A stretch of 64,000 nt of DNA, from positions 1,426,001 through 1,490,000 of the forward strand of contig NZ_CP022584.1 of NCBI RefSeq assembly GCF_002240225.1, read 5' to 3'. Every line of letters starts with the position of its first letter. Positions within the stretch are counted from its first letter, which is position 1. The position numbers and the translations under genes were made by a program. The notes below the pieces were generated by a model that did no database searches, was not told where the DNA came from, and saw only the letters and a list, made by a program, of their open reading frames with translations. Positions 1-64,000 of this stretch are shown here, one piece after another. Source of the DNA: Paenibacillus physcomitrellae (GTDB taxonomy: Bacteria > Bacillota > Bacilli > Paenibacillales > Paenibacillaceae).

Positions 1-234
1 ATCAGCGCGGAAAGCGATGCGCGGGCCAGGGCTTCCGCCACGAATTACACCCACGATGCCGTTGCCGCCTACGCCTGTACGAATCTCAATGCCGAAAGAG
101 CGGAGCTGATTCGCAATGAAATGGGCCGTATTTATCTCCTGAAAAGAAAGCTCCGGATGCTGATGCATAAATCTCCGCCATTCAATCAATTGCTGCTCCT
201 GCTCGGCCAGCTGTGCTGCCAATGCTTCGTACAT
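1..234 (-). CDS. M20-family amidohydrolase, N-terminal part (gene cut by left edge)
   Basis: The first 78 residues are visible; the rest lies beyond base 1. The N-terminus carries RRFMHQHPELSFQE followed by T-A-x-F-I, the usual opening of M20D metal-dependent amidohydrolases (HipO, aminoacylase and N-acyl-amino-acid deacylase group). The visible part ends at IAFRAD, where the Asp belongs to the first metal-binding region of the family. The start is the ATG at 234, preceded by AAAGGAGAG. The substrate cannot be told from this fragment. It lies downstream of pyrE but has its own promoter-like sequence and a terminator lies between, so it is probably a separate unit. Confidence 0.8.
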   Translation of the reverse strand, partial: MYEALAAQLAEQEQQLIEWRRFMHQHPELSFQEINTAHFIANQLRSFGIEIRTGVGGNGIVGVIRGGSPGPRIAFRAD

Positions 235-279
235 AGTAAAGTCTCTCCTTTATGTAAGTCTCTATTTCTCGTAAACAAA

Positions 280-285
280 ATTATA
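280..285 (-). promoter_or_regulatory. Candidate -10 element for the amidohydrolase gene
   Basis: On the minus strand TATAAT is preceded by TGC, giving an extended -10 (TGNTATAAT), about 45 bases before the start codon at 234. No good -35 is visible 17 bases upstream, as expected for extended -10 promoters. The assignment is inference. Confidence 0.45.
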
Positions 286-336
286 GCATACAATCTAACT
301 ATGAAAAATCGGAATTATAAATCGTTACCTTTCTAT

Positions 337-370
337 AAAAAAGAACACCCAACCATTTGGCCGGGTGCCC
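337..370 (-). terminator. Terminator after pyrE (end of pyr operon)
   Basis: The minus-strand RNA forms a 10-bp stem (GCACCCGGCC with GGTTGGGTGT, including G-U pairs) with an AAAT loop, followed by a run of T. It lies about 40 bases after the pyrE stop codon, so it closes the pyrimidine operon. Confidence 0.8.
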
Positions 371-407
371 CGCTTCTTCCCTATGTGATTGGCAATGATC
401 CGACAGA

Positions 408-1049
408 TTATCGACCAAAAGAAGCCGGATCTTCGCGCCACGCTTTCAGCAGCTCCAGATCCTCAAGTTTGATGCTGCCCAGTTCAACCGCCTTCTCCGT
501 CAAGGCGGTGTAATTGGACAAGGTTTGCAGCGGAATACCCGCATCGGCAAACGCGGTCGTTGCTTTCTCAAGCTGATAGCTGAAAATCGCCAGCACGGCC
601 AATGGCTCGGCCCCTGCCTCTTTGACGGCCAAAGCCGCTTTCAAGGAGCTTCCCCCGGTGGAGATCAAGTCTTCGATCACGATGACCTTTTGCCCCGGTT
701 TAATCAAACCTTCGATCATGTTCTCTTTGCCATGACCTTTGGCTTTATCGCGGATGTAGGCCATTGGCAGACCCAGCTTCTGCGATACAAATGCCGCATG
801 CGGAATACCCGCAGTCGCCGTTCCAGCAATGACCTCGGCATCCGGATACTGATCGCGGATGATGGAGGCGAAGGATTCAGCGATCAGATCGCGCACCTCC
901 GGATAAGACATCGTCAGCCGATTATCGCAGTAAATCGGAGATTTGATGCCCGATGTCCAGGTGAACGGCTGATGCGGCCGCAAAGCTACCGCTTTGATTT
1001 CCAGCAGCGAGCCGGCAATTTGTCCGGCGATTTGATTCAAGTTAGACAT
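408..1049 (-). CDS. pyrE: Orotate phosphoribosyltransferase
   Basis: Cytoplasmic PyrE joins orotate to PRPP to give OMP, the fifth step of UMP synthesis. The PRPP-binding motif [14 protein letters not shown] is present at about residues 123-136, and the [12 protein letters not shown] segment is typical of the family. The length of 213 residues is normal. The ATG at 1049 lies 10 bases from a GAGGAG site; an in-frame ATG at 1055 sits only 4 bases away, so 1049 is preferred. The gene overlaps the end of pyrF by 8 bases, which suggests translational coupling, and it is the last gene of the operon. Confidence 0.96.
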
Positions 1050-1779
1050 GTTCATTCATCTCCTCTATGATGTGCAGCGCGGCCTCTCGCGGATCGGCCG
1101 CCGCCGTGATCGGACGGCCGACGACAATGTAGTCCGTCCCTTGCTGTATTGCTTGTCCCGGCGTCAACGTGCGGGACTGATCACCCGCTTCGCTTCCGGC
1201 CGGGCGGATACCCGGCGTGACCGTTGCAAAGCCGGCTCCGCAGACGGCTTTGATGGCCTGCGCTTCGAGCGGCGAAGCGACCACGCCTTGAAGCCCGGCC
1301 TGCTTGGCCAGCGCCGCATAGTTCAGCACGGCCTGCTCCACGCTGCCGGCAATGCCGATTTCGTTGTTCAACGTCGCTTGATCCGTGCTGGTCAGTTGCG
1401 TGACCGCAATGATCTGCGGCAGGCTTAAGCCGCTGACCTCCTGTACGGCGTCCGCTGCGCCTTCATAAGCGGCCTGCATCATTTTTACGCCGCCAGCGGC
1501 ATGCACGTTAAACATATCCACACCAAGGCGAGTGATGCTGTCCGCTCCACCCTTGACCGTGTTGGGGATATCGTGCATTTTCAGATCGAGGAACACCGAA
1601 TATCCTTTGTCCTTCAGCTCCCGGACAAAATCCGGACCGGCCGCGTAATACAGCTGCATGCCGACTTTCATATAACAGGGAATGCCCTCCAGACGCTGAA
1701 TCAGCGTCCGGGCATCCCCCGCGGTTTTAAAATCCAGTGCGACCATCAAACGGCTCGCGGCTTTCAAATCCAAGCTCAT
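1042..1779 (-). CDS. pyrF: Orotidine 5'-phosphate decarboxylase
   Basis: PyrF decarboxylates OMP to UMP, the last step of de novo pyrimidine synthesis. The class I catalytic segment [12 protein letters not shown] (Asp-x-Lys-x-x-Asp) is seen near residues 58-69, and the phosphate-binding end VTPGIRP...VVGRPIT is intact. At 245 residues it has the usual length. The start ATG follows GGGGGAGAACAA. It lies 84 bases after carB, a gap that holds an inverted repeat, and overlaps pyrE. Confidence 0.96.
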
Positions 1780-1800
1780 TTGTTCTCCCCCTTTATGGAT

Positions 1801-1845
1801 GAGCCCATACCATCCATGCAGCTATGCGCATGATGCCATGGGCTC
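1801..1845 (-). repeat. Inverted repeat in the carB-pyrF gap
   Basis: GAGCCCAT at 1801-1808 is the exact complement of ATGGGCTC at 1838-1845, with a 29-base loop. It lies in the only long gap between carB and pyrF and is not followed by a T run, so it is not an ordinary terminator. An mRNA-processing or stability hairpin is one possible role. Confidence 0.45.
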
Positions 1846-1863
1846 TGACTTTAACCGAAACCT

Positions 1864-4800
1864 TTATTTCACACTGCCTACAGGCAGGGAAGGCATCGCC
1901 TGGGATGAGAAGTTAATCGACTGCAGCATGCTGAGCAGTGCAGCTGCCGTATCCAGCGAAGTCATACAGAACACGCCGTTCTCGACCGCTTCACGGCGGA
2001 TGCGGAAACCGTCTCTTGCCGGTTCTTTGCCTTTGGTCAGCGTGTTGATCACAAAGTGCGCCTGACCTGTGCGGATCATATCCAGAATGTTTGGCGTACC
2101 TTCGCTCAGCTTATGAACCGTTGTCACATGCAGCCCTTGTTCTTCAAGCGTGCTTGCTGTACCGCCGGTAGCGATGATCTTGTAGCCCAAGTTGTAGAAA
2201 CCTTTCAGCAGTTCAATCGCTTCCGCTTTGTCTTTGTCCGCTACCGTTGCGATAATCGCGCCGGTTGTTGGAATCTTCATGCCTGCGCCAATCAAACCTT
2301 TGTAAAGCGCTTTGGCATATTGCGGGTCGCGGCCCATCACTTCGCCTGTAGACTTCATTTCAGGTCCCAGCGTCGTGTCTACGCGGCGCAGCTTGGCGAA
2401 CGAGAACACCGGCACTTTAACGGACACATAGTCTGGCTCAGGCCATAAGCCTTCTGTGTAGCCTTGGCTTGCCAGCGAAGTTCCAAGGATCGCTTTTGTA
2501 GCCAGATTTGCCATCGGAATGTTCGTTACCTTGCTCAGGAACGGTACCGTTCTGGAGGAGCGAGGATTTACTTCGATCACATACACTTCATTTTTGTAGA
2601 TGACGAATTGAATGTTAACCAGGCCGACCGTCTTCAGCTCTTTAGCAATTTTGATTGTGATCTCTACAATTTTATCTTTCAGCTGCTGTTCCAGATGCTG
2701 CGAAGGATAAACCGCGATCGAGTCGCCGGAGTGAACGCCTGCGCGCTCCACATGCTCCATGATGCCCGGTATCAATACCGTTTCGCCGTCACAGATCGCG
2801 TCGACCTCAACCTCTTTACCCATCATGTAGCGGTCGATCAGCACCGGATGGTCCGGATTGATCTGCACCGCTTCTTCCATATACTGCAGCAATTCCTCGT
2901 CCGAGTAAACAATCTGCATCGCACGACCGCCAAGGACATAGGACGGGCGAACGAGCACCGGATAACCAAGTCCCTGCGCCGTATCAACAGCCTGGTCGAC
3001 CGAGGTCACCGTGCTGCCCTGCGGCTGGGCAATGCTCAGTCTGGAGAGCAAAGCTTCGAATTTCTTGCGGTCTTCCGCTTCGTCAATGCTTTCCAGCGAA
3101 GTGCCCAGAATATTGACGCCAGCCGCTTTAAGCGGAGCTGCCAGGTTAATGGCCGTCTGGCCGCCGAACTGCACGATAACACCAATTGGTTTCTCCTGCT
3201 CAATCACGTTCATCACGTCTTCGAAGAACAGCGGCTCGAAGTACAGGCGGTCCGAGGTGTTAAAGTCTGTCGAAACGGTCTCCGGGTTGTTGTTAATGAT
3301 CACCGCTTCGTATCCCGCGTTCTGGATCGCCCAAACCGCATGTACAGTCGAGTAGTCGAACTCAATGCCTTGGCCGATACGGATCGGACCGGAGCCGAGC
3401 ACAACCACTTTTTCTTTCGTGGATGCCGTAACTTCATTCTCTGTTTCGTAAGTAGAGTAGTAGTAAGGTGTCGTAGCTTCAAATTCGGCTGCACAGGTAT
3501 CTACCATTTTGTAGACAGGGCGCAGACCGCTGTCCAAACGATATTCCCGCACTTCTTTCTCCGTCACATGGCTGCTCTGGCCCGCCAGCTTGCGCAGTTC
3601 GGCGATAGAGCGGTCTGTAAAGCCCATCCGTTTCGCTTCGTACAACGTCTCGCGGCTAAGCTCCACTTCGCTGCCGATCGTCTTCTCAAAGCCCACAATC
3701 CGCTCGACCTTGTCGAGGAACCACCAGTCTACGTTCGTCAGGTCGTGGATCTGCTGCAGTGCGTACCCGCGGCGGAAGGCTTCCGCGATCAGGAACAGGC
3801 GCTCATCATCCGGTTTAACCAGACGGGCATCCAGTGTCTCTTGATCCAGCTTCTCGGCACCTTTCAAGTGCAGACGGTGCGTGCCGATTTCCAGCGAACG
3901 AACCGCTTTGTGGATCGACTCTTCGAACGTCCGTCCGATTGCCATCACTTCACCGGTTGCTTTCATCTGCGTGCCCAGCTTGCGGTTGGCTTGGATGAAT
4001 TTATCGAACGGCCAGCGCGGGATTTTGCTGACGATGTAATCAAGCGTCGGCTCGAAGCAGGCGTAAGTTTGGCCTGTCACCGGGTTGACGATTTCGTCCA
4101 GCGTGTAGCCCAGCGCGATTTTGGCGGCCATCTTCGCGATCGGATAACCCGTTGCCTTGGAAGCTAGCGCGGAAGAGCGGCTAACCCGCGGATTCACTTC
4201 GATGACATAATACTGGAAGCTTTGCGGGTCCAAAGCGAACTGCACGTTGCAGCCGCCTTCGATATTGAGCGCGCGGATAATCTTCAGGGAAGCCGAGCGC
4301 AGCATTTGATATTCACGGTCAGATAACGTTTGGCTTGGTGCTACCACGATGCTGTCGCCGGTATGTACGCCGACCGGATCAAAGTTCTCCATGTTGCAGA
4401 CAACGATACAGTTGTCGTTCGCGTCGCGCATCACTTCATATTCAACTTCCTTCATGCCGGCGATGGATTTCTCTACCAGACATTGGGAAATCGGACTGTA
4501 GCGCAGGCCGGAGGATACGGTCTCGCGCAGCTCCTCTTCGTCGGCGCAGATGCCGCCGCCTGTTCCACCGAGCGTATAAGCCGGACGGACGATCAACGGA
4601 TAGCCGATCTCTGCCGCAAAGTCCAGAGCTTCCTCCAGCGTAGTGACGATTGTGCTCTCAGGCACCGGCTGCTCCAGCTCGCGCATCAGCTCGCGGAACA
4701 AATCGCGGTCCTCCGCTTTCTCGATCGAGTTCAGCTGTGTGCCGAGCAGTTTAACGTTCTCTCTTTCCAGCACGCCTGCGCGCGCCAGTTCCACCGCCAT

Positions 4801-5091
4801 GTTGAGGCCCGTTTGGCCGCCGAGGGTCGGCAGCAGGCCGTCCGGACGTTCCTGGCGGATAATTTGCGTCACGAAATCCAGAGTAATCGGTTCGATGTAA
4901 ACTTTGTCGGCCATGTTCGTATCGGTCATGATGGTGGCCGGGTTGCTATTGATCAGCACCACTTCCACGCCTTCTTCTTTCAGCGCTTGGCAGGCCTGCG
5001 TACCGGCGTAATCAAATTCCGCCGCTTGGCCGATGACGATCGGACCGGAGCCGATCACCAAAATTTTCTTGAGGTCTTTATTGATAGGCAT
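1864..5091 (-). CDS. carB: Carbamoyl-phosphate synthase large subunit (pyrimidine operon)
   Basis: With CarA it makes carbamoyl phosphate from bicarbonate, ATP and glutamine-derived ammonia, the entry step of pyrimidine synthesis. The 1075 residues show the duplicated architecture: two ATP-grasp halves (phosphate-binding GGTGGG near residue 175; [11 protein letters not shown] near 715) joined by an oligomerisation region, then a C-terminal MGS-like regulatory domain from about 930. Each half starts with a nucleotide-fold motif ([37 protein letters not shown]). The start ATG is 4 bases after the carA stop codon. In B. subtilis the pyr-operon copy is called pyrAB. Confidence 0.98.
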
Positions 5092-5095
5092 AGGT

Positions 5096-6232
5096 TTACA
5101 GAGCTCCTTTCGCAGCGGCCATCAGTTCGGCTTGACGCGGTTTCTTTGGATTCAGGCGTTTATGCTCGCGGATCATCTCCAGGAAGCGATCGAACAGATA
5201 GCTGTTATCGTATGGACCCGGTGCGGCTTCCGGATGGTATTGCACAGAGAACGCCGGATATTTCGTATGTTTAAGACCTTCAATCGTTTTATCGTTATTG
5301 TTAATATGCGTCACTTCGAGATCCGTTCCGGCAACCGAAGCTTCGGTGACCGTATAGCCGTGGTTCTGCGAAGTGATGTAGCAGCGGCCGGATTCGAGCT
5401 CCTTCACCGGATGGTTGCCGCCTCGGTGGCCGAACTTCAGGCTTTCCGTGTCAGCGCCGCAGGCGAGTGCGAACAGCTGGTGTCCCAGGCAGATGCCGAA
5501 GATCGGGTATTCGCCGAGCAGTTCGGAGACCATTTTTGCCGCATAAGGCACGTCTTTCGGGTCGCCAGGGCCGTTGGACAGCTGAATGCCGTCCGGATGC
5601 AGCTTGCGGATTTCATCCGCGGTAGTGTCATGAGGCACAACTACTACATCGCAGCCGCGTTTGGTCAGCTCGCGCACGATGCCGCTTTTGGCGCCGAAAT
5701 CGACGAGCACAATTCGTTCGCCGGAGCCCGGCACGTTGTAAATACGCTGCGTCGAGGTTTTGGCTACTTGATCGCGCAATTCATGGATGCTGGTGTGGGC
5801 AATCATTTCCTGCAGCTCTTCGATCGATTTGTTCGTTGTTGTCAAGATCCCTTTCATCGTGCCGTACTGGCGGATGATCCGGGTCAGCATGCGCGTATCG
5901 ATGCCGCTGATCGCAGGGATTCCGTACTCTTTCAGCAAATCTTCGATGCTGTACTGGGCGCGCCAGTTGCTTGGGACCGGTTCGTGACGGCGCACAACAA
6001 AACCGTGAATGGACGGAGCCACCGACTCAAAATCATCCCGGGTAATGCCGTAGTTGCCGATCAGCGGATAAGTCATCGTCACGATTTGTCCGCAGTAGGA
6101 CGGGTCCGACAGCACTTCCTGATAACCTGTAATCCCTGTATTAAAAACAACCTCGCCGGTCTTCTCCACTTCTGCACCAAAAGAAGTTCCGGTAAACAAC
6201 GTGCCGTCTTCCAACAATAATCTTGCCTGCAC
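5096..6232 (-). CDS. carA: Carbamoyl-phosphate synthase small subunit (glutaminase)
   Basis: CarA hydrolyses glutamine and channels ammonia to CarB. The class I glutamine amidotransferase triad is visible: the Cys in FGICLGHQ (near residue 248), then QYHPEA near the C-terminus. The N-terminal CPSase small-chain domain begins [12 protein letters not shown]. The most likely start is the GTG at 6232, about 10 bases from AGGGAG; it gives 378 residues and matches the family N-terminus. A TTG at 6256 would add eight unlikely residues. The gene is directly upstream of carB and about 40 bases after pyrC. Confidence 0.96.
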
Positions 6233-6271
6233 CTTCGATCCACTCCCTGTTCTCAAATGTAAGTCTATTCG

Positions 6272-7567
6272 TTAGTTGAGCACGCGATCTTCGGCCCAAG
6301 AAATTTTTCCGTTTACGACCGTAACCGCCGGCCAGCCCTTCAGGCTCCAGCCGCCAAACGGTGTGTTGCGCCCTTTGCTGGCAAAGGTGGACGGATCAAC
6401 GGTTTTCTCTGTTTCCAGATCCACAATCGTCAGGTCAGCCGGCGCGCCGACTTCCAGGCGTCCCGCATCCAATCCGAACACGCGGGCCGGGTCGGCCGTC
6501 ATGCGCTGTACCAGCATTTGCAGCGTCCACAGCCCGGTCTCCACGAATTTCGTGTAGAGCAGAGGGAAAGCTGTCTCAAAGCCGACGATGCCAAACGGGG
6601 CAAGCTGCATGCCTTTGGCTTTCTCTTCTTCGCTGTGCGGCGCATGGTCCGTCACGACGATGTCGATCGTGCCGTCTTCCAGCGCGGCGATGCAGGCTTC
6701 CACGTCGCGGCGCGAGCGCAGCGGCGGATTCATTTTCCAGTTGGCATTCAGGCCCGGAATGTCCTCTTCGCAGAGCAGCAGGTGATGCGGGCAAACCTCC
6801 GCGGTCACGTTAATACCGATTTGCTTCGCCTGCCGGATCAGCCGGATCGACTGCTCGGTGCTGACGTGGCACACATGGTAGTGAACCCCGGTTGCTTCAG
6901 CCAGCAGAATGTCGCGTCCGACGTGGATCGCTTCCGACTCGTTCGGAATGCCCTTCAAACCGTGTTTTCTGGCGAACTCGCCTTCCGCCACCGGAGCGCC
7001 TTCCACCAAGGAATTATCTTCGCAGTGCGCGATAACCGGCATGTTCATCGAGGCGGCCCAAGCCATTGCATCTTTCATCATTTGCGCGTTTTGTACGCCT
7101 ACGCCATCATCCGTAAAGCCGATTGCTCCCGCTTCTTTCAAGGCAGCGAAATCCGTCAGCTCGCGTCCCAGCTCGTTCACCGTAATCGCCGCATAGGGCA
7201 GCACTTTGACCAGGCCAGCTTCCTTCGCTTTGTCCAAAACCAGCTTCACCGTTTCCGGATCATCCGTGATCGGGCGGGTGTTCGGCATGCAGGCGATTGT
7301 CGTAAATCCGCCCTTTGCAGCTGACAAACTGCCTGTCGCGATCGTTTCTTTATGCTCGAAACCCGGTTCGCGCAGATGCACGTGCATGTCGATAAAACCC
7401 GGCGTCACCAGCTTGCCTGCGGCGTCCAGCGTTTCTGCCCCTGCAGCCTGAACCTCCGTACCTTGATCGTAAATGCCTGTGATTACTCCGTCTTCCGTGG
7501 TGATCGTCTTAAGCTCCAGCTGTCCGTCCTCGTTTAACACCTTGGCGTTTATTATGATTAATGGCAT
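6272..7567 (-). CDS. pyrC: Dihydroorotase
   Basis: PyrC cyclises carbamoyl aspartate to dihydroorotate. It belongs to the class I amidohydrolase-type enzymes (431 residues). The metal ligands lie in DMHVHLREPG (about residues 58-67), AHCEDNS, YHVCHVST and VVTDHAPHS, all intact. The start ATG follows GGAGGTACTT. It lies between pyrB and carA in the operon order usual for Bacillales. Confidence 0.97.
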   Translation of the reverse strand: MPLIIINAKVLNEDGQLELKTITTEDGVITGIYDQGTEVQAAGAETLDAAGKLVTPGFIDMHVHLREPGFEHKETIATGSLSAAKGGFTTIACMPNTRPITDDPETVKLVLDKAKEAGLVKVLPYAAITVNELGRELTDFAALKEAGAIGFTDDGVGVQNAQMMKDAMAWAASMNMPVIAHCEDNSLVEGAPVAEGEFARKHGLKGIPNESEAIHVGRDILLAEATGVHYHVCHVSTEQSIRLIRQAKQIGINVTAEVCPHHLLLCEEDIPGLNANWKMNPPLRSRRDVEACIAALEDGTIDIVVTDHAPHSEEEKAKGMQLAPFGIVGFETAFPLLYTKFVETGLWTLQMLVQRMTADPARVFGLDAGRLEVGAPADLTIVDLETEKTVDPSTFASKGRNTPFGGWSLKGWPAVTVVNGKISWAEDRVLN

Positions 7568-7674
7568 AAGTACCTCCGCTATTTATACTGAAAGATGCTT
7601 GCTTGATCATGTGCCCGATAAATTTCCGTTTACGCTACTTCCCCTTGGCCGCGCTGCTTTAATGCCTCAGCGAC

Positions 7675-8589
7675 TCACAGCCGCAGTGCCCGTTCCATAA
7701 CCGCCATGCGGATTGGAACCCCGTTTCTCATTTGCGGGAAAATCCTTGATCTCGGGCTTTCCACCAGTGCGTCGTCAATCTCTACATCGCGGTTCACCGG
7801 AGCCGGATGCATAATGATCGTATGTCCGGCCAGCTTAGCCGCCCGCTCCTCTGTAAGACCGTACTGGAGGCGGTATTCCTCCGGCGATTTCAGAATCCCC
7901 GTTGCATGGCGCTCCAGCTGAACTCTCAGCATCATCACCACGTCGGCTTTCAGCGCTTCGTCCATTGTCACATAAGGAGCTTCTTCGGCAAGCTCCGGGG
8001 CCTGCATCGATTCCGGCGCGCAGAACTTGACTTTCGCACCGAATTTCTCCAGGGCCCAAAGGTTCGACCGGGCTACGCGGCTGTGCTTGATATCGCCGAT
8101 GATCGAAACCTGAAGTCCCTTCAGGCTGCCAAATTCCTTCTTCATCGTGTACAGATCCAGCAGCGCCTGCGTTGGATGCTCGTTGTTGCCGTCCCCTGCA
8201 TTCACCAGCGGAACGTTAACCTTCTCGGCCAGTTGGGCCAGAAGTCCGATCGGCTTCAAGCGGATCACCCCGGCATGGATGCCCATCGATTCAAGCGTCC
8301 GGACGGTGTCGTAGATCGATTCCCCTTTTTCCACACTGGAAGCGGCGGCAGCGAAATTCAGCACTTCGGCTCCAAGCCGCTTCTCGGCCATTTCAAAGGA
8401 AAACCGCGTCCGCGTGCTATTCTCGAAAAACATATTCGCGACAAAACGATCTTTCAGTACCGGAATCACCTTATCCGGCTGTTTCTCCCAATAAGCTGCT
8501 CTTTCCAGCAGCGATTCAATTTCGGTGCGGCTCAGATCCTTGAGCCCCAGCAGACTGCGTTCCTTCAGGATGGTTGATGTAAGGGCCAT
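7675..8589 (-). CDS. pyrB: Aspartate carbamoyltransferase catalytic chain
   Basis: PyrB transfers the carbamoyl group to aspartate, the committed step of the pathway. The carbamoyl-phosphate site NSTRTRFSFE (about residues 57-66), the loop SVEKGES and the HPTQALLDLYT motif are present, and the length of 304 residues is normal. No regulatory chain (pyrI) is nearby, as in Bacillus, so feedback probably acts at PyrR and CPSase. The start ATG lies next to the pyrR stop codon and follows GAGGGAA. Confidence 0.97.
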   Translation of the reverse strand: MALTSTILKERSLLGLKDLSRTEIESLLERAAYWEKQPDKVIPVLKDRFVANMFFENSTRTRFSFEMAEKRLGAEVLNFAAAASSVEKGESIYDTVRTLESMGIHAGVIRLKPIGLLAQLAEKVNVPLVNAGDGNNEHPTQALLDLYTMKKEFGSLKGLQVSIIGDIKHSRVARSNLWALEKFGAKVKFCAPESMQAPELAEEAPYVTMDEALKADVVMMLRVQLERHATGILKSPEEYRLQYGLTEERAAKLAGHTIIMHPAPVNRDVEIDDALVESPRSRIFPQMRNGVPIRMAVMERALRL

Positions 8590-8590
8590 G

Positions 8591-9157
<567 letters not shown>

Positions 9158-9237
9158 TCATCGTTGTGGGCTGCACCAGACCCTGCCCCGCATGGCTTTA
9201 ACCTTCCAAAGGAGCTTTTCCCGATAACATAAATCTT

Positions 9238-9274
9238 CATAAAAAAACTCCTTGCCCATTCCAGGCAAGGAGTT
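9238..9274 (-). terminator. pyr attenuator terminator
   Basis: The minus-strand RNA makes an 11-bp stem (AACTCCTTGCC with GGCAAGGAGTT) with a 6-base loop and then seven T residues, about 90 bases before the pyrR start. Its place between the PyrR-binding loop and the first gene marks it as the regulated terminator. Confidence 0.92.
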
Positions 9275-9424
9275 CTCTAGCCGCGAACCTAAAGTCGCGA
9301 CTGTCCAGAGGCTGTGCTAAAAAGTCCATAACTGTGCAGCACACAGTTAGAGGAACCCTCCGCAAACCTCGTTCACGTTACCTTGCCAGCCTCACGGGAC
9401 TGATTTAAAGGTGCTATTTGATTA
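9275..9424 (-). promoter_or_regulatory. pyr operon leader with PyrR-binding loop
   Basis: At 9387-9401 the minus strand reads AGTCCCGTGAGGCTG, which matches every position of the known PyrR-binding consensus (ARUCCNGNGAGGYU). Downstream sequence can form alternative antiterminator pairings, and a separate hairpin (AACTGTG and CACAGTT) lies at 9330-9348. The order promoter, binding loop, antiterminator region, terminator and pyrR is the standard pyr attenuation layout. Only one attenuator is seen here; B. subtilis has three. Confidence 0.93.
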
Positions 9425-9430
9425 CCGTGA

Positions 9431-9459
9431 ATTATGACAGAAGACTGAGAACTTGTCAA
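9431..9459 (-). promoter_or_regulatory. pyr operon promoter
   Basis: TTGACA (9454-9459) and CATAAT (9431-9436) are separated by 17 bases on the minus strand, a strong sigma A promoter. Transcription should start near 9424, just before the PyrR leader. Confidence 0.9.
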
Positions 9460-9596
9460 GGTTCGGGCATGCCGAGCGATACAGGAAGATGTATGGATGA
9501 TGAATAAACATATTATTTATTTTATAAAACCAAGTATCTTGTTAATAATTATACAATAAATCCGCATAAATATCCACATTCTTTTTTATTTAACTC
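9460..9596. other. AT-rich gap with no recognised feature
   Basis: The stretch between the pyr promoter and the terminator of the methyltransferase gene is strongly AT-rich, especially 9500-9600. No open frame, repeat pair or RNA motif was recognised. It may be upstream promoter DNA for the pyr operon. Confidence 0.5.
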
Positions 9597-9627
9597 AAAA
9601 AAGCCCATCGTTATAGACAACGTGGGC
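9597..9627 (-). terminator. Terminator of the methyltransferase gene
   Basis: The minus-strand stem GCCCACGTT pairs with AACGATGGGC (one bulged A), followed by six T residues. It lies 90 bases after the stop codon of the 9717-10511 gene and insulates it from the pyr promoter. Confidence 0.8.
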
Positions 9628-9716
9628 CTCATGCATGCATTCATTCTCTTGTCCTTGCTCAGAATTCAAAACTCTAGTACCTCTTTATTGAAACAGTTTG
9701 GCAGGCCATCCTGCTG

Positions 9717-10511
9717 TTACTTCGGCCGGATGGCCTGTATATAGACCGACTCTCCGGAAAAACCCGCAAGTTCTCCTTGTTCATCCGAATAAATCGAGAA
9801 AAAATCGCGTATTTCTTCTGGAGATTGCAGCAGCTTGTTCGCCAAAGCTTCTCTTTCCGCCAGCGGAAGACCAGCCCGCTCGCACCAATCCTTGAAAGGG
9901 AACGGTTTTGGAAAACAGACGGACATCTCTATACGAAATCCTGTACTTTCAATCAAATGAATCCACTCCGACTTCTTCCATGCCCGAACATGGCTTGGAT
10001 CACGGAGCTTTTCGATCTCATTATAGAATTGATCCAAATGATCCTGCTCAGGGGATGCATTATCTATAAGCAGCAGCTTCCCGCCAGGTTTGACAACTCT
10101 CAGCGCCTCTGCGGTAAAGGCCGGGACATCTGTGAAATGATGCGCAGCGATCCGGCAAGTTACCCGATCAAAGGCTTCATCTTCAAACGGCAGCTTCTCT
10201 GCGTCCCCCTTTATGTAATTTACGTTGGTATGCCCGTTGCCTCCGATAAAACGTTCAGCAGCCGACAGCATTTCAGGGGTCAAGTCATAGGCCGTCACAT
10301 GCTGAACAAGCGGTGCAAGCGCATTGGCTACATGCCCTCCCCCAGTCGCAATATCGAGCACCTTCATATTCGAGTCAGCTTCGGAATTTGATACGAGCCA
10401 GTCCAGATCTTCGCCTTTTGCGTGCTTTGGACTCGTCACGTACTTCTGGGCATTTCGGGCAAACTGCTGCTTAACCTGATTCTTCTTCGATTCACCCATC
10501 CACTCATTCAT
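9717..10511 (-). CDS. SAM-dependent class I methyltransferase, substrate unknown
   Basis: This 264-residue cytoplasmic protein has a Rossmann methyltransferase core of the UbiE/Methyltransf_11 type. Motif I is VLDIATGGGHVANAL (near residues 48-62), followed by an acidic motif II (AYDLTPEM), GDAEKLPFEDEAFD, and HHFTD with VLRVVKPGGK. The ATG at 10511 lies 6 bases after GGAGGGAGAG; longer reading frames upstream run through the previous terminator and are rejected. Terminators on both sides make it a single-gene unit set between rluD and pyrR, where B. subtilis has no such gene. The substrate cannot be inferred. Confidence 0.85.
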   Translation of the reverse strand: MNEWMGESKKNQVKQQFARNAQKYVTSPKHAKGEDLDWLVSNSEADSNMKVLDIATGGGHVANALAPLVQHVTAYDLTPEMLSAAERFIGGNGHTNVNYIKGDAEKLPFEDEAFDRVTCRIAAHHFTDVPAFTAEALRVVKPGGKLLLIDNASPEQDHLDQFYNEIEKLRDPSHVRAWKKSEWIHLIESTGFRIEMSVCFPKPFPFKDWCERAGLPLAEREALANKLLQSPEEIRDFFSIYSDEQGELAGFSGESVYIQAIRPK

Positions 10512-10550
10512 CGCAAACTCTCCCTCCGGCTTTCTGTTGTTAATGCTACA

Positions 10551-10590
10551 AAAAAGCATGGCCCAGGTATCTCCCCTTACAGCCATGCTT
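10551..10590 (-). terminator. Terminator of the lspA-rluD unit
   Basis: The minus strand carries AGCATGGC pairing with GCCATGCT around a 19-base loop, followed by a run of T. It lies 55 bases after the rluD-like stop codon. Confidence 0.78.
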
Positions 10591-10644
10591 TAAATGCCAC
10601 TAATGCTTACAAACTTTCAAATGTTCGTCTGGTCTTAAATGGAA

Positions 10645-11625
10645 TTAACGCCCGCGAAGCTGCACCAGAAGCTGCTCCATATCTTCAGGCATTGGAGCGG
10701 CAAATTCCAGTTGCTCACCACTGCGCGGATGAACGAATCCGAGCACCGCCGCATGAAGCGCTTGGCCGTCCATCTTGATGCCTTTGCTTTTGCCGTACAT
10801 CGGATCTCCGACCAGCGGATGGCCGATAAACTTCATATGCACACGAATCTGGTGCGTGCGTCCGGTCTCCAGCTTCAGCTCAAGCAGGGTATAATCGCCA
10901 AAGCGTTCAACCACCTGGAAATGCGTGACCGCATGTTTGCTGTTCTTCTCCGTTACCGTGAACATCTTCCGGTCAGCGGAATCACGCCCGATCGGCGCGT
11001 CCACCGTGCCTTGATCATGGCTCAGGTTGCCGTGCACCAGCGCAAAATATTTGCGTGTAACCGAATGGTCCTTAAGCTGAGCGGCAAGTGAAGCGTGAGC
11101 CAGATCATTTTTAGCGGCCATTAGCAGACCTGATGTATCCTTGTCGATCCGATGGACAATGCCGGGACGGAGTTCGCCGTTAATACCCGACAAATCCTTA
11201 CAGTGAAACATCAAAGCGTTCACAAGTGTCCCGGAAGCGTGTCCGGGTGCCGGATGAACGACCATGCCTCTTGGTTTATTGACCACGATTACATCGCTGT
11301 CTTCATAATACACATCAAGCGGAATATCCTCCGGCACGATTTCAACGGCGCTTGTCTCTGGAATCTGGACGACCACTTCGTCTCCTGCCGCGAGCTTATA
11401 ATTGGCTTTGACAGGCTTGCCGTTAACGGTAACATGACCGCCGTCGATCCAAAGCTGGATCTGGCTTCGGGAAACCTGCTCCTCCAGACCCTCTACAATA
11501 TATTTGTCTATCCGTTGTTTAGCGTCCTTCGCATCAGCCGTCCATTCGTATAATCCCGCGTTATCCTCGGACAACAATGGCTTGTCCACTGAAGCTGAAT
11601 GGTCTGACTGGTCCAAATTTCTCAT
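10645..11625 (-). CDS. RluA/RluD-family 23S rRNA pseudouridine synthase
   Basis: The protein (326 residues) has an N-terminal S4 RNA-binding domain (about residues 35-90, RIDKYIVEGL...VSRSQIQLWIDGG) and a C-terminal pseudouridine synthase domain. The catalytic Asp lies in HRIDKDTSGLLMAAK. It corresponds to B. subtilis YlyB, which sits at the same place between lspA and pyrR. Family members modify 23S rRNA uridines (positions 1911, 1915 and 1917 for RluD); the exact target here is inferred. The ATG at 11625 overlaps the lspA stop (ATGA), which indicates coupling; the S4 domain begins well after it. Confidence 0.92.
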   Translation of the reverse strand: MRNLDQSDHSASVDKPLLSEDNAGLYEWTADAKDAKQRIDKYIVEGLEEQVSRSQIQLWIDGGHVTVNGKPVKANYKLAAGDEVVVQIPETSAVEIVPEDIPLDVYYEDSDVIVVNKPRGMVVHPAPGHASGTLVNALMFHCKDLSGINGELRPGIVHRIDKDTSGLLMAAKNDLAHASLAAQLKDHSVTRKYFALVHGNLSHDQGTVDAPIGRDSADRKMFTVTEKNSKHAVTHFQVVERFGDYTLLELKLETGRTHQIRVHMKFIGHPLVGDPMYGKSKGIKMDGQALHAAVLGFVHPRSGEQLEFAAPMPEDMEQLLVQLRGR

Positions 11626-12119
11626 AGATGATTGTCTCCTCGCATTGGATCGGCCGGCTTGGTTTTGTCCCGGCGGTTCTCCAGCAAAGTATCCAGAATA
11701 ATTAAGGCAACACCGACTACAATACAAGAATCCGCGAAATTAAAAATCGGGAAAATATAGCTGCCAAACGTAAATTGCAGAAAATCAACAACTTCAGCGC
11801 TTACAGAGCGATCCAGGAAATTGCCGATAGCCCCGCCCAAAATGAGGGAAAGCGCGACGGGAAGCAGCTTCTGACCGTTCTTCTTCACCCGTTCCATATA
11901 CCAGACGATTCCAATTACAACCGCAATGGTAATCACGATAAAAAACCAGCGTTTACCTTGTAAAATACCGAAAGCAGCGCCCTGGTTCCGGCTGGACGTA
12001 ATCACAAAAAAATGCCCGATGATCGGAATTTCTTCCCCGATCTGCAGCTGTTTCGCAATCAGATATTTCGTTCCTTGGTCAACCAGAAAAGCGATTAAAG
12101 CGATCAAATAATACACCAC
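11622..12119 (-). CDS. lspA: Lipoprotein signal peptidase (signal peptidase II)
   Basis: LspA removes the signal peptide of diacylglyceryl-modified prolipoproteins in the membrane. The 165 residues hold four membrane segments, and the aspartyl-protease pair lies in GNFLDR (near residue 103) and FNFADS (near 130). The NQGAAFG motif of box III is also intact. The start is a GTG at 12119 with GGGGTGA upstream; a second GTG follows directly and cannot be excluded. It forms a two-gene unit with the rluD-like gene. Confidence 0.96.
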   Translation of the reverse strand: MVYYLIALIAFLVDQGTKYLIAKQLQIGEEIPIIGHFFVITSSRNQGAAFGILQGKRWFFIVITIAVVIGIVWYMERVKKNGQKLLPVALSLILGGAIGNFLDRSVSAEVVDFLQFTFGSYIFPIFNFADSCIVVGVALIILDTLLENRRDKTKPADPMRGDNHL

Positions 12120-12324
12120 AGTAGGTTGTCACCCCGTTTTGTCTTATGGCGTTCCGGCTTTCCCACTCAGACAGGATTAACCAAAACAAGCTTCCTTATT
12201 GTAGCACAGGGCCCAATATACCGTCCATGCACGAAAGGATTTTCCTTCTCTAAAATTAGGCCTTTTGGCGCAATCTAAACGGTAGCACCAGCGAATTTAT
12301 ATCTTCAGGAAGGAGTCCTGTCCG
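12120..12324. other. Divergent gap between lspA and yteA
   Basis: About 200 bases separate two divergent genes and should contain both promoters. A strong site GGAAGGAG precedes yteA. No convincing -35/-10 pair was found on either strand. Confidence 0.4.
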
Positions 12325-13062
12325 ATGGATCACCTGACACAAAACGAACTGCAGCGTCTTGAGGAACAGCTTCTGGAACGAAAGCAGGACCTTGAACACC
12401 GATTGGAAGACAACGATCATTTCGGCATCGAAGCTTCTCTCCGCGACGAAACCGGCGAGCTGTCCACCAACGATAACCACCCTGCGGATGTCGCGACAGA
12501 AATGTTTGAGCGCTCCAAGGATTTATCGCTGCTGGAGCATGCCGAAATGGAACTGACCCGCGTTAACGAAGCCCTTCTTCGCATGCAGGACGGCTCCTAT
12601 GGTATCTGTGAAACCTGCGGGGGTGCTATTGACCCGGAGCGTTTGAAGGCGATTCCTGAGACCTGCTACTGCCGCGAGCATAGTCCTCAGCAGCTCGTCT
12701 CAGCGAGACGTCCGGTGGAGGAAGAACTTTTGTATCCACCGTTTGGCCGAACCAGCTTTGACGAGCGCAGCGATGAGACCGAATTTGACGGCGAGGATGC
12801 CTGGCAGATCGTCGAAAGCTTTGGTAGCTCAACCTCTCCGGCTTACGCCGAGGATAACGAGGTCGACGACTACAATGACCTTGAGATTGAAGCCAGCGGT
12901 GAGCTGGACGGCTTTACCGAAGCTTTTGAAAGCTTTGTAGCCACCGATATTTACGGCAGCAATACCGTTTTTTACCGGAACGGCGTTTACCGCAAGCATA
13001 TGAAAGAAACCAAACATCTGGCTTCAGAGGATTCACTTGGCAGAGGCTCCAACATTTATTAA
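12325..13062 (+). CDS. TraR/DksA-type zinc-finger protein, YteA-like (sporulation-associated family)
   Basis: The 245-residue protein starts with a coiled-coil (residues 1-80, rich in Leu, Glu and Arg) and then a DksA-type zinc finger: C95-x2-C98, 17 residues, C116-x2-H119. The C-x2-H end replaces the usual C-x2-C and fits the YteA branch. The acidic C-terminal half has no known domain. B. subtilis has a DksA-like gene (ylyA) at this same place, upstream of lspA. Such proteins bind RNA polymerase in other bacteria; a role in sporulation gene expression here is inferred. It is on the plus strand, opposite almost all its neighbours. Confidence 0.86.
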   Translation: MDHLTQNELQRLEEQLLERKQDLEHRLEDNDHFGIEASLRDETGELSTNDNHPADVATEMFERSKDLSLLEHAEMELTRVNEALLRMQDGSYGICETCGGAIDPERLKAIPETCYCREHSPQQLVSARRPVEEELLYPPFGRTSFDERSDETEFDGEDAWQIVESFGSSTSPAYAEDNEVDDYNDLEIEASGELDGFTEAFESFVATDIYGSNTVFYRNGVYRKHMKETKHLASEDSLGRGSNIY

Positions 13063-13072
13063 TGCGGTATAG

Positions 13073-13450
13073 CTAAAGCTGCAGCTGTCTTTGCACGATC
13101 CGGACCAGATCCGCGATATAATCGCCGATGATGGGCAGGTTAAGCGCTCCAAGCGCCTGCAGCAGATAAATGATGGTGGCCCCAAATAAAGTCAGCCCGA
13201 TACCGTATCCAACGCCTCTGGCCGTTCCCGACAATAAATTCAGCCAAATCAGCCGAAAGGGTCTGTGAAGCAGTTGGGTGTAGTCTGCTATTCTTGATTT
13301 CTCCAGCTCATTGGCGAGCCAGACCGTCAGCTCATACATTTTGTTCATCCGGTCTTCCATATTCTCCGGTTCGGCTTCTGCGTTTATAACGGGCGGCTTA
13401 TGTAATGGTAATTTCCCGTCTATTTTCCCGTCTTTGTTGTTCAGCTTCAT
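13073..13450 (-). CDS. DUF5665-type membrane protein
   Basis: This 125-residue protein has a soluble N-terminal part containing MNKMYELTVWLANELEKS, an amphipathic stretch (DYTQLLHRPFRLIWLNLLSG) and one clear membrane segment (residues 82-105, VGYGIGLTLFGATIIYLLQAL). This order is typical of the DUF5665 family of Bacillales, which has no known function. The ATG at 13450 is preferred over 13462 because the latter touches the AAGG of the ribosome site. It is convergent with yteA, with only ten bases between the stops, and lies after ileS. Confidence 0.75.
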   Translation of the reverse strand: MKLNNKDGKIDGKLPLHKPPVINAEAEPENMEDRMNKMYELTVWLANELEKSRIADYTQLLHRPFRLIWLNLLSGTARGVGYGIGLTLFGATIIYLLQALGALNLPIIGDYIADLVRIVQRQLQL

Positions 13451-13513
13451 GCAGGGTATCATCCTTTATTCTTCTCGAAAAAGAACCAAATAGCGCAAAC
13501 GAGCCGGTCAGTT

Positions 13514-13556
13514 CCGAAGAAGGTCGACCTCGACCTTCTTCGGGCTGCCCAGCCCG
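13514..13556. repeat. Two adjacent long palindromes upstream of the DUF5665 gene
   Basis: CCGAAGAAGGTCGA (13514-13527) and its exact complement at 13530-13543 are separated by CC. They are followed by CGGGCTG (13541-13547) and CAGCCCG (13550-13556), again separated by CC and sharing three bases with the first palindrome. There is no T run. In RNA this would fold into strong hairpins; in DNA it could bind a dimeric regulator. Confidence 0.7.
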
Positions 13557-13624
13557 TCCGCTATTCTTTAGCTTGTATTATAACCCTGCACAGGGAAGAG
13601 CATGCAGGCCCTCGATGAAATCAG

Positions 13625-13646
13625 GTTAACTGTGAACCCAGTTAAC
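13625..13646 (-). terminator. Hairpin just after ileS, weak terminator candidate
   Basis: GTTAACTG and CAGTTAAC form an 8-bp stem with a 6-base loop, beginning three bases after the ileS stop. The sequence after it is not rich in T, so termination may be inefficient and ileS transcripts may read into the DUF5665 gene. Confidence 0.45.
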
Positions 13647-13648
13647 GT

Positions 13649-16600
13649 TTAAACTACAACCGTTACCCCGATTTTTTTGCTCCCCAAATCGATAACTTCC
13701 ATATCAGCCGCTTCGCCGAAGCTCACGTCCGTTACCAGAACATTCTCTTTCAATACGTCCATAAACGCCGTGATGGCCTGCTTCAGCTCGTCGTCCACAT
13801 GCAGTGTCAGCGCCACACGTCTCTCGATCGGAAGATCCAGCTTCTTGCGTGTATCCTGAACGGCCCGAACCACCTCGCGGACCCAGCCTTCCTGTTCCAA
13901 CTCAGGCGTAAGGTCGGTATTGAGGGCTACAGTGATGCCATAGCCGGAAGCGGAAGCAAAACCTTCTTTGGCTGTCTTCTCAATCAGCAGCTCCTCCGAA
14001 GTAATCTGCAGCTCTTCACCTTCAGGAGAAACAACCGCGAGTTTGCCTGTCTCTACGACCTGGCGGGTATCCGCCGGTGCCATGTTTTTCAGGAAGCCCT
14101 GCAGGAAACCGACATTTTTGCCATATTTCTTGCCAGCTACTTTCAGGTTCAGCTTCAGGGTGAAATCCACAACCCCGCTGTCGCTGTTCTCGATTTCGAT
14201 CTTCTTGACGTTGATCTCTTCTTTGATGATCTCTTCATAGGAAGCTGCATCGAAATCAGTGCTGAGCGAAACGACCAAGCCGGAGAGCGGCTGGCGGGTT
14301 TTGAGACCTGTTTCGTTCCGGACGTTGCGGGCCAGCTCAACGATTTGACGCGCTGTTTCCATATCCTGCTCCAGCGTTTGATCGATCAAAGCTTCATCCG
14401 CCTTCGGATAATCGGCCAAATGCACACTTTCTCCGCCAGTCAGGTTCACGAAGATGTCCTCCGAAAGCATTGGTGTGTACGGAGCCATCAGCTTCGCCAA
14501 AGTCACCAGCACGCTGGTCAGCGTTTGGTAAGCGGACAGTTTGTCTTCGTTCAGACCTTCGCCCCAGAAACGGTCGCGGGAGCGGCGGATGTACCAGTTG
14601 CTCAGCTCATCGACAAACCCTTCAATCGCTTTAGCCGGATTCAGGAAGTCGTTGACAGCAAGTCCTTTATCCACCGTGCCGATCAAGGAGTTCAAACGGG
14701 ACAAAATCCAGCGGTCCAGTTTGTTCTCGGATGGTCGGTAGGCGTGCTCTTCAGCCTGATAGCCATCGATGTTCGCATAAAGCGTCAGGAACGCATGCGT
14801 ATTCACCAGCGTATCAATCACTTTGGATTTGGCCTCTCCTACAATGCCTTTGGAGAAACGTTTGCTGTTCCACGGCGCACTGTCGGACAGCAGCGCCCAA
14901 CGGAAGGCGTCCGTGCCGTATTCATTGATGATGTCCCAAGGATCGATGACATTGCCTTTGGATTTGGACATCTTTTGTCCACCTTCATCCAGCACATGCC
15001 CTGTCGCGATAACGGCTTTGTACGCCGGTTTGCCCGTGTACAGCGTCGATACGGCAAGCAGGCTGTAGAACCAGCCGCGCGTTTGGTCAATGCCTTCGCA
15101 GATCATGTCGGCCGGATACTGCTCGCCAAAGGTCGCTTCATTTTCAAACGGATAATGCTGCTGGGCGAATGGCATCGAACCGCTGTCGAACCAGACGTCG
15201 ATTACCTCCGGCGTTCTGTTCATCACGGCGCCTTCCTGGAACGGCGACTTCAGCTGAATGCCGTCCACATACGGCTTGTGCAGCTCAATGTCCTCCGGAA
15301 TATCGCCTACCGCCCGGGATCTCAGATCCGCGATGCTTTTAGGCGCATATTCCTTGCCCGTCGCTTCGCAGACCCAAACGTTAAGCGGTGTTCCCCAATA
15401 GCGGTTCCGGCTGATGTTCCAATCCACCAAATCCTCAAGGAATTTGCCGAAACGGCCTTCGCGGATATGATCCGGATACCATTGAACGGTATTGTTGTTG
15501 GCGATCAGCTGATCTTTGACCGCTGTCGTTTGGATGAACCAGCTGTCCATCGCATAGTAGAGCAGCGGCGTTTTGCAGCGCCAGCAGAACGGATAGCTGT
15601 GCTCGTATTTTTCCTTACCGTACAGCAAGCCCTTCTCGGACAAAGCTTTAACGATATCTACGTCCAGCGTTTCGTCTTTCACGAACCGGCCGGCAAAATC
15701 ACTCACCACGTCTGTGTAGCGGCCCTGCTGATCCACGACGTTGATAAACTCCACGCCGTTGTCGCGGCAGGTCTTATAGTCGTCTTCGCCGTGGGCAGGC
15801 GCGATATGAACAATCCCTGTACCGCTGGATTCCGTTACGAAAGAAGCGCCCAGAATTTTCAGGCCGTTCTCCGGATGGATATAGCCGAATGGGGCGTCAT
15901 AGGATTGACCGACCAATTCAGAGCCTTTCAGGCTCGAAAGCACTTCATAGTCACCCTTCAGTACGTCTTCGGCCAAATTTTTAGCCACGATGTAAGTTTC
16001 ACCGTTTTGGATGGCACGTACATATTCCAGATCCGGATTCACCGCAAGCGCAGAGTTCGCCGGCAAGGTCCAAGGCGTTGTCGTCCAGGCCAAAACATAA
16101 TCGCCGCTGTTCTTCAGTTTGAATTTGGCTGTGGCACTAAGGTCCTTCACGTCTTCATAACCCTGTGCAACCTCATGGGAGCTGAGTGTCGTCTGACAGC
16201 TAGGGCAATACGGGCTGACGCGGTGACCGCGGTACAGCAGCCCTTTCTCATGAATCGTGCCGAGAATGTTCCACACGCTTTCAATATAGTTGTTATCCAT
16301 CGTGATATAAGGGTGGTCCAGATCCGTCCAGTAAGCAATCGCTTCAGTCAGCTCTCTCCACTGCTTCTCATATTCAAACACGCTCGCCTTACATTTCTTG
16401 ACGAACTCTTCGATGCCGTAATTCTCGATTTCCTGTTTGCCGGAAATACCCAGCTGCTTCTCTACGCCAAGCTCGACCGGAAGACCGTGTGTATCCCATC
16501 CGGCTTTGCGCACGACGCGGTAACCGTTCATCGTCTGGTAACGGCCGATAAAGTCTTTGATTACACGGCCCAGCACGTGCCCGATATGCGGTTTGCCGTT

Positions 16601-16747
16601 AGCAGTCGGCGGTCCTTCGTAGAAGACATAATTCGGACGGCCTTCCCGGTTTTGGATCGTTCTCTGGAACGTATTCTCCTGCTGCCATTTAGCGAGAATC
16701 CGCTGTTCGCGTGCCCGCGCTTTCTCTTTCACATCGACTTTTTGCAC
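13649..16747 (-). CDS. ileS: Isoleucyl-tRNA synthetase, long (IleS2/eukaryote-like) type
   Basis: IleS charges tRNA-Ile. The class I signatures are intact: HIGH at residues 54-57 and KMSKS near 592-596. The editing domain lies between, and an anticodon-binding domain follows. At 1032 residues it exceeds the common bacterial type (about 920) and lacks that type's C-terminal zinc-binding tail; instead it ends in a long extension (MEVIDLGSKKIGVTVVV), like archaeal, eukaryotic and IleS2 enzymes. IleS2 enzymes are known to be less sensitive to mupirocin; resistance here is inference. The start is GTG, 8 bases after GAGAGGGTG. A T-box leader with an Ile specifier controls it. The position beside divIVA matches B. 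subtilis, whose enzyme is of the shorter type. Confidence 0.96.
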   Translation of the reverse strand: MQKVDVKEKARAREQRILAKWQQENTFQRTIQNREGRPNYVFYEGPPTANGKPHIGHVLGRVIKDFIGRYQTMNGYRVVRKAGWDTHGLPVELGVEKQLGISGKQEIENYGIEEFVKKCKASVFEYEKQWRELTEAIAYWTDLDHPYITMDNNYIESVWNILGTIHEKGLLYRGHRVSPYCPSCQTTLSSHEVAQGYEDVKDLSATAKFKLKNSGDYVLAWTTTPWTLPANSALAVNPDLEYVRAIQNGETYIVAKNLAEDVLKGDYEVLSSLKGSELVGQSYDAPFGYIHPENGLKILGASFVTESSGTGIVHIAPAHGEDDYKTCRDNGVEFINVVDQQGRYTDVVSDFAGRFVKDETLDVDIVKALSEKGLLYGKEKYEHSYPFCWRCKTPLLYYAMDSWFIQTTAVKDQLIANNNTVQWYPDHIREGRFGKFLEDLVDWNISRNRYWGTPLNVWVCEATGKEYAPKSIADLRSRAVGDIPEDIELHKPYVDGIQLKSPFQEGAVMNRTPEVIDVWFDSGSMPFAQQHYPFENEATFGEQYPADMICEGIDQTRGWFYSLLAVSTLYTGKPAYKAVIATGHVLDEGGQKMSKSKGNVIDPWDIINEYGTDAFRWALLSDSAPWNSKRFSKGIVGEAKSKVIDTLVNTHAFLTLYANIDGYQAEEHAYRPSENKLDRWILSRLNSLIGTVDKGLAVNDFLNPAKAIEGFVDELSNWYIRRSRDRFWGEGLNEDKLSAYQTLTSVLVTLAKLMAPYTPMLSEDIFVNLTGGESVHLADYPKADEALIDQTLEQDMETARQIVELARNVRNETGLKTRQPLSGLVVSLSTDFDAASYEEIIKEEINVKKIEIENSDSGVVDFTLKLNLKVAGKKYGKNVGFLQGFLKNMAPADTRQVVETGKLAVVSPEGEELQITSEELLIEKTAKEGFASASGYGITVALNTDLTPELEQEGWVREVVRAVQDTRKKLDLPIERRVALTLHVDDELKQAITAFMDVLKENVLVTDVSFGEAADMEVIDLGSKKIGVTVVV

Positions 16748-16783
16748 TTGAAAGACACCCTCTCATGAATAATTGAAAACAAC

Positions 16784-16815
16784 AAAAAAAGCCCCCGCCC
16801 CAAAGGGACGAGAAC
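16784..16815 (-). terminator. T-box terminator before ileS
   Basis: The minus strand carries an 11-bp stem (GTTCTCGTCCC with GGGGCGGGGGC, several G-U pairs) with a TTT loop and seven T residues. It overlaps the region that would otherwise form the antiterminator and is the regulated end point of the T-box. Confidence 0.85.
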
Positions 16816-16818
16816 TAT

Positions 16819-17146
16819 GCTCGCGTTACCACCCTAATTCCATAATGCGGCTGATTCTTACCACGAAGAAATAAGCCCATTATGACTCTCATAGCCCGCA
16901 TGACTTCCACACGGGGCCTGTGTAACGGTAGGCTGGCCGGTCAAGCTTACACATTCAAAGACGGAGGCCTAACAGGCCTATAACCCACACCATACCTTGA
17001 ATTTTCAGCTTCACATCTCCGGGATGATATACCTTCTGCGTGCTGAACATCGGCTTTCAGCGGCATGCCGACTCTCTGGGGAACAACCCCGCAGCGTACG
17101 AATTCCCATCATCAATATTTCAATATAAGACTGACAATTAAATGTA
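16819..17146 (-). promoter_or_regulatory. Isoleucine T-box riboswitch leader
   Basis: The conserved T-box AGGGTGGTAACGCGAGC is at 16819-16836, matching the AGGGTGGNACCGCG core except for one base. Stem I elements occur upstream, including AGAGAG near 17075. The specifier loop holds ATC (17026-17028) followed by A, the isoleucine codon. Uncharged tRNA-Ile should pair with the specifier and with the T-box bulge and so prevent termination. An ileS gene directly downstream confirms the amino acid. Confidence 0.93.
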
Positions 17147-17152
17147 ATGTAT

Positions 17153-17180
17153 ATTGTATAACACTTACTTTAAATGTCAA
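17153..17180 (-). promoter_or_regulatory. Promoter of the ileS T-box transcript
   Basis: TTGACA (17175-17180) and TACAAT (17153-17158) lie 16 bases apart on the minus strand, a strong sigma A promoter. The leader would start near 17146 and be about 400 bases long. Confidence 0.87.
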
Positions 17181-17222
17181 CCATTAAAAGCCCGTTTCAA
17201 GCAGTATCACCTGAAAAAGCAA

Positions 17223-17735
17223 TTAATAAACTTCTCTTACTTCCCGCTCACGTTGTTGTTCCTTGTCCGAAGCGCGGTCCTCTAAAGACTCCCACCCTTC
17301 TTGACTTAACAATTCAAGCTGCGCTTCTACCAGTGTCCGGAAACGGGCACGATAAATGGAAGCCTGCTTCTTCAATTCTTCTACCTCCAAAGAAACGCGG
17401 CGAGATTTGGACAACGACTCATTGATGATCCGGTCGGCATTCTTCTCTGCTTCTTTGATGATCAATTGCGCTTCCTTCTTGGCATTGTTTCTGACTTCAT
17501 CCGCAGCTTCCTGGGCTACGATGATCGTCTTGCTTAAAGTTTCTTCAATATTGGCAAAGTGATCCAGCTTCTCTTGCACAGCGAGCAGCTGATTCTGCAA
17601 TTCCTTGTTCTCGCGAATCACGATCTCATAGTCTTTAATGACCTGATCAAGGAATTCGTTCACTTCATCTTCGTCATAACCGCGAAGTCTTCTAGAGAAC
17701 TCCTTGTTATGTATGTCCAGCGGTGTTAATGGCAT
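17223..17735 (-). CDS. divIVA: DivIVA cell-pole and septum-site protein
   Basis: DivIVA binds curved membrane at septa and poles and, in spore formers, helps anchor the chromosome at the pole. The N-terminal membrane-binding domain begins PLTPLDIHNKEFSRRLRGYD, with the family's key RGYDEDEVNEFLD. Two long coiled-coil stretches cover residues 30-150, and the tail is charged. The ATG at 17735 follows AGGAGGTG; a GTG three codons earlier lies within the ribosome site and is rejected. It sits at the end of the ylm cluster, as in B. subtilis. Confidence 0.95.
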   Translation of the reverse strand: MPLTPLDIHNKEFSRRLRGYDEDEVNEFLDQVIKDYEIVIRENKELQNQLLAVQEKLDHFANIEETLSKTIIVAQEAADEVRNNAKKEAQLIIKEAEKNADRIINESLSKSRRVSLEVEELKKQASIYRARFRTLVEAQLELLSQEGWESLEDRASDKEQQREREVREVY

Positions 17736-17775
17736 GGGAAGCACCTCCTGAATGATTTAAACCGTGAATATACAC

Positions 17776-17811
17776 ACGCTTATTCCTCTAAATATATGCA
17801 TCGATAAGCGT
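17776..17811. repeat. Inverted repeat upstream of divIVA
   Basis: ACGCTTAT (17776-17783) and ATAAGCGT (17804-17811) are exact complements 20 bases apart, between ylmH and divIVA. They could be a protein-binding site near the divIVA promoter or a leader hairpin. Confidence 0.4.
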
Positions 17812-17901
17812 TTAACGCTGAAAATCGGTACAGCCTGTATTCCTTCACAGATTGGGTAAATCAAACTATTCGACAAGAAATCTCGAACTCCTGCAAAGGA
17901 T

Positions 17902-18690
17902 TTATACAAATTTCCCGATTTTCACCCGGTACCTTCCCTTTTTCGTCATGCCTTCAAGCTCCAGCACTTTAAACCGGCCAAACCCCTGCAGTGAAACAAC
18001 ATCCCCTGCTTTGAGCGGCTTCGAAGGGTCCTCTTCCGTCTTCCAGTTCACCCGGCAGCGCCCCGCCTTAATCGGCGCAAGGATCTTGCTGCGGCTAAGC
18101 CGGAAAACATCGCCGGCAATTCCGTCCAAACGCAAAGAAGCCACCGTAATGTCCAGCGGCTCCTGAACCGAATCAGCCATCTTAAGCTGTTCCAGCTCCA
18201 GAATGTCCGTTAATACGGACACACGGTGTACCTGCCGAAGGTGCAGATTAAGGAAGTCCGCGATGTCGGCCGTTACGATCACATGACAGCCGTCTTCCCG
18301 CACATGGAAGTCGCCAATCACATCGCGCTTGAGTCCAAGCCCCAGAATAGCTCCCATGTAATCCCCGTGATCCAGCTCGGCAAGCCGTTCATCTTCCGAT
18401 GTAACGCTAATCACCTTCATGTCCATCGGCTCGCTGTTCAGATCCCGGTAATCAGGCGCAATCAATGCCCGCCGTCTCTCTGCCCCATCGTAACCTCCGT
18501 CAAGCCGAACAGCAACGTCCGGATGACGGTTGGCAAGACTCGTCAGAATAAGGCTTTGCCGGGGGTCAAGGAACCCGGTAAGCTTCACTTCATGATAGTC
18601 GCCGGCATTCACTACCCATTCCCATGCCCGGTCGATAAACGGTTTCTCTTCAGGCAGAAAATGCACATAAATATCGTCCGTTCTTGCCAT
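17902..18690 (-). CDS. ylmH: YlmH-type S4-domain RNA-binding protein
   Basis: The 262-residue protein ends with an S4 RNA-binding domain (about residues 182-245, TVASLRLDGIAGDVFRLSRS...LKAGDVVSLQG). A conserved N-terminal YlmH domain precedes it. B. subtilis YlmH is encoded in the same place and has been linked to ribosome-associated quality control; an older view links it to division. It begins one base after the ylmG stop codon without a good ribosome site, so coupled translation is likely. Confidence 0.92.
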   Translation of the reverse strand: MARTDDIYVHFLPEEKPFIDRAWEWVVNAGDYHEVKLTGFLDPRQSLILTSLANRHPDVAVRLDGGYDGAERRRALIAPDYRDLNSEPMDMKVISVTSEDERLAELDHGDYMGAILGLGLKRDVIGDFHVREDGCHVIVTADIADFLNLHLRQVHRVSVLTDILELEQLKMADSVQEPLDITVASLRLDGIAGDVFRLSRSKILAPIKAGRCRVNWKTEEDPSKPLKAGDVVSLQGFGRFKVLELEGMTKKGRYRVKIGKFV

Positions 18691-18691
18691 T

Positions 18692-18967
18692 TCAATAGAA
18701 CACCAGACTCAAAATATATTTCAGCCCCAATACCGCATATCGAAGCGCAATCAATGCAATAATCGGCGAAATATCAATCATCCCCATAATAGGCGGGATA
18801 AAACGTCTGAAGACGGAAAGATACGGCTCCACCAGCTTGCCCAGCCATTCGCCAACGAAGCTCTCGCGAACATTCGGCAGCCAGGACATGAGCACATAGA
18901 TAATAATCATGAAGTAGTATATCGAACTTAAAATATCAATTATACTAAAGATCAATTCCACGGTCAC
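18692..18967 (-). CDS. ylmG: YggT-family membrane protein (YlmG)
   Basis: This 91-residue protein has two membrane segments (residues 7-28 and 66-86) separated by the conserved loop MSWLPNVRES...LVEPYLSVFRRFIPP. The family is found beside sepF in most Gram-positives and is thought to help septum or osmotic functions, without a known reaction. A GTG start overlaps the sepF stop codon (GTGA). Confidence 0.92.
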   Translation of the reverse strand: MTVELIFSIIDILSSIYYFMIIIYVLMSWLPNVRESFVGEWLGKLVEPYLSVFRRFIPPIMGMIDISPIIALIALRYAVLGLKYILSLVFY

Positions 18968-19413
18968 CTCATTCTGTTGTAGTCTTGTTCCTCGGTCAAA
19001 ATCTCCGTGATGGACCCTGTAATTTCAACGGTATCCGGCGTACACAGAAAAATGTTCTCGCCGATCTTGGAAATACCGCCATTAAGCGCATAAACGGTTC
19101 CGCTTAGAAAATCAATGATACGCATGCCCTGATCCTTGCGAACACGCTGCAGATTCACTACAACTGTGCGGTGTGACCGCAAATGATCGGCAATTTCCTG
19201 AGCTTCATCGTATGAGCGGGGCTCATTTAGAATAACTTTGACATTTTTCTGGGAATGAATGCTGACCACATTGCTCCCCCTCTGATTTTTACGTTGTTCA
19301 AAGCTTGGGGTTTCAATTTCCTGCTGTTCAGGCTCAAAAACTTTCTCGCGTTCTACGACTTCCTCTTCCTCCTGGAGCCCCAGAAAGTTCATAAATCGGT
19401 TCATCACGCTCAT
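18964..19413 (-). CDS. sepF: SepF, cell division protein that bundles FtsZ
   Basis: SepF links FtsZ filaments to the membrane. Residues 1-12 (MSVMNRFMNFLG) form the amphipathic membrane anchor; an acidic linker follows, and the core domain (about 58-140) contains PRSYDEAQEIADHLR and GMRIIDFLSGTVYALNG. The length of 149 residues matches B. subtilis SepF (YlmF). It overlaps ylmE by four bases (ATGA) and ylmG by four. Confidence 0.96.
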   Translation of the reverse strand: MSVMNRFMNFLGLQEEEEVVEREKVFEPEQQEIETPSFEQRKNQRGSNVVSIHSQKNVKVILNEPRSYDEAQEIADHLRSHRTVVVNLQRVRKDQGMRIIDFLSGTVYALNGGISKIGENIFLCTPDTVEITGSITEILTEEQDYNRMR

Positions 19414-20108
19414 TTCGACTCCTCCTCTCCTTTCCCTACCAAAAGAGACCCCAGGCGCAGCCAGGTCGCGCCCTCTTGCACTGCGATTTCGAAATCGTTC
19501 GACATGCCCATGGATAATTCAGTCAGCGGTTCGCGGCTCACCTTCATTCCATTCAGCTTGTCCCTCAATTCCCGAAGCTCCCTGAAGACGGGCCGGGTAT
19601 CCTCCGGCTGCGCTTCAAAGGGAGCCATCGTCATCAGGCCAACGACCTGCAAATGATGAAATGAGGCTAATCCCCTGATAAACTCCGGCGTTTCTTCAGG
19701 AGTTAAACCCGACTTACTCTCTTCGCCCGAAATGTTGACCTGCACAAACACTTTAACCGTAAACCCGGCGGCTGAACACCTCTTCTCCAGCTCTTCCGCC
19801 AAAGACATACGGTCCAAGGAATGGATATATTCGAATTTGGGGATGACATCCTTGACTTTCTTCGTTTGCAAATTCCCAATGAAATGCCAGGTTCCGCGTC
19901 CTTCGAGCGCCTCCCACTTGGGAGCGGCGTGTTCGATCCGGTTCTCCCCGATCTGATCCAAACCCGCCTCCAGAACAGCTGCTGTCTCTGCCATGGATAC
20001 GTATTTGGTCACCGCCACAACCTTGACTTCTTCCCTCTTTCGTCCGCTTGCTTCGCAGGCGCGCTGAATCCGCGCTTCAACCTGCTCTATCCGTTCTTTG
20101 AGCGACAG
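19410..20108 (-). CDS. ylmE: YggS/YlmE pyridoxal-phosphate homeostasis protein, probable CTG start
   Basis: YggS-family proteins bind PLP on a single-domain TIM barrel and keep vitamin B6 and amino-acid pools balanced; no firm reaction is known. The PLP lysine lies in VVAVTKYVS, and GENRIEHAAPKWE, WHFIGNLQTKK, MSMGMSNDFEIAVQEG-like motifs are intact. No ATG, GTG or TTG lies in frame near the expected start. A CTG at 20108 gives SLKERIEQVEARIQRACEAS, the expected N-terminal helix, and 232 residues. It follows GAGAGGTGATC, a near-perfect ribosome site. The next in-frame start (GTG at 20018) would delete 30 residues up to the PLP lysine. It lies six bases after ylmD. Confidence 0.85.
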   Translation of the reverse strand: MSLKERIEQVEARIQRACEASGRKREEVKVVAVTKYVSMAETAAVLEAGLDQIGENRIEHAAPKWEALEGRGTWHFIGNLQTKKVKDVIPKFEYIHSLDRMSLAEELEKRCSAAGFTVKVFVQVNISGEESKSGLTPEETPEFIRGLASFHHLQVVGLMTMAPFEAQPEDTRPVFRELRELRDKLNGMKVSREPLTELSMGMSNDFEIAVQEGATWLRLGSLLVGKGEEESK

Positions 20109-20114
20109 AAGAGA

Positions 20115-20981
20115 TCACCTCTCCTTCAGGCCGATAAAGCTGGCCATTCTCCCTGTCTTACCATTCTCTTTCCTGTGGGAAAAGAAATTCTCCACATGGG
20201 TGCTGGTGCACCAACTTGTACATTCGATATGACTCGGCATAATTCCTGCTTTTATCATAATTATTCGATTTAATTCTTTCAAGTTCAGCAGCCAGCGTCC
20301 GGCATTGGGGGATTCCTTGTAGGGAAGAACCGTCCCATCCGGGTTCGCATTTCCATTCTTCAACCGTTCAAGCAGCGGCCACACCCGCTGCATCACGTTG
20401 TCATCGACCTCATAAGCCGCCTCACCGATTGAGGGCCCAATTGCCGCCAGCAGCTGTTCGGGCTGCGTTCCGTAGGTCTCTTTCATATTCTCTACCACCT
20501 GCCCGGCAATTTCCGCCACCGTGCCCTTCCAGCCAGCATGAGCCAGCCCGACGGCCCGGTGTACCGGGTCGAAGAAATACAAGGGGACACAGTCCGCATA
20601 AAAAGAAGTCAGCAGGATGCCGGGAACATCCGTCACCAGGCCATCCGTCTCCTGGAACGCGCTCTCGCGGTCCAGTCTGCCTTTTCCACGGTCCCCCGCA
20701 GTGACGACAGCTACACGTGAACCGTGTGTCTGCTCACCGCAGGTCAAGGCCTCCGGTTCAAAGCCAAGCGCCTTGACAAGGCGCAGGCGGTTCTCCAGCA
20801 CGGCTTCCGGCCGGTCCCCCACATGCAGCGCCAGATTCAAGCTGCTGTAGGGCGCCTGCGAAACCCCGCCGCTTCGTCCTGTGAACCCTGCCGCAAGCAG
20901 CGGTTCAGCCGCCGTCCATGTTTGGAGTTCCAAAATTTGTGGTTCTCCTTCTCTATACGTTGTCCCGATAAACGGTTCCAT
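20115..20981 (-). CDS. ylmD: YfiH/YlmD laccase-domain (polyphenol oxidase/purine nucleoside phosphorylase-like) protein
   Basis: The 288-residue protein belongs to the DUF152/YfiH family. The metal ligands fall in the CGEQTHGSRV segment (about residues 80-89), TSFYADCVPLYF (near 130) and GLAHAGWKGTV (near 147). Family members have been described both as multicopper oxidases and as adenosine deaminases or purine phosphorylases, so the reaction is uncertain. It corresponds to B. subtilis YlmD and is coupled to ylmE. Confidence 0.92.
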   Translation of the reverse strand: MEPFIGTTYREGEPQILELQTWTAAEPLLAAGFTGRSGGVSQAPYSSLNLALHVGDRPEAVLENRLRLVKALGFEPEALTCGEQTHGSRVAVVTAGDRGKGRLDRESAFQETDGLVTDVPGILLTSFYADCVPLYFFDPVHRAVGLAHAGWKGTVAEIAGQVVENMKETYGTQPEQLLAAIGPSIGEAAYEVDDNVMQRVWPLLERLKNGNANPDGTVLPYKESPNAGRWLLNLKELNRIIMIKAGIMPSHIECTSWCTSTHVENFFSHRKENGKTGRMASFIGLKER

Positions 20982-21085
20982 ATGCTCACCTCGTCATAAA
21001 GCCTGCTTTACTTTCCGCAGCTGATGTTTGTGACCAGTGTATCATATTTCCGAAGAGCTTTTCCCGCGACATGACAAAAAACCTT

Positions 21086-21430
21086 TTAATAGTTCCGGCG
21101 ATCCCCGCGCCCTTCTTTCATTTCCCGATATTCGCGGGCGTCCCGCTCCGCATAAGCCATCCGGTCCGCTTCAGACCCGCTCGGCGGGCTGGCTTTCGGC
21201 TCTTCCATTTTGACGAGGACGACGTCGGAGCCGATTTTGACGATATTTTTCCAAGGAATAATGAGATCGCTCCCCCCGCCGAACAGTCCCATAAATTTGC
21301 TGTAACCGGGAACGACGATCGCTTCAATCACCCCTCGGCCCAAATCAAGCTCCAAATCGCTGATCTGCCCCAGACGGCGTCCGTCCACAACATTAATAAC
21401 ATCTTTGGTTTGAAAATCGGAAATTTTCAC
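21086..21430 (-). CDS. ylmC: YlmC/YmxH-family PRC-barrel protein (sporulation-associated)
   Basis: Residues 1-78 form a PRC-barrel-like domain (KISDFQTKDVINVVDGRRLGQISDLELDL is its start, seen around residues 2-30), and the charged tail is probably disordered. YlmC and YmxH are small proteins of spore formers without a known mechanism. A GTG start at 21430 lies after GGGGGA. The gene heads the ylmC-D-E-sepF-G-H block, after the sigG terminator. Confidence 0.86.
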   Translation of the reverse strand: MKISDFQTKDVINVVDGRRLGQISDLELDLGRGVIEAIVVPGYSKFMGLFGGGSDLIIPWKNIVKIGSDVVLVKMEEPKASPPSGSEADRMAYAERDAREYREMKEGRGDRRNY

Positions 21431-21558
21431 TTGTATCCCCCGCTCTCCATCATCCTTTGCTTGGTCTAATATATGTGCGCATTGGACGATATAGCCGAAA
21501 AACTCAAGTCGCCAGAGAATAAAAGCCGGGACATTACCCGCCGCAGCGTGCCCCTAAG

Positions 21559-21594
21559 TGTGGTCTTAACATGGCTCTTAACGCGGCTCTTAGC
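21559..21594. repeat. Three imperfect 12-bp direct repeats upstream of ylmC
   Basis: On the plus strand the units are TGTGGTCTTAAC, ATGGCTCTTAAC and GCGGCTCTTAGC, set end to end. They lie between the sigG terminator and ylmC, 130 bases before the ylmC start. The core GGCTCTTAAC points to repeated binding of one protein, but chance duplication is possible. Confidence 0.5.
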
Positions 21595-21620
21595 CCTATC
21601 CTTTAGACAAACCTGCGCAT

Positions 21621-21649
21621 AAAAAAAACGATCCAAAAAGGATCGTTTA
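21621..21649 (-). terminator. Terminator of sigG
   Basis: AAACGATCC and GGATCGTTT form a 9-bp stem with a TTTTT loop and a run of eight T residues. The sigG stop codon lies within the first arm, so termination is immediate. Confidence 0.92.
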
Positions 21650-22429
21650 TGACTTCACATGTTTCTGCATTTGTACAATAGCGGATTTCTCTAAGCGGGA
21701 AACCTGGGCCTGGGAAATGCCGATTTCATCGGCGACCTCCATCTGTGTTTTGCCTTCAAAGAAACGCATAGACAAAATCATTTTCTCCCGTCTGCCCAAT
21801 CTCTGCATCGCTTCGCGGAGCGCAATGCCTTCAATCCAGGAAACGTCCTTGTTCCGGTCATCACTGATTTGGTCCATGACATAAATCGGATCCCCGCCAT
21901 CATTATAAATCGGTTCAAACAATGAGACAGGGTCCTGAATGGAATCAAGTGCAAAAACAACGTCTTCCTTGGGAAGACCAAGCGCTGCCGAAATTTCAAG
22001 CACAGTTGGTTCTCTTGAATTCTGATTCGTCAGGCTGTCACGCATTTGCAGCGCCTTGTAAGCAATGTCCCGCAGTGAACGGGATACCCGGATCGGATTG
22101 TTGTCCCGCAGATACCTGCGAATTTCACCGATGATCATCGGCACAGCATAAGTTGAGAATTTGACGTTCTGGGACAGATCGAAATTGTCTATTGCCTTCA
22201 TGAGACCGATACATCCGACTTGAAACAAATCATCGACGAACTCGCCCCGGTTGTTAAAGCGCTGGATAACGCTGAGCACGAGCCGCAGATTTCCATTGAC
22301 CAACTTTTCTCTTGCTGCTCGCACGTGGTCCTGCTGCAAAGACACAAATAGTTCACGCATTTCCGCATTCGTTAGCACTGGCAGTTTCGCGGTATCCACA
22401 CCGCAAATCTCGACTTTGTTTCGAGCCAT
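21647..22429 (-). CDS. sigG: RNA polymerase sigma-G factor (forespore, late)
   Basis: Sigma G directs late forespore transcription. The 260-residue protein has region 2 (NLRLVLSVIQRFNNRGEFVD, DLFQVGCIGLMKAIDNFD, FSTYAVPMIIGEIRR), region 3, and a region 4 HTH ending in TQMEVADEIGISQAQVSRLE. The N-terminus ARNKVEICGVDTAKLPVL is a signature of sigma G. The ATG at 22429 is 9 bases from GGGAGGT. It follows sigE directly, as in B. subtilis, and has its own sigma F/G-type promoter. An upstream hairpin can hide its ribosome site. Confidence 0.97.
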   Translation of the reverse strand: MARNKVEICGVDTAKLPVLTNAEMRELFVSLQQDHVRAAREKLVNGNLRLVLSVIQRFNNRGEFVDDLFQVGCIGLMKAIDNFDLSQNVKFSTYAVPMIIGEIRRYLRDNNPIRVSRSLRDIAYKALQMRDSLTNQNSREPTVLEISAALGLPKEDVVFALDSIQDPVSLFEPIYNDGGDPIYVMDQISDDRNKDVSWIEGIALREAMQRLGRREKMILSMRFFEGKTQMEVADEIGISQAQVSRLEKSAIVQMQKHVKS

Positions 22430-22442
22430 CGTGTCATAACCT

Positions 22443-22479
22443 CCCAAGGTGAAACATTAATGTTCATTATCTCCTTGGG
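22443..22479 (-). promoter_or_regulatory. RBS-sequestering hairpin before sigG
   Basis: CCCAAGG (minus strand, 22479-22473) is the exact complement of CCTTGGG (22449-22443), whose GGG is part of the sigG ribosome site GGGAGG. The loop contains a perfect palindrome AACATTAATGTT (22453-22464). The upstream arm overlaps the -10 of the sigG promoter, so only transcripts coming from spoIIG could contain both arms. Confidence 0.72.
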
Positions 22480-22493
22480 CTGTCTTTTTATTC
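22466..22493 (-). promoter_or_regulatory. Sigma F/G-type promoter of sigG
   Basis: The minus strand has GAATA (22493-22489) and GGAGATAAT (22474-22466) 14 bases apart. The first fits the sigma G -35 (GHATR), and the second fits every fixed base of the sigma F -10 (GGNNANANT). The start point would be near 22459. In B. subtilis this gene is read first by sigma F and then by sigma G. Confidence 0.72.
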
Positions 22494-22534
22494 CTGAAAA
22501 AGTTTAAAGAAGGGGAAGCCTTCCCTCCTTGTAC

Positions 22535-23257
22535 CTAAACCATTTTGTTAAACTCCTTGCGCAGCCGCTTGATGATCCGTTTCTCCAGGCGGGAGATGTA
22601 GGACTGTGAAATACCGAGCAGATCGGCCACATCCTTCTGCGTCTTCTCCTCCCCTCCCTGCAGGCCGAACCGGAGCTCCATGATCATTCTCTCCCTGTCG
22701 GACAGCTTATCCAGCGCTTTGTGCAGCAGCTTGCGGTCCACCTGCTCTTCGATGTTCCGGTAAATCGTATCATTCTCCGTACCCAGCACGTCGGACAGCA
22801 GCAGCTCATTGCCGTCCCAGTCAATGTTCAGCGGTTCGTCAAAGGAGACCTCGGTGCGGATTTTGTTATTACGGCGCAGATACATCAAAATTTCATTCTC
22901 AATACAACGCGAAGCGTATGTAGCGAGCTTGATCTTTTTCTCCGGGTCGAAGGTGTTAACCGCTTTGATCAGACCGATCGCCCCGATCGAAACCAGATCC
23001 TCGATATTAATGCCTGTATTCTCAAACTTTCTGGCAATATAAACGACAAGCCGCAGATTACGTTCAATCAGCATCGCCCGGATAGCCGTATCCCCGGAAG
23101 ACAATTTCTGCAGTAAATATTCTTCTTCTTCACGGGTCAAAGGAGGCGGAAGCGCCTCACTGCCCCCAATATAATAGATCTCTTCGCTTTTGAGCCCGAA
23201 CATAAACAGAAACCGATAATACTGAAGCTGCAGGCGCAGCTTTAATTTTACACCCAT
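22535..23257 (-). CDS. sigE: Pro-sigma E, mother-cell sigma factor precursor
   Basis: Sigma E controls early mother-cell gene expression. The 240-residue precursor has a basic amphipathic pro-sequence (residues 1-28), which SpoIIGA removes just before [13 protein letters not shown], the conserved mature start. Region 2 ([40 protein letters not shown]) and region 4 HTH ([20 protein letters not shown]) are complete. The ATG start follows GGGAGGAAAA. It follows spoIIGA by 32 bases, forming the spoIIG operon. Confidence 0.98.
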
Positions 23258-23289
23258 GCCTGTTTTCCTCCCAAGTTTGCATCATGTGG

Positions 23290-24294
23290 TCAACTGCTTT
23301 TCCGCTCTGCTTCAAGACCTGTCTGAGTAGACAATTCCTTAGCAAAAGAAACTTGTGAACCTTCCTGTTCTGTGCCCGGCTCTACGAGCGCAGGATGGAT
23401 GATGGCCTGATATGCCCCTTCGGCTGACAACTTTCCTCCATCCAAACCGATCAGCACCCGGCGGGATACATGCATTTGTTCTCCGACTCTAATCCGGACT
23501 TCGTCCGGTTTCATAGCAAGCATAAATTGGGAGCTTTTGTTGATCCCCCGGTAAGGCACGAGGCGCAGACGATCTCTCCACGGGAACACGTCCATTTCCC
23601 CAAGCTCGAGCAGAAGGTTGTCCGCTTGACCTTGGGCGAGCTTCTCTTTCCAGCCGGAAGGCAGCACATCCTGCCAAAGCAGTGCTTCCATCACCATAAC
23701 CGGCATACGGGTCAGCGGATCCGTCAGCTGGTTGCCGGTGTCGATAAGACCTTGACAATGAATCGAATGGCCTTCAATCAAAACCTCAACTTCACCGGTG
23801 TAGGCAGCCAATCTTTCCTGCCTTTGACGACTGTTCTGAACGGCTTTGAAGCCCAAGAGGACGACCGCAAACCCGACAAGCGAGAAGATGGAACCTACCT
23901 TAAGCCTGAAGCTCATCCCGCCCGATTGGGTAAACATGATTCCGTTCCACAGCTCACTGGAGCTCATCAGCAAATAATGAATGCCCAGGATGCCGCCGGC
24001 GGCAACGAAATTCACCACATAAAAGGCTCCCAGATTGCGCATATAATTCTGCAAGCTGCCAAATCCGAAAGCCAGCCACAACATCACAACAGAGAATAGA
24101 AATTTAGTGAGGAACGTATACATAAATGACAGCTGAGGTAAAAACATCATCAAACAGTAAAGCGCCCCTACGACGGCCGATAAACTGACTCGCCAGATCT
24201 TCGGCTTCTGCTTGCGCATCCAGGCAGTAGTCAGCAGCAGCGCACCATCGATAAGCAGATTGGTCAAAAAAATCAAATCGATATAAACTACCAT
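23290..24294 (-). CDS. spoIIGA: SpoIIGA, pro-sigma E processing protease
   Basis: SpoIIGA is a membrane aspartic protease that matures pro-sigma E after SpoIIR signals from the forespore. The N-terminal half has five membrane segments (residues 4-160). The C-terminal half carries the single catalytic site in GLIDTGNQLTDPLT (near residues 180-193), as in retroviral-type dimeric proteases. The start ATG follows GCAGGTG. It is the first gene of the spoIIG operon, directly after ftsZ and its terminator. Confidence 0.95.
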   Translation of the reverse strand: MVVYIDLIFLTNLLIDGALLLTTAWMRKQKPKIWRVSLSAVVGALYCLMMFLPQLSFMYTFLTKFLFSVVMLWLAFGFGSLQNYMRNLGAFYVVNFVAAGGILGIHYLLMSSSELWNGIMFTQSGGMSFRLKVGSIFSLVGFAVVLLGFKAVQNSRQRQERLAAYTGEVEVLIEGHSIHCQGLIDTGNQLTDPLTRMPVMVMEALLWQDVLPSGWKEKLAQGQADNLLLELGEMDVFPWRDRLRLVPYRGINKSSQFMLAMKPDEVRIRVGEQMHVSRRVLIGLDGGKLSAEGAYQAIIHPALVEPGTEQEGSQVSFAKELSTQTGLEAERKSS

Positions 24295-24372
24295 CTATTC
24301 ACCTGCCCATATTCCCTGCAACTAGGTGCGCACGGCAGTTCAACATCAATGGAGCCGGCAGGGATGTGTTTA

Positions 24373-24440
24373 AGTATAAAGAGATTCTGACAGGAAGTCT
24401 GTCAAACATTGAAGGCGAACAGCAGACTTTTTTTGTCGGA
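24373..24440 (-). promoter_or_regulatory. spoIIG promoter with long spacer and Spo0A-box-like sites
   Basis: TTGACA (24400-24405) and TATACT (24373-24378) are separated by 21 bases, much like the unusual 22-base spacer of the B. subtilis spoIIG promoter, which needs Spo0A. Sequences one base off the 0A box (TGTCGAA) are seen: TGTCAAA on the plus strand overlapping the -35, TGTCAGA on the minus strand in the spacer, and TGTCGGA at 24434-24440 on the plus strand. The start point would be near 24366. Confidence 0.72.
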
Positions 24441-24474
24441 CGATTTGGAATTGTGGAGGGGACAAGCAGGGGAA

Positions 24475-24513
24475 AATAAAAAGCCGAACCCCGGAGATCC
24501 AAGGTTCGACTTT
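24475..24513 (-). terminator. Terminator of ftsZ
   Basis: AAGTCGAACC pairs with GGTTCGGCTT around an 11-base loop, followed by TTTATTTT. It starts about 20 bases after the ftsZ stop and separates the division operon from spoIIG. Confidence 0.85.
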
Positions 24514-24535
24514 AATGAAAACTAGTAATGAGAGC

Positions 24536-25645
24536 TTATTCGTTATTGTTGCGGCGGTTGCGAAGGAAGGTAGGAATGTCGAGCTGATCCGGTGTAGCTT
24601 GGTTGCCGAAAGGACGCAACGAAGAATTCCGGTTGTCCACCTGCTCACTTACACCTGCTGCCGGTTTGCGTGACGGAATAGCTGCGTTAGACTTATTCTC
24701 AAAGCCTGTTGCAATGACCGTAACTTTAATTTCTTCCTTCAGGTCTTCGTCGATGATGGCACCAAAAATCATATTCACTTCCGGATCGGATGCTGAGATT
24801 ACGATTTCCGCAGCTTCATTGACTTCATACAGCGACAAGTTGGAGCCGCCGGTAATGTTCATGATAACGCCGCGTGCGCCTTCGATAGAAGTTTCGAGCA
24901 GCGGGCTCATGATCGCTTTGCGTGCCGCTTCAGCTGCACGGTTCTCGCCTGTAGCGAGACCAATCCCCATCAGGGCAGAACCGCGTTCGGTCATAATCGT
25001 CTTGACGTCTGCAAAGTCAAGGTTGATCAAGCCCGGTACGGCGATCAGATCGGAAATCCCCTGCACAGCTTGACGAAGAACGTTATCCGCTTCACGGAAC
25101 GCTTCCAGCATTGGAGTTTTCTTGTCCACGATCTCCAGCAGGCGGTCATTCGGGATTACGATCAAGGTATCGACTTTCTCCTTCAAGCCTTCAATACCCA
25201 GCTCGGCTTGAGAAGAACGTTTGCGGCCTTCAAAAGTAAACGGACGAGTCACGACGCCTACAGTGAGCGCTCCGCATTCTTTGGCAATCTCAGCGATGAC
25301 AGGAGCCGCACCGGTTCCGGTTCCGCCGCCCATGCCTGCAGTTACAAACACCATGTCCGCGCCTTTCAGCGTATTCGCGATCAGTTCGCGAGATTCCTCT
25401 GCAGCCTTCTTGCCGACATCAGGATTAGCGCCCGCGCCAAGGCCGCGAGTCAGCTTATCGCCGATTTGCAGCTTGTGTTCGGATTTAGCCAGATGCAGCG
25501 CCTGAGCATCCGTGTTCACCGTAATGAATTCGACGCCTTGAACGCCGTTTTCAATCATCCGGTTGACCGCGTTACTGCCACCTCCGCCCACGCCAATCAC
25601 TTTAATTTTTGCTAAACTTTCCATTTCGAAATCAAATTCCAACAT
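24536..25645 (-). CDS. ftsZ: Cell division protein FtsZ
   Basis: FtsZ is the tubulin-like GTPase that forms the division ring. The GTP-binding signature [14 protein letters not shown] (near residues 106-119) and the T7 loop [11 protein letters not shown] (near 205) are intact. The C-terminal peptide [10 protein letters not shown], which binds FtsA, SepF and other partners, is present after a short linker. At 369 residues it is slightly shorter than B. subtilis FtsZ (382). It is 59 bases after ftsA. Confidence 0.98.
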
Positions 25646-25704
25646 ACTCTTCCAATCCCCCTCGTGTGTGCCTGGACGGCCCGTCCATCGTTAAGACGCT
25701 GTCA

Positions 25705-26967
25705 CTATATAAATTCACTGAAAATATTCTTGATTCGTTCCACAAATCCCGTCTTGCGCGGATTCTCCGGGGAAGGGGCAGGTTTGCTCCGATTCGCCGG
25801 CTTCTTGGGAGCACTCGCTGCAGCTGTCGTGCTGCGTACCCGCAGGCCGCGAATCACATTGTGCAAAATCCCTACGCCGCTTGTGAAGCCCGGGTCCCTT
25901 ACGCCGATGTAATCAGGCACCGCAATGCGTACCGAGGTCGCCAGCTCCTGCTGCGCCACCTCAAGAAGTCCCGGCATGGATACCGTTCCCCCCGTAAGGA
26001 TATAACCTCCCGGAAGTTCGGTATAACCAAGACGTTTCACTTCCTGGCGGATAAGCTGGAAAATCTCCTGAACACGCGGCTCCGCAATGGCTGCCAGATC
26101 CTCCTGGGTAAACTCCTTATCGACATTGCTTCCGATCCGGGTTACTTTGAAGGTTACATCCGGAGCAGCAGCTTCAATCCAAGCACAGCCGTATTTAAGC
26201 TTCACTTTCTCCGCTTGATCGGTCAACGTTCTAAGGCCATAGGCGATATCGTTGGTAATAAACTCGCCGCCGATCGGCAGTGTGGATGTTGCGGCAATTG
26301 TGCCGTTTTCAAAAACGGCAATGGTGGTAGCGCCTGCGCCGATATCAACCAGAACCGACCCCATTGTTTTCTCGTCTTTGGAAAGAGCCAATTGGCCGGC
26401 ACCCAAGGAGAGAAGAACCAAATCCTTAATTTTGAGCCCCGCTTTTTCTACACAACGCAAAAGGTTATGTATTGCTGTCTTGGATCCGGTAATAATCGTC
26501 GCTTCCACTTCCAAGCGAACCCCAATCATCCCTCTCGGGTCCTGAATTTCCTCCAGGCCATCCACTACATACTGCTTGGCCACTACATCGATAATTTCGC
26601 GTTCCGGCGGAACAGCAATCACTTCGGATGCTTTCAGGACGCGTTCGATATCTTCTTCACCGATTTCGCGATCCTCATTCGAAACGGCCACAACTCCGTG
26701 ACTCGTCTGAAGTCCGATATGATTCCCGGAAATGCCAACATAAACTTCGGATATTTGAATACCCACCATACGTTCTGCATGATCTATAGCATTTTTGATA
26801 GACTGCACAGTTTGGTCAATATCAACAATCGCGCCCTTGCGAATGCCTTCCGAGTCGGCAGATCCAACTCCAATAATATTAAAGGTTCCGTTGCTTACTT
26901 CCCCGATAATAGCCCGAACTTTGGATGTACCGATGTCCAAACTAACAATGATGTCATTGTTGCTCAA
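25705..26967 (-). CDS. ftsA: Cell division protein FtsA
   Basis: FtsA is an actin-like ATPase that anchors FtsZ to the membrane. The 420 residues show the N-terminal phosphate-binding motif SLDIGTSKVRAIIG, the SHS2 (1C) domain, VLVDIGAGATTIAVF and GGYILTGGTVSMPGL. The C-terminal amphipathic helix (GFVERIKNIFSEFI) is the membrane anchor. The start is TTG, 8 bases after GGAGGTG. It lies upstream of ftsZ. Confidence 0.97.
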   Translation of the reverse strand: MSNNDIIVSLDIGTSKVRAIIGEVSNGTFNIIGVGSADSEGIRKGAIVDIDQTVQSIKNAIDHAERMVGIQISEVYVGISGNHIGLQTSHGVVAVSNEDREIGEEDIERVLKASEVIAVPPEREIIDVVAKQYVVDGLEEIQDPRGMIGVRLEVEATIITGSKTAIHNLLRCVEKAGLKIKDLVLLSLGAGQLALSKDEKTMGSVLVDIGAGATTIAVFENGTIAATSTLPIGGEFITNDIAYGLRTLTDQAEKVKLKYGCAWIEAAAPDVTFKVTRIGSNVDKEFTQEDLAAIAEPRVQEIFQLIRQEVKRLGYTELPGGYILTGGTVSMPGLLEVAQQELATSVRIAVPDYIGVRDPGFTSGVGILHNVIRGLRVRSTTAAASAPKKPANRSKPAPSPENPRKTGFVERIKNIFSEFI

Positions 26968-27187
26968 GTCCTTGGCACCTCCTGTAATCAGTAATAATAA
27001 TTGTTTATGAGTACATATACTAAACTATAATATTCAACGTCACTAACCCGTTCCCTCTTTTTTCTACATTTTTTTTACCATCAAAGGCATGCCAATTTCA
27101 ACCAACTAAAGCGAGTTGGCCGCTTTGGGCAGTTAAAAGAGAGGTAGACTGGCAGATAGTCCATAAAATGTATTCTACCATTGATTT
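26968..27187 (-). promoter_or_regulatory. Gap upstream of ftsAZ with a candidate sigma H promoter
   Basis: At 27050-27058 the minus strand has AGAGGGAAC (seven of nine matches to the sigma H -35 RNAGGAWWW), and 11 bases further GTTGAAT (27032-27038) fits RNNGAAT. In B. subtilis ftsAZ has a sigma H promoter used at sporulation onset. The candidate is supported only by sequence similarity; a sigma A promoter should also exist here but is not clear. Confidence 0.45.
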
Positions 27188-27952
27188 CTACTCGTGAGTA
27201 GTGCCATTTTCCCCTTCTTCATCCTGGGAAGGATCCACAAAAGGCACATAAGTATCGGCTTCCAGCATCGTAATCAGACCCGGCTGCTGTGTTTCGATAA
27301 TATCGTTCAAATATTCGGCCTTCTCAGGCAGTAAAGAGACGGTTGTCAAAACCTCAAAACCGGAACGCGTGTACAGCTTGATCCGATCCGCAAAGGAAAG
27401 CGTCGGCGACGGCAGAATCTCCGAGAAATCGGAAGTCAGGTCATTGGGCATTTTAGCGAGCGTCGAGCAAAGCTTGAGCAGGTTAACCTGATCTTTCTCC
27501 CAGCCGGTCAGCATCGGTTTCTCCAGCGAAGTTCCCTGTTTGACCAGCACCTTGCTGCCGTTCGACAGATAAGCCGTCAGCTTGCCGTCATTGGATAGTT
27601 CATATGCGACCGAAGGATATTCTTTGATCGTAATGTCCACAACACCGGGAAACCGCTTGTCCACTGTTACGTTTTGAACCGAAGGGATCTTCGAAATTCG
27701 TTTGATGATCGTCCCTGCGCTTGTCCCAAAGAAACTTTCCCCGACCTGGAGTCCGCTTTGTTTAAGCAGCTCCTCGTTGGTGGAATAGGTACTGCCTCGG
27801 AAGTCGATTTCCGAGATTTTGCTCAGGGATGAGCGGAAAAACAAAACGCTGAGCAATACAATAAACAAGATGATCAGCAGCAGCACTACTTTCCTGCTCG
27901 TGTTCTTCTTCGGTTTAGGATTCTTTAAAACGGGAATATTGGATTTAGGCAT
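27188..27952 (-). CDS. divIB: Cell division protein DivIB/FtsQ
   Basis: DivIB helps the FtsL-DivIC-PBP2B complex at the septum. It has a short cytoplasmic N-terminus, one membrane segment (residues 21-45, VVLLLIILFIVLLSVLFF), then the outside POTRA/FtsQ domain (ISEIDFRGSTYSTNEELLKQ) and a beta domain; the acidic tail is disordered. The start is the ATG at 27952, six bases after CGGAG. The gene follows murA. Confidence 0.93.
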   Translation of the reverse strand: MPKSNIPVLKNPKPKKNTSRKVVLLLIILFIVLLSVLFFRSSLSKISEIDFRGSTYSTNEELLKQSGLQVGESFFGTSAGTIIKRISKIPSVQNVTVDKRFPGVVDITIKEYPSVAYELSNDGKLTAYLSNGSKVLVKQGTSLEKPMLTGWEKDQVNLLKLCSTLAKMPNDLTSDFSEILPSPTLSFADRIKLYTRSGFEVLTTVSLLPEKAEYLNDIIETQQPGLITMLEADTYVPFVDPSQDEEGENGTTHE

Positions 27953-28013
27953 AATCATCTCCGAAAAAGCCTTTGATCCCCTCCAGCAGGAGGGGATGAC
28001 AAGAGGCGTATAT

Positions 28014-29294
28014 TCAAGCCGGGTCGAGCTGCTTCAGCAGGGGTGTTTCACGATAAACCACGGCGCCCAGCGATTGGAACATCTCTTCAATACGTTCATA
28101 TCCCCGGTCGATATGATGAATCTGTTCTACCGTCGTTTTCCCTTGGGCAGCAAGACCTGCTATCACTAACGCTGCACCGGCCCTAAGATCCGTGGCCTCA
28201 ACGGTAGCGCCGTATAGACGAGGGACACCCCGGATAATCGCCGAATGCAGATCCACCGTAATATCGGCTCCCATCCGCACCAGTTCACCCACATGCTTAA
28301 ACCGTCCTTCAAATACGGTTTCTTTGATGATGCTGGTTGCGTCCGCCAAAGAGAGCAGTACCATAATCTGAGATTGCAGATCCGTAGGAAAAGCCGGATA
28401 AGGCGATGTCACGATACGGTCTACCGCTTTGGGACGCGTCAATCCGTTGACACTAATTATATCATCGTAAGCCCTGATTTGGATACCGGCCCGGCGCAGC
28501 ACATGCAGCAGTGACACCAGATGCGACGGGTTGCTGTTCCGGAGCGTAATGCTGCCCCGCGTGGCTGCTGCCGCGATCAGCGCAGTTCCGGCTACGATGC
28601 GGTCAGGAATGATTTCGTATTCGCAGGGAACAAGCTTCTTCACGCCCTGAATCGTAATCGTATCCGTTCCGGCACCGCTGATGGATGCGCCCATGGTGTT
28701 CAGGAAATTCTGCAAATCCTGAATCTCCGGTTCACGTGCCGCATTGGTCAGCGTTGTCCTTCCTTCTGCCAGCACGGCGGCCATCATAATATTTTCGGTT
28801 GCCCCGACACTTGGAAAATCCAGATGGATATCCGTTCCTTTAAGCTTTGCTGCAGCACAGCGAATTTGGCCGCCGGATTCCTCAATGACGGCCCCAAGCG
28901 CTTCCAGACCGCTTAGATGCATATCAATTTTGCGTTCCCCGATTGCACATCCTCCAGGCTGATAGATAAACACTTCTCCGAATCTGGCGAGCAGCGGTCC
29001 CATCAGAAAGATGGAGGATCGCATCAGCTTCATCAAATCTTCAGGCACATGGGATGAATCGGCTTTGGAAGAATCAATCGTCACTTCATCGCCGTTTCTT
29101 ACGACTTCACATCCAAGACGGGTTAATATGCCCAACATGACCTCAATATCCAGCAGGCGCGGAACATTGCGAAGACGTACTGTCCCATCGGCCAGCAAAC
29201 TGGCCGCCATAATCGGCAGAGCCGCGTTCTTCGCTCCATGGATTCTAATGGTTCCTGAGAGGGGTTTCCCGCCTTCAATCACCAATTTGTCCAA
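28014..29294 (-). CDS. murA: UDP-N-acetylglucosamine 1-carboxyvinyltransferase (MurA)
   Basis: MurA transfers enolpyruvate from PEP to UDP-GlcNAc, the first committed step of peptidoglycan synthesis. The catalytic Cys, target of fosfomycin, is in PGGCAIGERKIDMHL near residue 116. The N-terminus DKLVIEGGKPLSGTIRIHGAKNAALP is family-typical; the Lys of AKNAALP is an active-site residue. The start is TTG at 29294 with GGAGGTGAT upstream, giving 426 residues. In B. subtilis murAA is outside this cluster, so its presence between murB and divIB is notable. Confidence 0.97.
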   Translation of the reverse strand: MDKLVIEGGKPLSGTIRIHGAKNAALPIMAASLLADGTVRLRNVPRLLDIEVMLGILTRLGCEVVRNGDEVTIDSSKADSSHVPEDLMKLMRSSIFLMGPLLARFGEVFIYQPGGCAIGERKIDMHLSGLEALGAVIEESGGQIRCAAAKLKGTDIHLDFPSVGATENIMMAAVLAEGRTTLTNAAREPEIQDLQNFLNTMGASISGAGTDTITIQGVKKLVPCEYEIIPDRIVAGTALIAAAATRGSITLRNSNPSHLVSLLHVLRRAGIQIRAYDDIISVNGLTRPKAVDRIVTSPYPAFPTDLQSQIMVLLSLADATSIIKETVFEGRFKHVGELVRMGADITVDLHSAIIRGVPRLYGATVEATDLRAGAALVIAGLAAQGKTTVEQIHHIDRGYERIEEMFQSLGAVVYRETPLLKQLDPA

Positions 29295-29310
29295 TGTATC
29301 ACCTCCGAGT

Positions 29311-30216
29311 TTACCGCTCACCCACCACAAATACTTCAGGAACGAGTTCAACTCCGTAATGGCTTGCAATCGTACTCCTGATTTGATTCATGAGAGTGAG
29401 AACGTCCTCCGCTTTCGCTTGCCCAGTGTTGACGATAAAATTGGCATGAACCCCGGAAATCTCGGCGCCGCCTACCCGGGTTCCTTTTAAACCCGCCGAT
29501 TCGATCAGCCTTGCGGCAAAATCGCCGGGGGGATTCCGGAACACACTGCCGGCGCACGGCATTTGAAGCGGCTGCGTATTTCTGCGCCGTTCCTTAAAGG
29601 CGGCCATGGAAGCTCTGATGGATTCCGCATTGCCTTCCTCCAGCTCGAATACAGCCCCGACTACAGCCCCTTTCGTGCCATGAAGGAAAGAATGCCGGTA
29701 TTGAAAGCCCATTCCCTCAGCCCCGCAGGTTACCAATTCACCGTTCTCCAGTACAATTTCAGCAGACTTAAATACTCGCGACACATCAGACCCGTGAGCT
29801 CCGGCGTTCATATAAACGGCGCCGCCGACAGTGCCAGGAATTCCCGAAGCAAATTCCAGTCCCGTAAGCCCTCGTTTGCCGGCCATTATACTTAGACTGA
29901 CGAACGAGGTTCCTCCGCCGGCCTGCACTTCCCTGCCCCGGAACTCGGCAAATTCAAAAGACTTGCCAAGCTTGATCACAGCTCCGCGGATTCCTTTATC
30001 AGAGACAAGCAGATTGGAGCCTTTGCCCAGCAGCATCCAGGGCACGCGCTGCTCGTGAAGGAACCGGATCAACGTCTGAAGCTGGCCTTTATGCTCGGGG
30101 ATTACTAGAACATCCGCTGGTCCGCCGATCTTCCAAGTAGTATGTCTGGACATCGGTTCGTCCGGCAGGACGGCACCGGTCTCATGTTCGGTTAACTGTG
30201 AGATCCATTGCTGCAA
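29311..30216 (-). CDS. murB: UDP-N-acetylenolpyruvoylglucosamine reductase (MurB)
   Basis: MurB reduces the MurA product to UDP-MurNAc, using FAD and NADPH. FAD-binding elements TTWKIGGPADVLVIPE and LGKGSNLLVSDKGIRGAVI are present, with the type II active-site stretch AGGGTSFVSLS, SGIPGTVGGAVYMNAGAHG and a Ser in AGSVFRNPPG. At 301 residues it has the usual type II length. The start is TTG, 7 bases after GGAGGGG. It is next to murA, so the two steps are coupled. Confidence 0.96.
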   Translation of the reverse strand: MQQWISQLTEHETGAVLPDEPMSRHTTWKIGGPADVLVIPEHKGQLQTLIRFLHEQRVPWMLLGKGSNLLVSDKGIRGAVIKLGKSFEFAEFRGREVQAGGGTSFVSLSIMAGKRGLTGLEFASGIPGTVGGAVYMNAGAHGSDVSRVFKSAEIVLENGELVTCGAEGMGFQYRHSFLHGTKGAVVGAVFELEEGNAESIRASMAAFKERRRNTQPLQMPCAGSVFRNPPGDFAARLIESAGLKGTRVGGAEISGVHANFIVNTGQAKAEDVLTLMNQIRSTIASHYGVELVPEVFVVGER

Positions 30217-30490
30217 GCGTAATCCCCTCCTATGAGCTTCGGCTGCCTTGCTCCGCAGATCCCAGTAGCTTCGGGCCGATGCCGTCTGCCATCCCGTTCA
30301 TGTCGCTGGCTGCATTCTCTTCGGGTGATTGTCACGATTATAGGGTATCTTATGAAAACCTCTTACAGAGTGTGACAATTGCCCGTATGAGCAGTAAGGT
30401 CTTCGGCCTCCGCCCCAAGTCCCAAAGGCTCCCCGCTTCTGTTTTGCTGCCCTTAGGTATTCCCTGGCTTTACTCGCTGCTTACCTGTCT
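30217..30490 (-). other. Gap between murG and murB with an inverted repeat and a possible small ORF
   Basis: This 274-base gap contains ATTGTCAC (30328-30335) and its exact complement GTGACAAT (30372-30379), flanking a sequence that includes CTATAAT on the minus strand. A 23-codon minus-strand reading frame (30230-30301) starts with ATG and ends exactly at the murB ribosome site, but it has no clear ribosome site of its own. A promoter for murB is plausible. Confidence 0.45.
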
Positions 30491-31603
30491 TCAGCCTTTA
30501 CTTCCAGCCAAACCGCGCAGAAGCTCCACGATAACATGAGCCGAATCCGGCTTGCCCAGCTTCCGGGCTGCATCAGCCATCGCTTCCCTGGCCGGTTCAT
30601 CCTTCATCAGCCGCTGGATCTCCTGAAATAACGTTTGTCCGGAGAGATTTGTTTCCAAAATGACGGAAGCTGCTCCTGCGGCTTCCAGGTTGCGAGCATT
30701 CTTCTCCTGATGATTGTTCGTTACGTTTGGCGAAGGAATCAGGATCGAAGGAATGCCGAGCGACGTTACCTCAGCCAGGAACGAAGCCCCGGAACGGCCG
30801 GCGATCACCTTCGTAGCCGCCAGCACCTCAGGCATGTTGTGTATGTAAGGCAGTACATGAAGCCTCGATGGCATCCTGCCCGCTTTTTTGCGAATTTCCT
30901 TTACGGTTGCCTCATAATAGCTTTCTCCTGTTACATATACAAAATGGACATTCGGCAGCTTCTCGGTTAAGGGAGCCATGTCAATCATGGCGTCGTTAAT
31001 CGCTTTAGCGCCTCTGCTCCCTCCAGCTACCAATACCAGATCACTGCCAGCCGGAAGTCCTAGGGAAGCATATCCGCGCTCCTTATCGGCTTTAAAGACA
31101 GTCGTCGCCCGGGGATTCCCCGTGTATTCTACCGCTTTGGCCGCCGGAAAAGCCTGCTCTGTTCCTTCAAAGCTTACAGCCACCGTATTTACATATTTGC
31201 TTAAAAACTTGTTGGTCAGCCCTGGAACCGCATTCTGCTCGTGAATGACCGTCGGGATGCCCAGCTTTGCTGCGGCATACACAACAGGACCGCACACGTA
31301 ACCCCCTGTGCCGATCACCGCATCCGGCTTAAATTCTTTAAGCAGCCGCCTTGATGTGCGAACCCCTTTAATAAACCGCATAACCGTCTTAACGTTGTCC
31401 AATGAAAGCTTGCGGCGGAAGCCCGTAATTTCGATAGCTTCAAACCGGATATTTTCCTTCGGAACAAGCTTGCTTTCAAGCCCTTTGGTTCCTCCGATAT
31501 ACAAAAATTCCGTTCCCGGAACCTCTTCACTGAATTGCTTCGCTACGGCAAGCGCCGGATAAATGTGACCGCCCGTGCCGCCGCCCGTGAGCACAATTCG
31601 CAT
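30491..31603 (-). CDS. murG: MurG, lipid II-forming GlcNAc transferase
   Basis: MurG adds GlcNAc to lipid I on the inner face of the membrane to give lipid II. The GT-B fold signatures TGGGTGGHIYPALAVA at the N-terminus and the second glycine-rich loop VAGGSRGAKAIND, plus the donor-site GRSGASFLAEVTSLGIPSIL, are all seen. The length of 370 residues is normal. The start overlaps the end region of spoVE (AGGTGATCTTATG). Confidence 0.97.
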   Translation of the reverse strand: MRIVLTGGGTGGHIYPALAVAKQFSEEVPGTEFLYIGGTKGLESKLVPKENIRFEAIEITGFRRKLSLDNVKTVMRFIKGVRTSRRLLKEFKPDAVIGTGGYVCGPVVYAAAKLGIPTVIHEQNAVPGLTNKFLSKYVNTVAVSFEGTEQAFPAAKAVEYTGNPRATTVFKADKERGYASLGLPAGSDLVLVAGGSRGAKAINDAMIDMAPLTEKLPNVHFVYVTGESYYEATVKEIRKKAGRMPSRLHVLPYIHNMPEVLAATKVIAGRSGASFLAEVTSLGIPSILIPSPNVTNNHQEKNARNLEAAGAASVILETNLSGQTLFQEIQRLMKDEPAREAMADAARKLGKPDSAHVIVELLRGLAGSKG

Positions 31604-31607
31604 AAGA

Positions 31608-32705
31608 TCACCTCGCGTGCCGGGATAGATTCAGCAGGATGCCCAGCGCCGTCAGCATCAGCGTCAGCGATGAACCGCCGTAGCTGATGAGCGGGAGCGT
31701 AATCCCCGTCACCGGCATCAACCCAATGACTACCCCGATATTAATAATTACTTGTATAGCTACCATGCCCACAATGCCGACGGCCAGAAAGCTGCCGAAT
31801 TTATCGTCGATCGTCATCGCTACCCGCATGCCTCTCCAGACGAGAATCAGAAACAGGAGCAGCACCAGCGTACCGCCTATAAAGCCCAGTTCCTCCGACA
31901 AGATTGAGAATATAAAGTCCGTCTGCGGCTCCGGAACATAGCTGTATTTCTGCCGGCTCATGCCAAGTCCAAGCCCAGCCAGTCCGCCAGGTCCGATCGC
32001 ATAAAGCGACTGGATGATTTGATAACCAGCGCCAAGCGGATCCGACCATGGATCCAGGAAAGCGGTAATCCGCTTCAACCGGTAAGGAGCCGCCAGAACG
32101 AGGCCCACAAACCCAGCTACCCCCAGCAGGGCTAGTCCGGCCAAATGCTGGAAACGTGCGCCCGCCGTAAAAATAATCAGCATAGCTGCCCCCATCATGA
32201 CCGTGCCTGTGCCCAAATCGGGCTGCAGCATGATCAGGCCAAAGGCCAGTCCGCTGACACCGAGCGGAGGGAGCAAACCTTTCACGAAACGGCTAATGTC
32301 GTAAGTATCCTTGCTGAGCCAATACGACAGAAACAAGATCATGCCCAGCTTCATAAACTCCGAGGGCTGGATCCCGAACGAACTAATGCCAAGCCAGCTG
32401 CGTGCACCGCCGCGGACCGCACCGATGCCGGGGATCAGCACGATGACCAGCAGACCGAAACAGACCAGCAGACCCAGCTTGGCATATTTCCGCAGCCGCC
32501 GATAGTCGAAGTTCATCATAAAGAACATAGCAATCAAACCTAGGAAAGCAAACAAGAGCTGTCTCTTCAAGAAATAAAAAGAGTCCCCGTGATCATGAAA
32601 CCCCAGCACGGACCCTGCGCTGTATACCATGACCATTCCAATCGCCAGCAGGCTCAAAATGCAGATTAGAAGCCAAATGTCCGGCGCACGGCGCAACTTG
32701 CTCAT
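31608..32705 (-). CDS. spoVE: SpoVE-type SEDS peptidoglycan glycosyltransferase (FtsW/RodA family)
   Basis: SEDS proteins polymerise lipid II; SpoVE makes spore cortex in the mother cell and works with SpoVD. The protein has about ten membrane segments and the SEDS motifs SWLGISSFGIQPSEFMKLG, QPDLGTG and the C-terminal PLISYGGSSL. The 365 residues match SpoVE (366). The ATG at 32705 follows TGAGGTGG at 9 bases; an upstream GTG at 32750 is less likely. It is in the B. subtilis position (murD-spoVE-murG). No second FtsW gene is in the window, so it might also serve vegetative division. Confidence 0.9.
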   Translation of the reverse strand: MSKLRRAPDIWLLICILSLLAIGMVMVYSAGSVLGFHDHGDSFYFLKRQLLFAFLGLIAMFFMMNFDYRRLRKYAKLGLLVCFGLLVIVLIPGIGAVRGGARSWLGISSFGIQPSEFMKLGMILFLSYWLSKDTYDISRFVKGLLPPLGVSGLAFGLIMLQPDLGTGTVMMGAAMLIIFTAGARFQHLAGLALLGVAGFVGLVLAAPYRLKRITAFLDPWSDPLGAGYQIIQSLYAIGPGGLAGLGLGMSRQKYSYVPEPQTDFIFSILSEELGFIGGTLVLLLFLILVWRGMRVAMTIDDKFGSFLAVGIVGMVAIQVIINIGVVIGLMPVTGITLPLISYGGSSLTLMLTALGILLNLSRHAR

Positions 32706-32758
32706 AAGCGGAAGCCACCTCATATGCAGAAGTAGGGGCTTGTCAGACACCCCCCTAC

Positions 32759-34183
32759 TTAAAGGTTATGCACCGCCTCTTTAAAAATGCGTCCACGCTC
32801 TTCATAGGAATCAAACATATCCCAGCTTGCACAGGCCGGAGACAACAATACCACATCTCCTGTACCCGCCAGCCCTTCGGCTTCCCGGATCGCGCGGCGC
32901 AGCGTTTCGGCGGCGTCCTCTTCATTATCGACGACGATCACGGAGGATATCCCCGCCAGCTTGGCGACCTGCGCGATTTTCTCTTTGGTCTGCCCCAGGG
33001 TAACAACAGCTTTCACTTTATCCTGCAGAGAGGGCAGGAGATCCATATAATCGGATCCGCGGTCCAGCCCGCCCGCAATCAATACGATAGGTCCGCTAAG
33101 GGCGCCTAGCGCCATAGCAGTTGCTTTGGAGTTGGTAGCTTTGGAGTTGTTGTAATAGACAACACCGTTCTTCTCTTCCACAAACTCCAGACGGTGTTCA
33201 ACACCGCGGAAGCTGCGGAGCGGCTCGGCCAGCTTGGCTGGTTCGGCTCCAGCAGCGATAGCGCAGGCTGCAGCCGCAAGCGCGTCCTCCACATTGAAAC
33301 GTCCCGGGAGACCAATCTCCGAAGTGTGCACCAATGTGATCGCTTCTCCATCAGCTTTACGGTAAATGACTTGCCGGTCCAGGTTGTCATCTTCTTTATC
33401 GGCATAAGGAGGCTCGACGTAAATACCGCCCTGAGGCAGCCGCTCCGTCATGGAGAACGGCAGCAGCTGTGCTTGGATATAAGGCACAAGCTCACGGCAG
33501 ACCGGGTCATCCCAGTTCAGGATCGCCGTATCGGTTTCCTGCTGATTAGCGAACAGCTTAGCTTTGGAGGCAATATAGTCCTCCATCGTTTTGTGATAAT
33601 CCAGATGCGTCTCGACCACATTAAGCAGACAAGCGACCCGCGGGCGGAACGCCTGCGTGCCTTTGAGCTGAAAACTGCTGAGCTCAACGACCATATAGTC
33701 GTCCTCCGTCGCCTTCAGCGAAGCCTCCGTCAGCGGAATGCCGATATTGCCGGCAACGATCGGCGATAACCCCGCTGCTTCGAGCATTTTTCCCGTCCAG
33801 GTGGTCGTAGTCGTCTTACCGTTCGAGCCGGTGATGCCGATCATCGGAGCCTTGCACAGCCAGTAAGCAACCTCCACCTCGGTTACAACCTCAATCCCCA
33901 GCTCCAGAGCTGTCTGTACAGGAGGTGCCGTATAGGGGATACCCGGGTTTTTAATAACCAAAGATGTCCCCTTGTGAATCAGCCCCTCAGGATGTCCGCC
34001 GCAAACAACAGAAATTCCCAAAGCCTCCAATTCGGATGCTTCGGGACATTCGGACCTGTCTTTTTTATCGTTAACGATGACATTGGCTCCAAGCTTAAAC
34101 ATAACCTTCGCTACTTCGAGCCCGCTTCTTGCGAGGCCCAGGACAACGACATCTTGTCCGCGATAATGTTCAGGATGATTCAT
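32759..34183 (-). CDS. murD: UDP-N-acetylmuramoyl-L-alanine--D-glutamate ligase
   Basis: MurD adds D-glutamate to the peptidoglycan precursor. It has the UDP-binding N-terminal domain (VVVLGLARSGLEVAKV), the ATP P-loop GITGSNGKTTTTTW (near residues 115-128) and the C-terminal ligase domain. The length of 474 residues is normal. It lies between mraY and spoVE, with three bases between stop and start. Confidence 0.96.
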   Translation of the reverse strand: MNHPEHYRGQDVVVLGLARSGLEVAKVMFKLGANVIVNDKKDRSECPEASELEALGISVVCGGHPEGLIHKGTSLVIKNPGIPYTAPPVQTALELGIEVVTEVEVAYWLCKAPMIGITGSNGKTTTTTWTGKMLEAAGLSPIVAGNIGIPLTEASLKATEDDYMVVELSSFQLKGTQAFRPRVACLLNVVETHLDYHKTMEDYIASKAKLFANQQETDTAILNWDDPVCRELVPYIQAQLLPFSMTERLPQGGIYVEPPYADKEDDNLDRQVIYRKADGEAITLVHTSEIGLPGRFNVEDALAAAACAIAAGAEPAKLAEPLRSFRGVEHRLEFVEEKNGVVYYNNSKATNSKATAMALGALSGPIVLIAGGLDRGSDYMDLLPSLQDKVKAVVTLGQTKEKIAQVAKLAGISSVIVVDNEEDAAETLRRAIREAEGLAGTGDVVLLSPACASWDMFDSYEERGRIFKEAVHNL

Positions 34184-34186
34184 AAC

Positions 34187-35155
34187 CTACAACCCCTTAT
34201 TGAGATAAAGTCCGATACCTGCAAGCACAAGCCCAACCGCCCAGAAGGTCACGACAACCCGCCATTCCGACCAGCCGGACAGCTCGAAGTGATGATGGAT
34301 CGGGCTCATTTTGAAAATCCGTTTGCCGCGGAGTTTAAAGGAACCGACCTGCAGCACCACCGACAGCATTTCAATCACAAAAATACCGCCGATCACGAGG
34401 AACAAAAGCTCGCTTTTGGTGACAATCGCAATCGCCGCGATCGCTCCTCCGATGCCAAGGGATCCGGTATCCCCCATAAACACTTTGGCTGGATGCGCAT
34501 TAAAGACCAGGAAGCCCAGCACAGCACCAATCATTGCGGCCGCACATACAGCTGCAGGCAGTGAAGTCGCCTGAATGGCTACGACGGCAAAAGCGCCGAA
34601 AGCAATTGCGCTCACGCCCGACAGCAGCCCGTCAAGACCATCTGTAAAGTTCACCGCGTTGCTGACGGCCAGCATCATAACCACAATAAACGGATAATAA
34701 AACCAGCCGGTCCAGTCAAAGGAATAATCCGTGCCAGGAATGCCAATAGCCGTGCTGTGGCCATTGCGGATCAAGAGAATGCAAATAATAACGGAAAACA
34801 GGAGCTGGCCGAACAGTTTTTGCTTCGCCGTCAAACCCAGCGAGCGTTTAAACACGATCTTAATGTAATCGTCCAGAAAGCCGACCAGGCCGAATCCTAG
34901 AGAAGCGATAAGCAGCACATAAAAGTCGGTATCCATTTTATTCGTAAATTTCAGAAAGGCAATGGTAAAAGCCACCATAATAATGATGCCGCCCATCGTT
35001 GGGGTACCGGCCTTCTTCAAATGGCTTTGCGGGCCTTCGCCCCGAATCTGCTGTCCGAACTTCAGGCGGCGCAGCAGGGGAATGAACAGCGGTGCAGCAA
35101 TCACGGCGAGAATAAAGGAAACGCCGATCGTTAACAGTATAAGTTGAAAATCCAT
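34187..35155 (-). CDS. mraY: Phospho-N-acetylmuramoyl-pentapeptide transferase (MraY)
   Basis: MraY joins UDP-MurNAc-pentapeptide to undecaprenyl phosphate to form lipid I. The polytopic protein of 322 residues has the active-site motifs GFLDDYIKI, AVNFTDGLDGLLSG and MSPIHHHFELSGWSE. The start is the ATG at 35155 (MDFQLILL), with AAAGGGGAC upstream; an earlier in-frame start lies inside murF and is rejected. Confidence 0.97.
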   Translation of the reverse strand: MDFQLILLTIGVSFILAVIAAPLFIPLLRRLKFGQQIRGEGPQSHLKKAGTPTMGGIIIMVAFTIAFLKFTNKMDTDFYVLLIASLGFGLVGFLDDYIKIVFKRSLGLTAKQKLFGQLLFSVIICILLIRNGHSTAIGIPGTDYSFDWTGWFYYPFIVVMMLAVSNAVNFTDGLDGLLSGVSAIAFGAFAVVAIQATSLPAAVCAAAMIGAVLGFLVFNAHPAKVFMGDTGSLGIGGAIAAIAIVTKSELLFLVIGGIFVIEMLSVVLQVGSFKLRGKRIFKMSPIHHHFELSGWSEWRVVVTFWAVGLVLAGIGLYLNKGL

Positions 35156-35171
35156 AATGGGTCCCCTTTCG

Positions 35172-36596
35172 CTATGATTGATTTCTTGTAAAATGTTGAA
35201 TGGCCTGCGCCACTTCTTCCAGCCGGTTGCCTCTTGAAGCTTTGACAAGCACCACGTCATCCGGCTGGATTATGGCCTCAAGCGCCTCAATCAGCTTCGA
35301 CTTGTCGCTGAAAGCCTGCACCGTCCCTGCCGGCAGCTGCTCGGCAGCTCCCTCTGCAATAAATGCACCTAACGCTCCGTAAGTAAATATCAGGTCCGCT
35401 TTATCCGGTGTAATAAACAAACCTACCTCCCGGTGCATGTGCTCCGCATCCGCGCCCAGTTCCAGCATATCGCCCAGAACAACGATTCTGCGGCTATACC
35501 CGTTCATGGAGGCCAATACTTCCAAAGCCGCCCGCATCGAGGTTGGACTGGCGTTATAAGCATCATTTAGAATCGTAACGCCGCTCGTCCCCTTTAGGAG
35601 TTCGATTCGCATACCGGTCAATTTCGTCTGTTCGAGCCCTTGACGGATATTCTCGGCGTTCACCTTATAATGGGCTGCTACGGCCATTGCTGCCAGCGCG
35701 TTGGCCACATTATGTTTGCCCAGCAGCGGCAGCGTATAGGCGGTTTGCGGATAATAACGGCTGGCTGTAAAGGTTGTTCCGGCCTCCTGGAACATCATGC
35801 CGGTCGGATAAAGATCATTGTTCTCGCCTAACCCGAAGGTCAAGGTCTGAAGCCCTTCAGGCTTTACGGTTTCCCGTTCGCCCAGAACCTGAGGAATCAG
35901 CGGCTCATCTCCGTTGTAAACAAACAAGCCGTTCGGCTTCATCCCCGCCAGAATTTCCAGCTTCGCTCGGGCGATCTCTTCTCGGGATCCCAAATGCTCC
36001 AGGTGGGACTCGCCGATATTAGTCACGATCGCCGTTTCCGGATGCGCAATAGAAGAGAGCAGCTCGATTTCACGGCGGGCGCTCATGCCCATCTCCAGCA
36101 CGGCCATTTCCGTATCCTCCGGCATGGAGAGGATTGTGATCGGCAAGCCGATATGATTATTATAATTGCCCTGTGTTTTATGCACCTTATAGGTGGTAGA
36201 CAGAAGGGACGTTACAATATCTTTGGTTGTCGTTTTGCCGTTGCTGCCCGTAATGCCAATGACACGGGCCCCGCTTTGCTCCAGATAAGCTTTAGCAAGC
36301 TGCTGGAGGGCCAATAACGTGTCCTCCACCAGGATTACCGGACCTTCAGCCGGATAATCGTCTTGGCTGCGGGACCAGAGCACGGCTCCCGCTCCCTGAC
36401 GAAGGCACTCGGCTGCAAAATCATGGCCGTCAAAGTTCTCCCCGACCAAAGGAACGAACAAAACGTTGTCTGTCAGCTTACGAGAATCTGTCGTAACGCC
36501 CTGAAGGAGAGCATCTGCTTCCGCATCCCGGCCGGCCGGCATTTTTAATTGTCCACCGCACATCGCGGCAATTTCTTGTAAAGTTCTTGTTATCAC
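35172..36596 (-). CDS. murF: UDP-MurNAc-tripeptide--D-Ala-D-Ala ligase
   Basis: MurF adds D-Ala-D-Ala, completing the pentapeptide. The P-loop GITGSNGKTTTKDIV (near residues 112-126), the LEMGMSARREIELL segment and the C-terminal ligase domain are present (474 residues). The start is a GTG that overlaps the murE stop (GTGA), so coupling is likely. Confidence 0.96.
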   Translation of the reverse strand: MITRTLQEIAAMCGGQLKMPAGRDAEADALLQGVTTDSRKLTDNVLFVPLVGENFDGHDFAAECLRQGAGAVLWSRSQDDYPAEGPVILVEDTLLALQQLAKAYLEQSGARVIGITGSNGKTTTKDIVTSLLSTTYKVHKTQGNYNNHIGLPITILSMPEDTEMAVLEMGMSARREIELLSSIAHPETAIVTNIGESHLEHLGSREEIARAKLEILAGMKPNGLFVYNGDEPLIPQVLGERETVKPEGLQTLTFGLGENNDLYPTGMMFQEAGTTFTASRYYPQTAYTLPLLGKHNVANALAAMAVAAHYKVNAENIRQGLEQTKLTGMRIELLKGTSGVTILNDAYNASPTSMRAALEVLASMNGYSRRIVVLGDMLELGADAEHMHREVGLFITPDKADLIFTYGALGAFIAEGAAEQLPAGTVQAFSDKSKLIEALEAIIQPDDVVLVKASRGNRLEEVAQAIQHFTRNQS

Positions 36597-38083
36597 TTTG
36601 TCAAACCCCTTATAGCTTCTTTGGCAACGATACGATCGTCAAAATCATGAACCTGACCGCCGATTAACTGGTAGGTTTCATGGCCTTTTCCCGCAATCAA
36701 TACTACATCTCCGGGGCTTGCCATTTCAATAACTTTGTGAATGGCTTCACGCCGGTCCTCAATCAGTTCGTATGGTGCCCCGGCCGTTTGAGGATCTTTA
36801 AGCCCCGCTTCAATGTCCAGCATAATCTGGTGCGGATTCTCGGTCCGCGGATTATCGGAGGTTACGACCACATAGTCGCTGTATTTCGCGGCGATTCCGC
36901 CCATAAGCGGGCGTTTCGTCTTGTCGCGGTCTCCTCCGCAGCCGAATACGGTAATAATCTTTCCTTCTGCAAACTCTTTGACTGTCTTTAATACATTCTC
37001 CAGTCCATCCGGCGTATGCGCATAATCAACAATGACCGCATACGGCTGGCCTTCCACCACAGCTTCGACCCTGCCGTCCACGCCTTTGACCGCTTCCAGG
37101 CTTTCCTTAATCAGCTCCAGCGGTATTCCTTCAAGCAAGGCTGCCGTAATAGCGGCCAGTGCATTATAAACATTGAATTTCCCTACCATTTGGAGCGTAA
37201 TGTCCGCTGCTCCAGCAAATGTATCGACATGGAACTCCGTGCCCCGCGCCGTCACCTTGATTTGGGAAGCCTGTACATCCGCTTTCCGGTCGACTCCGTA
37301 TGTAAGAACTTCTGCAGCTGTCTGTTTGGCAAAATAAGCGGACGCTTCGTCATCCACATTTAATACGGCGTATTTGCGGTCTGCCTCCTGCTCGGCATAA
37401 CCATTGCCGAGGCGGGAGAAAAACAACCCTTTGGCCGCCCTGTATTCTTCCATCGTCTTGTGATAATCCAAATGGTCCTGAGTCAAATTGGTGAAGATCG
37501 CCGCACGGAATTCGGTGCCCTTCACGCGGCCCTGCTCCAGCGCATGGGAGGAAACCTCCATGACGCAATAGTCCGTTTTGCTTTCAGCCATCTCATGTAA
37601 ATAGCTTTGCAGAACAAGAGCCTCCGGCGTCGTTCCGGACATGGGGTAAGCCGTGCCGTTCACCTTGCGCTGAATCGTGCCGATCAGCCCCGTCTTCTTG
37701 CCGGCATGCTCCAGAATACTCTCAATGAGATAGGTAGTGGTAGTCTTACCGTTTGTGCCGGTGATGCCAATGACCTTTAATTTCCGGCTTGGAAAATGAA
37801 AATACACATTGGCCAGAACCGCCATGGCAAGGCGTGAGTCCTTCACCAGCAGCTGCGGCAGCCGGCTGCCCGGCAAATGCCGTTCAACAACAAGTGCCGA
37901 AGCTCCTTTCGCTTCGGCCTGGGCGGCAAAATCATGTCCATCCACGGTGTGTCCCGGCAAACAGATAAACAGATCCCCGGAAACCACTTTCCGGGAATCG
38001 ATCTGAATATTTTGGCAGGAGGAGCTCCCGTCACCGATAATTACCGAACCGGCCAGACAGGCCGCAAGATCTTTTAGCTGCAT
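36593..38083 (-). CDS. murE: UDP-MurNAc-L-Ala-D-Glu--meso-diaminopimelate ligase
   Basis: MurE adds the third amino acid. The DNPR motif (VTSDNPRTENP), known to select meso-diaminopimelate, is present, so the wall peptide should contain mDAP, as expected for Bacillus and Paenibacillus. The P-loop is GITGTNGKTTTTYLI. The ATG at 38083 follows GGAGGGG, giving 496 residues; a longer frame from 38125 is less likely. Confidence 0.96.
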   Translation of the reverse strand: MQLKDLAACLAGSVIIGDGSSSCQNIQIDSRKVVSGDLFICLPGHTVDGHDFAAQAEAKGASALVVERHLPGSRLPQLLVKDSRLAMAVLANVYFHFPSRKLKVIGITGTNGKTTTTYLIESILEHAGKKTGLIGTIQRKVNGTAYPMSGTTPEALVLQSYLHEMAESKTDYCVMEVSSHALEQGRVKGTEFRAAIFTNLTQDHLDYHKTMEEYRAAKGLFFSRLGNGYAEQEADRKYAVLNVDDEASAYFAKQTAAEVLTYGVDRKADVQASQIKVTARGTEFHVDTFAGAADITLQMVGKFNVYNALAAITAALLEGIPLELIKESLEAVKGVDGRVEAVVEGQPYAVIVDYAHTPDGLENVLKTVKEFAEGKIITVFGCGGDRDKTKRPLMGGIAAKYSDYVVVTSDNPRTENPHQIMLDIEAGLKDPQTAGAPYELIEDRREAIHKVIEMASPGDVVLIAGKGHETYQLIGGQVHDFDDRIVAKEAIRGLTK

Positions 38084-38136
38084 TGTATACCCCTCCATGT
38101 TCCATTTCACTAGTAGTATAGTCATCTTTACGTGGT

Positions 38137-40113
38137 TTAACTGCCGTTCTTGTCTTTCTGTTCCTGTTCTTCTACCGCAGAGTCGGCTTCTTTCTCGCTG
38201 CCCATATAAATCCGGATCGTTGAACCCTTCTGCACGCGCGCCCCTGCCTTGGGAGCCTGACTGATCACGTAGTTGCCGGAGCCCGATCTCGTCAGCATAA
38301 AGTTCGAATTCATATCCTCGTAAATATCATCAACTGACTGACCGACCAGGTCCGGCACCGTAACGGTCGGGGTTTCTCCGTATTTGTATTTCTTGTTGAG
38401 CTGATCAGCTCTCGGCTTAACGCCCATATATTCCAGTGAGCTCTTCAAAATGTTCTTGACGATCGGAGCAGCTACTACGCCCCCGAACTGAATGCCTTGC
38501 GGGTTATCTACCGCGGTATAAACAATGATCTGCGGGTCGTCCGCCGGCGCGAAACCGATAAACGACACGATGTGCTCGTTAGCCGAGTAACGTCCGTTCA
38601 CGACCTTCTGCGCCGTCCCTGTTTTGCCGCCGACCCGGTATCCGTCAATAAAGGCGTTGCCGCCAGTACCGTTAGCCACGACGCTTTCCAGCGCGGATCG
38701 GATCTGGGCGGAAGTTCCTTCGGAAATAACCTTACGCACCAGCTCAGGCTGCACATCCTGCACCGTTTGGCCGGAATCCGGATTAATCCAGGCCTTCGCA
38801 ACATGCGGCTTATACAAATTGCCGCCATTAATGGCAGCCGATACAGCTGCTACCTGCTGGATCGGCGTTACGGAGACACCTTGGCCAAATGCCGTTGTGG
38901 CCAGCTCGACCGGACCGACCTGGGAAGGCTTGAACAAAATGCCGTTTTCTTCACCGCCAAGATCAATACCGGTTTTGCTGCCGAATCCGAAGTTCTTAAT
39001 ATACTTGAAAAGTGTGTCTTTGCCAAGTTTCTGTCCCAGCGCAACAAATCCCGGGTTGCAGGAGTTCTCAACGACCTGCAGGAAGGTTTGGCTGCCGTGG
39101 CCGCCTTTTTTCCAGCAGCGAAGCGTGGCTCCTCCTACCTTGACATATCCCGGATCAAAGAAACGGTCATTCAGCAAATCGACCTTCTTCTCCTCTAAAG
39201 CAGCTGCGAGCGTAATAATCTTAAAGGTTGAACCGGGCTCATAGGTCATCCAAATCGGAAGGTTCCGGTTGTAGACCTCTGAAGAATAGTCTTGATACGA
39301 GCCGGGTTCATATCCCGGACGAGAAGCCATAGCGAGAATTTCACCATTCTTCGGATTCATCGCGATAGACCAGGCCCCGTCTGCGTTTAAGTCCGTCATG
39401 GCTTTATCAAGCTCACGTTCCATGATGCTCTGGATCGATTTATCGATCGTGAGCTGCAGCGTAAGACCGTCCTTGGGCTCAGAATACTTCTCATCCGAGC
39501 CTGGCATCAGCCTGCCTGCCGCATCCGATAGAAAAGAAATACTGCCGGGAATCCCGCTGAGCTGAGAATCATATTTTTTCTCCACGCCTGTTAAGCCCTG
39601 ATTGTCAATCCCCGTAAACCCGAGGATATGGGCCGCAAGTCCACCATAAGGATAATACCTTTTGTTGTCTTCGGCAACAACAATGCCCGGCAGCGCCAAA
39701 TCACGAATTTGCTGCGCCTTCTCCATCGTAATTTTGCGCCCGCCGGGCTTTAGGTACACGGAAGATTCCTTTTTGGAAATCAGCTTGAGCACCTGATCTT
39801 CCGTCATATCCAAAAGAGGAGCCAGCTTGCGGGCCGTTCCCGGCTTGTCTTTAATTTGGACCGGAATCGCCAAAATGGTCGGAGTGGTTACGTTGTAAGC
39901 AAGGGCGGTGCCGTTGCGATCCGTAATCTCTCCGCGTTTGGGCGCGAAGGCGATATTTCTGCGCCAGTTATCTTCGGCTTTCGCCGACAGCTCTTCCCCT
40001 TTGACCAGCTGGACATAAGCCAGCCTGACGATCAGTGCGGCAAACAGCACGCATAAAATCAACAACAGCCACAGCAACCGTTTGCGGATGGTTAATCCGG
40101 AAATCTTCATCAT
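38137..40113 (-). CDS. spoVD: SpoVD, sporulation class B penicillin-binding protein
   Basis: SpoVD is the transpeptidase partner of SpoVE for spore cortex. It has a cytoplasmic start, one membrane segment (residues 13-33), a PBP dimerisation domain, and the transpeptidase motifs STFK (near Ser 295), SCN in VENSCNPG and KTGTAQK. One C-terminal PASTA domain (about residues 575-640, TVTVPDLVGQSVDDIYEDM) distinguishes it from pbpB, which has two. Its place after pbpB and before murE matches B. subtilis. Two adjacent ATG codons follow AAGGGGAAACGCA. Confidence 0.93.
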   Translation of the reverse strand: MMKISGLTIRKRLLWLLLILCVLFAALIVRLAYVQLVKGEELSAKAEDNWRRNIAFAPKRGEITDRNGTALAYNVTTPTILAIPVQIKDKPGTARKLAPLLDMTEDQVLKLISKKESSVYLKPGGRKITMEKAQQIRDLALPGIVVAEDNKRYYPYGGLAAHILGFTGIDNQGLTGVEKKYDSQLSGIPGSISFLSDAAGRLMPGSDEKYSEPKDGLTLQLTIDKSIQSIMERELDKAMTDLNADGAWSIAMNPKNGEILAMASRPGYEPGSYQDYSSEVYNRNLPIWMTYEPGSTFKIITLAAALEEKKVDLLNDRFFDPGYVKVGGATLRCWKKGGHGSQTFLQVVENSCNPGFVALGQKLGKDTLFKYIKNFGFGSKTGIDLGGEENGILFKPSQVGPVELATTAFGQGVSVTPIQQVAAVSAAINGGNLYKPHVAKAWINPDSGQTVQDVQPELVRKVISEGTSAQIRSALESVVANGTGGNAFIDGYRVGGKTGTAQKVVNGRYSANEHIVSFIGFAPADDPQIIVYTAVDNPQGIQFGGVVAAPIVKNILKSSLEYMGVKPRADQLNKKYKYGETPTVTVPDLVGQSVDDIYEDMNSNFMLTRSGSGNYVISQAPKAGARVQKGSTIRIYMGSEKEADSAVEEQEQKDKNGS

Positions 40114-40240
40114 TGCGTTTCCCCTTTCTTCCCTGAACGCCGGGTGCTAAAGACAGCTTTGGGGAACACGCCGCACATTGCGGCTTGTCAGCTGTCATGT
40201 AGTACCATGCTTATTCAGAGCTTCGAGGGGTTAGAACAAG

Positions 40241-42469
40241 CTAGCCTGGTGGCTCACTGTCCTTAATGGTTTCCGTTGTTATACCGCCGTCCGGATCGGA
40301 ATTATCGTCCGAAGAGGCGGATTCCATCGTCGTTGGCGGAGCCAGCTTGAGATGCGCCTTTCTGGATCCGTCCTTGTTAGAGGTTACAGTTTGACTCGTT
40401 ACATACCCTTCTCCTTCGGCCGTCACCGAGATGCCCATCAGCGACAGCACCTCTACCGCATCCCTGAGCGATTCACCGGTTAGATCCGGGACGGCCATAG
40501 TCTTGCTCTCCTCTGTCAGCAGATAGATGACCTGCCCCGCCTCCATTGGCGTCCCTTCTTTCGGGAATTGAGAGATGACCTTACTGCCTTTGCCAAGCGT
40601 CTCATAAGCGATTCCGCTTTTGATCAGCTGGTTCGTAGCGTCCTTCAACGCTTTTCCTGTCAAAGCCGGAGTCGGATCAGAGGACGTGGTTTTGGCATTT
40701 GCTTTTTCGGTCGTCACATTCGCTTTAGGTACCCCCATATAAGGCAGGGCTTTGCTGACAATATCTTTAAAGATCGGCGCGGCGGCCGTACTGCCGCCCA
40801 GCTCCGAGTTCTGCGGCTGGTCAATGACCACCAGCATCAGGATTTTCGGATCATTCACCGGCGCATAACCAATAAAGGATACGATCGATTTGGAGTAATC
40901 ATATTCTCCGTTTACAACCTTGACGGCTGTACCGGTTTTGCCCGCTACCCGATAACCGTCTATATAGGCATGACGGCCGGTACCGATCTTCTGGTCCGCT
41001 ACGACCTGCTCCAAATAACTGCCTACCTTTTTGGCATTTTCCGGGGAAATAACCTGTCTGACCACTTTCGGTTTGGTTTCAGTCGTTTTTCCCGTATTCG
41101 GATCTGTGATCGACTTGATGATATGAGGCTCAAGCAGCTTTCCTCCATTGGCAACCGCGGATACCGCGGCAACCTGCTGAATCGGTGTAACGAGCAGTTG
41201 TCCGTGTCCATAAGAGGCGGCTGCATAGTCTGCCGGATACTGCATGTTTACGGTACCTTTCAGCTCACCGGGAAGTTCAATTCCTGTCTTTTGGCCGAAG
41301 CCGAATTTCTCAATATAATCCTTCAGCTTCTCAGGCCCAAGCTTCTCATACCCCAGCTTGACGAAAGCTACGTTACTCGAGCGTTTGACGCCTTCCAGGA
41401 AGCTGATGGTGCCCCAGCCGGACCGGTTGATGTCGTGAATCGTACGTCCCGGAACCCGAATGCTGCCGGATTGGTAGGTTTCGTTAGGATTAAACAAACC
41501 CTCCTGCACGGCTCCGGCCAATGTCACGATCTTGAACGTCGAACCCGGCTCATAAACCGAAGTCAAAGCATGGTTGGTAAAATTCTCCGGATTATAATCC
41601 TCCCAATAGGTGTTCGGGTTAAAGGTCGGCATATTGGCCATCCCTAAAATATCCATCGTATTCGGATCGGCCGCAATGACCGTCATACTGATCGGTTTCA
41701 GGTCATCATAGGCTTTCTTCATAGCTGTTTCGATATAATATTGAATAGTGCTGTCGATCGTTAATTGAATATTGTCGCCGTTCTTGACCGGCGTATACAT
41801 CTTGTCCGCCTTAGGCACCTCGATGCCTTTCGGGTCCGCCTCATACTGCAGCTCTCCGTCTTGTCCTTCAAGCTGCTTATTATAATAAGCTTCCAGCCCG
41901 CTCACCGGCGCGCCTTCCCGATTCATATAACCGAGGATGTGGGAAGCAAGGGTTTGCTGCGGATAATAACGTTTCGTTTCGTTGACAAAAGAGATGCCGG
42001 AATCGCTGATATGATGCTCTTCCTTGATCTTCTTCTGCAAATCCTCGACCTTGTTCTTCACTTCCAGATCGACCTTCCAACCTTCAAGACGCACTTCACG
42101 CTGGGCGTACAAATTGCCATCCTTGTCCTTCGCACTGACAAGCGCCAGCAGCTCATACTCCGGTTTGTTCAAAATCGAATGAAGGCCTTCTACTACGTCA
42201 GACTGAATGTTATATTTGTCGATGATGCGCGGATTAACAGCAACGGTATAGGCCGGGATATCAACGGCAAGCGTATCGCCGTTCCGGTCCGTAATCGTTC
42301 CGCGGGTCGCTTTGATGACTTCCTTCTTGGACCACTGCTGCTCTGCATAATCCTGCCAGAATCCGGCGTTAACCACCTGAATCCAGAACACGCGTGTTAT
42401 TAAGACAATAAAAAAGAGGGTGGTTAGTCCCCCTATAAGCAGCGTCCGCATTTTTATTCTTCTGGTCAT
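40241..42469 (-). CDS. pbpB: Penicillin-binding protein 2B, septal transpeptidase
   Basis: PBP2B cross-links septal peptidoglycan. It has an N-terminal membrane anchor (residues 8-30), a dimerisation domain, and the catalytic motifs STFK (near Ser 309), SSN in KRSSNVAF and KTGTAVK. Two C-terminal PASTA domains begin near residues 600 and 665 (PDLTGESLRDAVEVLSLMG). The 742 residues are close to B. subtilis PBP2B (716). It lies after ftsL and 127 bases before spoVD. Confidence 0.94.
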   Translation of the reverse strand: MTRRIKMRTLLIGGLTTLFFIVLITRVFWIQVVNAGFWQDYAEQQWSKKEVIKATRGTITDRNGDTLAVDIPAYTVAVNPRIIDKYNIQSDVVEGLHSILNKPEYELLALVSAKDKDGNLYAQREVRLEGWKVDLEVKNKVEDLQKKIKEEHHISDSGISFVNETKRYYPQQTLASHILGYMNREGAPVSGLEAYYNKQLEGQDGELQYEADPKGIEVPKADKMYTPVKNGDNIQLTIDSTIQYYIETAMKKAYDDLKPISMTVIAADPNTMDILGMANMPTFNPNTYWEDYNPENFTNHALTSVYEPGSTFKIVTLAGAVQEGLFNPNETYQSGSIRVPGRTIHDINRSGWGTISFLEGVKRSSNVAFVKLGYEKLGPEKLKDYIEKFGFGQKTGIELPGELKGTVNMQYPADYAAASYGHGQLLVTPIQQVAAVSAVANGGKLLEPHIIKSITDPNTGKTTETKPKVVRQVISPENAKKVGSYLEQVVADQKIGTGRHAYIDGYRVAGKTGTAVKVVNGEYDYSKSIVSFIGYAPVNDPKILMLVVIDQPQNSELGGSTAAAPIFKDIVSKALPYMGVPKANVTTEKANAKTTSSDPTPALTGKALKDATNQLIKSGIAYETLGKGSKVISQFPKEGTPMEAGQVIYLLTEESKTMAVPDLTGESLRDAVEVLSLMGISVTAEGEGYVTSQTVTSNKDGSRKAHLKLAPPTTMESASSDDNSDPDGGITTETIKDSEPPG

Positions 42470-42490
42470 GCGCTCAACCTTCCTTGCAAC

Positions 42491-42919
42491 TTATTTCTTA
42501 GCCGTAGCAGGCAGATCCTCCGACGTGTCATCCGTAACGGTTCCATTCTCTCCATTGATTCTGATTCCATCTGTGTCAGGAACCACAAAACCAAGCTCAT
42601 CCTGTGCTCTTTGCGGCACTTGATCCAGCAATTTCTGCTTCTGCACCTCGGATTCGGTGATTTGGGTGTTAAAGGTCTTGATGTTGTTCTCCGCAGTATG
42701 CACCTGCATTTTCAATTCATAAAGATAAGCATTTCTCCAGATCAGGAGACCTGCAATCCCGACTACACAGGCAATGGTAATCAAATAAAGCAGCTTCTCC
42801 CGCATCGGAAGATGCGATTTGCGGGTCACAACCTTTGTAGTTTCCCTATATTTGGGCGCTCCGTGTACTCTTTCAGCTGTTTTCTCTTGAACTGCAAGGT
42901 TGCCCCGCATATAAGCCAT
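42491..42919 (-). CDS. ftsL: Cell division protein FtsL
   Basis: FtsL forms a membrane complex with DivIB and DivIC. The 142-residue protein has a basic cytoplasmic N-terminus, one membrane segment (about residues 45-66, LLYLITIACVVGIAGLLIW) and an outside coiled coil (YELKMQVHTAENNIKTFNTQ) followed by a divergent acidic tail. The ATG at 42919 is 8 bases from GGAGGG; the ATG at 42925 is too close. Identification relies on topology and location between rsmH and pbpB, because the family varies widely. Confidence 0.9.
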   Translation of the reverse strand: MAYMRGNLAVQEKTAERVHGAPKYRETTKVVTRKSHLPMREKLLYLITIACVVGIAGLLIWRNAYLYELKMQVHTAENNIKTFNTQITESEVQKQKLLDQVPQRAQDELGFVVPDTDGIRINGENGTVTDDTSEDLPATAKK

Positions 42920-42971
42920 ATTCATTACCCTCCACTACTTGTTGTTTTATGCTCTTGGCATATCTGGTCAT

Positions 42972-43931
42972 TTACAGTTTCTCCGCGACTCGCAGCTTAG
43001 CTGAACGGGCACGCGGGTTTTGTTCCAATTCTTCCTCGGAAGGTATAATGGGCTTCCGGTTAATCAATTTCAGCTTGCCGTTCTCGCTTGCGCCGCAGGC
43101 ACACATCGGCAGGTCCGGCGGACAGATACATTTGCTCACATATCCTGCAAAAATCTGCTTGCACAGCCGGTCCTCTAGAGAATGGAACGTGATCACCGAA
43201 ACTCTTCCGCCGGGAGCCAAACAGTTCACAGCCTGGTGCAGACCGTCCTCAAAAGCACCAAGCTCATCATTGACAGCAATGCGGAGCGCCTGGAAACTTC
43301 GTTTGGCAGGATGCCCTCCTGTTCGCCTGGCGGCTGCGGGAATCCCCGCTTTAATCAGTTCTACCAGCTGCCCGGTTGTTTCAACCGGCGTTTCCTGACG
43401 GCTTTCGACAATCACCTTGGCAATCCGTCTGGAGAACTTTTCTTCCCCATATTGAAACAATACCCTCGCGATTTCTTTCTCCGGCCACTCGTTCACAATC
43501 GTTCGAGCCGTCAGGTCCGTCGAACGGTCCATCCGCATATCCAGCGGGGCATCCGAATTATAGCTGAAACCTCGTTCCCCTTCATCAAACTGGGGAGAAG
43601 ATACGCCGAGGTCATATAAAATGCCGTCCACCTGCGGTACACCATCGACCTGCGGGACTTCAGAAATCCTCTTAAGCTGTTCCTCCAAATGGCGGAAATT
43701 ACTTTTGACGAGAATCAATCTGTCCGCAAAATCCTTAAGCCGTTCTTTGGCATTCTCATGCGCCCAGTCGTCCTGATCAAAAGCAATAAGCCTTCCTTCA
43801 GGACCCAGCTTGGACAAAATAACTGAACTGTGGCCGCCGCCTCCAAGCGTACAGTCCACATAAATGCCGTCCGGCTTAATATGCAGCCCTTCTGTCGCTT
43901 CTTCTTTAAGCACTGTGATGTGATGGAACAA
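42972..43931 (-). CDS. rsmH: 16S rRNA (cytosine-1402 N4) methyltransferase
   Basis: RsmH (MraW) methylates N4 of C1402 in the 16S rRNA decoding region. The SAM-binding motif [15 protein letters not shown] (near residues 27-41), [11 protein letters not shown], and the family stretch [22 protein letters not shown] are present. At 319 residues it is normal. The start is TTG, 9 bases after GGAGG. It follows mraZ, as in almost all dcw clusters. Confidence 0.97.
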
Positions 43932-43992
43932 AGCTGCAAACCTCCAAATTCAATCCGATTCGACTTCTCTCTACAAAGACGTTTATCGGTAT

Positions 43993-44430
43993 TTACAAAT
44001 CAAAATTAAAATCGACAAGTTTCTCGGCAATTTCGTTAAAGGTATCCTCCGACTGATCGAAATACTGATTCCAGGTTTCACGGTTCCAGATTTCTACCCG
44101 GTTGGATACGCCAAGCACGACACATTCCTTCTCCAGCTTCGCATAATCTCTTAAATTGGCCGGTAAATTTACCCTTCCCTGTTTATCCCATTCGCATTCC
44201 GTTGCCCCGGAGAAAAAAAAGCGGGTAAACGCCCGCGCATCGGACTTCATCAGCGGAAGCGCCTTAAGCTTAGTCTCGAGCACTTCCCATTCCGACAAGG
44301 GGTAAACAAACAAGCAGTGGTCCAAACCCCGGGTGACAACAAAAGTGGTCCCTAAAGAGTCGCGGAATTTAGCCGGGATCGTAATCCGGCCTTTGTCATC
44401 AATGCTATGCTGGAATTCCCCCATAAACAT
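43993..44430 (-). CDS. mraZ: MraZ, transcriptional regulator of the division/cell-wall cluster
   Basis: MraZ is a double SpoVT/AbrB-fold DNA-binding protein that controls its own cluster in several bacteria. Two related repeats are seen: [20 protein letters not shown] and the second half with GREVNLP-like [12 protein letters not shown]; the DxxGR motif is intact in each (DDKGR, DKQGR). The length of 145 residues is typical. The ATG at 44430 follows AAGGAG. It heads the dcw cluster, and a GTGG-type repeat lies directly upstream. Confidence 0.96.
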
Positions 44431-44433
44431 CGG

Positions 44434-44483
44434 ACTACCCACTCCTTAACCTCTTTGCCCCACTTTAACCCACTTTCCACCAC
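44434..44483 (-). promoter_or_regulatory. MraZ-box array (10-bp direct repeats) before mraZ
   Basis: On the minus strand four tandem 10-base units occur: GTGGTGGAAA (44483-44474), GTGGGTTAAA (44473-44464), GTGGGGCAAA (44463-44454) and GAGGTTAAGG (44453-44444), then AGTGGG. MraZ proteins are known to bind spaced GTGG/TGGG direct repeats in front of their own gene. The last units overlap the ribosome site, so binding could block transcription. Confidence 0.75.
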
Positions 44484-44567
44484 TCATGAAATATTACTAT
44501 TCTGCACCCTTTTTGTTTTTCCTGCTAAATCGTTAAAAAAAGTTTGTGGTAATTTCATACAAATAAC

Positions 44568-44604
44568 AAAAAAATCCTCCCCCTGATTATGCAGGGAGAG
44601 GATT
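44568..44604 (-). terminator. Terminator of bshC-ahcY
   Basis: AATCCTCTCCCTG pairs with CAGGGGGAGGATT around a 6-base loop, followed by seven T residues. It separates ahcY from the dcw promoter region, which lies between 44500 and 44567. Confidence 0.93.
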
Positions 44605-44666
44605 CCTTCACCTTACACGCACTTGTTTTTCATGCAGACGGCAGGGGGAAATGCCCCCCTCCCCGC

Positions 44667-45932
44667 TTAAGCCTGCCAGCTTTCCAAATACTTTCGTTGC
44701 TCGTCGCTTAAGGTATCAATCGCAATATTCAGGCTTTCCAGCTTGTATCTGGCTACCTGCTCATCGATTTCATAAGGAACGTTAATCACCGTTTTGCCCA
44801 TTTCCTTGTAATGATCATTCACGTATTTCAAGCCAAGCGCCTGCAGCGCAAAGGTGGTGTCCATGATTTCCGCCGGATGTCCGTCCGCGGCCGCCAAATT
44901 GACCAGTCTGCCTTCGCCCAGCGCGTAAATTTTGCGGCCGTCCTTGAGACGGTATTCCTCGATATTTTTCCGAACGGTCCGAATCGATTCGCTTCTTGCT
45001 TCCAGATCCGGTTTGCTGAACTCGACGTCAAAGTGACCCGCATTGGACAAAATGGCGCCGTCCTTCATCACATCGTAATGTTCTCCGTTGATCACGTATT
45101 TGTTGCCTGTAACGGTGATGAAGAAATCACCCAGCTTGGCAGCTTCCATCATCGGCATGACGCGGAAGCCATCCATGTGAGCCTCGACCGCTTTGATCGC
45201 ATCCACTTCCGTAACGATGACGTTGGCGCCCAATCCTTTGGCGCGCATCGCTACCCCTTTGCCGCACCAGCCGTAACCAACGACAACCACTGTTTTGCCG
45301 GCTACAACCAGGTTGGTGGTGCGGATAATGCCGTCCCACGCCGACTGTCCCGTGCCGTAACGGTTATCGAACAAGTATTTGCAGTAAGCATCATTTACCG
45401 CCACCATCGGGAATTTGAGCAGATTCTGCTTGTCCAGCGCCTTCAACCGGATAATGCCGGTCGTTGTCTCTTCTGCGCCGCCGCGAATGTTCTCCCCGAG
45501 CTCCGGGCATTCGGACTGCAGCAGAGTGACGAGGTCTCCTCCGTCATCAATAATCAGATCCGGCTTCGACTCCAGCGATTTGCGGACCAGCTGCTTATAT
45601 TCGGCAGGATCGGGATTGTATTTGGCAAATACCGTAACTCCGTCTTCAACAAGCGCCGCACATACATCATCCTGCGTAGACAGCGGATTGCTGCCGGTAA
45701 TCGTTACTTCCGCTCCTCCGGCCTGAACTACTTTGGCCAAATAAGCCGTTTTCGCTTCCAGATGAAGACAGATGGTTACCTTAAGTCCTTTGAAAGGCTG
45801 TTCAGCTTCGAATTGCTTGCGGATCCGGTTCAGCACCGGCATATGGGCTTCTACCCAATCGATCTTGAGATGCCCCTGCGGAGCTAAAGCGAGATCAGCG
45901 ACAATGCTGTTCTCTTGTGCATTTGCTGCCAT
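44667..45932 (-). CDS. ahcY: S-adenosylhomocysteine hydrolase
   Basis: AhcY splits SAH into homocysteine and adenosine in one reversible, NAD-dependent step. The NAD-binding motif VVVVGYGWCGKGVAMRAKG is seen near residues 217-235. The family landmarks TICLHLEAKTA, AVNDAYCKYLFDNRYGTGQS and GRLVNLAAADGHPAEIMD are intact, and the length of 421 residues is normal for the bacterial/archaeal short type. The ATG at 45932 lies 9 bases after AAGGAG. It lies 21 bases after bshC, in one unit with it; many Bacillus species use Pfs and LuxS instead. Confidence 0.95.
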   Translation of the reverse strand: MAANAQENSIVADLALAPQGHLKIDWVEAHMPVLNRIRKQFEAEQPFKGLKVTICLHLEAKTAYLAKVVQAGGAEVTITGSNPLSTQDDVCAALVEDGVTVFAKYNPDPAEYKQLVRKSLESKPDLIIDDGGDLVTLLQSECPELGENIRGGAEETTTGIIRLKALDKQNLLKFPMVAVNDAYCKYLFDNRYGTGQSAWDGIIRTTNLVVAGKTVVVVGYGWCGKGVAMRAKGLGANVIVTEVDAIKAVEAHMDGFRVMPMMEAAKLGDFFITVTGNKYVINGEHYDVMKDGAILSNAGHFDVEFSKPDLEARSESIRTVRKNIEEYRLKDGRKIYALGEGRLVNLAAADGHPAEIMDTTFALQALGLKYVNDHYKEMGKTVINVPYEIDEQVARYKLESLNIAIDTLSDEQRKYLESWQA

Positions 45933-45953
45933 ATATGCAGTCTCCTTCAACCA

Positions 45954-47579
45954 TTAAAGTAAAATCAGCTTGTGACACGCGTTTGTTTCATAAGGGATTT
46001 CCATCAATTGATCCATAAATTCCGTACCGTAACGGTTCAAATAATAGAAGATATTGTACACACGTTCCTGCAATTTATCCTGCGGCATTAAAGATAAATA
46101 AATCCGGTCCCAATGCCGGAGCGTTGCTTCGTTTGCCGTAGCCAGCGCATCTTTGGCTTTGCCCTGCAGAAAATCCATCTGCGCCAGGATCCGCTCTTTA
46201 TTGGCGCCTCCCAGCCGGATCAATCCTTTTTCAATAGTCCCCAGCTGTTCGATAAGCGGTTCATATAAACGGGTGAAAGCTTCTTTCACTTCGTCAAAAC
46301 GTTCATCGACATGAACATTGTCCTGCTGATTGAGCCAAGCTGCCTTTCTATCCTGAAAATGATCTCTGACCTCTTCAAACGTCAGCCCGTATTGATCCAT
46401 ATATTTCTGCAGCGTTCCCTCCACTACCGTTAAGGACATCCGCGGCAGCAGCAGCGGCATCTGCAGATTCATTACGCCAAAAGCTTTCTTGAGCAGCGCC
46501 CAATAAGCAATTTCCCCGTCGCCGAGCACAAATCCCAGCACAGGCAGCAGCGTATCCTGCATTAAAGGCCGTGTTAACACGTTATTACTGAAACGTTCCG
46601 GGTGCTGCTCAATCTGTTCCAGTAATTCCTCACGGGTAAAAGAAACCCGCCCGCTCCGGTCCTGGTACCGGTCGCCACTGCGGAACAACAGCAGACGCTT
46701 CTGATCCTGGAGATAAAATAGATTAGCCCCATCTTCGGCCACCTCAGCCTGTTCTTCCAGCCCCATTTCCCGGATTTGGCGGGCAGCATCAATATAAGAA
46801 GCAGTCAGGGCGTCGCCTTCACGGATAATAGAAGCAAACATATCTTTCTCCAGCTTTCTCAGCTCATGATCGGCAGAATCCAGCAGGATAAGACCATATT
46901 GTCCAAACAGCTTCCCAAGCAGTTTGGCAAAACTTAAGGATAACGTTTCCGAAACCGATTCACGCAAATCAGCCATCAGCTGAGGTTTGAATTCCGTATC
47001 CGGAAGCAGCTCGTTTAATTCATCCAGCACCCGGTCCCATTCCCCAGCTTGAACAGTTGTATAGCTGACCGGCGTGCGCAGATCGTCCTCACGATACATA
47101 CGGATTCGGGTTACTTTCAATTCTGTAGACAGGACATATGTATGATTCGCTTCATCCCAGTCATGATCTTCCCCGGCGATCCAAAAGACAGGCACTACCG
47201 GCCGGCCAAGTTCCGCTTCAGCTTTCCTTGCTGCCTGGATAACCGTAGCCGCTTTATAGATAACCAGCAGCGGACCCGTAAATAAACCTGATTGCTGACC
47301 GCCTACAATGACTGCCGTTCCCTTCTGCTCCAGCCGGTCCAGCGAGTCGCAAACCTGTGGATGGGAATTATGCAGTTTATTATATGAGCGGAGAACATTC
47401 ACAACGTTTTGACGGTTGATTCGATTGTCCTCATTATGATCAAGCCATTCTAATCTTTCCTGCCAGTTGGCCGGCTTCGAGGCATCGCTTTGATACAAAT
47501 GAGCGACACTCGAAAAATCCGCTGTTAACGCAGCCGCCAGAGGCTGCCTTGCAGATAGCGGTTTATCCATAATCTTCAT
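45954..47579 (-). CDS. bshC: Bacillithiol biosynthesis cysteine-adding enzyme
   Basis: BshC adds cysteine to GlcN-malate, the last step of bacillithiol synthesis, the major low-mass thiol of many Firmicutes. The protein (541 residues) shows the family motifs IVGGQQSGLFTGPLLVIYKA near residue 90 and PVFWIAGEDHDWDEANH, and a long helical coiled-coil C-terminal part. It matches B. subtilis BshC (YllA), which also lies upstream of mraZ. The ATG at 47579 is 12 bases after AGGAGG; a further ATG at 47570 is possible. Confidence 0.95.
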   Translation of the reverse strand: MKIMDKPLSARQPLAAALTADFSSVAHLYQSDASKPANWQERLEWLDHNEDNRINRQNVVNVLRSYNKLHNSHPQVCDSLDRLEQKGTAVIVGGQQSGLFTGPLLVIYKAATVIQAARKAEAELGRPVVPVFWIAGEDHDWDEANHTYVLSTELKVTRIRMYREDDLRTPVSYTTVQAGEWDRVLDELNELLPDTEFKPQLMADLRESVSETLSLSFAKLLGKLFGQYGLILLDSADHELRKLEKDMFASIIREGDALTASYIDAARQIREMGLEEQAEVAEDGANLFYLQDQKRLLLFRSGDRYQDRSGRVSFTREELLEQIEQHPERFSNNVLTRPLMQDTLLPVLGFVLGDGEIAYWALLKKAFGVMNLQMPLLLPRMSLTVVEGTLQKYMDQYGLTFEEVRDHFQDRKAAWLNQQDNVHVDERFDEVKEAFTRLYEPLIEQLGTIEKGLIRLGGANKERILAQMDFLQGKAKDALATANEATLRHWDRIYLSLMPQDKLQERVYNIFYYLNRYGTEFMDQLMEIPYETNACHKLILL

Positions 47580-47625
47580 CTTTAAGTCAGTCCTCCTGTT
47601 TCCTATTGCATGCAAACTCTTCTTG

Positions 47626-47654
47626 ATTGTACCGGAGCAGCCCGTATCCGTCAA
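47626..47654 (-). promoter_or_regulatory. Promoter of bshC-ahcY
   Basis: TTGACG (47649-47654) and TACAAT (47626-47631) are 17 bases apart on the minus strand, a strong sigma A promoter between the opp terminator and bshC. Confidence 0.88.
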
Positions 47655-47682
47655 AGCTATTCAATTATTTTCATAAAATTTC

Positions 47683-47721
47683 GAAAAACAAATAAACCCG
47701 CAGGCGAACCTGCAGGTTTAT
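47683..47721 (-). terminator. Terminator of the opp operon
   Basis: AATAAACCTGCAGG pairs with CCTGCGGGTTTATT around a TTCG loop, followed by TGTTTTT. It begins six bases after the oppF stop codon. Confidence 0.93.
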
Positions 47722-47726
47722 TGCTC

Positions 47727-48662
47727 TTATTTACGAGGCATAGCCACGAAGTGGCCTTTGGATACCTCAACCAGCTCGGAGTTTTCCAAATCGAAAGCAC
47801 CGCCGGAGCCGGAGTCGTTTTTGCCGGAAATTGGACCGGATGCATCATCCTCCAGCAAAATCCGTTTTTTGTTCGCTTCCACTTCCGGATCCGGAACCGG
47901 GATGGCGGACAAAAGCGTTTTGGTGTAAGGATGCTGCGGGTTGGAGTAAAGCTCATCACTTGGAGCAAGCTCTACCACTTTACCCAGGTACATAACCGCC
48001 ACACGGTCACTGATGTGTTTAACCATAGACAAGTCATGGGCAACAAACAAATACGTAAGTCCGAGTCTGTTCTGCAGTTCCGTCAGCAGGTTCACGACCT
48101 GAGCCTGAATGGATACGTCAAGCGCCGAAATCGGTTCGTCACAAATGATGAACTTCGGATTTACCGCAAGCGCGCGGGCAATCCCGATCCGCTGACGCTG
48201 ACCGCCGGAGAATTCGTGCGGATAACGGGAAGCATGATCGGATTTAAGACCTACCAGATCCAGCAGTTCTTCAACCCGTTTCTTCCGTTCCATACGACTG
48301 CCTGCAAGACCATGAATATCAAGCGCTTCGCCGATAATATCCATAACCGTGAAACGCGGGTTCAAAGAGGCGTACGGGTCCTGGAAAATCATCTGCATGT
48401 CGCGGCGCATGGCTTTCATTTTACCCGGGGACAGCTTGTAAATGTCAGTTCCTTCGAAACGGACGCTTCCCGCGGTCGGCTCATACAAGCGGAGAATCGT
48501 ACGACCAGCGGTCGATTTACCGCAGCCGGATTCACCTACAAGGCCCAGAGTCTCGCCTTTTTGAATCGAAAAGCTGATATCGTTAACGGCCTTTAAGGTT
48601 TTGCCTTGACCAACGTTAAAAAACTTCTTCAAACCGTCTACTTCAATTAATGGTTGACTCAA
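47727..48662 (-). CDS. oppF: Oligopeptide ABC transporter ATP-binding protein (OppF type)
   Basis: OppF is the second ATPase of the peptide importer. The Walker A is [17 protein letters not shown] (near residues 37-53), the ABC signature is [15 protein letters not shown] and the Walker B is [13 protein letters not shown]. The C-terminal oligopeptide/dipeptide domain ([22 protein letters not shown]) is intact, and the 311 residues are typical. The start is a TTG whose bases overlap the oppD stop (TTGA), with AGGAGGTGA upstream inside oppD. Confidence 0.94.
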
Positions 48663-49654
48663 GACGGATTCACCTCCTGTGCCATTGGATGATGCAGCCA
48701 GCAGCGAGCCATATGTGTTTCGCTGAATTCAGTCGGATCCGGATCAATTTGTTCGCAAACCTTCATGGCATGCGGACAGCGTGCCGCAAACGGACAGCCG
48801 ACAGGTGGCTTAATCAAATCCGGCGGCGTACCCGGAATCGGGATCAGCGGCTCGTCTTTGCTTTGGTCAACCCGCGGAAGGGAACGAAGCAAACCTTGCG
48901 TATAAGGATGGCTAGGGTTCTTGAAGATCTCCCATTTCGTTCCTGTCTCCACCACTTCACCTGCATACATAACAATAACGCGGTCACACATGCCAGCTAC
49001 TACGCCGAGGTCATGCGTAATCAAGATGATTGACGTACCCAATTTTTCCTGCATGTCTCTCATGACATCCAAAATTTGAGCTTGTATCGTAACGTCGAGC
49101 GCGGTCGTTGGTTCGTCGGCGATGAGCAGCGCCGGCCGGCAGGCCAGTGCAATCGCGATCATAACCCGTTGACGCATGCCGCCGGAGAATTCGTGCGGAT
49201 ACTGGTTATAACGAGCTTCAGCGTTTTTGATGCCAACCATCTTAAGCATTTCAATGGCTCTATCCTTTGCCTCTTGACCGGACAGGTTCTGGTGTTTGAT
49301 CAAACCTTCCGTGATCTGGCGCCCTACTTTAATAGTAGGATTAAGGGAAGTCATAGGATCCTGGAAGATCATTCCGATATCTTTACCGCGAATAGCTTCC
49401 ATTTGTTTGTTCGTTTTATTTAGCAGGTTCTCGCCCTGGAAAATAATTTCGCCATTCTTCACAAAAGAAGGCGGTGAAGGAATAAGACGCATAATCGATT
49501 GCGCGGTAACACTTTTACCACTACCGGATTCACCTACGATGGCAATGGTTTCACCTTTGCCAAGTTCAAAATTAACGCCGCGGACAGCCTGAACTTCTCC
49601 GCCTCTTACTTTGAAGGAAACATGCAAATCTTTAACCTGCAAAATCGGTTCCAT
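48659..49654 (-). CDS. oppD: Oligopeptide ABC transporter ATP-binding protein (OppD type)
   Basis: OppD is the first ATPase of the importer. Walker A AIVGESGSGKSVTAQSIM (near residues 38-55), signature EFSGGMRQRVMIAIAL, Walker B LLIADEPTTALDVT and a C-terminal CPFAARCPHAMKVCE Cys-rich motif (iron-sulfur-type in the family) are all present. The 331 residues are usual. The start follows AGGAGGTG. Confidence 0.95.
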   Translation of the reverse strand: MEPILQVKDLHVSFKVRGGEVQAVRGVNFELGKGETIAIVGESGSGKSVTAQSIMRLIPSPPSFVKNGEIIFQGENLLNKTNKQMEAIRGKDIGMIFQDPMTSLNPTIKVGRQITEGLIKHQNLSGQEAKDRAIEMLKMVGIKNAEARYNQYPHEFSGGMRQRVMIAIALACRPALLIADEPTTALDVTIQAQILDVMRDMQEKLGTSIILITHDLGVVAGMCDRVIVMYAGEVVETGTKWEIFKNPSHPYTQGLLRSLPRVDQSKDEPLIPIPGTPPDLIKPPVGCPFAARCPHAMKVCEQIDPDPTEFSETHMARCWLHHPMAQEVNPS

Positions 49655-49665
49655 AGTTTCACCTC

Positions 49666-50616
49666 CTATTTTTTCAATTTAGGATCAAGCGCGTCGCGAA
49701 GACCGTCGCCAAAAATGTTAAATGCAAGCATCGTTACACTGATCAGAATGGCCGGGAACAGCATACGCCAAGGATAATACATCCAGCCTGTCAAAGCGTC
49801 GTTGACCATCGAACCGAGGGAAGCAACCGGTGCTTGTACACCCAGACCCAAGAAGCTAAGGAAGGCTTCCGAAAAAATCGCATTCGGTACGGACAAAGTC
49901 AAAGTAACGATAATTGGACCTACCGCATTCGGCAGCAGGTGGCGGAACAACAAACGTCCGGAGCCGGCACCCATCGAACGGGAAGCAAGTACGAACTCAC
50001 GGTTCTTGAGCTGCATAATTTCACCGCGGACAATCCACGACATATTGATCCAGCCTGTAATCGTCAAAGCTAAAATAATAGTCCCCAAACTTGGCTCAAA
50101 GACAACCAAGAGAAGAATCGTTACAAGAAGATAAGGAATCGCATATAGGATTTCGGAAAATTTGTTCATGATTTCGTCGACACGTCCGCCGAAGTAACCC
50201 ATGATACCGCCGTAAATAACGCCGATCAGCAGGTCAATCAGAGCCGCTACAAGGCCAACGATCAAGGAAATCCGGGCGCCCATCCAGGTACGGACAAACA
50301 TGTCCCGTCCCAGATCATCCGTGCCGAACCAATGCTCAGCCGAAGGCTTCTGGTTGGTGGCCAGCAAATCATTTGTATAATAGTTAAATTTCGAAATCCA
50401 AGGACCAACGATGGCCATAATTACAATTAACGCCAGAAGAATCAAAGCCCCCATAGCTACCTTGTTTTCGATAAGCCGCCGCCAGGCGTCTTTCCAGGCG
50501 GAAACGCTCTCGCGCTGAATAATCTCAGCGTTTTTCTCTGATGTGTCCAATTTACGGAAATCATCGGGCGTCAATGCCACGTTTTGTTTAACAGCTGAGT
50601 TGGAATCTAAAGACAT
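49666..50616 (-). CDS. oppC: Oligopeptide ABC transporter permease (OppC type)
   Basis: OppC is one of the two permeases. A 60-residue cytoplasmic tail precedes the first membrane segment (about residues 55-77), and an outside loop (TNDLLATNQKPSAEHWFGTDDLGRDMF) separates it from five further segments. The BPD transport EAA-type loop (ASRSMGAGSGRLLFRHLLPN) is intact. The start follows AAGGAGGG. It lies four bases after oppB. Confidence 0.95.
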   Translation of the reverse strand: MSLDSNSAVKQNVALTPDDFRKLDTSEKNAEIIQRESVSAWKDAWRRLIENKVAMGALILLALIVIMAIVGPWISKFNYYTNDLLATNQKPSAEHWFGTDDLGRDMFVRTWMGARISLIVGLVAALIDLLIGVIYGGIMGYFGGRVDEIMNKFSEILYAIPYLLVTILLLVVFEPSLGTIILALTITGWINMSWIVRGEIMQLKNREFVLASRSMGAGSGRLLFRHLLPNAVGPIIVTLTLSVPNAIFSEAFLSFLGLGVQAPVASLGSMVNDALTGWMYYPWRMLFPAILISVTMLAFNIFGDGLRDALDPKLKK

Positions 50617-50619
50617 CGG

Positions 50620-51552
50620 TTAGCCCTCCTTCCTTGAACTTAATTTCACGCGTGGATCGACCACGACATACAATAGATCAGAAACCAAGCGAGCAAGCAT
50701 CAACAGTACGCCATAGAAGATGGTAATCCCCATAATGAGCGGATAGTCCCGGTTCGTAATGGATTCGACAAATTGTTTACCGATCCCGCCGATCCCGAAG
50801 ACCTGTTCGATAACTACCGAACCTGTAACGATGTTGGCAGTCATAGGTCCCATATACGTAATGACCGGCATAATGCCGTTGCGCACTACGTGTCTAAACA
50901 TGATGGTAAACCAGTTCAAACCTTTAGCCTTTGCGGTTTTAATATAATCCGCATGTAGGACCTCCAGCATGCTGGAACGCGTCAAACGGGCTATAAAGGC
51001 TATTGGCTGTGCGGACAACGCCGCTACTGGAAGTACGTAATCGAGCGGCGTCTCAAAGCCCGCAACCCTAAAGATATGCATCTTAAAGGCAAAGAAAAAC
51101 TGAAGCAAAGCTGCCAAAACAAAGCTTGGTACTGCAATTCCCAATACAGCCAGTACCATGGCCACGTTATCGATCAGCTTTCGGTGGTAAAGCGCCGCGA
51201 GCATCCCCAGCAGAACACCGACAATAAGCGACACCACGATGGCGATAATCCCCAGTTTAAGGGATACTGAGAAGGTTTTCAGAATTAGACCTGTGACATC
51301 CTGGTTCACGTGTTTCATCGAAATACCAAGATCACCTTGAACAATGTTGCCCAAATATTTGCCATATTGTACATATAGCGGCTTATCGAATCCGTACTGT
51401 TCAAACAGACGTGCTCGAATTTCGGGCGGAACTTTTTTCTCGGACTGAAACGGGTCACCCGGAATGGCTTTCATCAGGAAGAAAGTGGCCGACACCAAAA
51501 TAAACAGGGAGACCAGCAAATAGAAGACTTTACTCAATACATAACGAAACAT
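50620..51552 (-). CDS. oppB: Oligopeptide ABC transporter permease (OppB type)
   Basis: OppB is the first permease, with six membrane segments. The EAA loop YIKTAKAKGLNWFTIMFRHV (about residues 205-224) contacts the ATPases. The ATG at 51552 (MFRYVLSKVF) fits the family start; the ribosome site AGGAGG is 13 bases away, a longer gap than ideal. A terminator between oppA and oppB probably lowers its level relative to oppA. Confidence 0.93.
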   Translation of the reverse strand: MFRYVLSKVFYLLVSLFILVSATFFLMKAIPGDPFQSEKKVPPEIRARLFEQYGFDKPLYVQYGKYLGNIVQGDLGISMKHVNQDVTGLILKTFSVSLKLGIIAIVVSLIVGVLLGMLAALYHRKLIDNVAMVLAVLGIAVPSFVLAALLQFFFAFKMHIFRVAGFETPLDYVLPVAALSAQPIAFIARLTRSSMLEVLHADYIKTAKAKGLNWFTIMFRHVVRNGIMPVITYMGPMTANIVTGSVVIEQVFGIGGIGKQFVESITNRDYPLIMGITIFYGVLLMLARLVSDLLYVVVDPRVKLSSRKEG

Positions 51553-51638
51553 GCCCGAATTTGCACCTCCTTTGTCGAATAAAAACAACACAAAAAAATT
51601 TTACCTAAATGCACCAACTTTGTCTATTGGCAATACAT

Positions 51639-51678
51639 AAAAAAACGGGATATATGTGGATATCCACACATATATCCC
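51639..51678 (-). terminator. Hairpin terminator between oppA and oppB
   Basis: GGGATATATGTG and CACATATATCCC form a perfect 12-bp stem around an 8-base loop, followed by a run of T. It lies about 50 bases after the oppA stop and 90 bases before oppB. Partial termination here would give more binding protein than permease, as in other Opp systems. Confidence 0.88.
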
Positions 51679-51724
51679 ATAGGTTATAAAGTTAAAGCAA
51701 GTTCTTCAATGAAGATTGAAGTTC

Positions 51725-53428
51725 TTAGTGTTCAAGCAGGTAAGCTCTGGAGTAGTCAACGGAACCGCTGTAATCCAAAGTTACGCCTTTCAGATATGGT
51801 TTAATCAAAGCCGGGTTTGTGTAATAGTAAATCGGCATGATACCCATTTGGTCGCCGATCAGAATTTGTTCGGCTTTACGGAAGTCTTCCATACGAGCTT
51901 TGTTGTCGGAGTTTTTGTACGCATCCGCAACAAGTGCATCGTAAGTAGGATCATTTAATTTGATATCGTTGTTACCACTTTGAGTGGTCCACATATCGAT
52001 AAAGGTCATAGGGTCGTTGTAGTCAGGCACCCATCCGGCACGAGCGACTTGATAGTCACCGCTTTGACGGTTTTTGATGAATACGCCCCATTCTTGGTTT
52101 TCGATTTTAACGTCTACACCAAGGTTTTTCTTCCACATATCAGTAACTGCCAAGGCAATTTTCTTGTGGTTGTCATCGGTGTTGTAAGTCAATGTAATTG
52201 GAGGCAGGGAAGTAATACCCTCTTCAGCCATACCTTCTTGAAGCAATTTCTTAGCTTCAGTTACATCTTCTTTAAAGTAATCTTCTGGGTACTCTTCACG
52301 GAACGATTTCTCAGCACCGTTGATGCCCGGAGGAATCAAACCAAATGCAGGAACTTGACCCGCTTTAGTTACGTTGTCAACGATCGATTGACGATCAATT
52401 GCCATCGAAAATGCCTTACGGATCTTAGCATTGTCAAAAGGTTTAGCTTTTGTATTGAACTCGTAGTAGTAAAGGCTCGCTACTGGATCAATGTGGAACT
52501 CGTCTTTAAATTGATCTTTCAAAATTGGAATCTGGTCGGCAGGGATGTTACCATTTGGCTGACCTGCACGATCAAGCTCACCGCTTTGGTAAGACAAAAC
52601 TTCAGTTGCTGCACTGTTTACAACAGTAGCTTTAATTTTGTCCAGCTTAATGTCTTTGTTATCCCAATAGTTAGGGTTTTTAGTAAATTCCATCGATTGG
52701 CCTGTTACCAGACCAGTCAGCGTGAATGGACCATTTGTAATCATTGTGCTTGGATCAGTTGCCCATTTGTCGTTATCCGCAACGGACTTATGCACTGGGA
52801 AATAAGTGTAGAAAGAAGTCAAGTTAATAAAGTAAGGCGTTGTGTTCTCCAAAGTAACTTCCAGCGTATAATCGTCAACTGCTTTTACGCCGACTTGGGA
52901 GAAATCAGTGATTTTGCCTTCATTGTAAGCTTGAGCATTCTTCAGGTAGTACAATTGGTAAGCATAGGCTGGAGCTGGTTGAGTCTTAGGATCAAGAACG
53001 CGCTGCCAAGCAAATACGAAATCATTTGCTGTTACAGGGTCGCCGTTGCTCCATTTAGCATCTTTGCGAAGTTGGAAAGTGTAAATTTTACCGGTAGAAT
53101 CCGATTTCCAGCTTTCCGCAACGCCCGGAACTTCTTTGGAGTTCTCATCAACACGAACCAAACCTTCATACATCAGGTTCAATGCTGTGTGCGCCTGGTT
53201 GTCCTGTGCTTGTGCAGGATCAAATGTCGGCACATCAGCCGCAAAGTTAATGCGGAGTGTTTGGTCTGCTGCCAATTTCTCTTCGCCGCCAGCATTGCTG
53301 CTGCCAGTATTGCTTCCTTCGTTACCGCTGTTTGCTGCAGAGTTGTTATTATTGGAACCGCAAGCGGCCAATACAAAGCTTACAGCAAGAACCAGCGTCA
53401 GAAGGACAAGCCATCTTTGCTTCTTCAT
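51725..53428 (-). CDS. oppA: Oligopeptide-binding lipoprotein (OppA type)
   Basis: OppA captures peptides outside the cell. A lipoprotein signal peptide (residues 1-22) ends in LAAC, so Cys22 is lipidated by Lgt and cleaved by the LspA encoded in this window. A Ser/Asn/Gly-rich linker (residues 24-48) leads to an SBP family 5 domain (LRINFAADVPTFDPAQ... LNLMYEGL). The length of 567 residues is normal. It heads the opp operon; the start follows AGGGGGAAAAG. Confidence 0.96.
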   Translation of the reverse strand: MKKQRWLVLLTLVLAVSFVLAACGSNNNNSAANSGNEGSNTGSSNAGGEEKLAADQTLRINFAADVPTFDPAQAQDNQAHTALNLMYEGLVRVDENSKEVPGVAESWKSDSTGKIYTFQLRKDAKWSNGDPVTANDFVFAWQRVLDPKTQPAPAYAYQLYYLKNAQAYNEGKITDFSQVGVKAVDDYTLEVTLENTTPYFINLTSFYTYFPVHKSVADNDKWATDPSTMITNGPFTLTGLVTGQSMEFTKNPNYWDNKDIKLDKIKATVVNSAATEVLSYQSGELDRAGQPNGNIPADQIPILKDQFKDEFHIDPVASLYYYEFNTKAKPFDNAKIRKAFSMAIDRQSIVDNVTKAGQVPAFGLIPPGINGAEKSFREEYPEDYFKEDVTEAKKLLQEGMAEEGITSLPPITLTYNTDDNHKKIALAVTDMWKKNLGVDVKIENQEWGVFIKNRQSGDYQVARAGWVPDYNDPMTFIDMWTTQSGNNDIKLNDPTYDALVADAYKNSDNKARMEDFRKAEQILIGDQMGIMPIYYYTNPALIKPYLKGVTLDYSGSVDYSRAYLLEH

Positions 53429-53677
53429 GTAACTTTTCCCCCTACATATTTAGTGTGGTTTATTTTTCAGATTATACAACCGATGGTTGAAAAAATCTAT
53501 CATTAATTTTAATAAATCCCGTAGTTTTCTGAAGTAATCTCACATGAAAGTGCTTTAATTTCCATTTCCCAAGTGTAACCTGACACGAGCTGTTAGTCTT
53601 CCTGTCTTTATTTTCCTGTTCTGCTAAACTGCTCTTGTTCCCTGGTTGTCCCCATTTCTCAGAACAAGATTTAATTA
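53429..53677 (-). promoter_or_regulatory. oppA upstream region with candidate -10 and small palindrome
   Basis: TATAAT is at 53471-53476 on the minus strand, about 43 bases before the oppA ATG. The -35 17 bases upstream (TAGATT) is weak. A palindrome CAACC-ATC-GGTTG (53477-53489) sits between them and might bind a regulator. The rest of the gap shows no other feature. Confidence 0.5.
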
Positions 53678-54058
53678 TTATACTGCCCATATGTAAGGAA
53701 ATAATCCGACAATAAAAAATATCAAATAAGCAACGCTGGTCAGCAGAAAAGAAAGCCTCCATACCGCTTTTACCAGCCTTTTAGGATTCACTTTCCCTTT
53801 AAGCCTGTTCTGGGCGCCGCCGATCAACCCGCCGCACACAAGCATAAACAGCAGGACCAGATAAAATCCAAAACCTGTCCCGAAAATCTGGTTAAACAAA
53901 GCCGATACGGAGAGGATCAAAAATAGGGTTGTTACGTCCATAGCCAGCAGCAGCGACCTTCTCTTATCCCGCTTCCAGAGATAGTAACCTCCATAGACAA
54001 GCAAAAAAGGAATAATCGGGAGAACGCTTAAAGCGATAAAAGGCTCAAGGATTGCCAT
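53678..54058 (-). CDS. DUF3397-family membrane protein
   Basis: This 126-residue protein has four membrane segments (residues 5-27, 40-58, 64-84 and 101-123) with short charged loops (WKRDKRRS, RLKGKVNPKR). The order and location (panE, this gene, then bshC in B. subtilis) match DUF3397, which has no known function. In this genome the opp operon separates it from bshC. The start follows GGGAGGTG. Confidence 0.8.
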   Translation of the reverse strand: MAILEPFIALSVLPIIPFLLVYGGYYLWKRDKRRSLLLAMDVTTLFLILSVSALFNQIFGTGFGFYLVLLFMLVCGGLIGGAQNRLKGKVNPKRLVKAVWRLSFLLTSVAYLIFFIVGLFPYIWAV

Positions 54059-54079
54059 GTCTCCACCTCCCTTTCTATT

Positions 54080-55012
54080 TTACGTATTGCTTAAACCTTT
54101 GATTAACCGCCATACCCATTCATGGGCCGGAGCTGACATACCTGCTTTGCCTGCCATTTCAACCAGATATCCATTAATAAAATCCACTTCCGTTTCTTCC
54201 CCCCGCTGCACATCAGCCAGCATAGAAGATATATTGCCTGAAGTGGTTCGGCAGACTTCCTTGATCTGTTCTCCGATATCCGCATCGTAAGGAATTCCCA
54301 GCCGCTCATATATGGCTAAAGCTTCGCTGATTAATCCTTCCAGGGCTCCCCTGCGGTATTCTGAGGTTAGAAGCTCCCCATTTGGAATTCTCCAAAGAGC
54401 AGTCAACGGATTAATGGCTGCATTCATGAGGAGTTTCCTATGCATCTCTCTTTCGATATCTTTCGCCACCTGGGCGCCAAATCCTGCCTGACCGAGCACA
54501 TCCGCAATTTCTGTAAGCTTGACTGGATCGGCTTCAAAGGGTGAACCCAGCCGTGTTTGTCCGGGATTCGAACGAATGACCTGATTAGCTGAAAGCTTTT
54601 TTGCTCCTTCTGTAGTGACGGCAGCGTAGAGCTGATCCCGACTCAAATAGCTGGCAAGGCGGTCCAGATGTCCCATTCCGTTCTGCAGGCAGACAACCGG
54701 GACATGGGATTCCTTAATGAAAGCAAGAGAGTCCAGCAGACCCGAAGTCAAATGACGCTGTTTGACAGCCAATAGCACCCATGCCGATCCCTCCGCCTTC
54801 TCCGCCCAGCCCCTGGACAAGACCCCAGCCTCGATTCCTGTCTTAACCGTGTTCCGGAGACCATTGTGATGTTCCAGTTCAATTCCGTGCCGGTTGATCC
54901 AATCTGCCTGTTCCTCCGTTCTTGTCCATAGGTGTACGTTATGTCCTGCAGCACTAAGCTCTCCCGCAAACAGCAGGCCGATAGCACCGGCGCCAACAAT
55001 ATCGATGCGCAA
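54080..55012 (-). CDS. panE: 2-dehydropantoate 2-reductase (ketopantoate reductase) family
   Basis: PanE reduces ketopantoate to pantoate for coenzyme A synthesis, with NADPH. The N-terminal Rossmann motif DIVGAGAIGLLFAGEL (residues 4-19), the VKQ segment VLLAVKQRHL near 92, QNGMGHLDRL and the C-terminal domain Lys/Asn region (LLMNAAINPLTALW) are present. The start is a TTG at 55012, 8 bases from AGGAG, giving 310 residues. It corresponds to B. subtilis YlbQ, whose family membership is clear; family members also include other ketoacid reductases. Confidence 0.88.
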   Translation of the reverse strand: MRIDIVGAGAIGLLFAGELSAAGHNVHLWTRTEEQADWINRHGIELEHHNGLRNTVKTGIEAGVLSRGWAEKAEGSAWVLLAVKQRHLTSGLLDSLAFIKESHVPVVCLQNGMGHLDRLASYLSRDQLYAAVTTEGAKKLSANQVIRSNPGQTRLGSPFEADPVKLTEIADVLGQAGFGAQVAKDIEREMHRKLLMNAAINPLTALWRIPNGELLTSEYRRGALEGLISEALAIYERLGIPYDADIGEQIKEVCRTTSGNISSMLADVQRGEETEVDFINGYLVEMAGKAGMSAPAHEWVWRLIKGLSNT

Positions 55013-55083
55013 TACGTTCACTCCTTTTTGCATGCCTTCTATGTCTTTGATTCTTTTCTTTTATACCAGAGTTTGTACAAAAT

Positions 55084-55113
55084 CAAAAGGACCACCTCAA
55101 GAGGCGGCCCTTT
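55084..55113 (-). terminator. Terminator of rsfA
   Basis: AAAGGGCCGCCTC and GAGGTGGTCCTTT form a 13-bp stem (two G-U pairs) with a very small loop, followed by TGATTTTG. It lies after the rsfA stop and upstream of panE. Confidence 0.72.
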
Positions 55114-55154
55114 ATGTCGGGATAAACAGGATTCACTTTAGAAGTGTTACGGCG

Positions 55155-55805
55155 CTATTCAATCCGTTCCAGATTCCCGTTGGCATCCATTTTAAACTTC
55201 GATTTTTCTTCTTCTTCCTCATTCAGGAAGGCCAGCCTGCGTGCCCGGTCCATGATTTGAATCAAGGCCTTATAATCGTCATTTACTACTCTATAGTCCG
55301 TTTGAACTTCGCTTACCTGATGGGAGAGTCGATCGTTCTCTTCTCTCAGCATTGCCAGCTCTTGTTCTTTCTCCTGAAGCTGCTTCTCCAGATGGCGGAC
55401 CTGACGGCCATTATCCTGCAAGGAACCTTTCCAGTTTTTCAAAAAGCGGATAACGGCATCAATGGATAGACTTTCTTCACTGAAGCTTTCATTTTTATAC
55501 AAGCTTTCTTCTGCCTCAGGTGCTGCCAGACCTGCAATGGCTACATTTCCCGGGGAATGTGGCTGCTTCTTCAAGTAATTGCGTTTCTGGCGCTGGGCTT
55601 TGGCAACCTGAATGGCAGATTCGTATCTCTTCCGGACGCAGCTGTTCCATCTGAACCCACAGGCGGCAGCCGTTCTTCCGATCCGCTCACCTACTTCTTC
55701 AAAGGCTGTTAATTGGGTACTGCCCTCCCGAATATGGCGAAGTGTCACCTCCGCCAAAATCAAATCATCTTCGGCACTCCATGCGTCTTGTCTCACTGCT
55801 GTCAT
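55155..55805 (-). CDS. rsfA: RsfA-family prespore transcription factor
   Basis: RsfA is a Myb/SANT-like DNA-binding regulator of sigma F-dependent genes in B. subtilis (YlbO). The N-terminal domain (residues 1-60, RQDAWSAEDDLILAEVTLRH and GERIGRTAAACGFRWNSCVR) is the DNA-binding part; a basic stretch (AKAQRQKRNYLKK) follows, and a long coiled coil covers about 120-195. The length of 216 residues is typical. It lies next to panE, as in B. subtilis. Confidence 0.9.
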   Translation of the reverse strand: MTAVRQDAWSAEDDLILAEVTLRHIREGSTQLTAFEEVGERIGRTAAACGFRWNSCVRKRYESAIQVAKAQRQKRNYLKKQPHSPGNVAIAGLAAPEAEESLYKNESFSEESLSIDAVIRFLKNWKGSLQDNGRQVRHLEKQLQEKEQELAMLREENDRLSHQVSEVQTDYRVVNDDYKALIQIMDRARRLAFLNEEEEEKSKFKMDANGNLERIE

Positions 55806-56119
55806 GCGATATAAACCCTCCTAACGACATCCTGAATGATCAGTCTATAACAACCGGCTTCTCCTCCCCGGCTGTTCGATAATGAAAAAACTGCTTATTA
55901 CATCTCTATGCCTCTCTTAAAGTTCATAGAATCTATTTGCTATTTGTATTTCCATTTTTTCATTTCCCCATACCTGCCGGGGAGGAAGCAAAGGCTTGTC
56001 GCGGTAAGAAGGGCCAAGCCTGCGGTAGTGAAGGCAATTTGGAAGGTTTGGTCTTATTTTTGAACAACTTATCATATAGTTATATGTATCTTTCACTTTT
56101 ACATCAAGGAGGGGTGCGT
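55806..56119 (+). promoter_or_regulatory. Divergent gap with promoter of the coiled-coil protein
   Basis: On the plus strand TTGAAC (56060-56065) and TATGTA (56083-56088) lie 17 bases apart, about 30 bases before the TTG start at 56120. The left half should contain the rsfA promoter, which is not clear. Confidence 0.5.
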
Positions 56120-57199
56120 TTGTTTCATCGGACATTGAAGCTTTGGATCTCCGCCGCTTTGCTTGCCGCCTCCATTTGTACTCCCGCCTTAACGCTGGCC
56201 GATCCGGATTCCGACGAAACCCAGAAAGTATTGGAGAAAAGTTTGTCCGTTGTGGAGATTGACCGTGAGATCGCAAAAATCGAACAACAGCAGCAGCAGC
56301 TTGAGCAATCTATCGAGGAGAATACGTCCCGGCTTCAAATTCAAGAACACGATATTGTCACGGCCAAACAACAAGCCGGGGAACGAATAAGGGCTTATTA
56401 TATGGGCGAACGAGAGGATTTGCTGGGTTCCCTGTTGTCCGTCAAAAATTTCCATGATTTCCTGACCGTTGTGGACTATATCAGTCTCATCTTTGAACGC
56501 GACCAGGAGATCATCGGAACTTATCAGCAGGCTTATACGAAGCTGAAGCAGAACAAGCAACAGCTCGACAAAATGTCTGCAGATCTGGTGAAGACGAAAA
56601 CGGATCTGCAATCGGAGAAGGCACGGGTTGTCGCCCTTCAGGAGGAGGTGGACCGATCTGTTGCAAGCAGCAAGGATCCTGAGAAATTAAAACAAATGAT
56701 CGATGAGCTGGGGACTTTCTGGAATGATGTAGGGCTTGCCGAAGTCCGCAAATATTTTAAAGCGCTGGATCAAGCGATGAAGGATTTCCCTGATTATGTG
56801 GAGCAATATAACGGCAGTCTGGCCACCAATGGTCTGAACTACACCTTAACGATTAAAGAAGAGAATTTGAATGCCTTCCTGCGTTCTAAAAATGCTTTGT
56901 TTAATAATTTTTCTTTCCATTTCCAATCCGATCAGGTGATTGCCGAAGGCCAGGAAGGCGACCTGAAATTACGCCTGGAAGGGCACTATACGGTCACCGA
57001 CAATCCGAAGAACGCTATTATCTTTCATGTTGACAAGCTGGTCTTCAATGGCCTAACCCTGCCTGATACTACAGCTAAAGAGCTGGAGCAGGATTTCGAC
57101 CTTGGATTTTATCCGCAGCAGATGATGCCTTTCATCAAAGCTACATCCGTTGAGTTAGAGCCGCAATTGATGACCGTAAAATTAAAGCTCGCCCTATGA
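56120..57199 (+). CDS. Secreted coiled-coil protein, PcsB/CwlO-type N-terminal domain without a hydrolase domain
   Basis: The start is TTG, 5 bases after AAGGAGGGG. A signal peptide (residues 1-27, LWISAALLAASICTPALTLA) is followed by a long coiled coil (about 35-195). Its middle, GERIRAYYMGEREDLLGSLL then VKNFHDFLTVVDYISLIFE, follows the pattern of the PcsB and CwlO coiled-coil domain, which in other bacteria is moved by FtsEX to activate a peptidoglycan hydrolase. No CHAP, NlpC/P60 or LytM domain follows. Instead a 120-residue C-terminal domain (LTIKEENLNAFLRSK, FHVDKLVFNGLTLP) is beta-rich and resembles YpmS/DUF2140-type lipid-binding folds, with low certainty. The function is unknown; 359 residues. 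Confidence 0.7.
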   Translation: MFHRTLKLWISAALLAASICTPALTLADPDSDETQKVLEKSLSVVEIDREIAKIEQQQQQLEQSIEENTSRLQIQEHDIVTAKQQAGERIRAYYMGEREDLLGSLLSVKNFHDFLTVVDYISLIFERDQEIIGTYQQAYTKLKQNKQQLDKMSADLVKTKTDLQSEKARVVALQEEVDRSVASSKDPEKLKQMIDELGTFWNDVGLAEVRKYFKALDQAMKDFPDYVEQYNGSLATNGLNYTLTIKEENLNAFLRSKNALFNNFSFHFQSDQVIAEGQEGDLKLRLEGHYTVTDNPKNAIIFHVDKLVFNGLTLPDTTAKELEQDFDLGFYPQQMMPFIKATSVELEPQLMTVKLKLAL

Positions 57200-57210
57200 G
57201 GGCGAGCTTT
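57184..57210. terminator. Bidirectional hairpin between convergent genes
   Basis: AAAGCTCGCCCT and AGGGCGAGCTTT form a perfect 12-bp stem, with the 3' arm starting at the stop codon of the coiled-coil gene. T runs on both sides are short, so termination may be only moderate. Confidence 0.6.
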
Positions 57211-57262
57211 AAGCTTTAAGGGTATTCCATTCAAATTTGTACCCATTCAAATTAATAATTGA

Positions 57263-58540
57263 TTACCGATTCAAGTCCGCGGCCAACTGCCCCATAAAAG
57301 TATCCGCTGTGGTTTTCCCTTGCAGAAACTGCCCGGTATGCCCCGACACTAAGGTGAGCACCTCTTGGGTATTCTCCGCAACCGGCAGGGACCAAAAGGC
57401 GTCTTTGTCGCCGCTGGCCTCCAGCCATGGCGAAATCGCCTTTTCCCCAGAAGCATCATACAATGATTTCAATGCGGGGAGCTCCCCTGCTTTCTCATAC
57501 CAAATCTTCTGCTCTGCCGCTTCCGTCATTGCGGTAATCCATCTGCCGGCCGTTTCGGTATCGAGCGTTTCGGCCGTGACAACAAAACTGTGGCCAAACA
57601 AAGTCATCCGGCTCGCGGCACCTGTGCCAGCCGGTGTCTCCGCATGGAGTCCTAATCCGGGATGGGTGACGAACTCCGAATAAGGAACCAGAGCCATAGC
57701 CGCAGCCCCCTTGGCCACTTGCTGCAATCCCTCCGCTGCACTGCCCTCTTTCAAATCGGACAGACCCGAACGAACGGACTCCAGCAAATGAATCGCAGAT
57801 TGATCCTCTTCGGAAAGAACTGCATTCTTCCCCCCAGCTTTCAGGCTCAGGTTCGCACCAAATCGGTGTAGCAAAGTCACCACAGACTGGGCATCGTCAA
57901 AATCAGCGGCAAGCAGCTTCAAAGGTTTGTCCCCTTTGTCCTTATGATCCTGTACAGCTTTGTACAGCTTACCCCAATCTTCCGGCGCTGCAGGCAGCCC
58001 TTCAAACCCAAGACCGTTCAGAATGTCTGGGTTATAGACAAGAACATAAGGATCCATATCCTTCGGAACCGCCCATATATATCCGTTCCATTCACTGAAG
58101 GATTGAAGCCGGCTTAAAGAGTTCCCGGCAGCCGTACCCGTAAAATAACTGTCTACAGGCAGCAAATATCCATTAACGGCGAATTCCCGGACCCAGGCAT
58201 TATCAACGAGCAGGACATCCGGAGCATCATGGAGCGCCAGGTCCTTCTGGAAGATGTCATAAGTATTTTTCCCGTATTCGTTCACCAGATCGACGCTCAC
58301 ATGATGACCTTCCATAAAAATCCGATTTCTATCCTGAAGGAGTTTAAAAGCTTCCGGTTCCATTTGAACCGCTACCCGAATATGACCCGGCGCCTCCTCC
58401 ACTTCCTGATTAGGCAGTGGAGGGCTTTCCAGAAATCCGGTTTCGTCATCCTGAACATAAGCTCTGTCTTCCCCCGGAGATAAACTGATTAAGGCAAGTA
58501 ATAGAATGGCAAAAAGCACCCAATGGTTTTTACGCTTCAC
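57263..58540 (-). CDS. Extracellular solute-binding-like protein without lipobox
   Basis: The sequence resembles family 1 ABC solute-binding proteins: HIRVAVQMEPEAFKLLQD, then DIFQKDLALHDAPDVLLVDN, YLLPVDSYF, GYIWAVPKDMDPYVLVYNPD and AAMALVPYSEF. The N-terminus is an uncleaved-looking signal or anchor (residues 6-22, HWVLFAILLLALISLSPG) with no Cys, so it is not a lipoprotein as usual for Gram-positives. No permease or ATPase gene is near. It may have lost transport and be a sensor or secreted protein. A GTG start follows GAGAGGAAG. The length of 425 residues is normal for the family. Confidence 0.75.
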   Translation of the reverse strand: MKRKNHWVLFAILLLALISLSPGEDRAYVQDDETGFLESPPLPNQEVEEAPGHIRVAVQMEPEAFKLLQDRNRIFMEGHHVSVDLVNEYGKNTYDIFQKDLALHDAPDVLLVDNAWVREFAVNGYLLPVDSYFTGTAAGNSLSRLQSFSEWNGYIWAVPKDMDPYVLVYNPDILNGLGFEGLPAAPEDWGKLYKAVQDHKDKGDKPLKLLAADFDDAQSVVTLLHRFGANLSLKAGGKNAVLSEEDQSAIHLLESVRSGLSDLKEGSAAEGLQQVAKGAAAMALVPYSEFVTHPGLGLHAETPAGTGAASRMTLFGHSFVVTAETLDTETAGRWITAMTEAAEQKIWYEKAGELPALKSLYDASGEKAISPWLEASGDKDAFWSLPVAENTQEVLTLVSGHTGQFLQGKTTADTFMGQLAADLNR

Positions 58541-58689
58541 AGCCTGTTCTTCCTCTCATGACTTTGCCGGGCCCGGTATATTCGCCGGTCAGCGTTTATT
58601 TGTTATTGTAACAAAAAACACGCTTATTTGTCCCAGTTTCCATAAGGTTGTCAGAGCAGACTGCAGCACAGAAAATTATGGAATAACCC

Positions 58690-60027
58690 TTACAGCAGAT
58701 CAGCGGCAAGCTGGGCCAGCTTGGAGCGCTCACCTTTTTCCAGGGTAATATGGCCGCTGATGTTCTGCTGCTTAAAACGGTCCACCACATAAGATAAACC
58801 GTTGCTGGCCGCATCCAGATATGGATGGTCAATCTGTCCGGGATCACCCATCAAAATAATTTTACTGCCTTCACCAACGCGGGAAACAATCGTTTTGACC
58901 TCGTGACGCGAAAGGTTTTGCGCTTCGTCCACAATAATATATTGGGACGGAATGGAACGGCCGCGGATATAAGTCAAAGCCTCGACCTGAATACTGCCTA
59001 GTCCCATCAAGATTTTATCGATGTCACCGGCTTTTTTCGTATCAAATAAATACTCCAAATTATCATATATAGGCTGCATCCAGGGACGCAGCTTCTCGTC
59101 CTTTTCTCCCGGCAGATAGCCGATGTCTTTCCCCATCGGTACGACGGGCCGGGCAATCAGCAATTTTTTAAAACGATGTTCGTCTTCCACTTTTAATAGT
59201 CCGGCCGCCAAAGCAAGCAGCGTTTTGCCTGTTCCGGCTTTGCCCGTTATCGTGACAAGCGGAATATCATCATTCAGAAGCAGTTCAAGAGCCATTCTCT
59301 GCTGCGCGTTGCGGGCGCCTATTCCCCAAACCGGATCATTGCTCAAAAATAACGGCTCCAGGCGTGTTGCTTCGCTGTTCACTTTCAGCAGCGCAGACTT
59401 TCCTGTACCCATTTCGTCCTTCAAGATTACAAACTCATGCGGATAAAGCGGAAAGTTTAAATTGAGCGGTTTTATCGACAGAAACCGATAGGTATAGAAC
59501 TGATCGATAACGGACGGATGCACCATCAGTGTGGAGTATCCTGTATACAGCTCATCCGGGTCCGCCGTACGGTCTGTCAAATAGTCCTGAGCCGGAATGC
59601 CCAGCACATCCGCTTTGATGCGGACCAGCACGTCTTTGCTGACCAAGACAACTGAACGTTTCTCGGCTTCGGGGAGATCCTTCTGCTCAATGAGATAATT
59701 CATCGCTACGGCCAAAATGCGATTGTCGTTTGTAATTTCGCCGAACATTTCCTGAACCTTCAAAAAACTCCGATGATTCAGCTCGACTCTCAGCTTGCCG
59801 CCGCCATGAAGGTTAACTCCGTCATGCAGATGCCCCAGCTCCCTCAATCCGTCCAGACGCCGGGAAACCCCTCGGGCATTGCGGCCGATCTCATCGGCGT
59901 TTCGCTTCTTGGAGTCAATCTCTTCAAGCACTATCGCTGGTATGACGACTTCATTTTCCTCAAAAGCAAAAATCGCATTGGGATCGTGCAGCAGCACATT
60001 CGTGTCCAGTACAAATATCTTTTTCAT
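58690..60027 (-). CDS. ylaK: PhoH-family PIN-domain ATPase (YlaK)
   Basis: The protein combines a PIN nuclease-like domain (residues 1-140; FVLDTNVLLHDP with the acidic metal site) and a PhoH-type P-loop ATPase (about 245-445). Walker A is GKAGTGKTLLALAAGLL (near residues 259-275) and Walker B YIIVDEAQNLS. Such PhoH2-like proteins act on RNA as helicase/nuclease in mycobacteria; the role here is inferred. It corresponds to B. subtilis YlaK and lies beside ylaJ. The ATG at 60027 is 6 bases after GGAGGGG. The length is 445 residues. Confidence 0.9.
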   Translation of the reverse strand: MKKIFVLDTNVLLHDPNAIFAFEENEVVIPAIVLEEIDSKKRNADEIGRNARGVSRRLDGLRELGHLHDGVNLHGGGKLRVELNHRSFLKVQEMFGEITNDNRILAVAMNYLIEQKDLPEAEKRSVVLVSKDVLVRIKADVLGIPAQDYLTDRTADPDELYTGYSTLMVHPSVIDQFYTYRFLSIKPLNLNFPLYPHEFVILKDEMGTGKSALLKVNSEATRLEPLFLSNDPVWGIGARNAQQRMALELLLNDDIPLVTITGKAGTGKTLLALAAGLLKVEDEHRFKKLLIARPVVPMGKDIGYLPGEKDEKLRPWMQPIYDNLEYLFDTKKAGDIDKILMGLGSIQVEALTYIRGRSIPSQYIIVDEAQNLSRHEVKTIVSRVGEGSKIILMGDPGQIDHPYLDAASNGLSYVVDRFKQQNISGHITLEKGERSKLAQLAADLL

Positions 60028-60152
60028 TCGCATCCCCTCCGGTTTTGCATCCCCACATGTTATACATATTTGACTTCATGCCCGGACAGAATAAGAGCAG
60101 TAAATTCGATGGAAAAAACGATAATATTACATTTAAGAAAGGAAAGATGTAG

Positions 60153-60839
60153 ATGCGAAGCTGGACATATATACTGGCGGCAGCCATTGCTTTCGCGGCT
60201 CTGTCCGGATGCGGGGCTAATAAAGGGGCCAATCAGGCGGACCAAGCCAGAAACCAGACTCAACGGATGGAAAGTACGGGACAACTGAACGCCCAACAGA
60301 GGACTCAGCAGATCCATCAGCAGCAAACAAATCCCGGAGCGGCAGCGAGCAACGGGAATGGGAATCAAACTGGCCAATTGGCAGCTGATGCTCATCTGGA
60401 GCAGCTGGCTTCCCGGGTTCCGGGCGTTAAAGGCGCTCACGTGGTGATGCTCGGGAAAACGGCAATCATCGGCATCGACGTTGACGGCAAACTTGATCGT
60501 TCACGTGTCGGCACCATCAAATATTCGGTAGCCGAAGCTGTTCATAAGGACCCACGCGGCGCCAATGCCATCGTTACCGCTGATGCCGATGTATCCAACC
60601 GTTTGGCGGAAATAGGCTCAAGCATTCGTGAAGGCAGACCTATAGAAGGGATGGCTAACGAGCTTGCGGATCTCGTAGGACGGATCGTGCCGCAGCTGCC
60701 GTCCGATGTAAAACAAAATGAGGACAACCAGCAGATTACATCTCCAGGCGATCGTTTACGGGGCCAAAATGTGCCGAACAACAACCAGCCCCGGAGAGAA
60801 ACTCCGGCTCAGCAGCCCCATCAGCAAATGACACGCTAG
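60153..60839 (+). CDS. ylaJ: YhcN/YlaJ-family sporulation lipoprotein
   Basis: A lipoprotein signal peptide ends in LSGC (Cys20). A Gln/Asn-rich region (residues 22-75) leads to the YhcN/YlaJ domain (about 78-185), with the typical LASRVPGVKGAHVVMLGKTAIIGIDV. A disordered Pro/Gln tail follows. Family members are found in spores or germination; the exact role is unknown. It is divergent from ylaK, as the B. subtilis genes ylaJ and ylaK are adjacent. The start follows AAAGGAA. Confidence 0.88.
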   Translation: MRSWTYILAAAIAFAALSGCGANKGANQADQARNQTQRMESTGQLNAQQRTQQIHQQQTNPGAAASNGNGNQTGQLAADAHLEQLASRVPGVKGAHVVMLGKTAIIGIDVDGKLDRSRVGTIKYSVAEAVHKDPRGANAIVTADADVSNRLAEIGSSIREGRPIEGMANELADLVGRIVPQLPSDVKQNEDNQQITSPGDRLRGQNVPNNNQPRRETPAQQPHQQMTR

Positions 60840-60854
60840 GCCGTTAGGTAAAAG

Positions 60855-60896
60855 AATAAAGACGCCATTCCGAGTTGGAATGGCGTCTTTATTTTT
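60855..60896. terminator. Bidirectional terminator between ylaJ and the LCP gene
   Basis: AAAGACGCCATTCC and its complement TGGAATGGCGTCTTT form a long stem, with T runs on both strands. It ends both convergent genes. Confidence 0.9.
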
Positions 60897-60955
60897 AGCG
60901 GGTAAGCTAAACAGCTTTCAGCTCTTATTTTAAGCTCTTGTCTGTCTCTATCGGA

Positions 60956-62062
60956 TTAGTTGCCCGAATTTCCGTCCGAAGAGGAACTGTCCTCGGTCGT
61001 TTGAACGGTCTTGCCGGCCAGTTCATCCTTAAGCGCTTGTTTAGCCGCTTCCAGCTCATCATCGTGCAGATATACATATGGAGACTTCCAGTCCCCTGTA
61101 ATCGGCATGAAATGGACATTCTCTTTGGAAATATTCCAGTAGGCAGCGATCATGTTCTTGATCTGCCCCTGCTCCAGATCAGTTTCCATGTTATCGCCAA
61201 CGGATTCAATCGCTTTGCCTGCACCCAAAACGCCATTCAGCGATTTCGCCTGGTCAATCAGCGCATGCAGGACATCGTTTTGGCGGCGGTTGCGGTCAAA
61301 ATCGTCGGAAGCATCTGTTCTTGGCGAACAGTTAGATTTACGATAACGTACAAAATCAAGTGCTTCTTTACCATTCAGATGCTGCTCGCCCTTTTTCAAA
61401 TCAATGTCCGTGCCGTCCGCCGTATCCTTGTAGCACATGTCCTTGTCCACATTGACGTCCACGCCGTGCAGCGCATCCACGATATCCCGGAAGCCTTGGA
61501 AATTCAGCACCGTTACGTAATCAATGTTCAAATCGAAAAATTTGCTCATCATCGTTTTCATCTCGTCTTCGGCTGAAATCCCGGATTTCTTCTCAGCAGC
61601 CAGGAAGTTAGGATAAAAAGCGTTGATCTTATTCGTCTTATAACCCTCCATCGAGAAACGGGTATCACGCGGAAGCGATACAACGGTTGCCGACTTGGTC
61701 TTTGGATTCATGGCAATGACCATAATGACATCACTGAGATGAGTGCCGCTTTCTGGCCGGTAATCCGTACCAAGCAGCAGCATCGAAAGAGGTTTAACAT
61801 TCGCTTCCTGCCCGGCTGCGACCGGTCGGTCAGCACCCGCTTGGTTAATGGTTTCATTGACGTTATAAGCCAGGTAGGCGGCATATCCGCCTGCGCCTAT
61901 TACAAGAACAATAATCATAATCAACAATATTTGAAAAAAACGTTTGACAGGACCCTTTTTCTTCTTCCCTTTCCTTGCGTGCGCTCCTTTAGAAGCCCCA
62001 CCGCTGCTTTTCCGCTGGGTCTGCTGTCTAGGAGGAAGACTTCCATGATCAGATGGACTCAT
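60956..62062 (-). CDS. LytR-CpsA-Psr (LCP) family wall-polymer ligase
   Basis: LCP proteins attach teichoic acid or other anionic polymers to peptidoglycan from the undecaprenyl carrier. A basic cytoplasmic start (residues 1-40) and a membrane anchor (about 42-65, FQILLIMIIVLVIGAGGYA) precede the LCP domain (about 95-240). Catalytic-type features are MLLLGTDYRPES, SDVIMVIAMNP, VVSLPRDTR and KINAFYPN. The 368 residues are normal; the gene is alone with its own terminators. Which polymer it attaches cannot be told. Confidence 0.92.
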   Translation of the reverse strand: MSPSDHGSLPPRQQTQRKSSGGASKGAHARKGKKKKGPVKRFFQILLIMIIVLVIGAGGYAAYLAYNVNETINQAGADRPVAAGQEANVKPLSMLLLGTDYRPESGTHLSDVIMVIAMNPKTKSATVVSLPRDTRFSMEGYKTNKINAFYPNFLAAEKKSGISAEDEMKTMMSKFFDLNIDYVTVLNFQGFRDIVDALHGVDVNVDKDMCYKDTADGTDIDLKKGEQHLNGKEALDFVRYRKSNCSPRTDASDDFDRNRRQNDVLHALIDQAKSLNGVLGAGKAIESVGDNMETDLEQGQIKNMIAAYWNISKENVHFMPITGDWKSPYVYLHDDELEAAKQALKDELAGKTVQTTEDSSSSDGNSGN

Positions 62063-62144
62063 TTTTAAACACCTTTTTCATTCATAATATATAACAAAAT
62101 CACCAGACGGCCGTCCCTTGAAACGACCATCCAAGGTAGGCCAG

Positions 62145-62173
62145 AAAAAAATCGGACACCTAAGCGTCCGACT
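62145..62173 (-). terminator. Terminator of typA
   Basis: GTCGGACGC and GTGTCCGAT form a 9-bp stem with a TTAG loop, followed by a T run. It lies 70 bases after the typA stop codon. Confidence 0.88.
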
Positions 62174-62243
62174 TCTCTCTGACGGATAACCGCCGGTATT
62201 TATATAACGTTCAATTCTGACCTAAAGTTACAAAAAGAACGTA

Positions 62244-64000
62244 TTATTGATTGGCGTTCGCCATTTTGCGATGTTTTTCGGCACGTTCGCGTTCGCTCTT
62301 GTTCAAAATCTTCTTGCGCAGGCGAACGGATTTCGGCGTAATTTCGCAATATTCGTCGTCGTTCAGATATTCCAGCGCTTGCTCCAGCGAAAGCAGACGA
62401 GGAGTCTTCATTTTGACAGTGTCGTCCTTCGTTGCGGAACGGACGTTAGTCAATTGTTTCTCTTTACAGATATTAACAACGATGTCGTTATCACGAGTAT
62501 GCTCGCCGACAATCATACCTTCGTAGATCTCGGCGCCCGGTTCTACGAACAGGATACCGCGGTCTTCGATGGACAAGATGCCGTAAAGCGTCGATACGCC
62601 GTTTTCACTGGAAACCAGAACGCCTTCATGACGGCCGCCAACCTGGCCGGTTACAAGCGGTCCATAACTGTCGAACGCGTGGTTCATAACCCCGTAACCG
62701 CGGGTCAACGTCAGGAAGTGTGTGCTGTACCCAATCAAACCGCGTGCCGGAATCAGGAATTCCAGGCGGACCTGGCCAGTGCCGTTGTTGATCATGTTCA
62801 CCATTTCGGCTTTGCGGTAACCCAGGCTCTCCATAACGGCGCCCATGTTTTCTTCAGGAACGTCGATCATCAAACGTTCGATCGGCTCCATTTTCTTGCC
62901 GTCGATTTCTTTAATGATAACTTCAGGTTTGGAAACCTGAACTTCGTAACCTTCGCGGCGCATATTTTCGATCAGAATACCGAGGTGAAGCTCGCCGCGG
63001 CCGGAAACGATAAAGGCATCAGGGCTGTCCGTTTCGTCAACGCGAAGGCTGACGTCGGTCTCAAGCTCTTTAAACAGACGCTCACGCAGCTTACGGGACG
63101 TTACCCACTTGCCTTCACGTCCTGCAAAAGGACTGTTGTTGACAAGGAACGTCATCTGCAGCGTAGGCTCGTCGATCTTCAGAACCGGCAGCGCTTCAGG
63201 GTTAGCCGGATCGGCAATCGTTTCCCCGATGTTGATGTCCTTAATACCGGCGATAGCGATGATGTCACCTGCACCCGCTTCTTCGATATCTACACGGCGC
63301 AGGCCTTGGAAACCAAACAGCTTCTCGATGCGGGCGGATTTCTTACTGCCGTCACGCTGGATAACCGTAACCGGTTGTCCGGAACGGATAATACCACGGT
63401 TTACCCGACCGATTGCAATACGGCCCAGATATTCGTTATAGTCCATCAGGGTAACGAGGAACTGCAGCGGCTCGTCTACCTTCTCTTTTGGAGATGGGAT
63501 ATTTTCGATAATGGTTTCGTACAGAGCCTGCATGTTGTCGTCCTGTTTCTCAGGATCAAGGCTCGACGTACCGTTAAGGGCGGAAGCATATACAACAGGG
63601 AATTCCAGCTGCTCGTCCGAAGCTTCAAGTTCGATGAACAGGTCAAGCACTTCGTCGATCACTTCAGCAGGACGAGCTGCCGGACGGTCGATTTTGTTCA
63701 CAACCACAATAGGAGTCAGGTTGGATTCCAGTGCTTTGCGCAAAACGAATTTTGTCTGCGGCATGCAGCCTTCATATGCGTCAACGACGAGCAGAACGCC
63801 GTCAACCATCTTCATAATCCGTTCGACCTCGCCGCCAAAGTCGGCGTGTCCCGGTGTATCTACAATATTGATCAGATTATCTTTGTAATTGATAGCTGTA
63901 TTTTTAGCCAGAATCGTGATTCCGCGTTCCCGTTCCAAATCGTTGGAGTCCATGGCGCGCTCCTGAACGGCCTCGTTCTCCCGGAATGTGCCGGATTGCT
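62244..64000 (-). CDS. typA: Translational GTPase TypA/BipA (5' end cut by right edge)
   Basis: TypA is a ribosome-binding GTPase that supports stress and cold growth and ribosome assembly. The reading frame continues to the window edge, where [18 protein letters not shown] precedes ERERGITI, so the N-terminal P-loop (about 25 residues) is outside. Seen are G3 [16 protein letters not shown]4 [12 protein letters not shown]5 ASALNG, domain II, an EF-G domain V-type region and the TypA C-terminal domain. The tail ends [17 protein letters not shown]. At least 584 residues are visible of the usual 610. Confidence 0.95.

Follow-up and report, generated by a model that had tools for sequence, protein, structure and literature searches.

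The sporulation gene sigG follows spoIIGA and sigE in the same orientation, and the transcript of the upstream genes would run into it. This arrangement raises the question of how read-through RNA could be kept from producing sigma G before, or outside, the forespore. The window analyzed here, a stretch of 64,000 nucleotides from Paenibacillus physcomitrellae, had been given a preliminary description, according to which sigG has two RNAs with opposite translation fates, decided by a hairpin that overlaps its own promoter. The answer favored by the present analysis, at a probability of about 0.7, is that an anti-Shine-Dalgarno arm inside the sigma-F/G promoter of sigG would fold the read-through RNA shut.

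The sigG promoter and the predicted folds of its two RNAs

In the window, the order spoIIGA-sigE-sigG is found on the minus strand, with sigG immediately after sigE (Table 1). The product of sigG scores 491 bits with the NCBIfam model TIGR02850 (spore_sigG, cut-off 457), and the first gene of the series is presumably spoIIGA, as judged from its protein sequence. The program-made list of open reading frames opens the sigG frame at an upstream TTG, reaching 22447. Read 5′ to 3′ on the minus strand, the leader consists of GAATA AAAAGACAGCCCAA GGAGATAATG AACATTAATGTTTCACCTTGGGAGGTTATGACACG ATG. An out-of-frame ATG (TTATGACACGATGG, 22437-22427) is located two bases past the ribosome site, just ahead of the sigG start, and the leader end of the locus L025 is identical to that of the window, this ATG included. 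In the gap from sigE to the sigG promoter, four overlapping predictions (401 bases scanned, mean of 0.4 in shuffles) mark a terminator-like hairpin, and the T-run following it is weak. Clearer terminator-like hairpins occur at this place in some relatives, e.g., L102, L103, L152, and L184.

Table 1. Positions of genes and sequence elements at the sigG locus of the window.
Feature	Positions	Strand	Basis or remark
spoIIGA	23290..24294	minus	precedes sigE
sigE (spoIIGB)	22535..23257	minus	upstream gene; its transcript would run into sigG
Terminator-like hairpin, gap between sigE and sigG promoter	22507..22530	minus	terminator prediction
−35 element GAATA, sigma-F/G-type promoter	22489..22493	minus	sequence and comparison of loci
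Upstream arm CCCAAGG	22473..22479	minus	five bases in promoter spacer, two in −10 element
Extended −10 element GGAGATAATG	22465..22474	minus	sequence and comparison of loci
12-base palindrome AACATTAATGTT	22453..22464	minus	at start region
Predicted transcription start, short RNA	22458 ± two bases	minus	inferred
Downstream arm CCTTGGG	22443..22449	minus	overlaps first three bases of ribosome site
sigG ribosome-binding site GGGAGG	22440..22445	minus	sequence
sigG coding sequence	21647..22429	minus	start ATG 22429-22427, protein MARNKVEIC...

The promoter is composed of GAATA, a 14-nt spacer, and GGAGATAATG (22493-22465), the last of which matches the sigma-F consensus, GGNRANAHTR. A GHATA-like −35 element with a GG-type −10 element was parsed at 189 of 197 sigG loci, the parse failing at the other eight, and the two elements are separated by 14 nucleotides in 182 of the parsed loci and by 15 in seven. 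Such spacing agrees with Mearls 2018 (PMC5942855), whose accessible text gives a shortened spacing of 14 bp for 14 of 15 Bacilli. A genome-wide control was uninformative, the promoter pattern being matched 22 times and its reversed form 19 times. The start of transcription was set at the seventh base following the −10 element. At the locus L207, this rule puts GGAGG at +19 to +23 and CTCCT at +10, the positions published for the site and hairpin of B. subtilis sigG (PMC5942855, as accessible). For the window it predicts a start at 22458, one base from the 22459 proposed earlier and downstream of the upstream arm, so that RNA initiated there would be devoid of that arm. The promoter does overlap the arm, as the preliminary description had it: they share the two bases GG of the −10 element, and the rest of the arm lies in the spacer.

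The two arms form an exact complement of seven base pairs, Watson-Crick throughout, at the positions first reported for them. In the read-through RNA, the seven pairs have predicted probabilities of 1.0, 1.0, 1.0, 1.0, 1.0, 0.99, and 0.94, which hold when 0, 40, 80, 120, or 160 nt of upstream sequence are included. Beyond an A.A mismatch the predicted fold adds two pairs (22471-22470 with 22452-22451), and three further ones form on the outer side (22484-22482 with 22440-22438), leading to 12 promoter-leader pairs, of which seven are contiguous. Within GGGAGG, just the GGG is part of the 7-bp stem, which takes up two of the five bases in GGAGG; owing to the outer pairs, the last G is predicted to be paired too. 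The predicted cost of opening GGAGG is 7.8 kcal/mol for the long (read-through) RNA, compared with 2.9 for the short (promoter-started) RNA. The idea that read-through RNA hides the site thus holds for the opening cost, which is clearly higher, but not for the pairing as such, since three of the six site bases lie in the stem and both RNAs have a similar mean unpaired fraction (0.40 in the long, 0.45 in the short).

The complementary claim, that promoter-started RNA leaves the site free, is not supported in that wording. In the predicted folds the site is still partly paired in the short RNA, which is predicted to retain an ACCT-TGGG-AGGT pairing, and its opening requires 2.65-2.98 kcal/mol when transcription is assumed to begin at any of five positions around the predicted start. 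The 12-base palindrome noticed in the loop exists, but it is not conserved; its core ACATTAATGT occurs in 22 of 65 distinct Paenibacillaceae leaders, and the palindrome was rejected as a functional element.

The proposed mechanism would operate as follows. Read-through RNA from spoIIGA-sigE would carry the arm, which would pair with the leader and the beginning of the ribosome site and thereby lower sigG translation. Polymerase with sigma F or sigma G would start about 15 bases downstream of the arm, making this fold impossible, and the promoter-started RNA would keep at most the weaker local hairpin. The outcome would be sigma-G protein produced solely where sigma F or sigma G is active. The promoter spacer would be a convenient place for such an arm, because sigma factors hardly read the spacer sequence. 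The start point, the read-through RNA in P. physcomitrellae, the effect on translation, and the benefit, which is silence before or outside the forespore, are what we infer from the arrangement. If the mechanism is true, a single stretch of DNA would enforce the cell-type specificity of sporulation twice, at initiation by the promoter and at translation by its spacer. It would also show why read-through into sigG does no harm, assign a role to a spacer sequence usually taken as neutral, and provide a sequence signature for finding other cell-type-specific genes whose misexpression is costly.

Spacer-to-site pairing at sigG loci of Bacilli and beyond

The sigG set was formed by the window, the best 80 of at least 595 confirmed stretches, and, out of 159 matching genomes, 128 from outside Paenibacillaceae and 17 from within. 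Among the 128 non-Paenibacillaceae loci, 116 were oriented and 12 were not oriented by motif. The 206 parsed leaders include 32 duplicates, leaving 174 distinct sequences under 34 family labels, 12 of which hold one sequence. The C-terminus of SigE is encoded within the fetched stretch at 200 of 205 loci, whatever its position there, and at 178 of 206 a SigE-like C-terminal stop motif precedes the promoter; the read-through geometry is therefore general.

The spacers of many families contain a plain anti-Shine-Dalgarno sequence, such as CCCTCC, or CCTCCTCAGGA facing TCCTGAGGAGG. Further matches between spacer and site are CCCCCC facing GGGGGG and CTCCCTCC facing GGAGGGAG, and both sides have changed in a matched manner in L069 (CCTCGG/CCGAGG) and L061 (TCCCGG/CCGGGA). 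The predicted cost of opening the site, averaged by family, is 10.2 kcal/mol in the long RNA and 3.1 in the short, and it is higher in the long RNA under all 34 labels. This contrast alone proves little, because a longer RNA folds more in any case, and the weight therefore rests on the tests in which only the spacer was exchanged. The native folding energy lies below that of own-spacer shuffles in 34/34 family labels and below that of foreign-family spacers in 33/34, while the pairing of the site to the spacer exceeds shuffles in 33 labels and foreign spacers in 31. At the best register, native arms form on average 8.48 of 10 pairs, compared with 7.69 when the ribosome-site half comes from a different family (sd 0.15, maximum of 8.06 in 300). 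The table of pair types was built on 15 representatives, each the best-paired sequence of a family whose commonest register is −4, a choice that makes the table lean to pairing, so that it is not proof. Part of the pairing, that of GGAGA with the leader CTCC, is set by the −10 element. Taken as a whole, the spacer-only controls point to selection on the anti-Shine-Dalgarno arm across Bacilli.

Two further ideas were rejected. The −10 GGAGA does not behave as an anti-anti-Shine-Dalgarno element freeing the site in the long RNA, which is harder to open under 34/34 labels, and the hairpin is not stronger where a terminator between sigE and sigG is absent (31 loci with, 143 without, p 0.70).

Some groups show peculiarities of their own. 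In Brevibacillus and like genomes (f21; L064, L110-L112, L117, L119, and L226), the sigG leader is long, roughly 120 nt, and contains an inverted repeat, GTTCCTAAACC ... GGTTAGGAAC, which is imperfect at some of these loci. This leader looks like a group-specific structured 5′ leader. In the Alicyclobacillus-like loci of f6 (L070, L073, L076, L080, and others), the sigG site is GGGGGG instead of GGAGG, and CCCCCC in the spacer matches it in L070, L076, and L080.

Within Paenibacillaceae, the opening costs of the long and the short RNA are at least 1 kcal/mol apart in the expected direction for 47 of the 65 distinct leaders, and in the opposite one for four. The mean pairing of site to spacer is 0.64 for native spacers, 0.81 for foreign ones, and 0.34 for shuffles. 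In an alignment of 56 sequences, a ten-pair helix shows 87.9% paired cells, compared with 51-66% for its slid versions and 86.4% in column shuffles, none of which (0/500) reached the native value. Two-sided changes are not in excess in this alignment (two pairs vs. 2.3 in shuffles), and its covariation score was reached by 27 of 500 shuffles. Both same-genus genomes (L083 and L084) have CCCG in place of the CCAA of the window; the long RNA of L083 is easier to open than the short one (2.2 vs. 3.8), and that of L084 is harder (7.2 vs. 4.9). The lock in Paenibacillaceae is modestly supported by these predictions as present, but short, variable, and drifting, with weak covariation.

Outside Bacilli, 40 of 128 matching genomes were fetched, representing 37 family labels, and the promoter was parsed under looser rules at 35 loci and not parsed at five. 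The elements are separated by 15 nucleotides in 30 of the 35. The pairing of site to spacer is near chance (0.19 vs. 0.15 in shuffles), with strong exceptions in L418, L420, L440, and L442. At 21 of 35 loci the whole fold is stabler than the mean of its shuffles (p 0.001), with nine at or above the 95th percentile, so that other classes have some spacer structure too, mostly away from the ribosome site.

The pairing could be a by-product, in which the −10 GGAGA and the leader CTCC with the ribosome site are conserved for other reasons and the spacer match of the window arose by chance. Several of the results would fit such a reading: regardless of the spacer, the leader is paired to the GGAGA side in most of the 56 Paenibacillaceae sequences in the alignment, the same-genus L083 and L084 are without CCAA, two-sided change shows no excess in the family, and 11 of 40 other-family spacers fold as stably as the native one in the window. 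We consider it unlikely, since native spacers outdo their own shuffles under 34/34 family labels when nothing else is changed, and since in the window a complementary run of at least seven is reached in just 147 of 20,000 shuffles of the 14-nt spacer alone, with 0 of 40 spacer shuffles folding as stably as the native sequence. It also has to accommodate the near-chance pairing in other classes, seen at the 35 of 40 loci parsed, and the chance values of gpr, spoIVB, and spoVT described below.

Three other explanations assign the effect to a different element or process. The small leader hairpin may act alone, with the spacer arm irrelevant; such a hairpin lowers translation 2-4 fold in a B. subtilis experiment (PMC5942855, as accessible), and CTCCTTGGGAGG, which permits a local CTCC-TTG-GGAG hairpin, is present in 52 of 65 distinct Paenibacillaceae leaders. 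This is very unlikely, given that CACC replaces CTCC in the window, L028, and L067 and breaks the hairpin while the spacer arm of the window is intact, and that the spacer-only result across family labels would be left unexplained. Still less probable is that a sporulation repressor uses the inverted repeat as its DNA operator. The dyad does surround a promoter, and in B. subtilis spoIID is repressed by SpoIIID, and spoIIM and spoIIP by GerR, according to the accessible part of PMC517825, but the arm sequences vary among taxa with complementarity kept, and a SpoIIID-like motif was found in three of 174 sigG promoter-leaders, the window among them. The least credible of these alternatives is that the read-through fold terminates transcription or invites cleavage instead of blocking the ribosome. 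In its favor, a separate terminator-like hairpin is already in place at 22530-22507; against it, the sequence 3′ of the arms has no T-run, all four terminator predictions lie elsewhere, and the site itself pairs to the spacer above shuffles in 33 of 34 family labels. The arm inside the promoter remains the preferred reading.

Signs of a similar layout at other early spore genes

A promoter-agnostic test was applied to further spore genes, in which the region −95 to −24 was shuffled and the difficulty of opening the site was compared. The loci were the best 30 of 79 (spoIIR), 47 (spoIIM), 59 (spoIVB), 49 (gpr), 54 (spoVT), 46 (spoIIP), and 49 (spoIID) matching genomes, spoIIP and spoIID being named in advance and tested last. 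The test excludes 17 of the 174 sigG rows, which had no start or site; dropped as well were 6 of 150 loci of spoIIR, spoIIM, spoIVB, gpr, and spoVT, 1 of 60 of spoIIP and spoIID, 12 of 69 sigE rows, and 20 of 72 spoIIGA rows.

The mean rank of sigG against shuffles is 0.81 in 65 Paenibacillaceae and 0.86 in 92 others, and that of five other genes is 0.47-0.56. The share of loci at or above the 95th percentile, expected to be 5%, is 0.35 and 0.68 in these two sigG groups. It is raised for spoIIR (0.50 of 28), spoIIM (0.50 of 28), spoIIP (0.43 of 30), and spoIID (0.31 of 29), and amounts to 0.03 of 30 for spoIVB, 0.07 of 29 for gpr, 0 of 29 for spoVT, 0.04 of 57 for sigE, and 0.10 of 52 for spoIIGA. 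A helix scan placed the best arm just 5′ of a −10-like CATA in 23/28 spoIIM, 16/30 spoIIP, 11/29 spoIID, and 11/28 spoIIR loci, and in 0/30 spoIVB, 3/29 gpr, and 2/29 spoVT controls. By a stricter count, p 0.05 was reached at 13 spoIIM, 6 spoIIP, 9 spoIID, and 6 spoIIR loci, with 1, 2, and 3 in the respective controls. The loci examined were L238-L267 and L388-L407 for spoIIR, L268-L297 for spoIIM, L448-L477 for spoIIP, and L478-L507 for spoIID.

The gene spoIIR had been chosen as a negative control; it behaved otherwise and became a lead. Its promoter was parsed at 28 of 50 loci (22 without a parsed promoter), where spacer-only shuffling left the native value below the shuffle mean in 22 of 28, eight being at or above the 95th percentile, and the pairing of site to spacer was 0.51 vs. 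0.45 in shuffles. In the genome of the window, the arm was not found at spoIIR (L388), and spoIIM (L292) ranks at 0.23 among shuffles. Among 14 strong and 14 other loci of each gene, the SpoIIID motif occurs in one strong locus and three others for spoIIM, and in one strong locus and five others for spoIIR.

The genes sigG and spoIIR are transcribed with sigma F. In B. subtilis, spoIID, spoIIM, and spoIIP are sigma E genes (PMC517825, as accessible). The layout at spoIIR, spoIIM, spoIIP, and spoIID may be regarded as a lead, not proof, and pyrimidine tracts of sigma-E promoters or GerR and SpoIIID operators are possible alternatives. A wider reading is that Bacilli employ promoter spacers generally to lock the spore genes that act early and in one cell type. 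At the two sigma F and the three sigma E genes, an anti-Shine-Dalgarno arm immediately 5′ of the −10 element would fold shut any RNA that the right sigma factor did not start, and gpr, spoIVB, spoVT, sigE, and spoIIGA, where the lock would matter less, would be without the arm. We hold this reading tentatively, at somewhat less than an even chance; it was lowered slightly because the spacer-to-site pairing of spoIIR and the strict helix counts are modest.

Comparison with known systems

In the literature searched, no description was found of anti-Shine-Dalgarno arms occupying the spacer of the sigG promoter across the whole of Bacilli. Neither was the same layout described at spoIIR, spoIIM, spoIIP, or spoIID, or as a general spacer feature, among titles and abstract beginnings that covered few subscription papers. 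What is new here is the class-wide spacer arm, whose pairing appears non-random, together with signs of the same layout at other early spore genes. The mechanism in outline has already been published for B. subtilis, and the window is a new, reduced case of it. Sun 1991 is reportedly a second reference for the large read-through hairpin of B. subtilis sigG.

According to the accessible text of Mearls 2018 (PMC5942855), the translation of RNA reading through from the spoIIG promoter has been proposed to be blocked by a hairpin of 20 or more pairs, and, with a citation of Masuda 1988, RNA initiated at the sigG promoter is stated to be unable to form this large hairpin. The distribution of the large hairpin in other species is not treated in that text. 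The preliminary description had mentioned a B. subtilis leader hairpin that lowers sigG translation. That hairpin is indeed published, as the separate small one at the ribosome-binding site whose 2-4 fold effect was found by experiment; beyond it, the idea of two fates was itself already in print, in the form of the large hairpin (PMC5942855, as accessible). The window fold resembles the large hairpin of B. subtilis sigG (spoIIIG) in that it concerns the same gene after spoIIGA-sigE, is predicted in read-through RNA only, and has its upstream arm 5′ of the predicted start point of the promoter. It differs in size, with seven contiguous pairs of 12 instead of 20 or more and just part of the site covered, and probably works like the large hairpin rather than being the same structure. 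As in the small hairpin, leader bases of the window may pair with the ribosome site. The small hairpin, however, belongs to the promoter-started RNA, where in the window the change of CTCC to CACC breaks it and a weak alternative is predicted instead.

A further example of such an arrangement is gene e of phage T4, a phage lysis gene of unrelated sequence in which timing rather than cell type is controlled. As described in the accessible part of PMC3014915, a fold in the long early RNA of this gene covers the ribosome site and about 100-fold less lysozyme is made from it, and the late promoters are located upstream of the site, inside the 5′ portion of the inhibitory fold. The window repeats this geometry, with the arm at 22479-22473 inside the promoter at 22493-22465, and its fold would be inhibitory in the same way.
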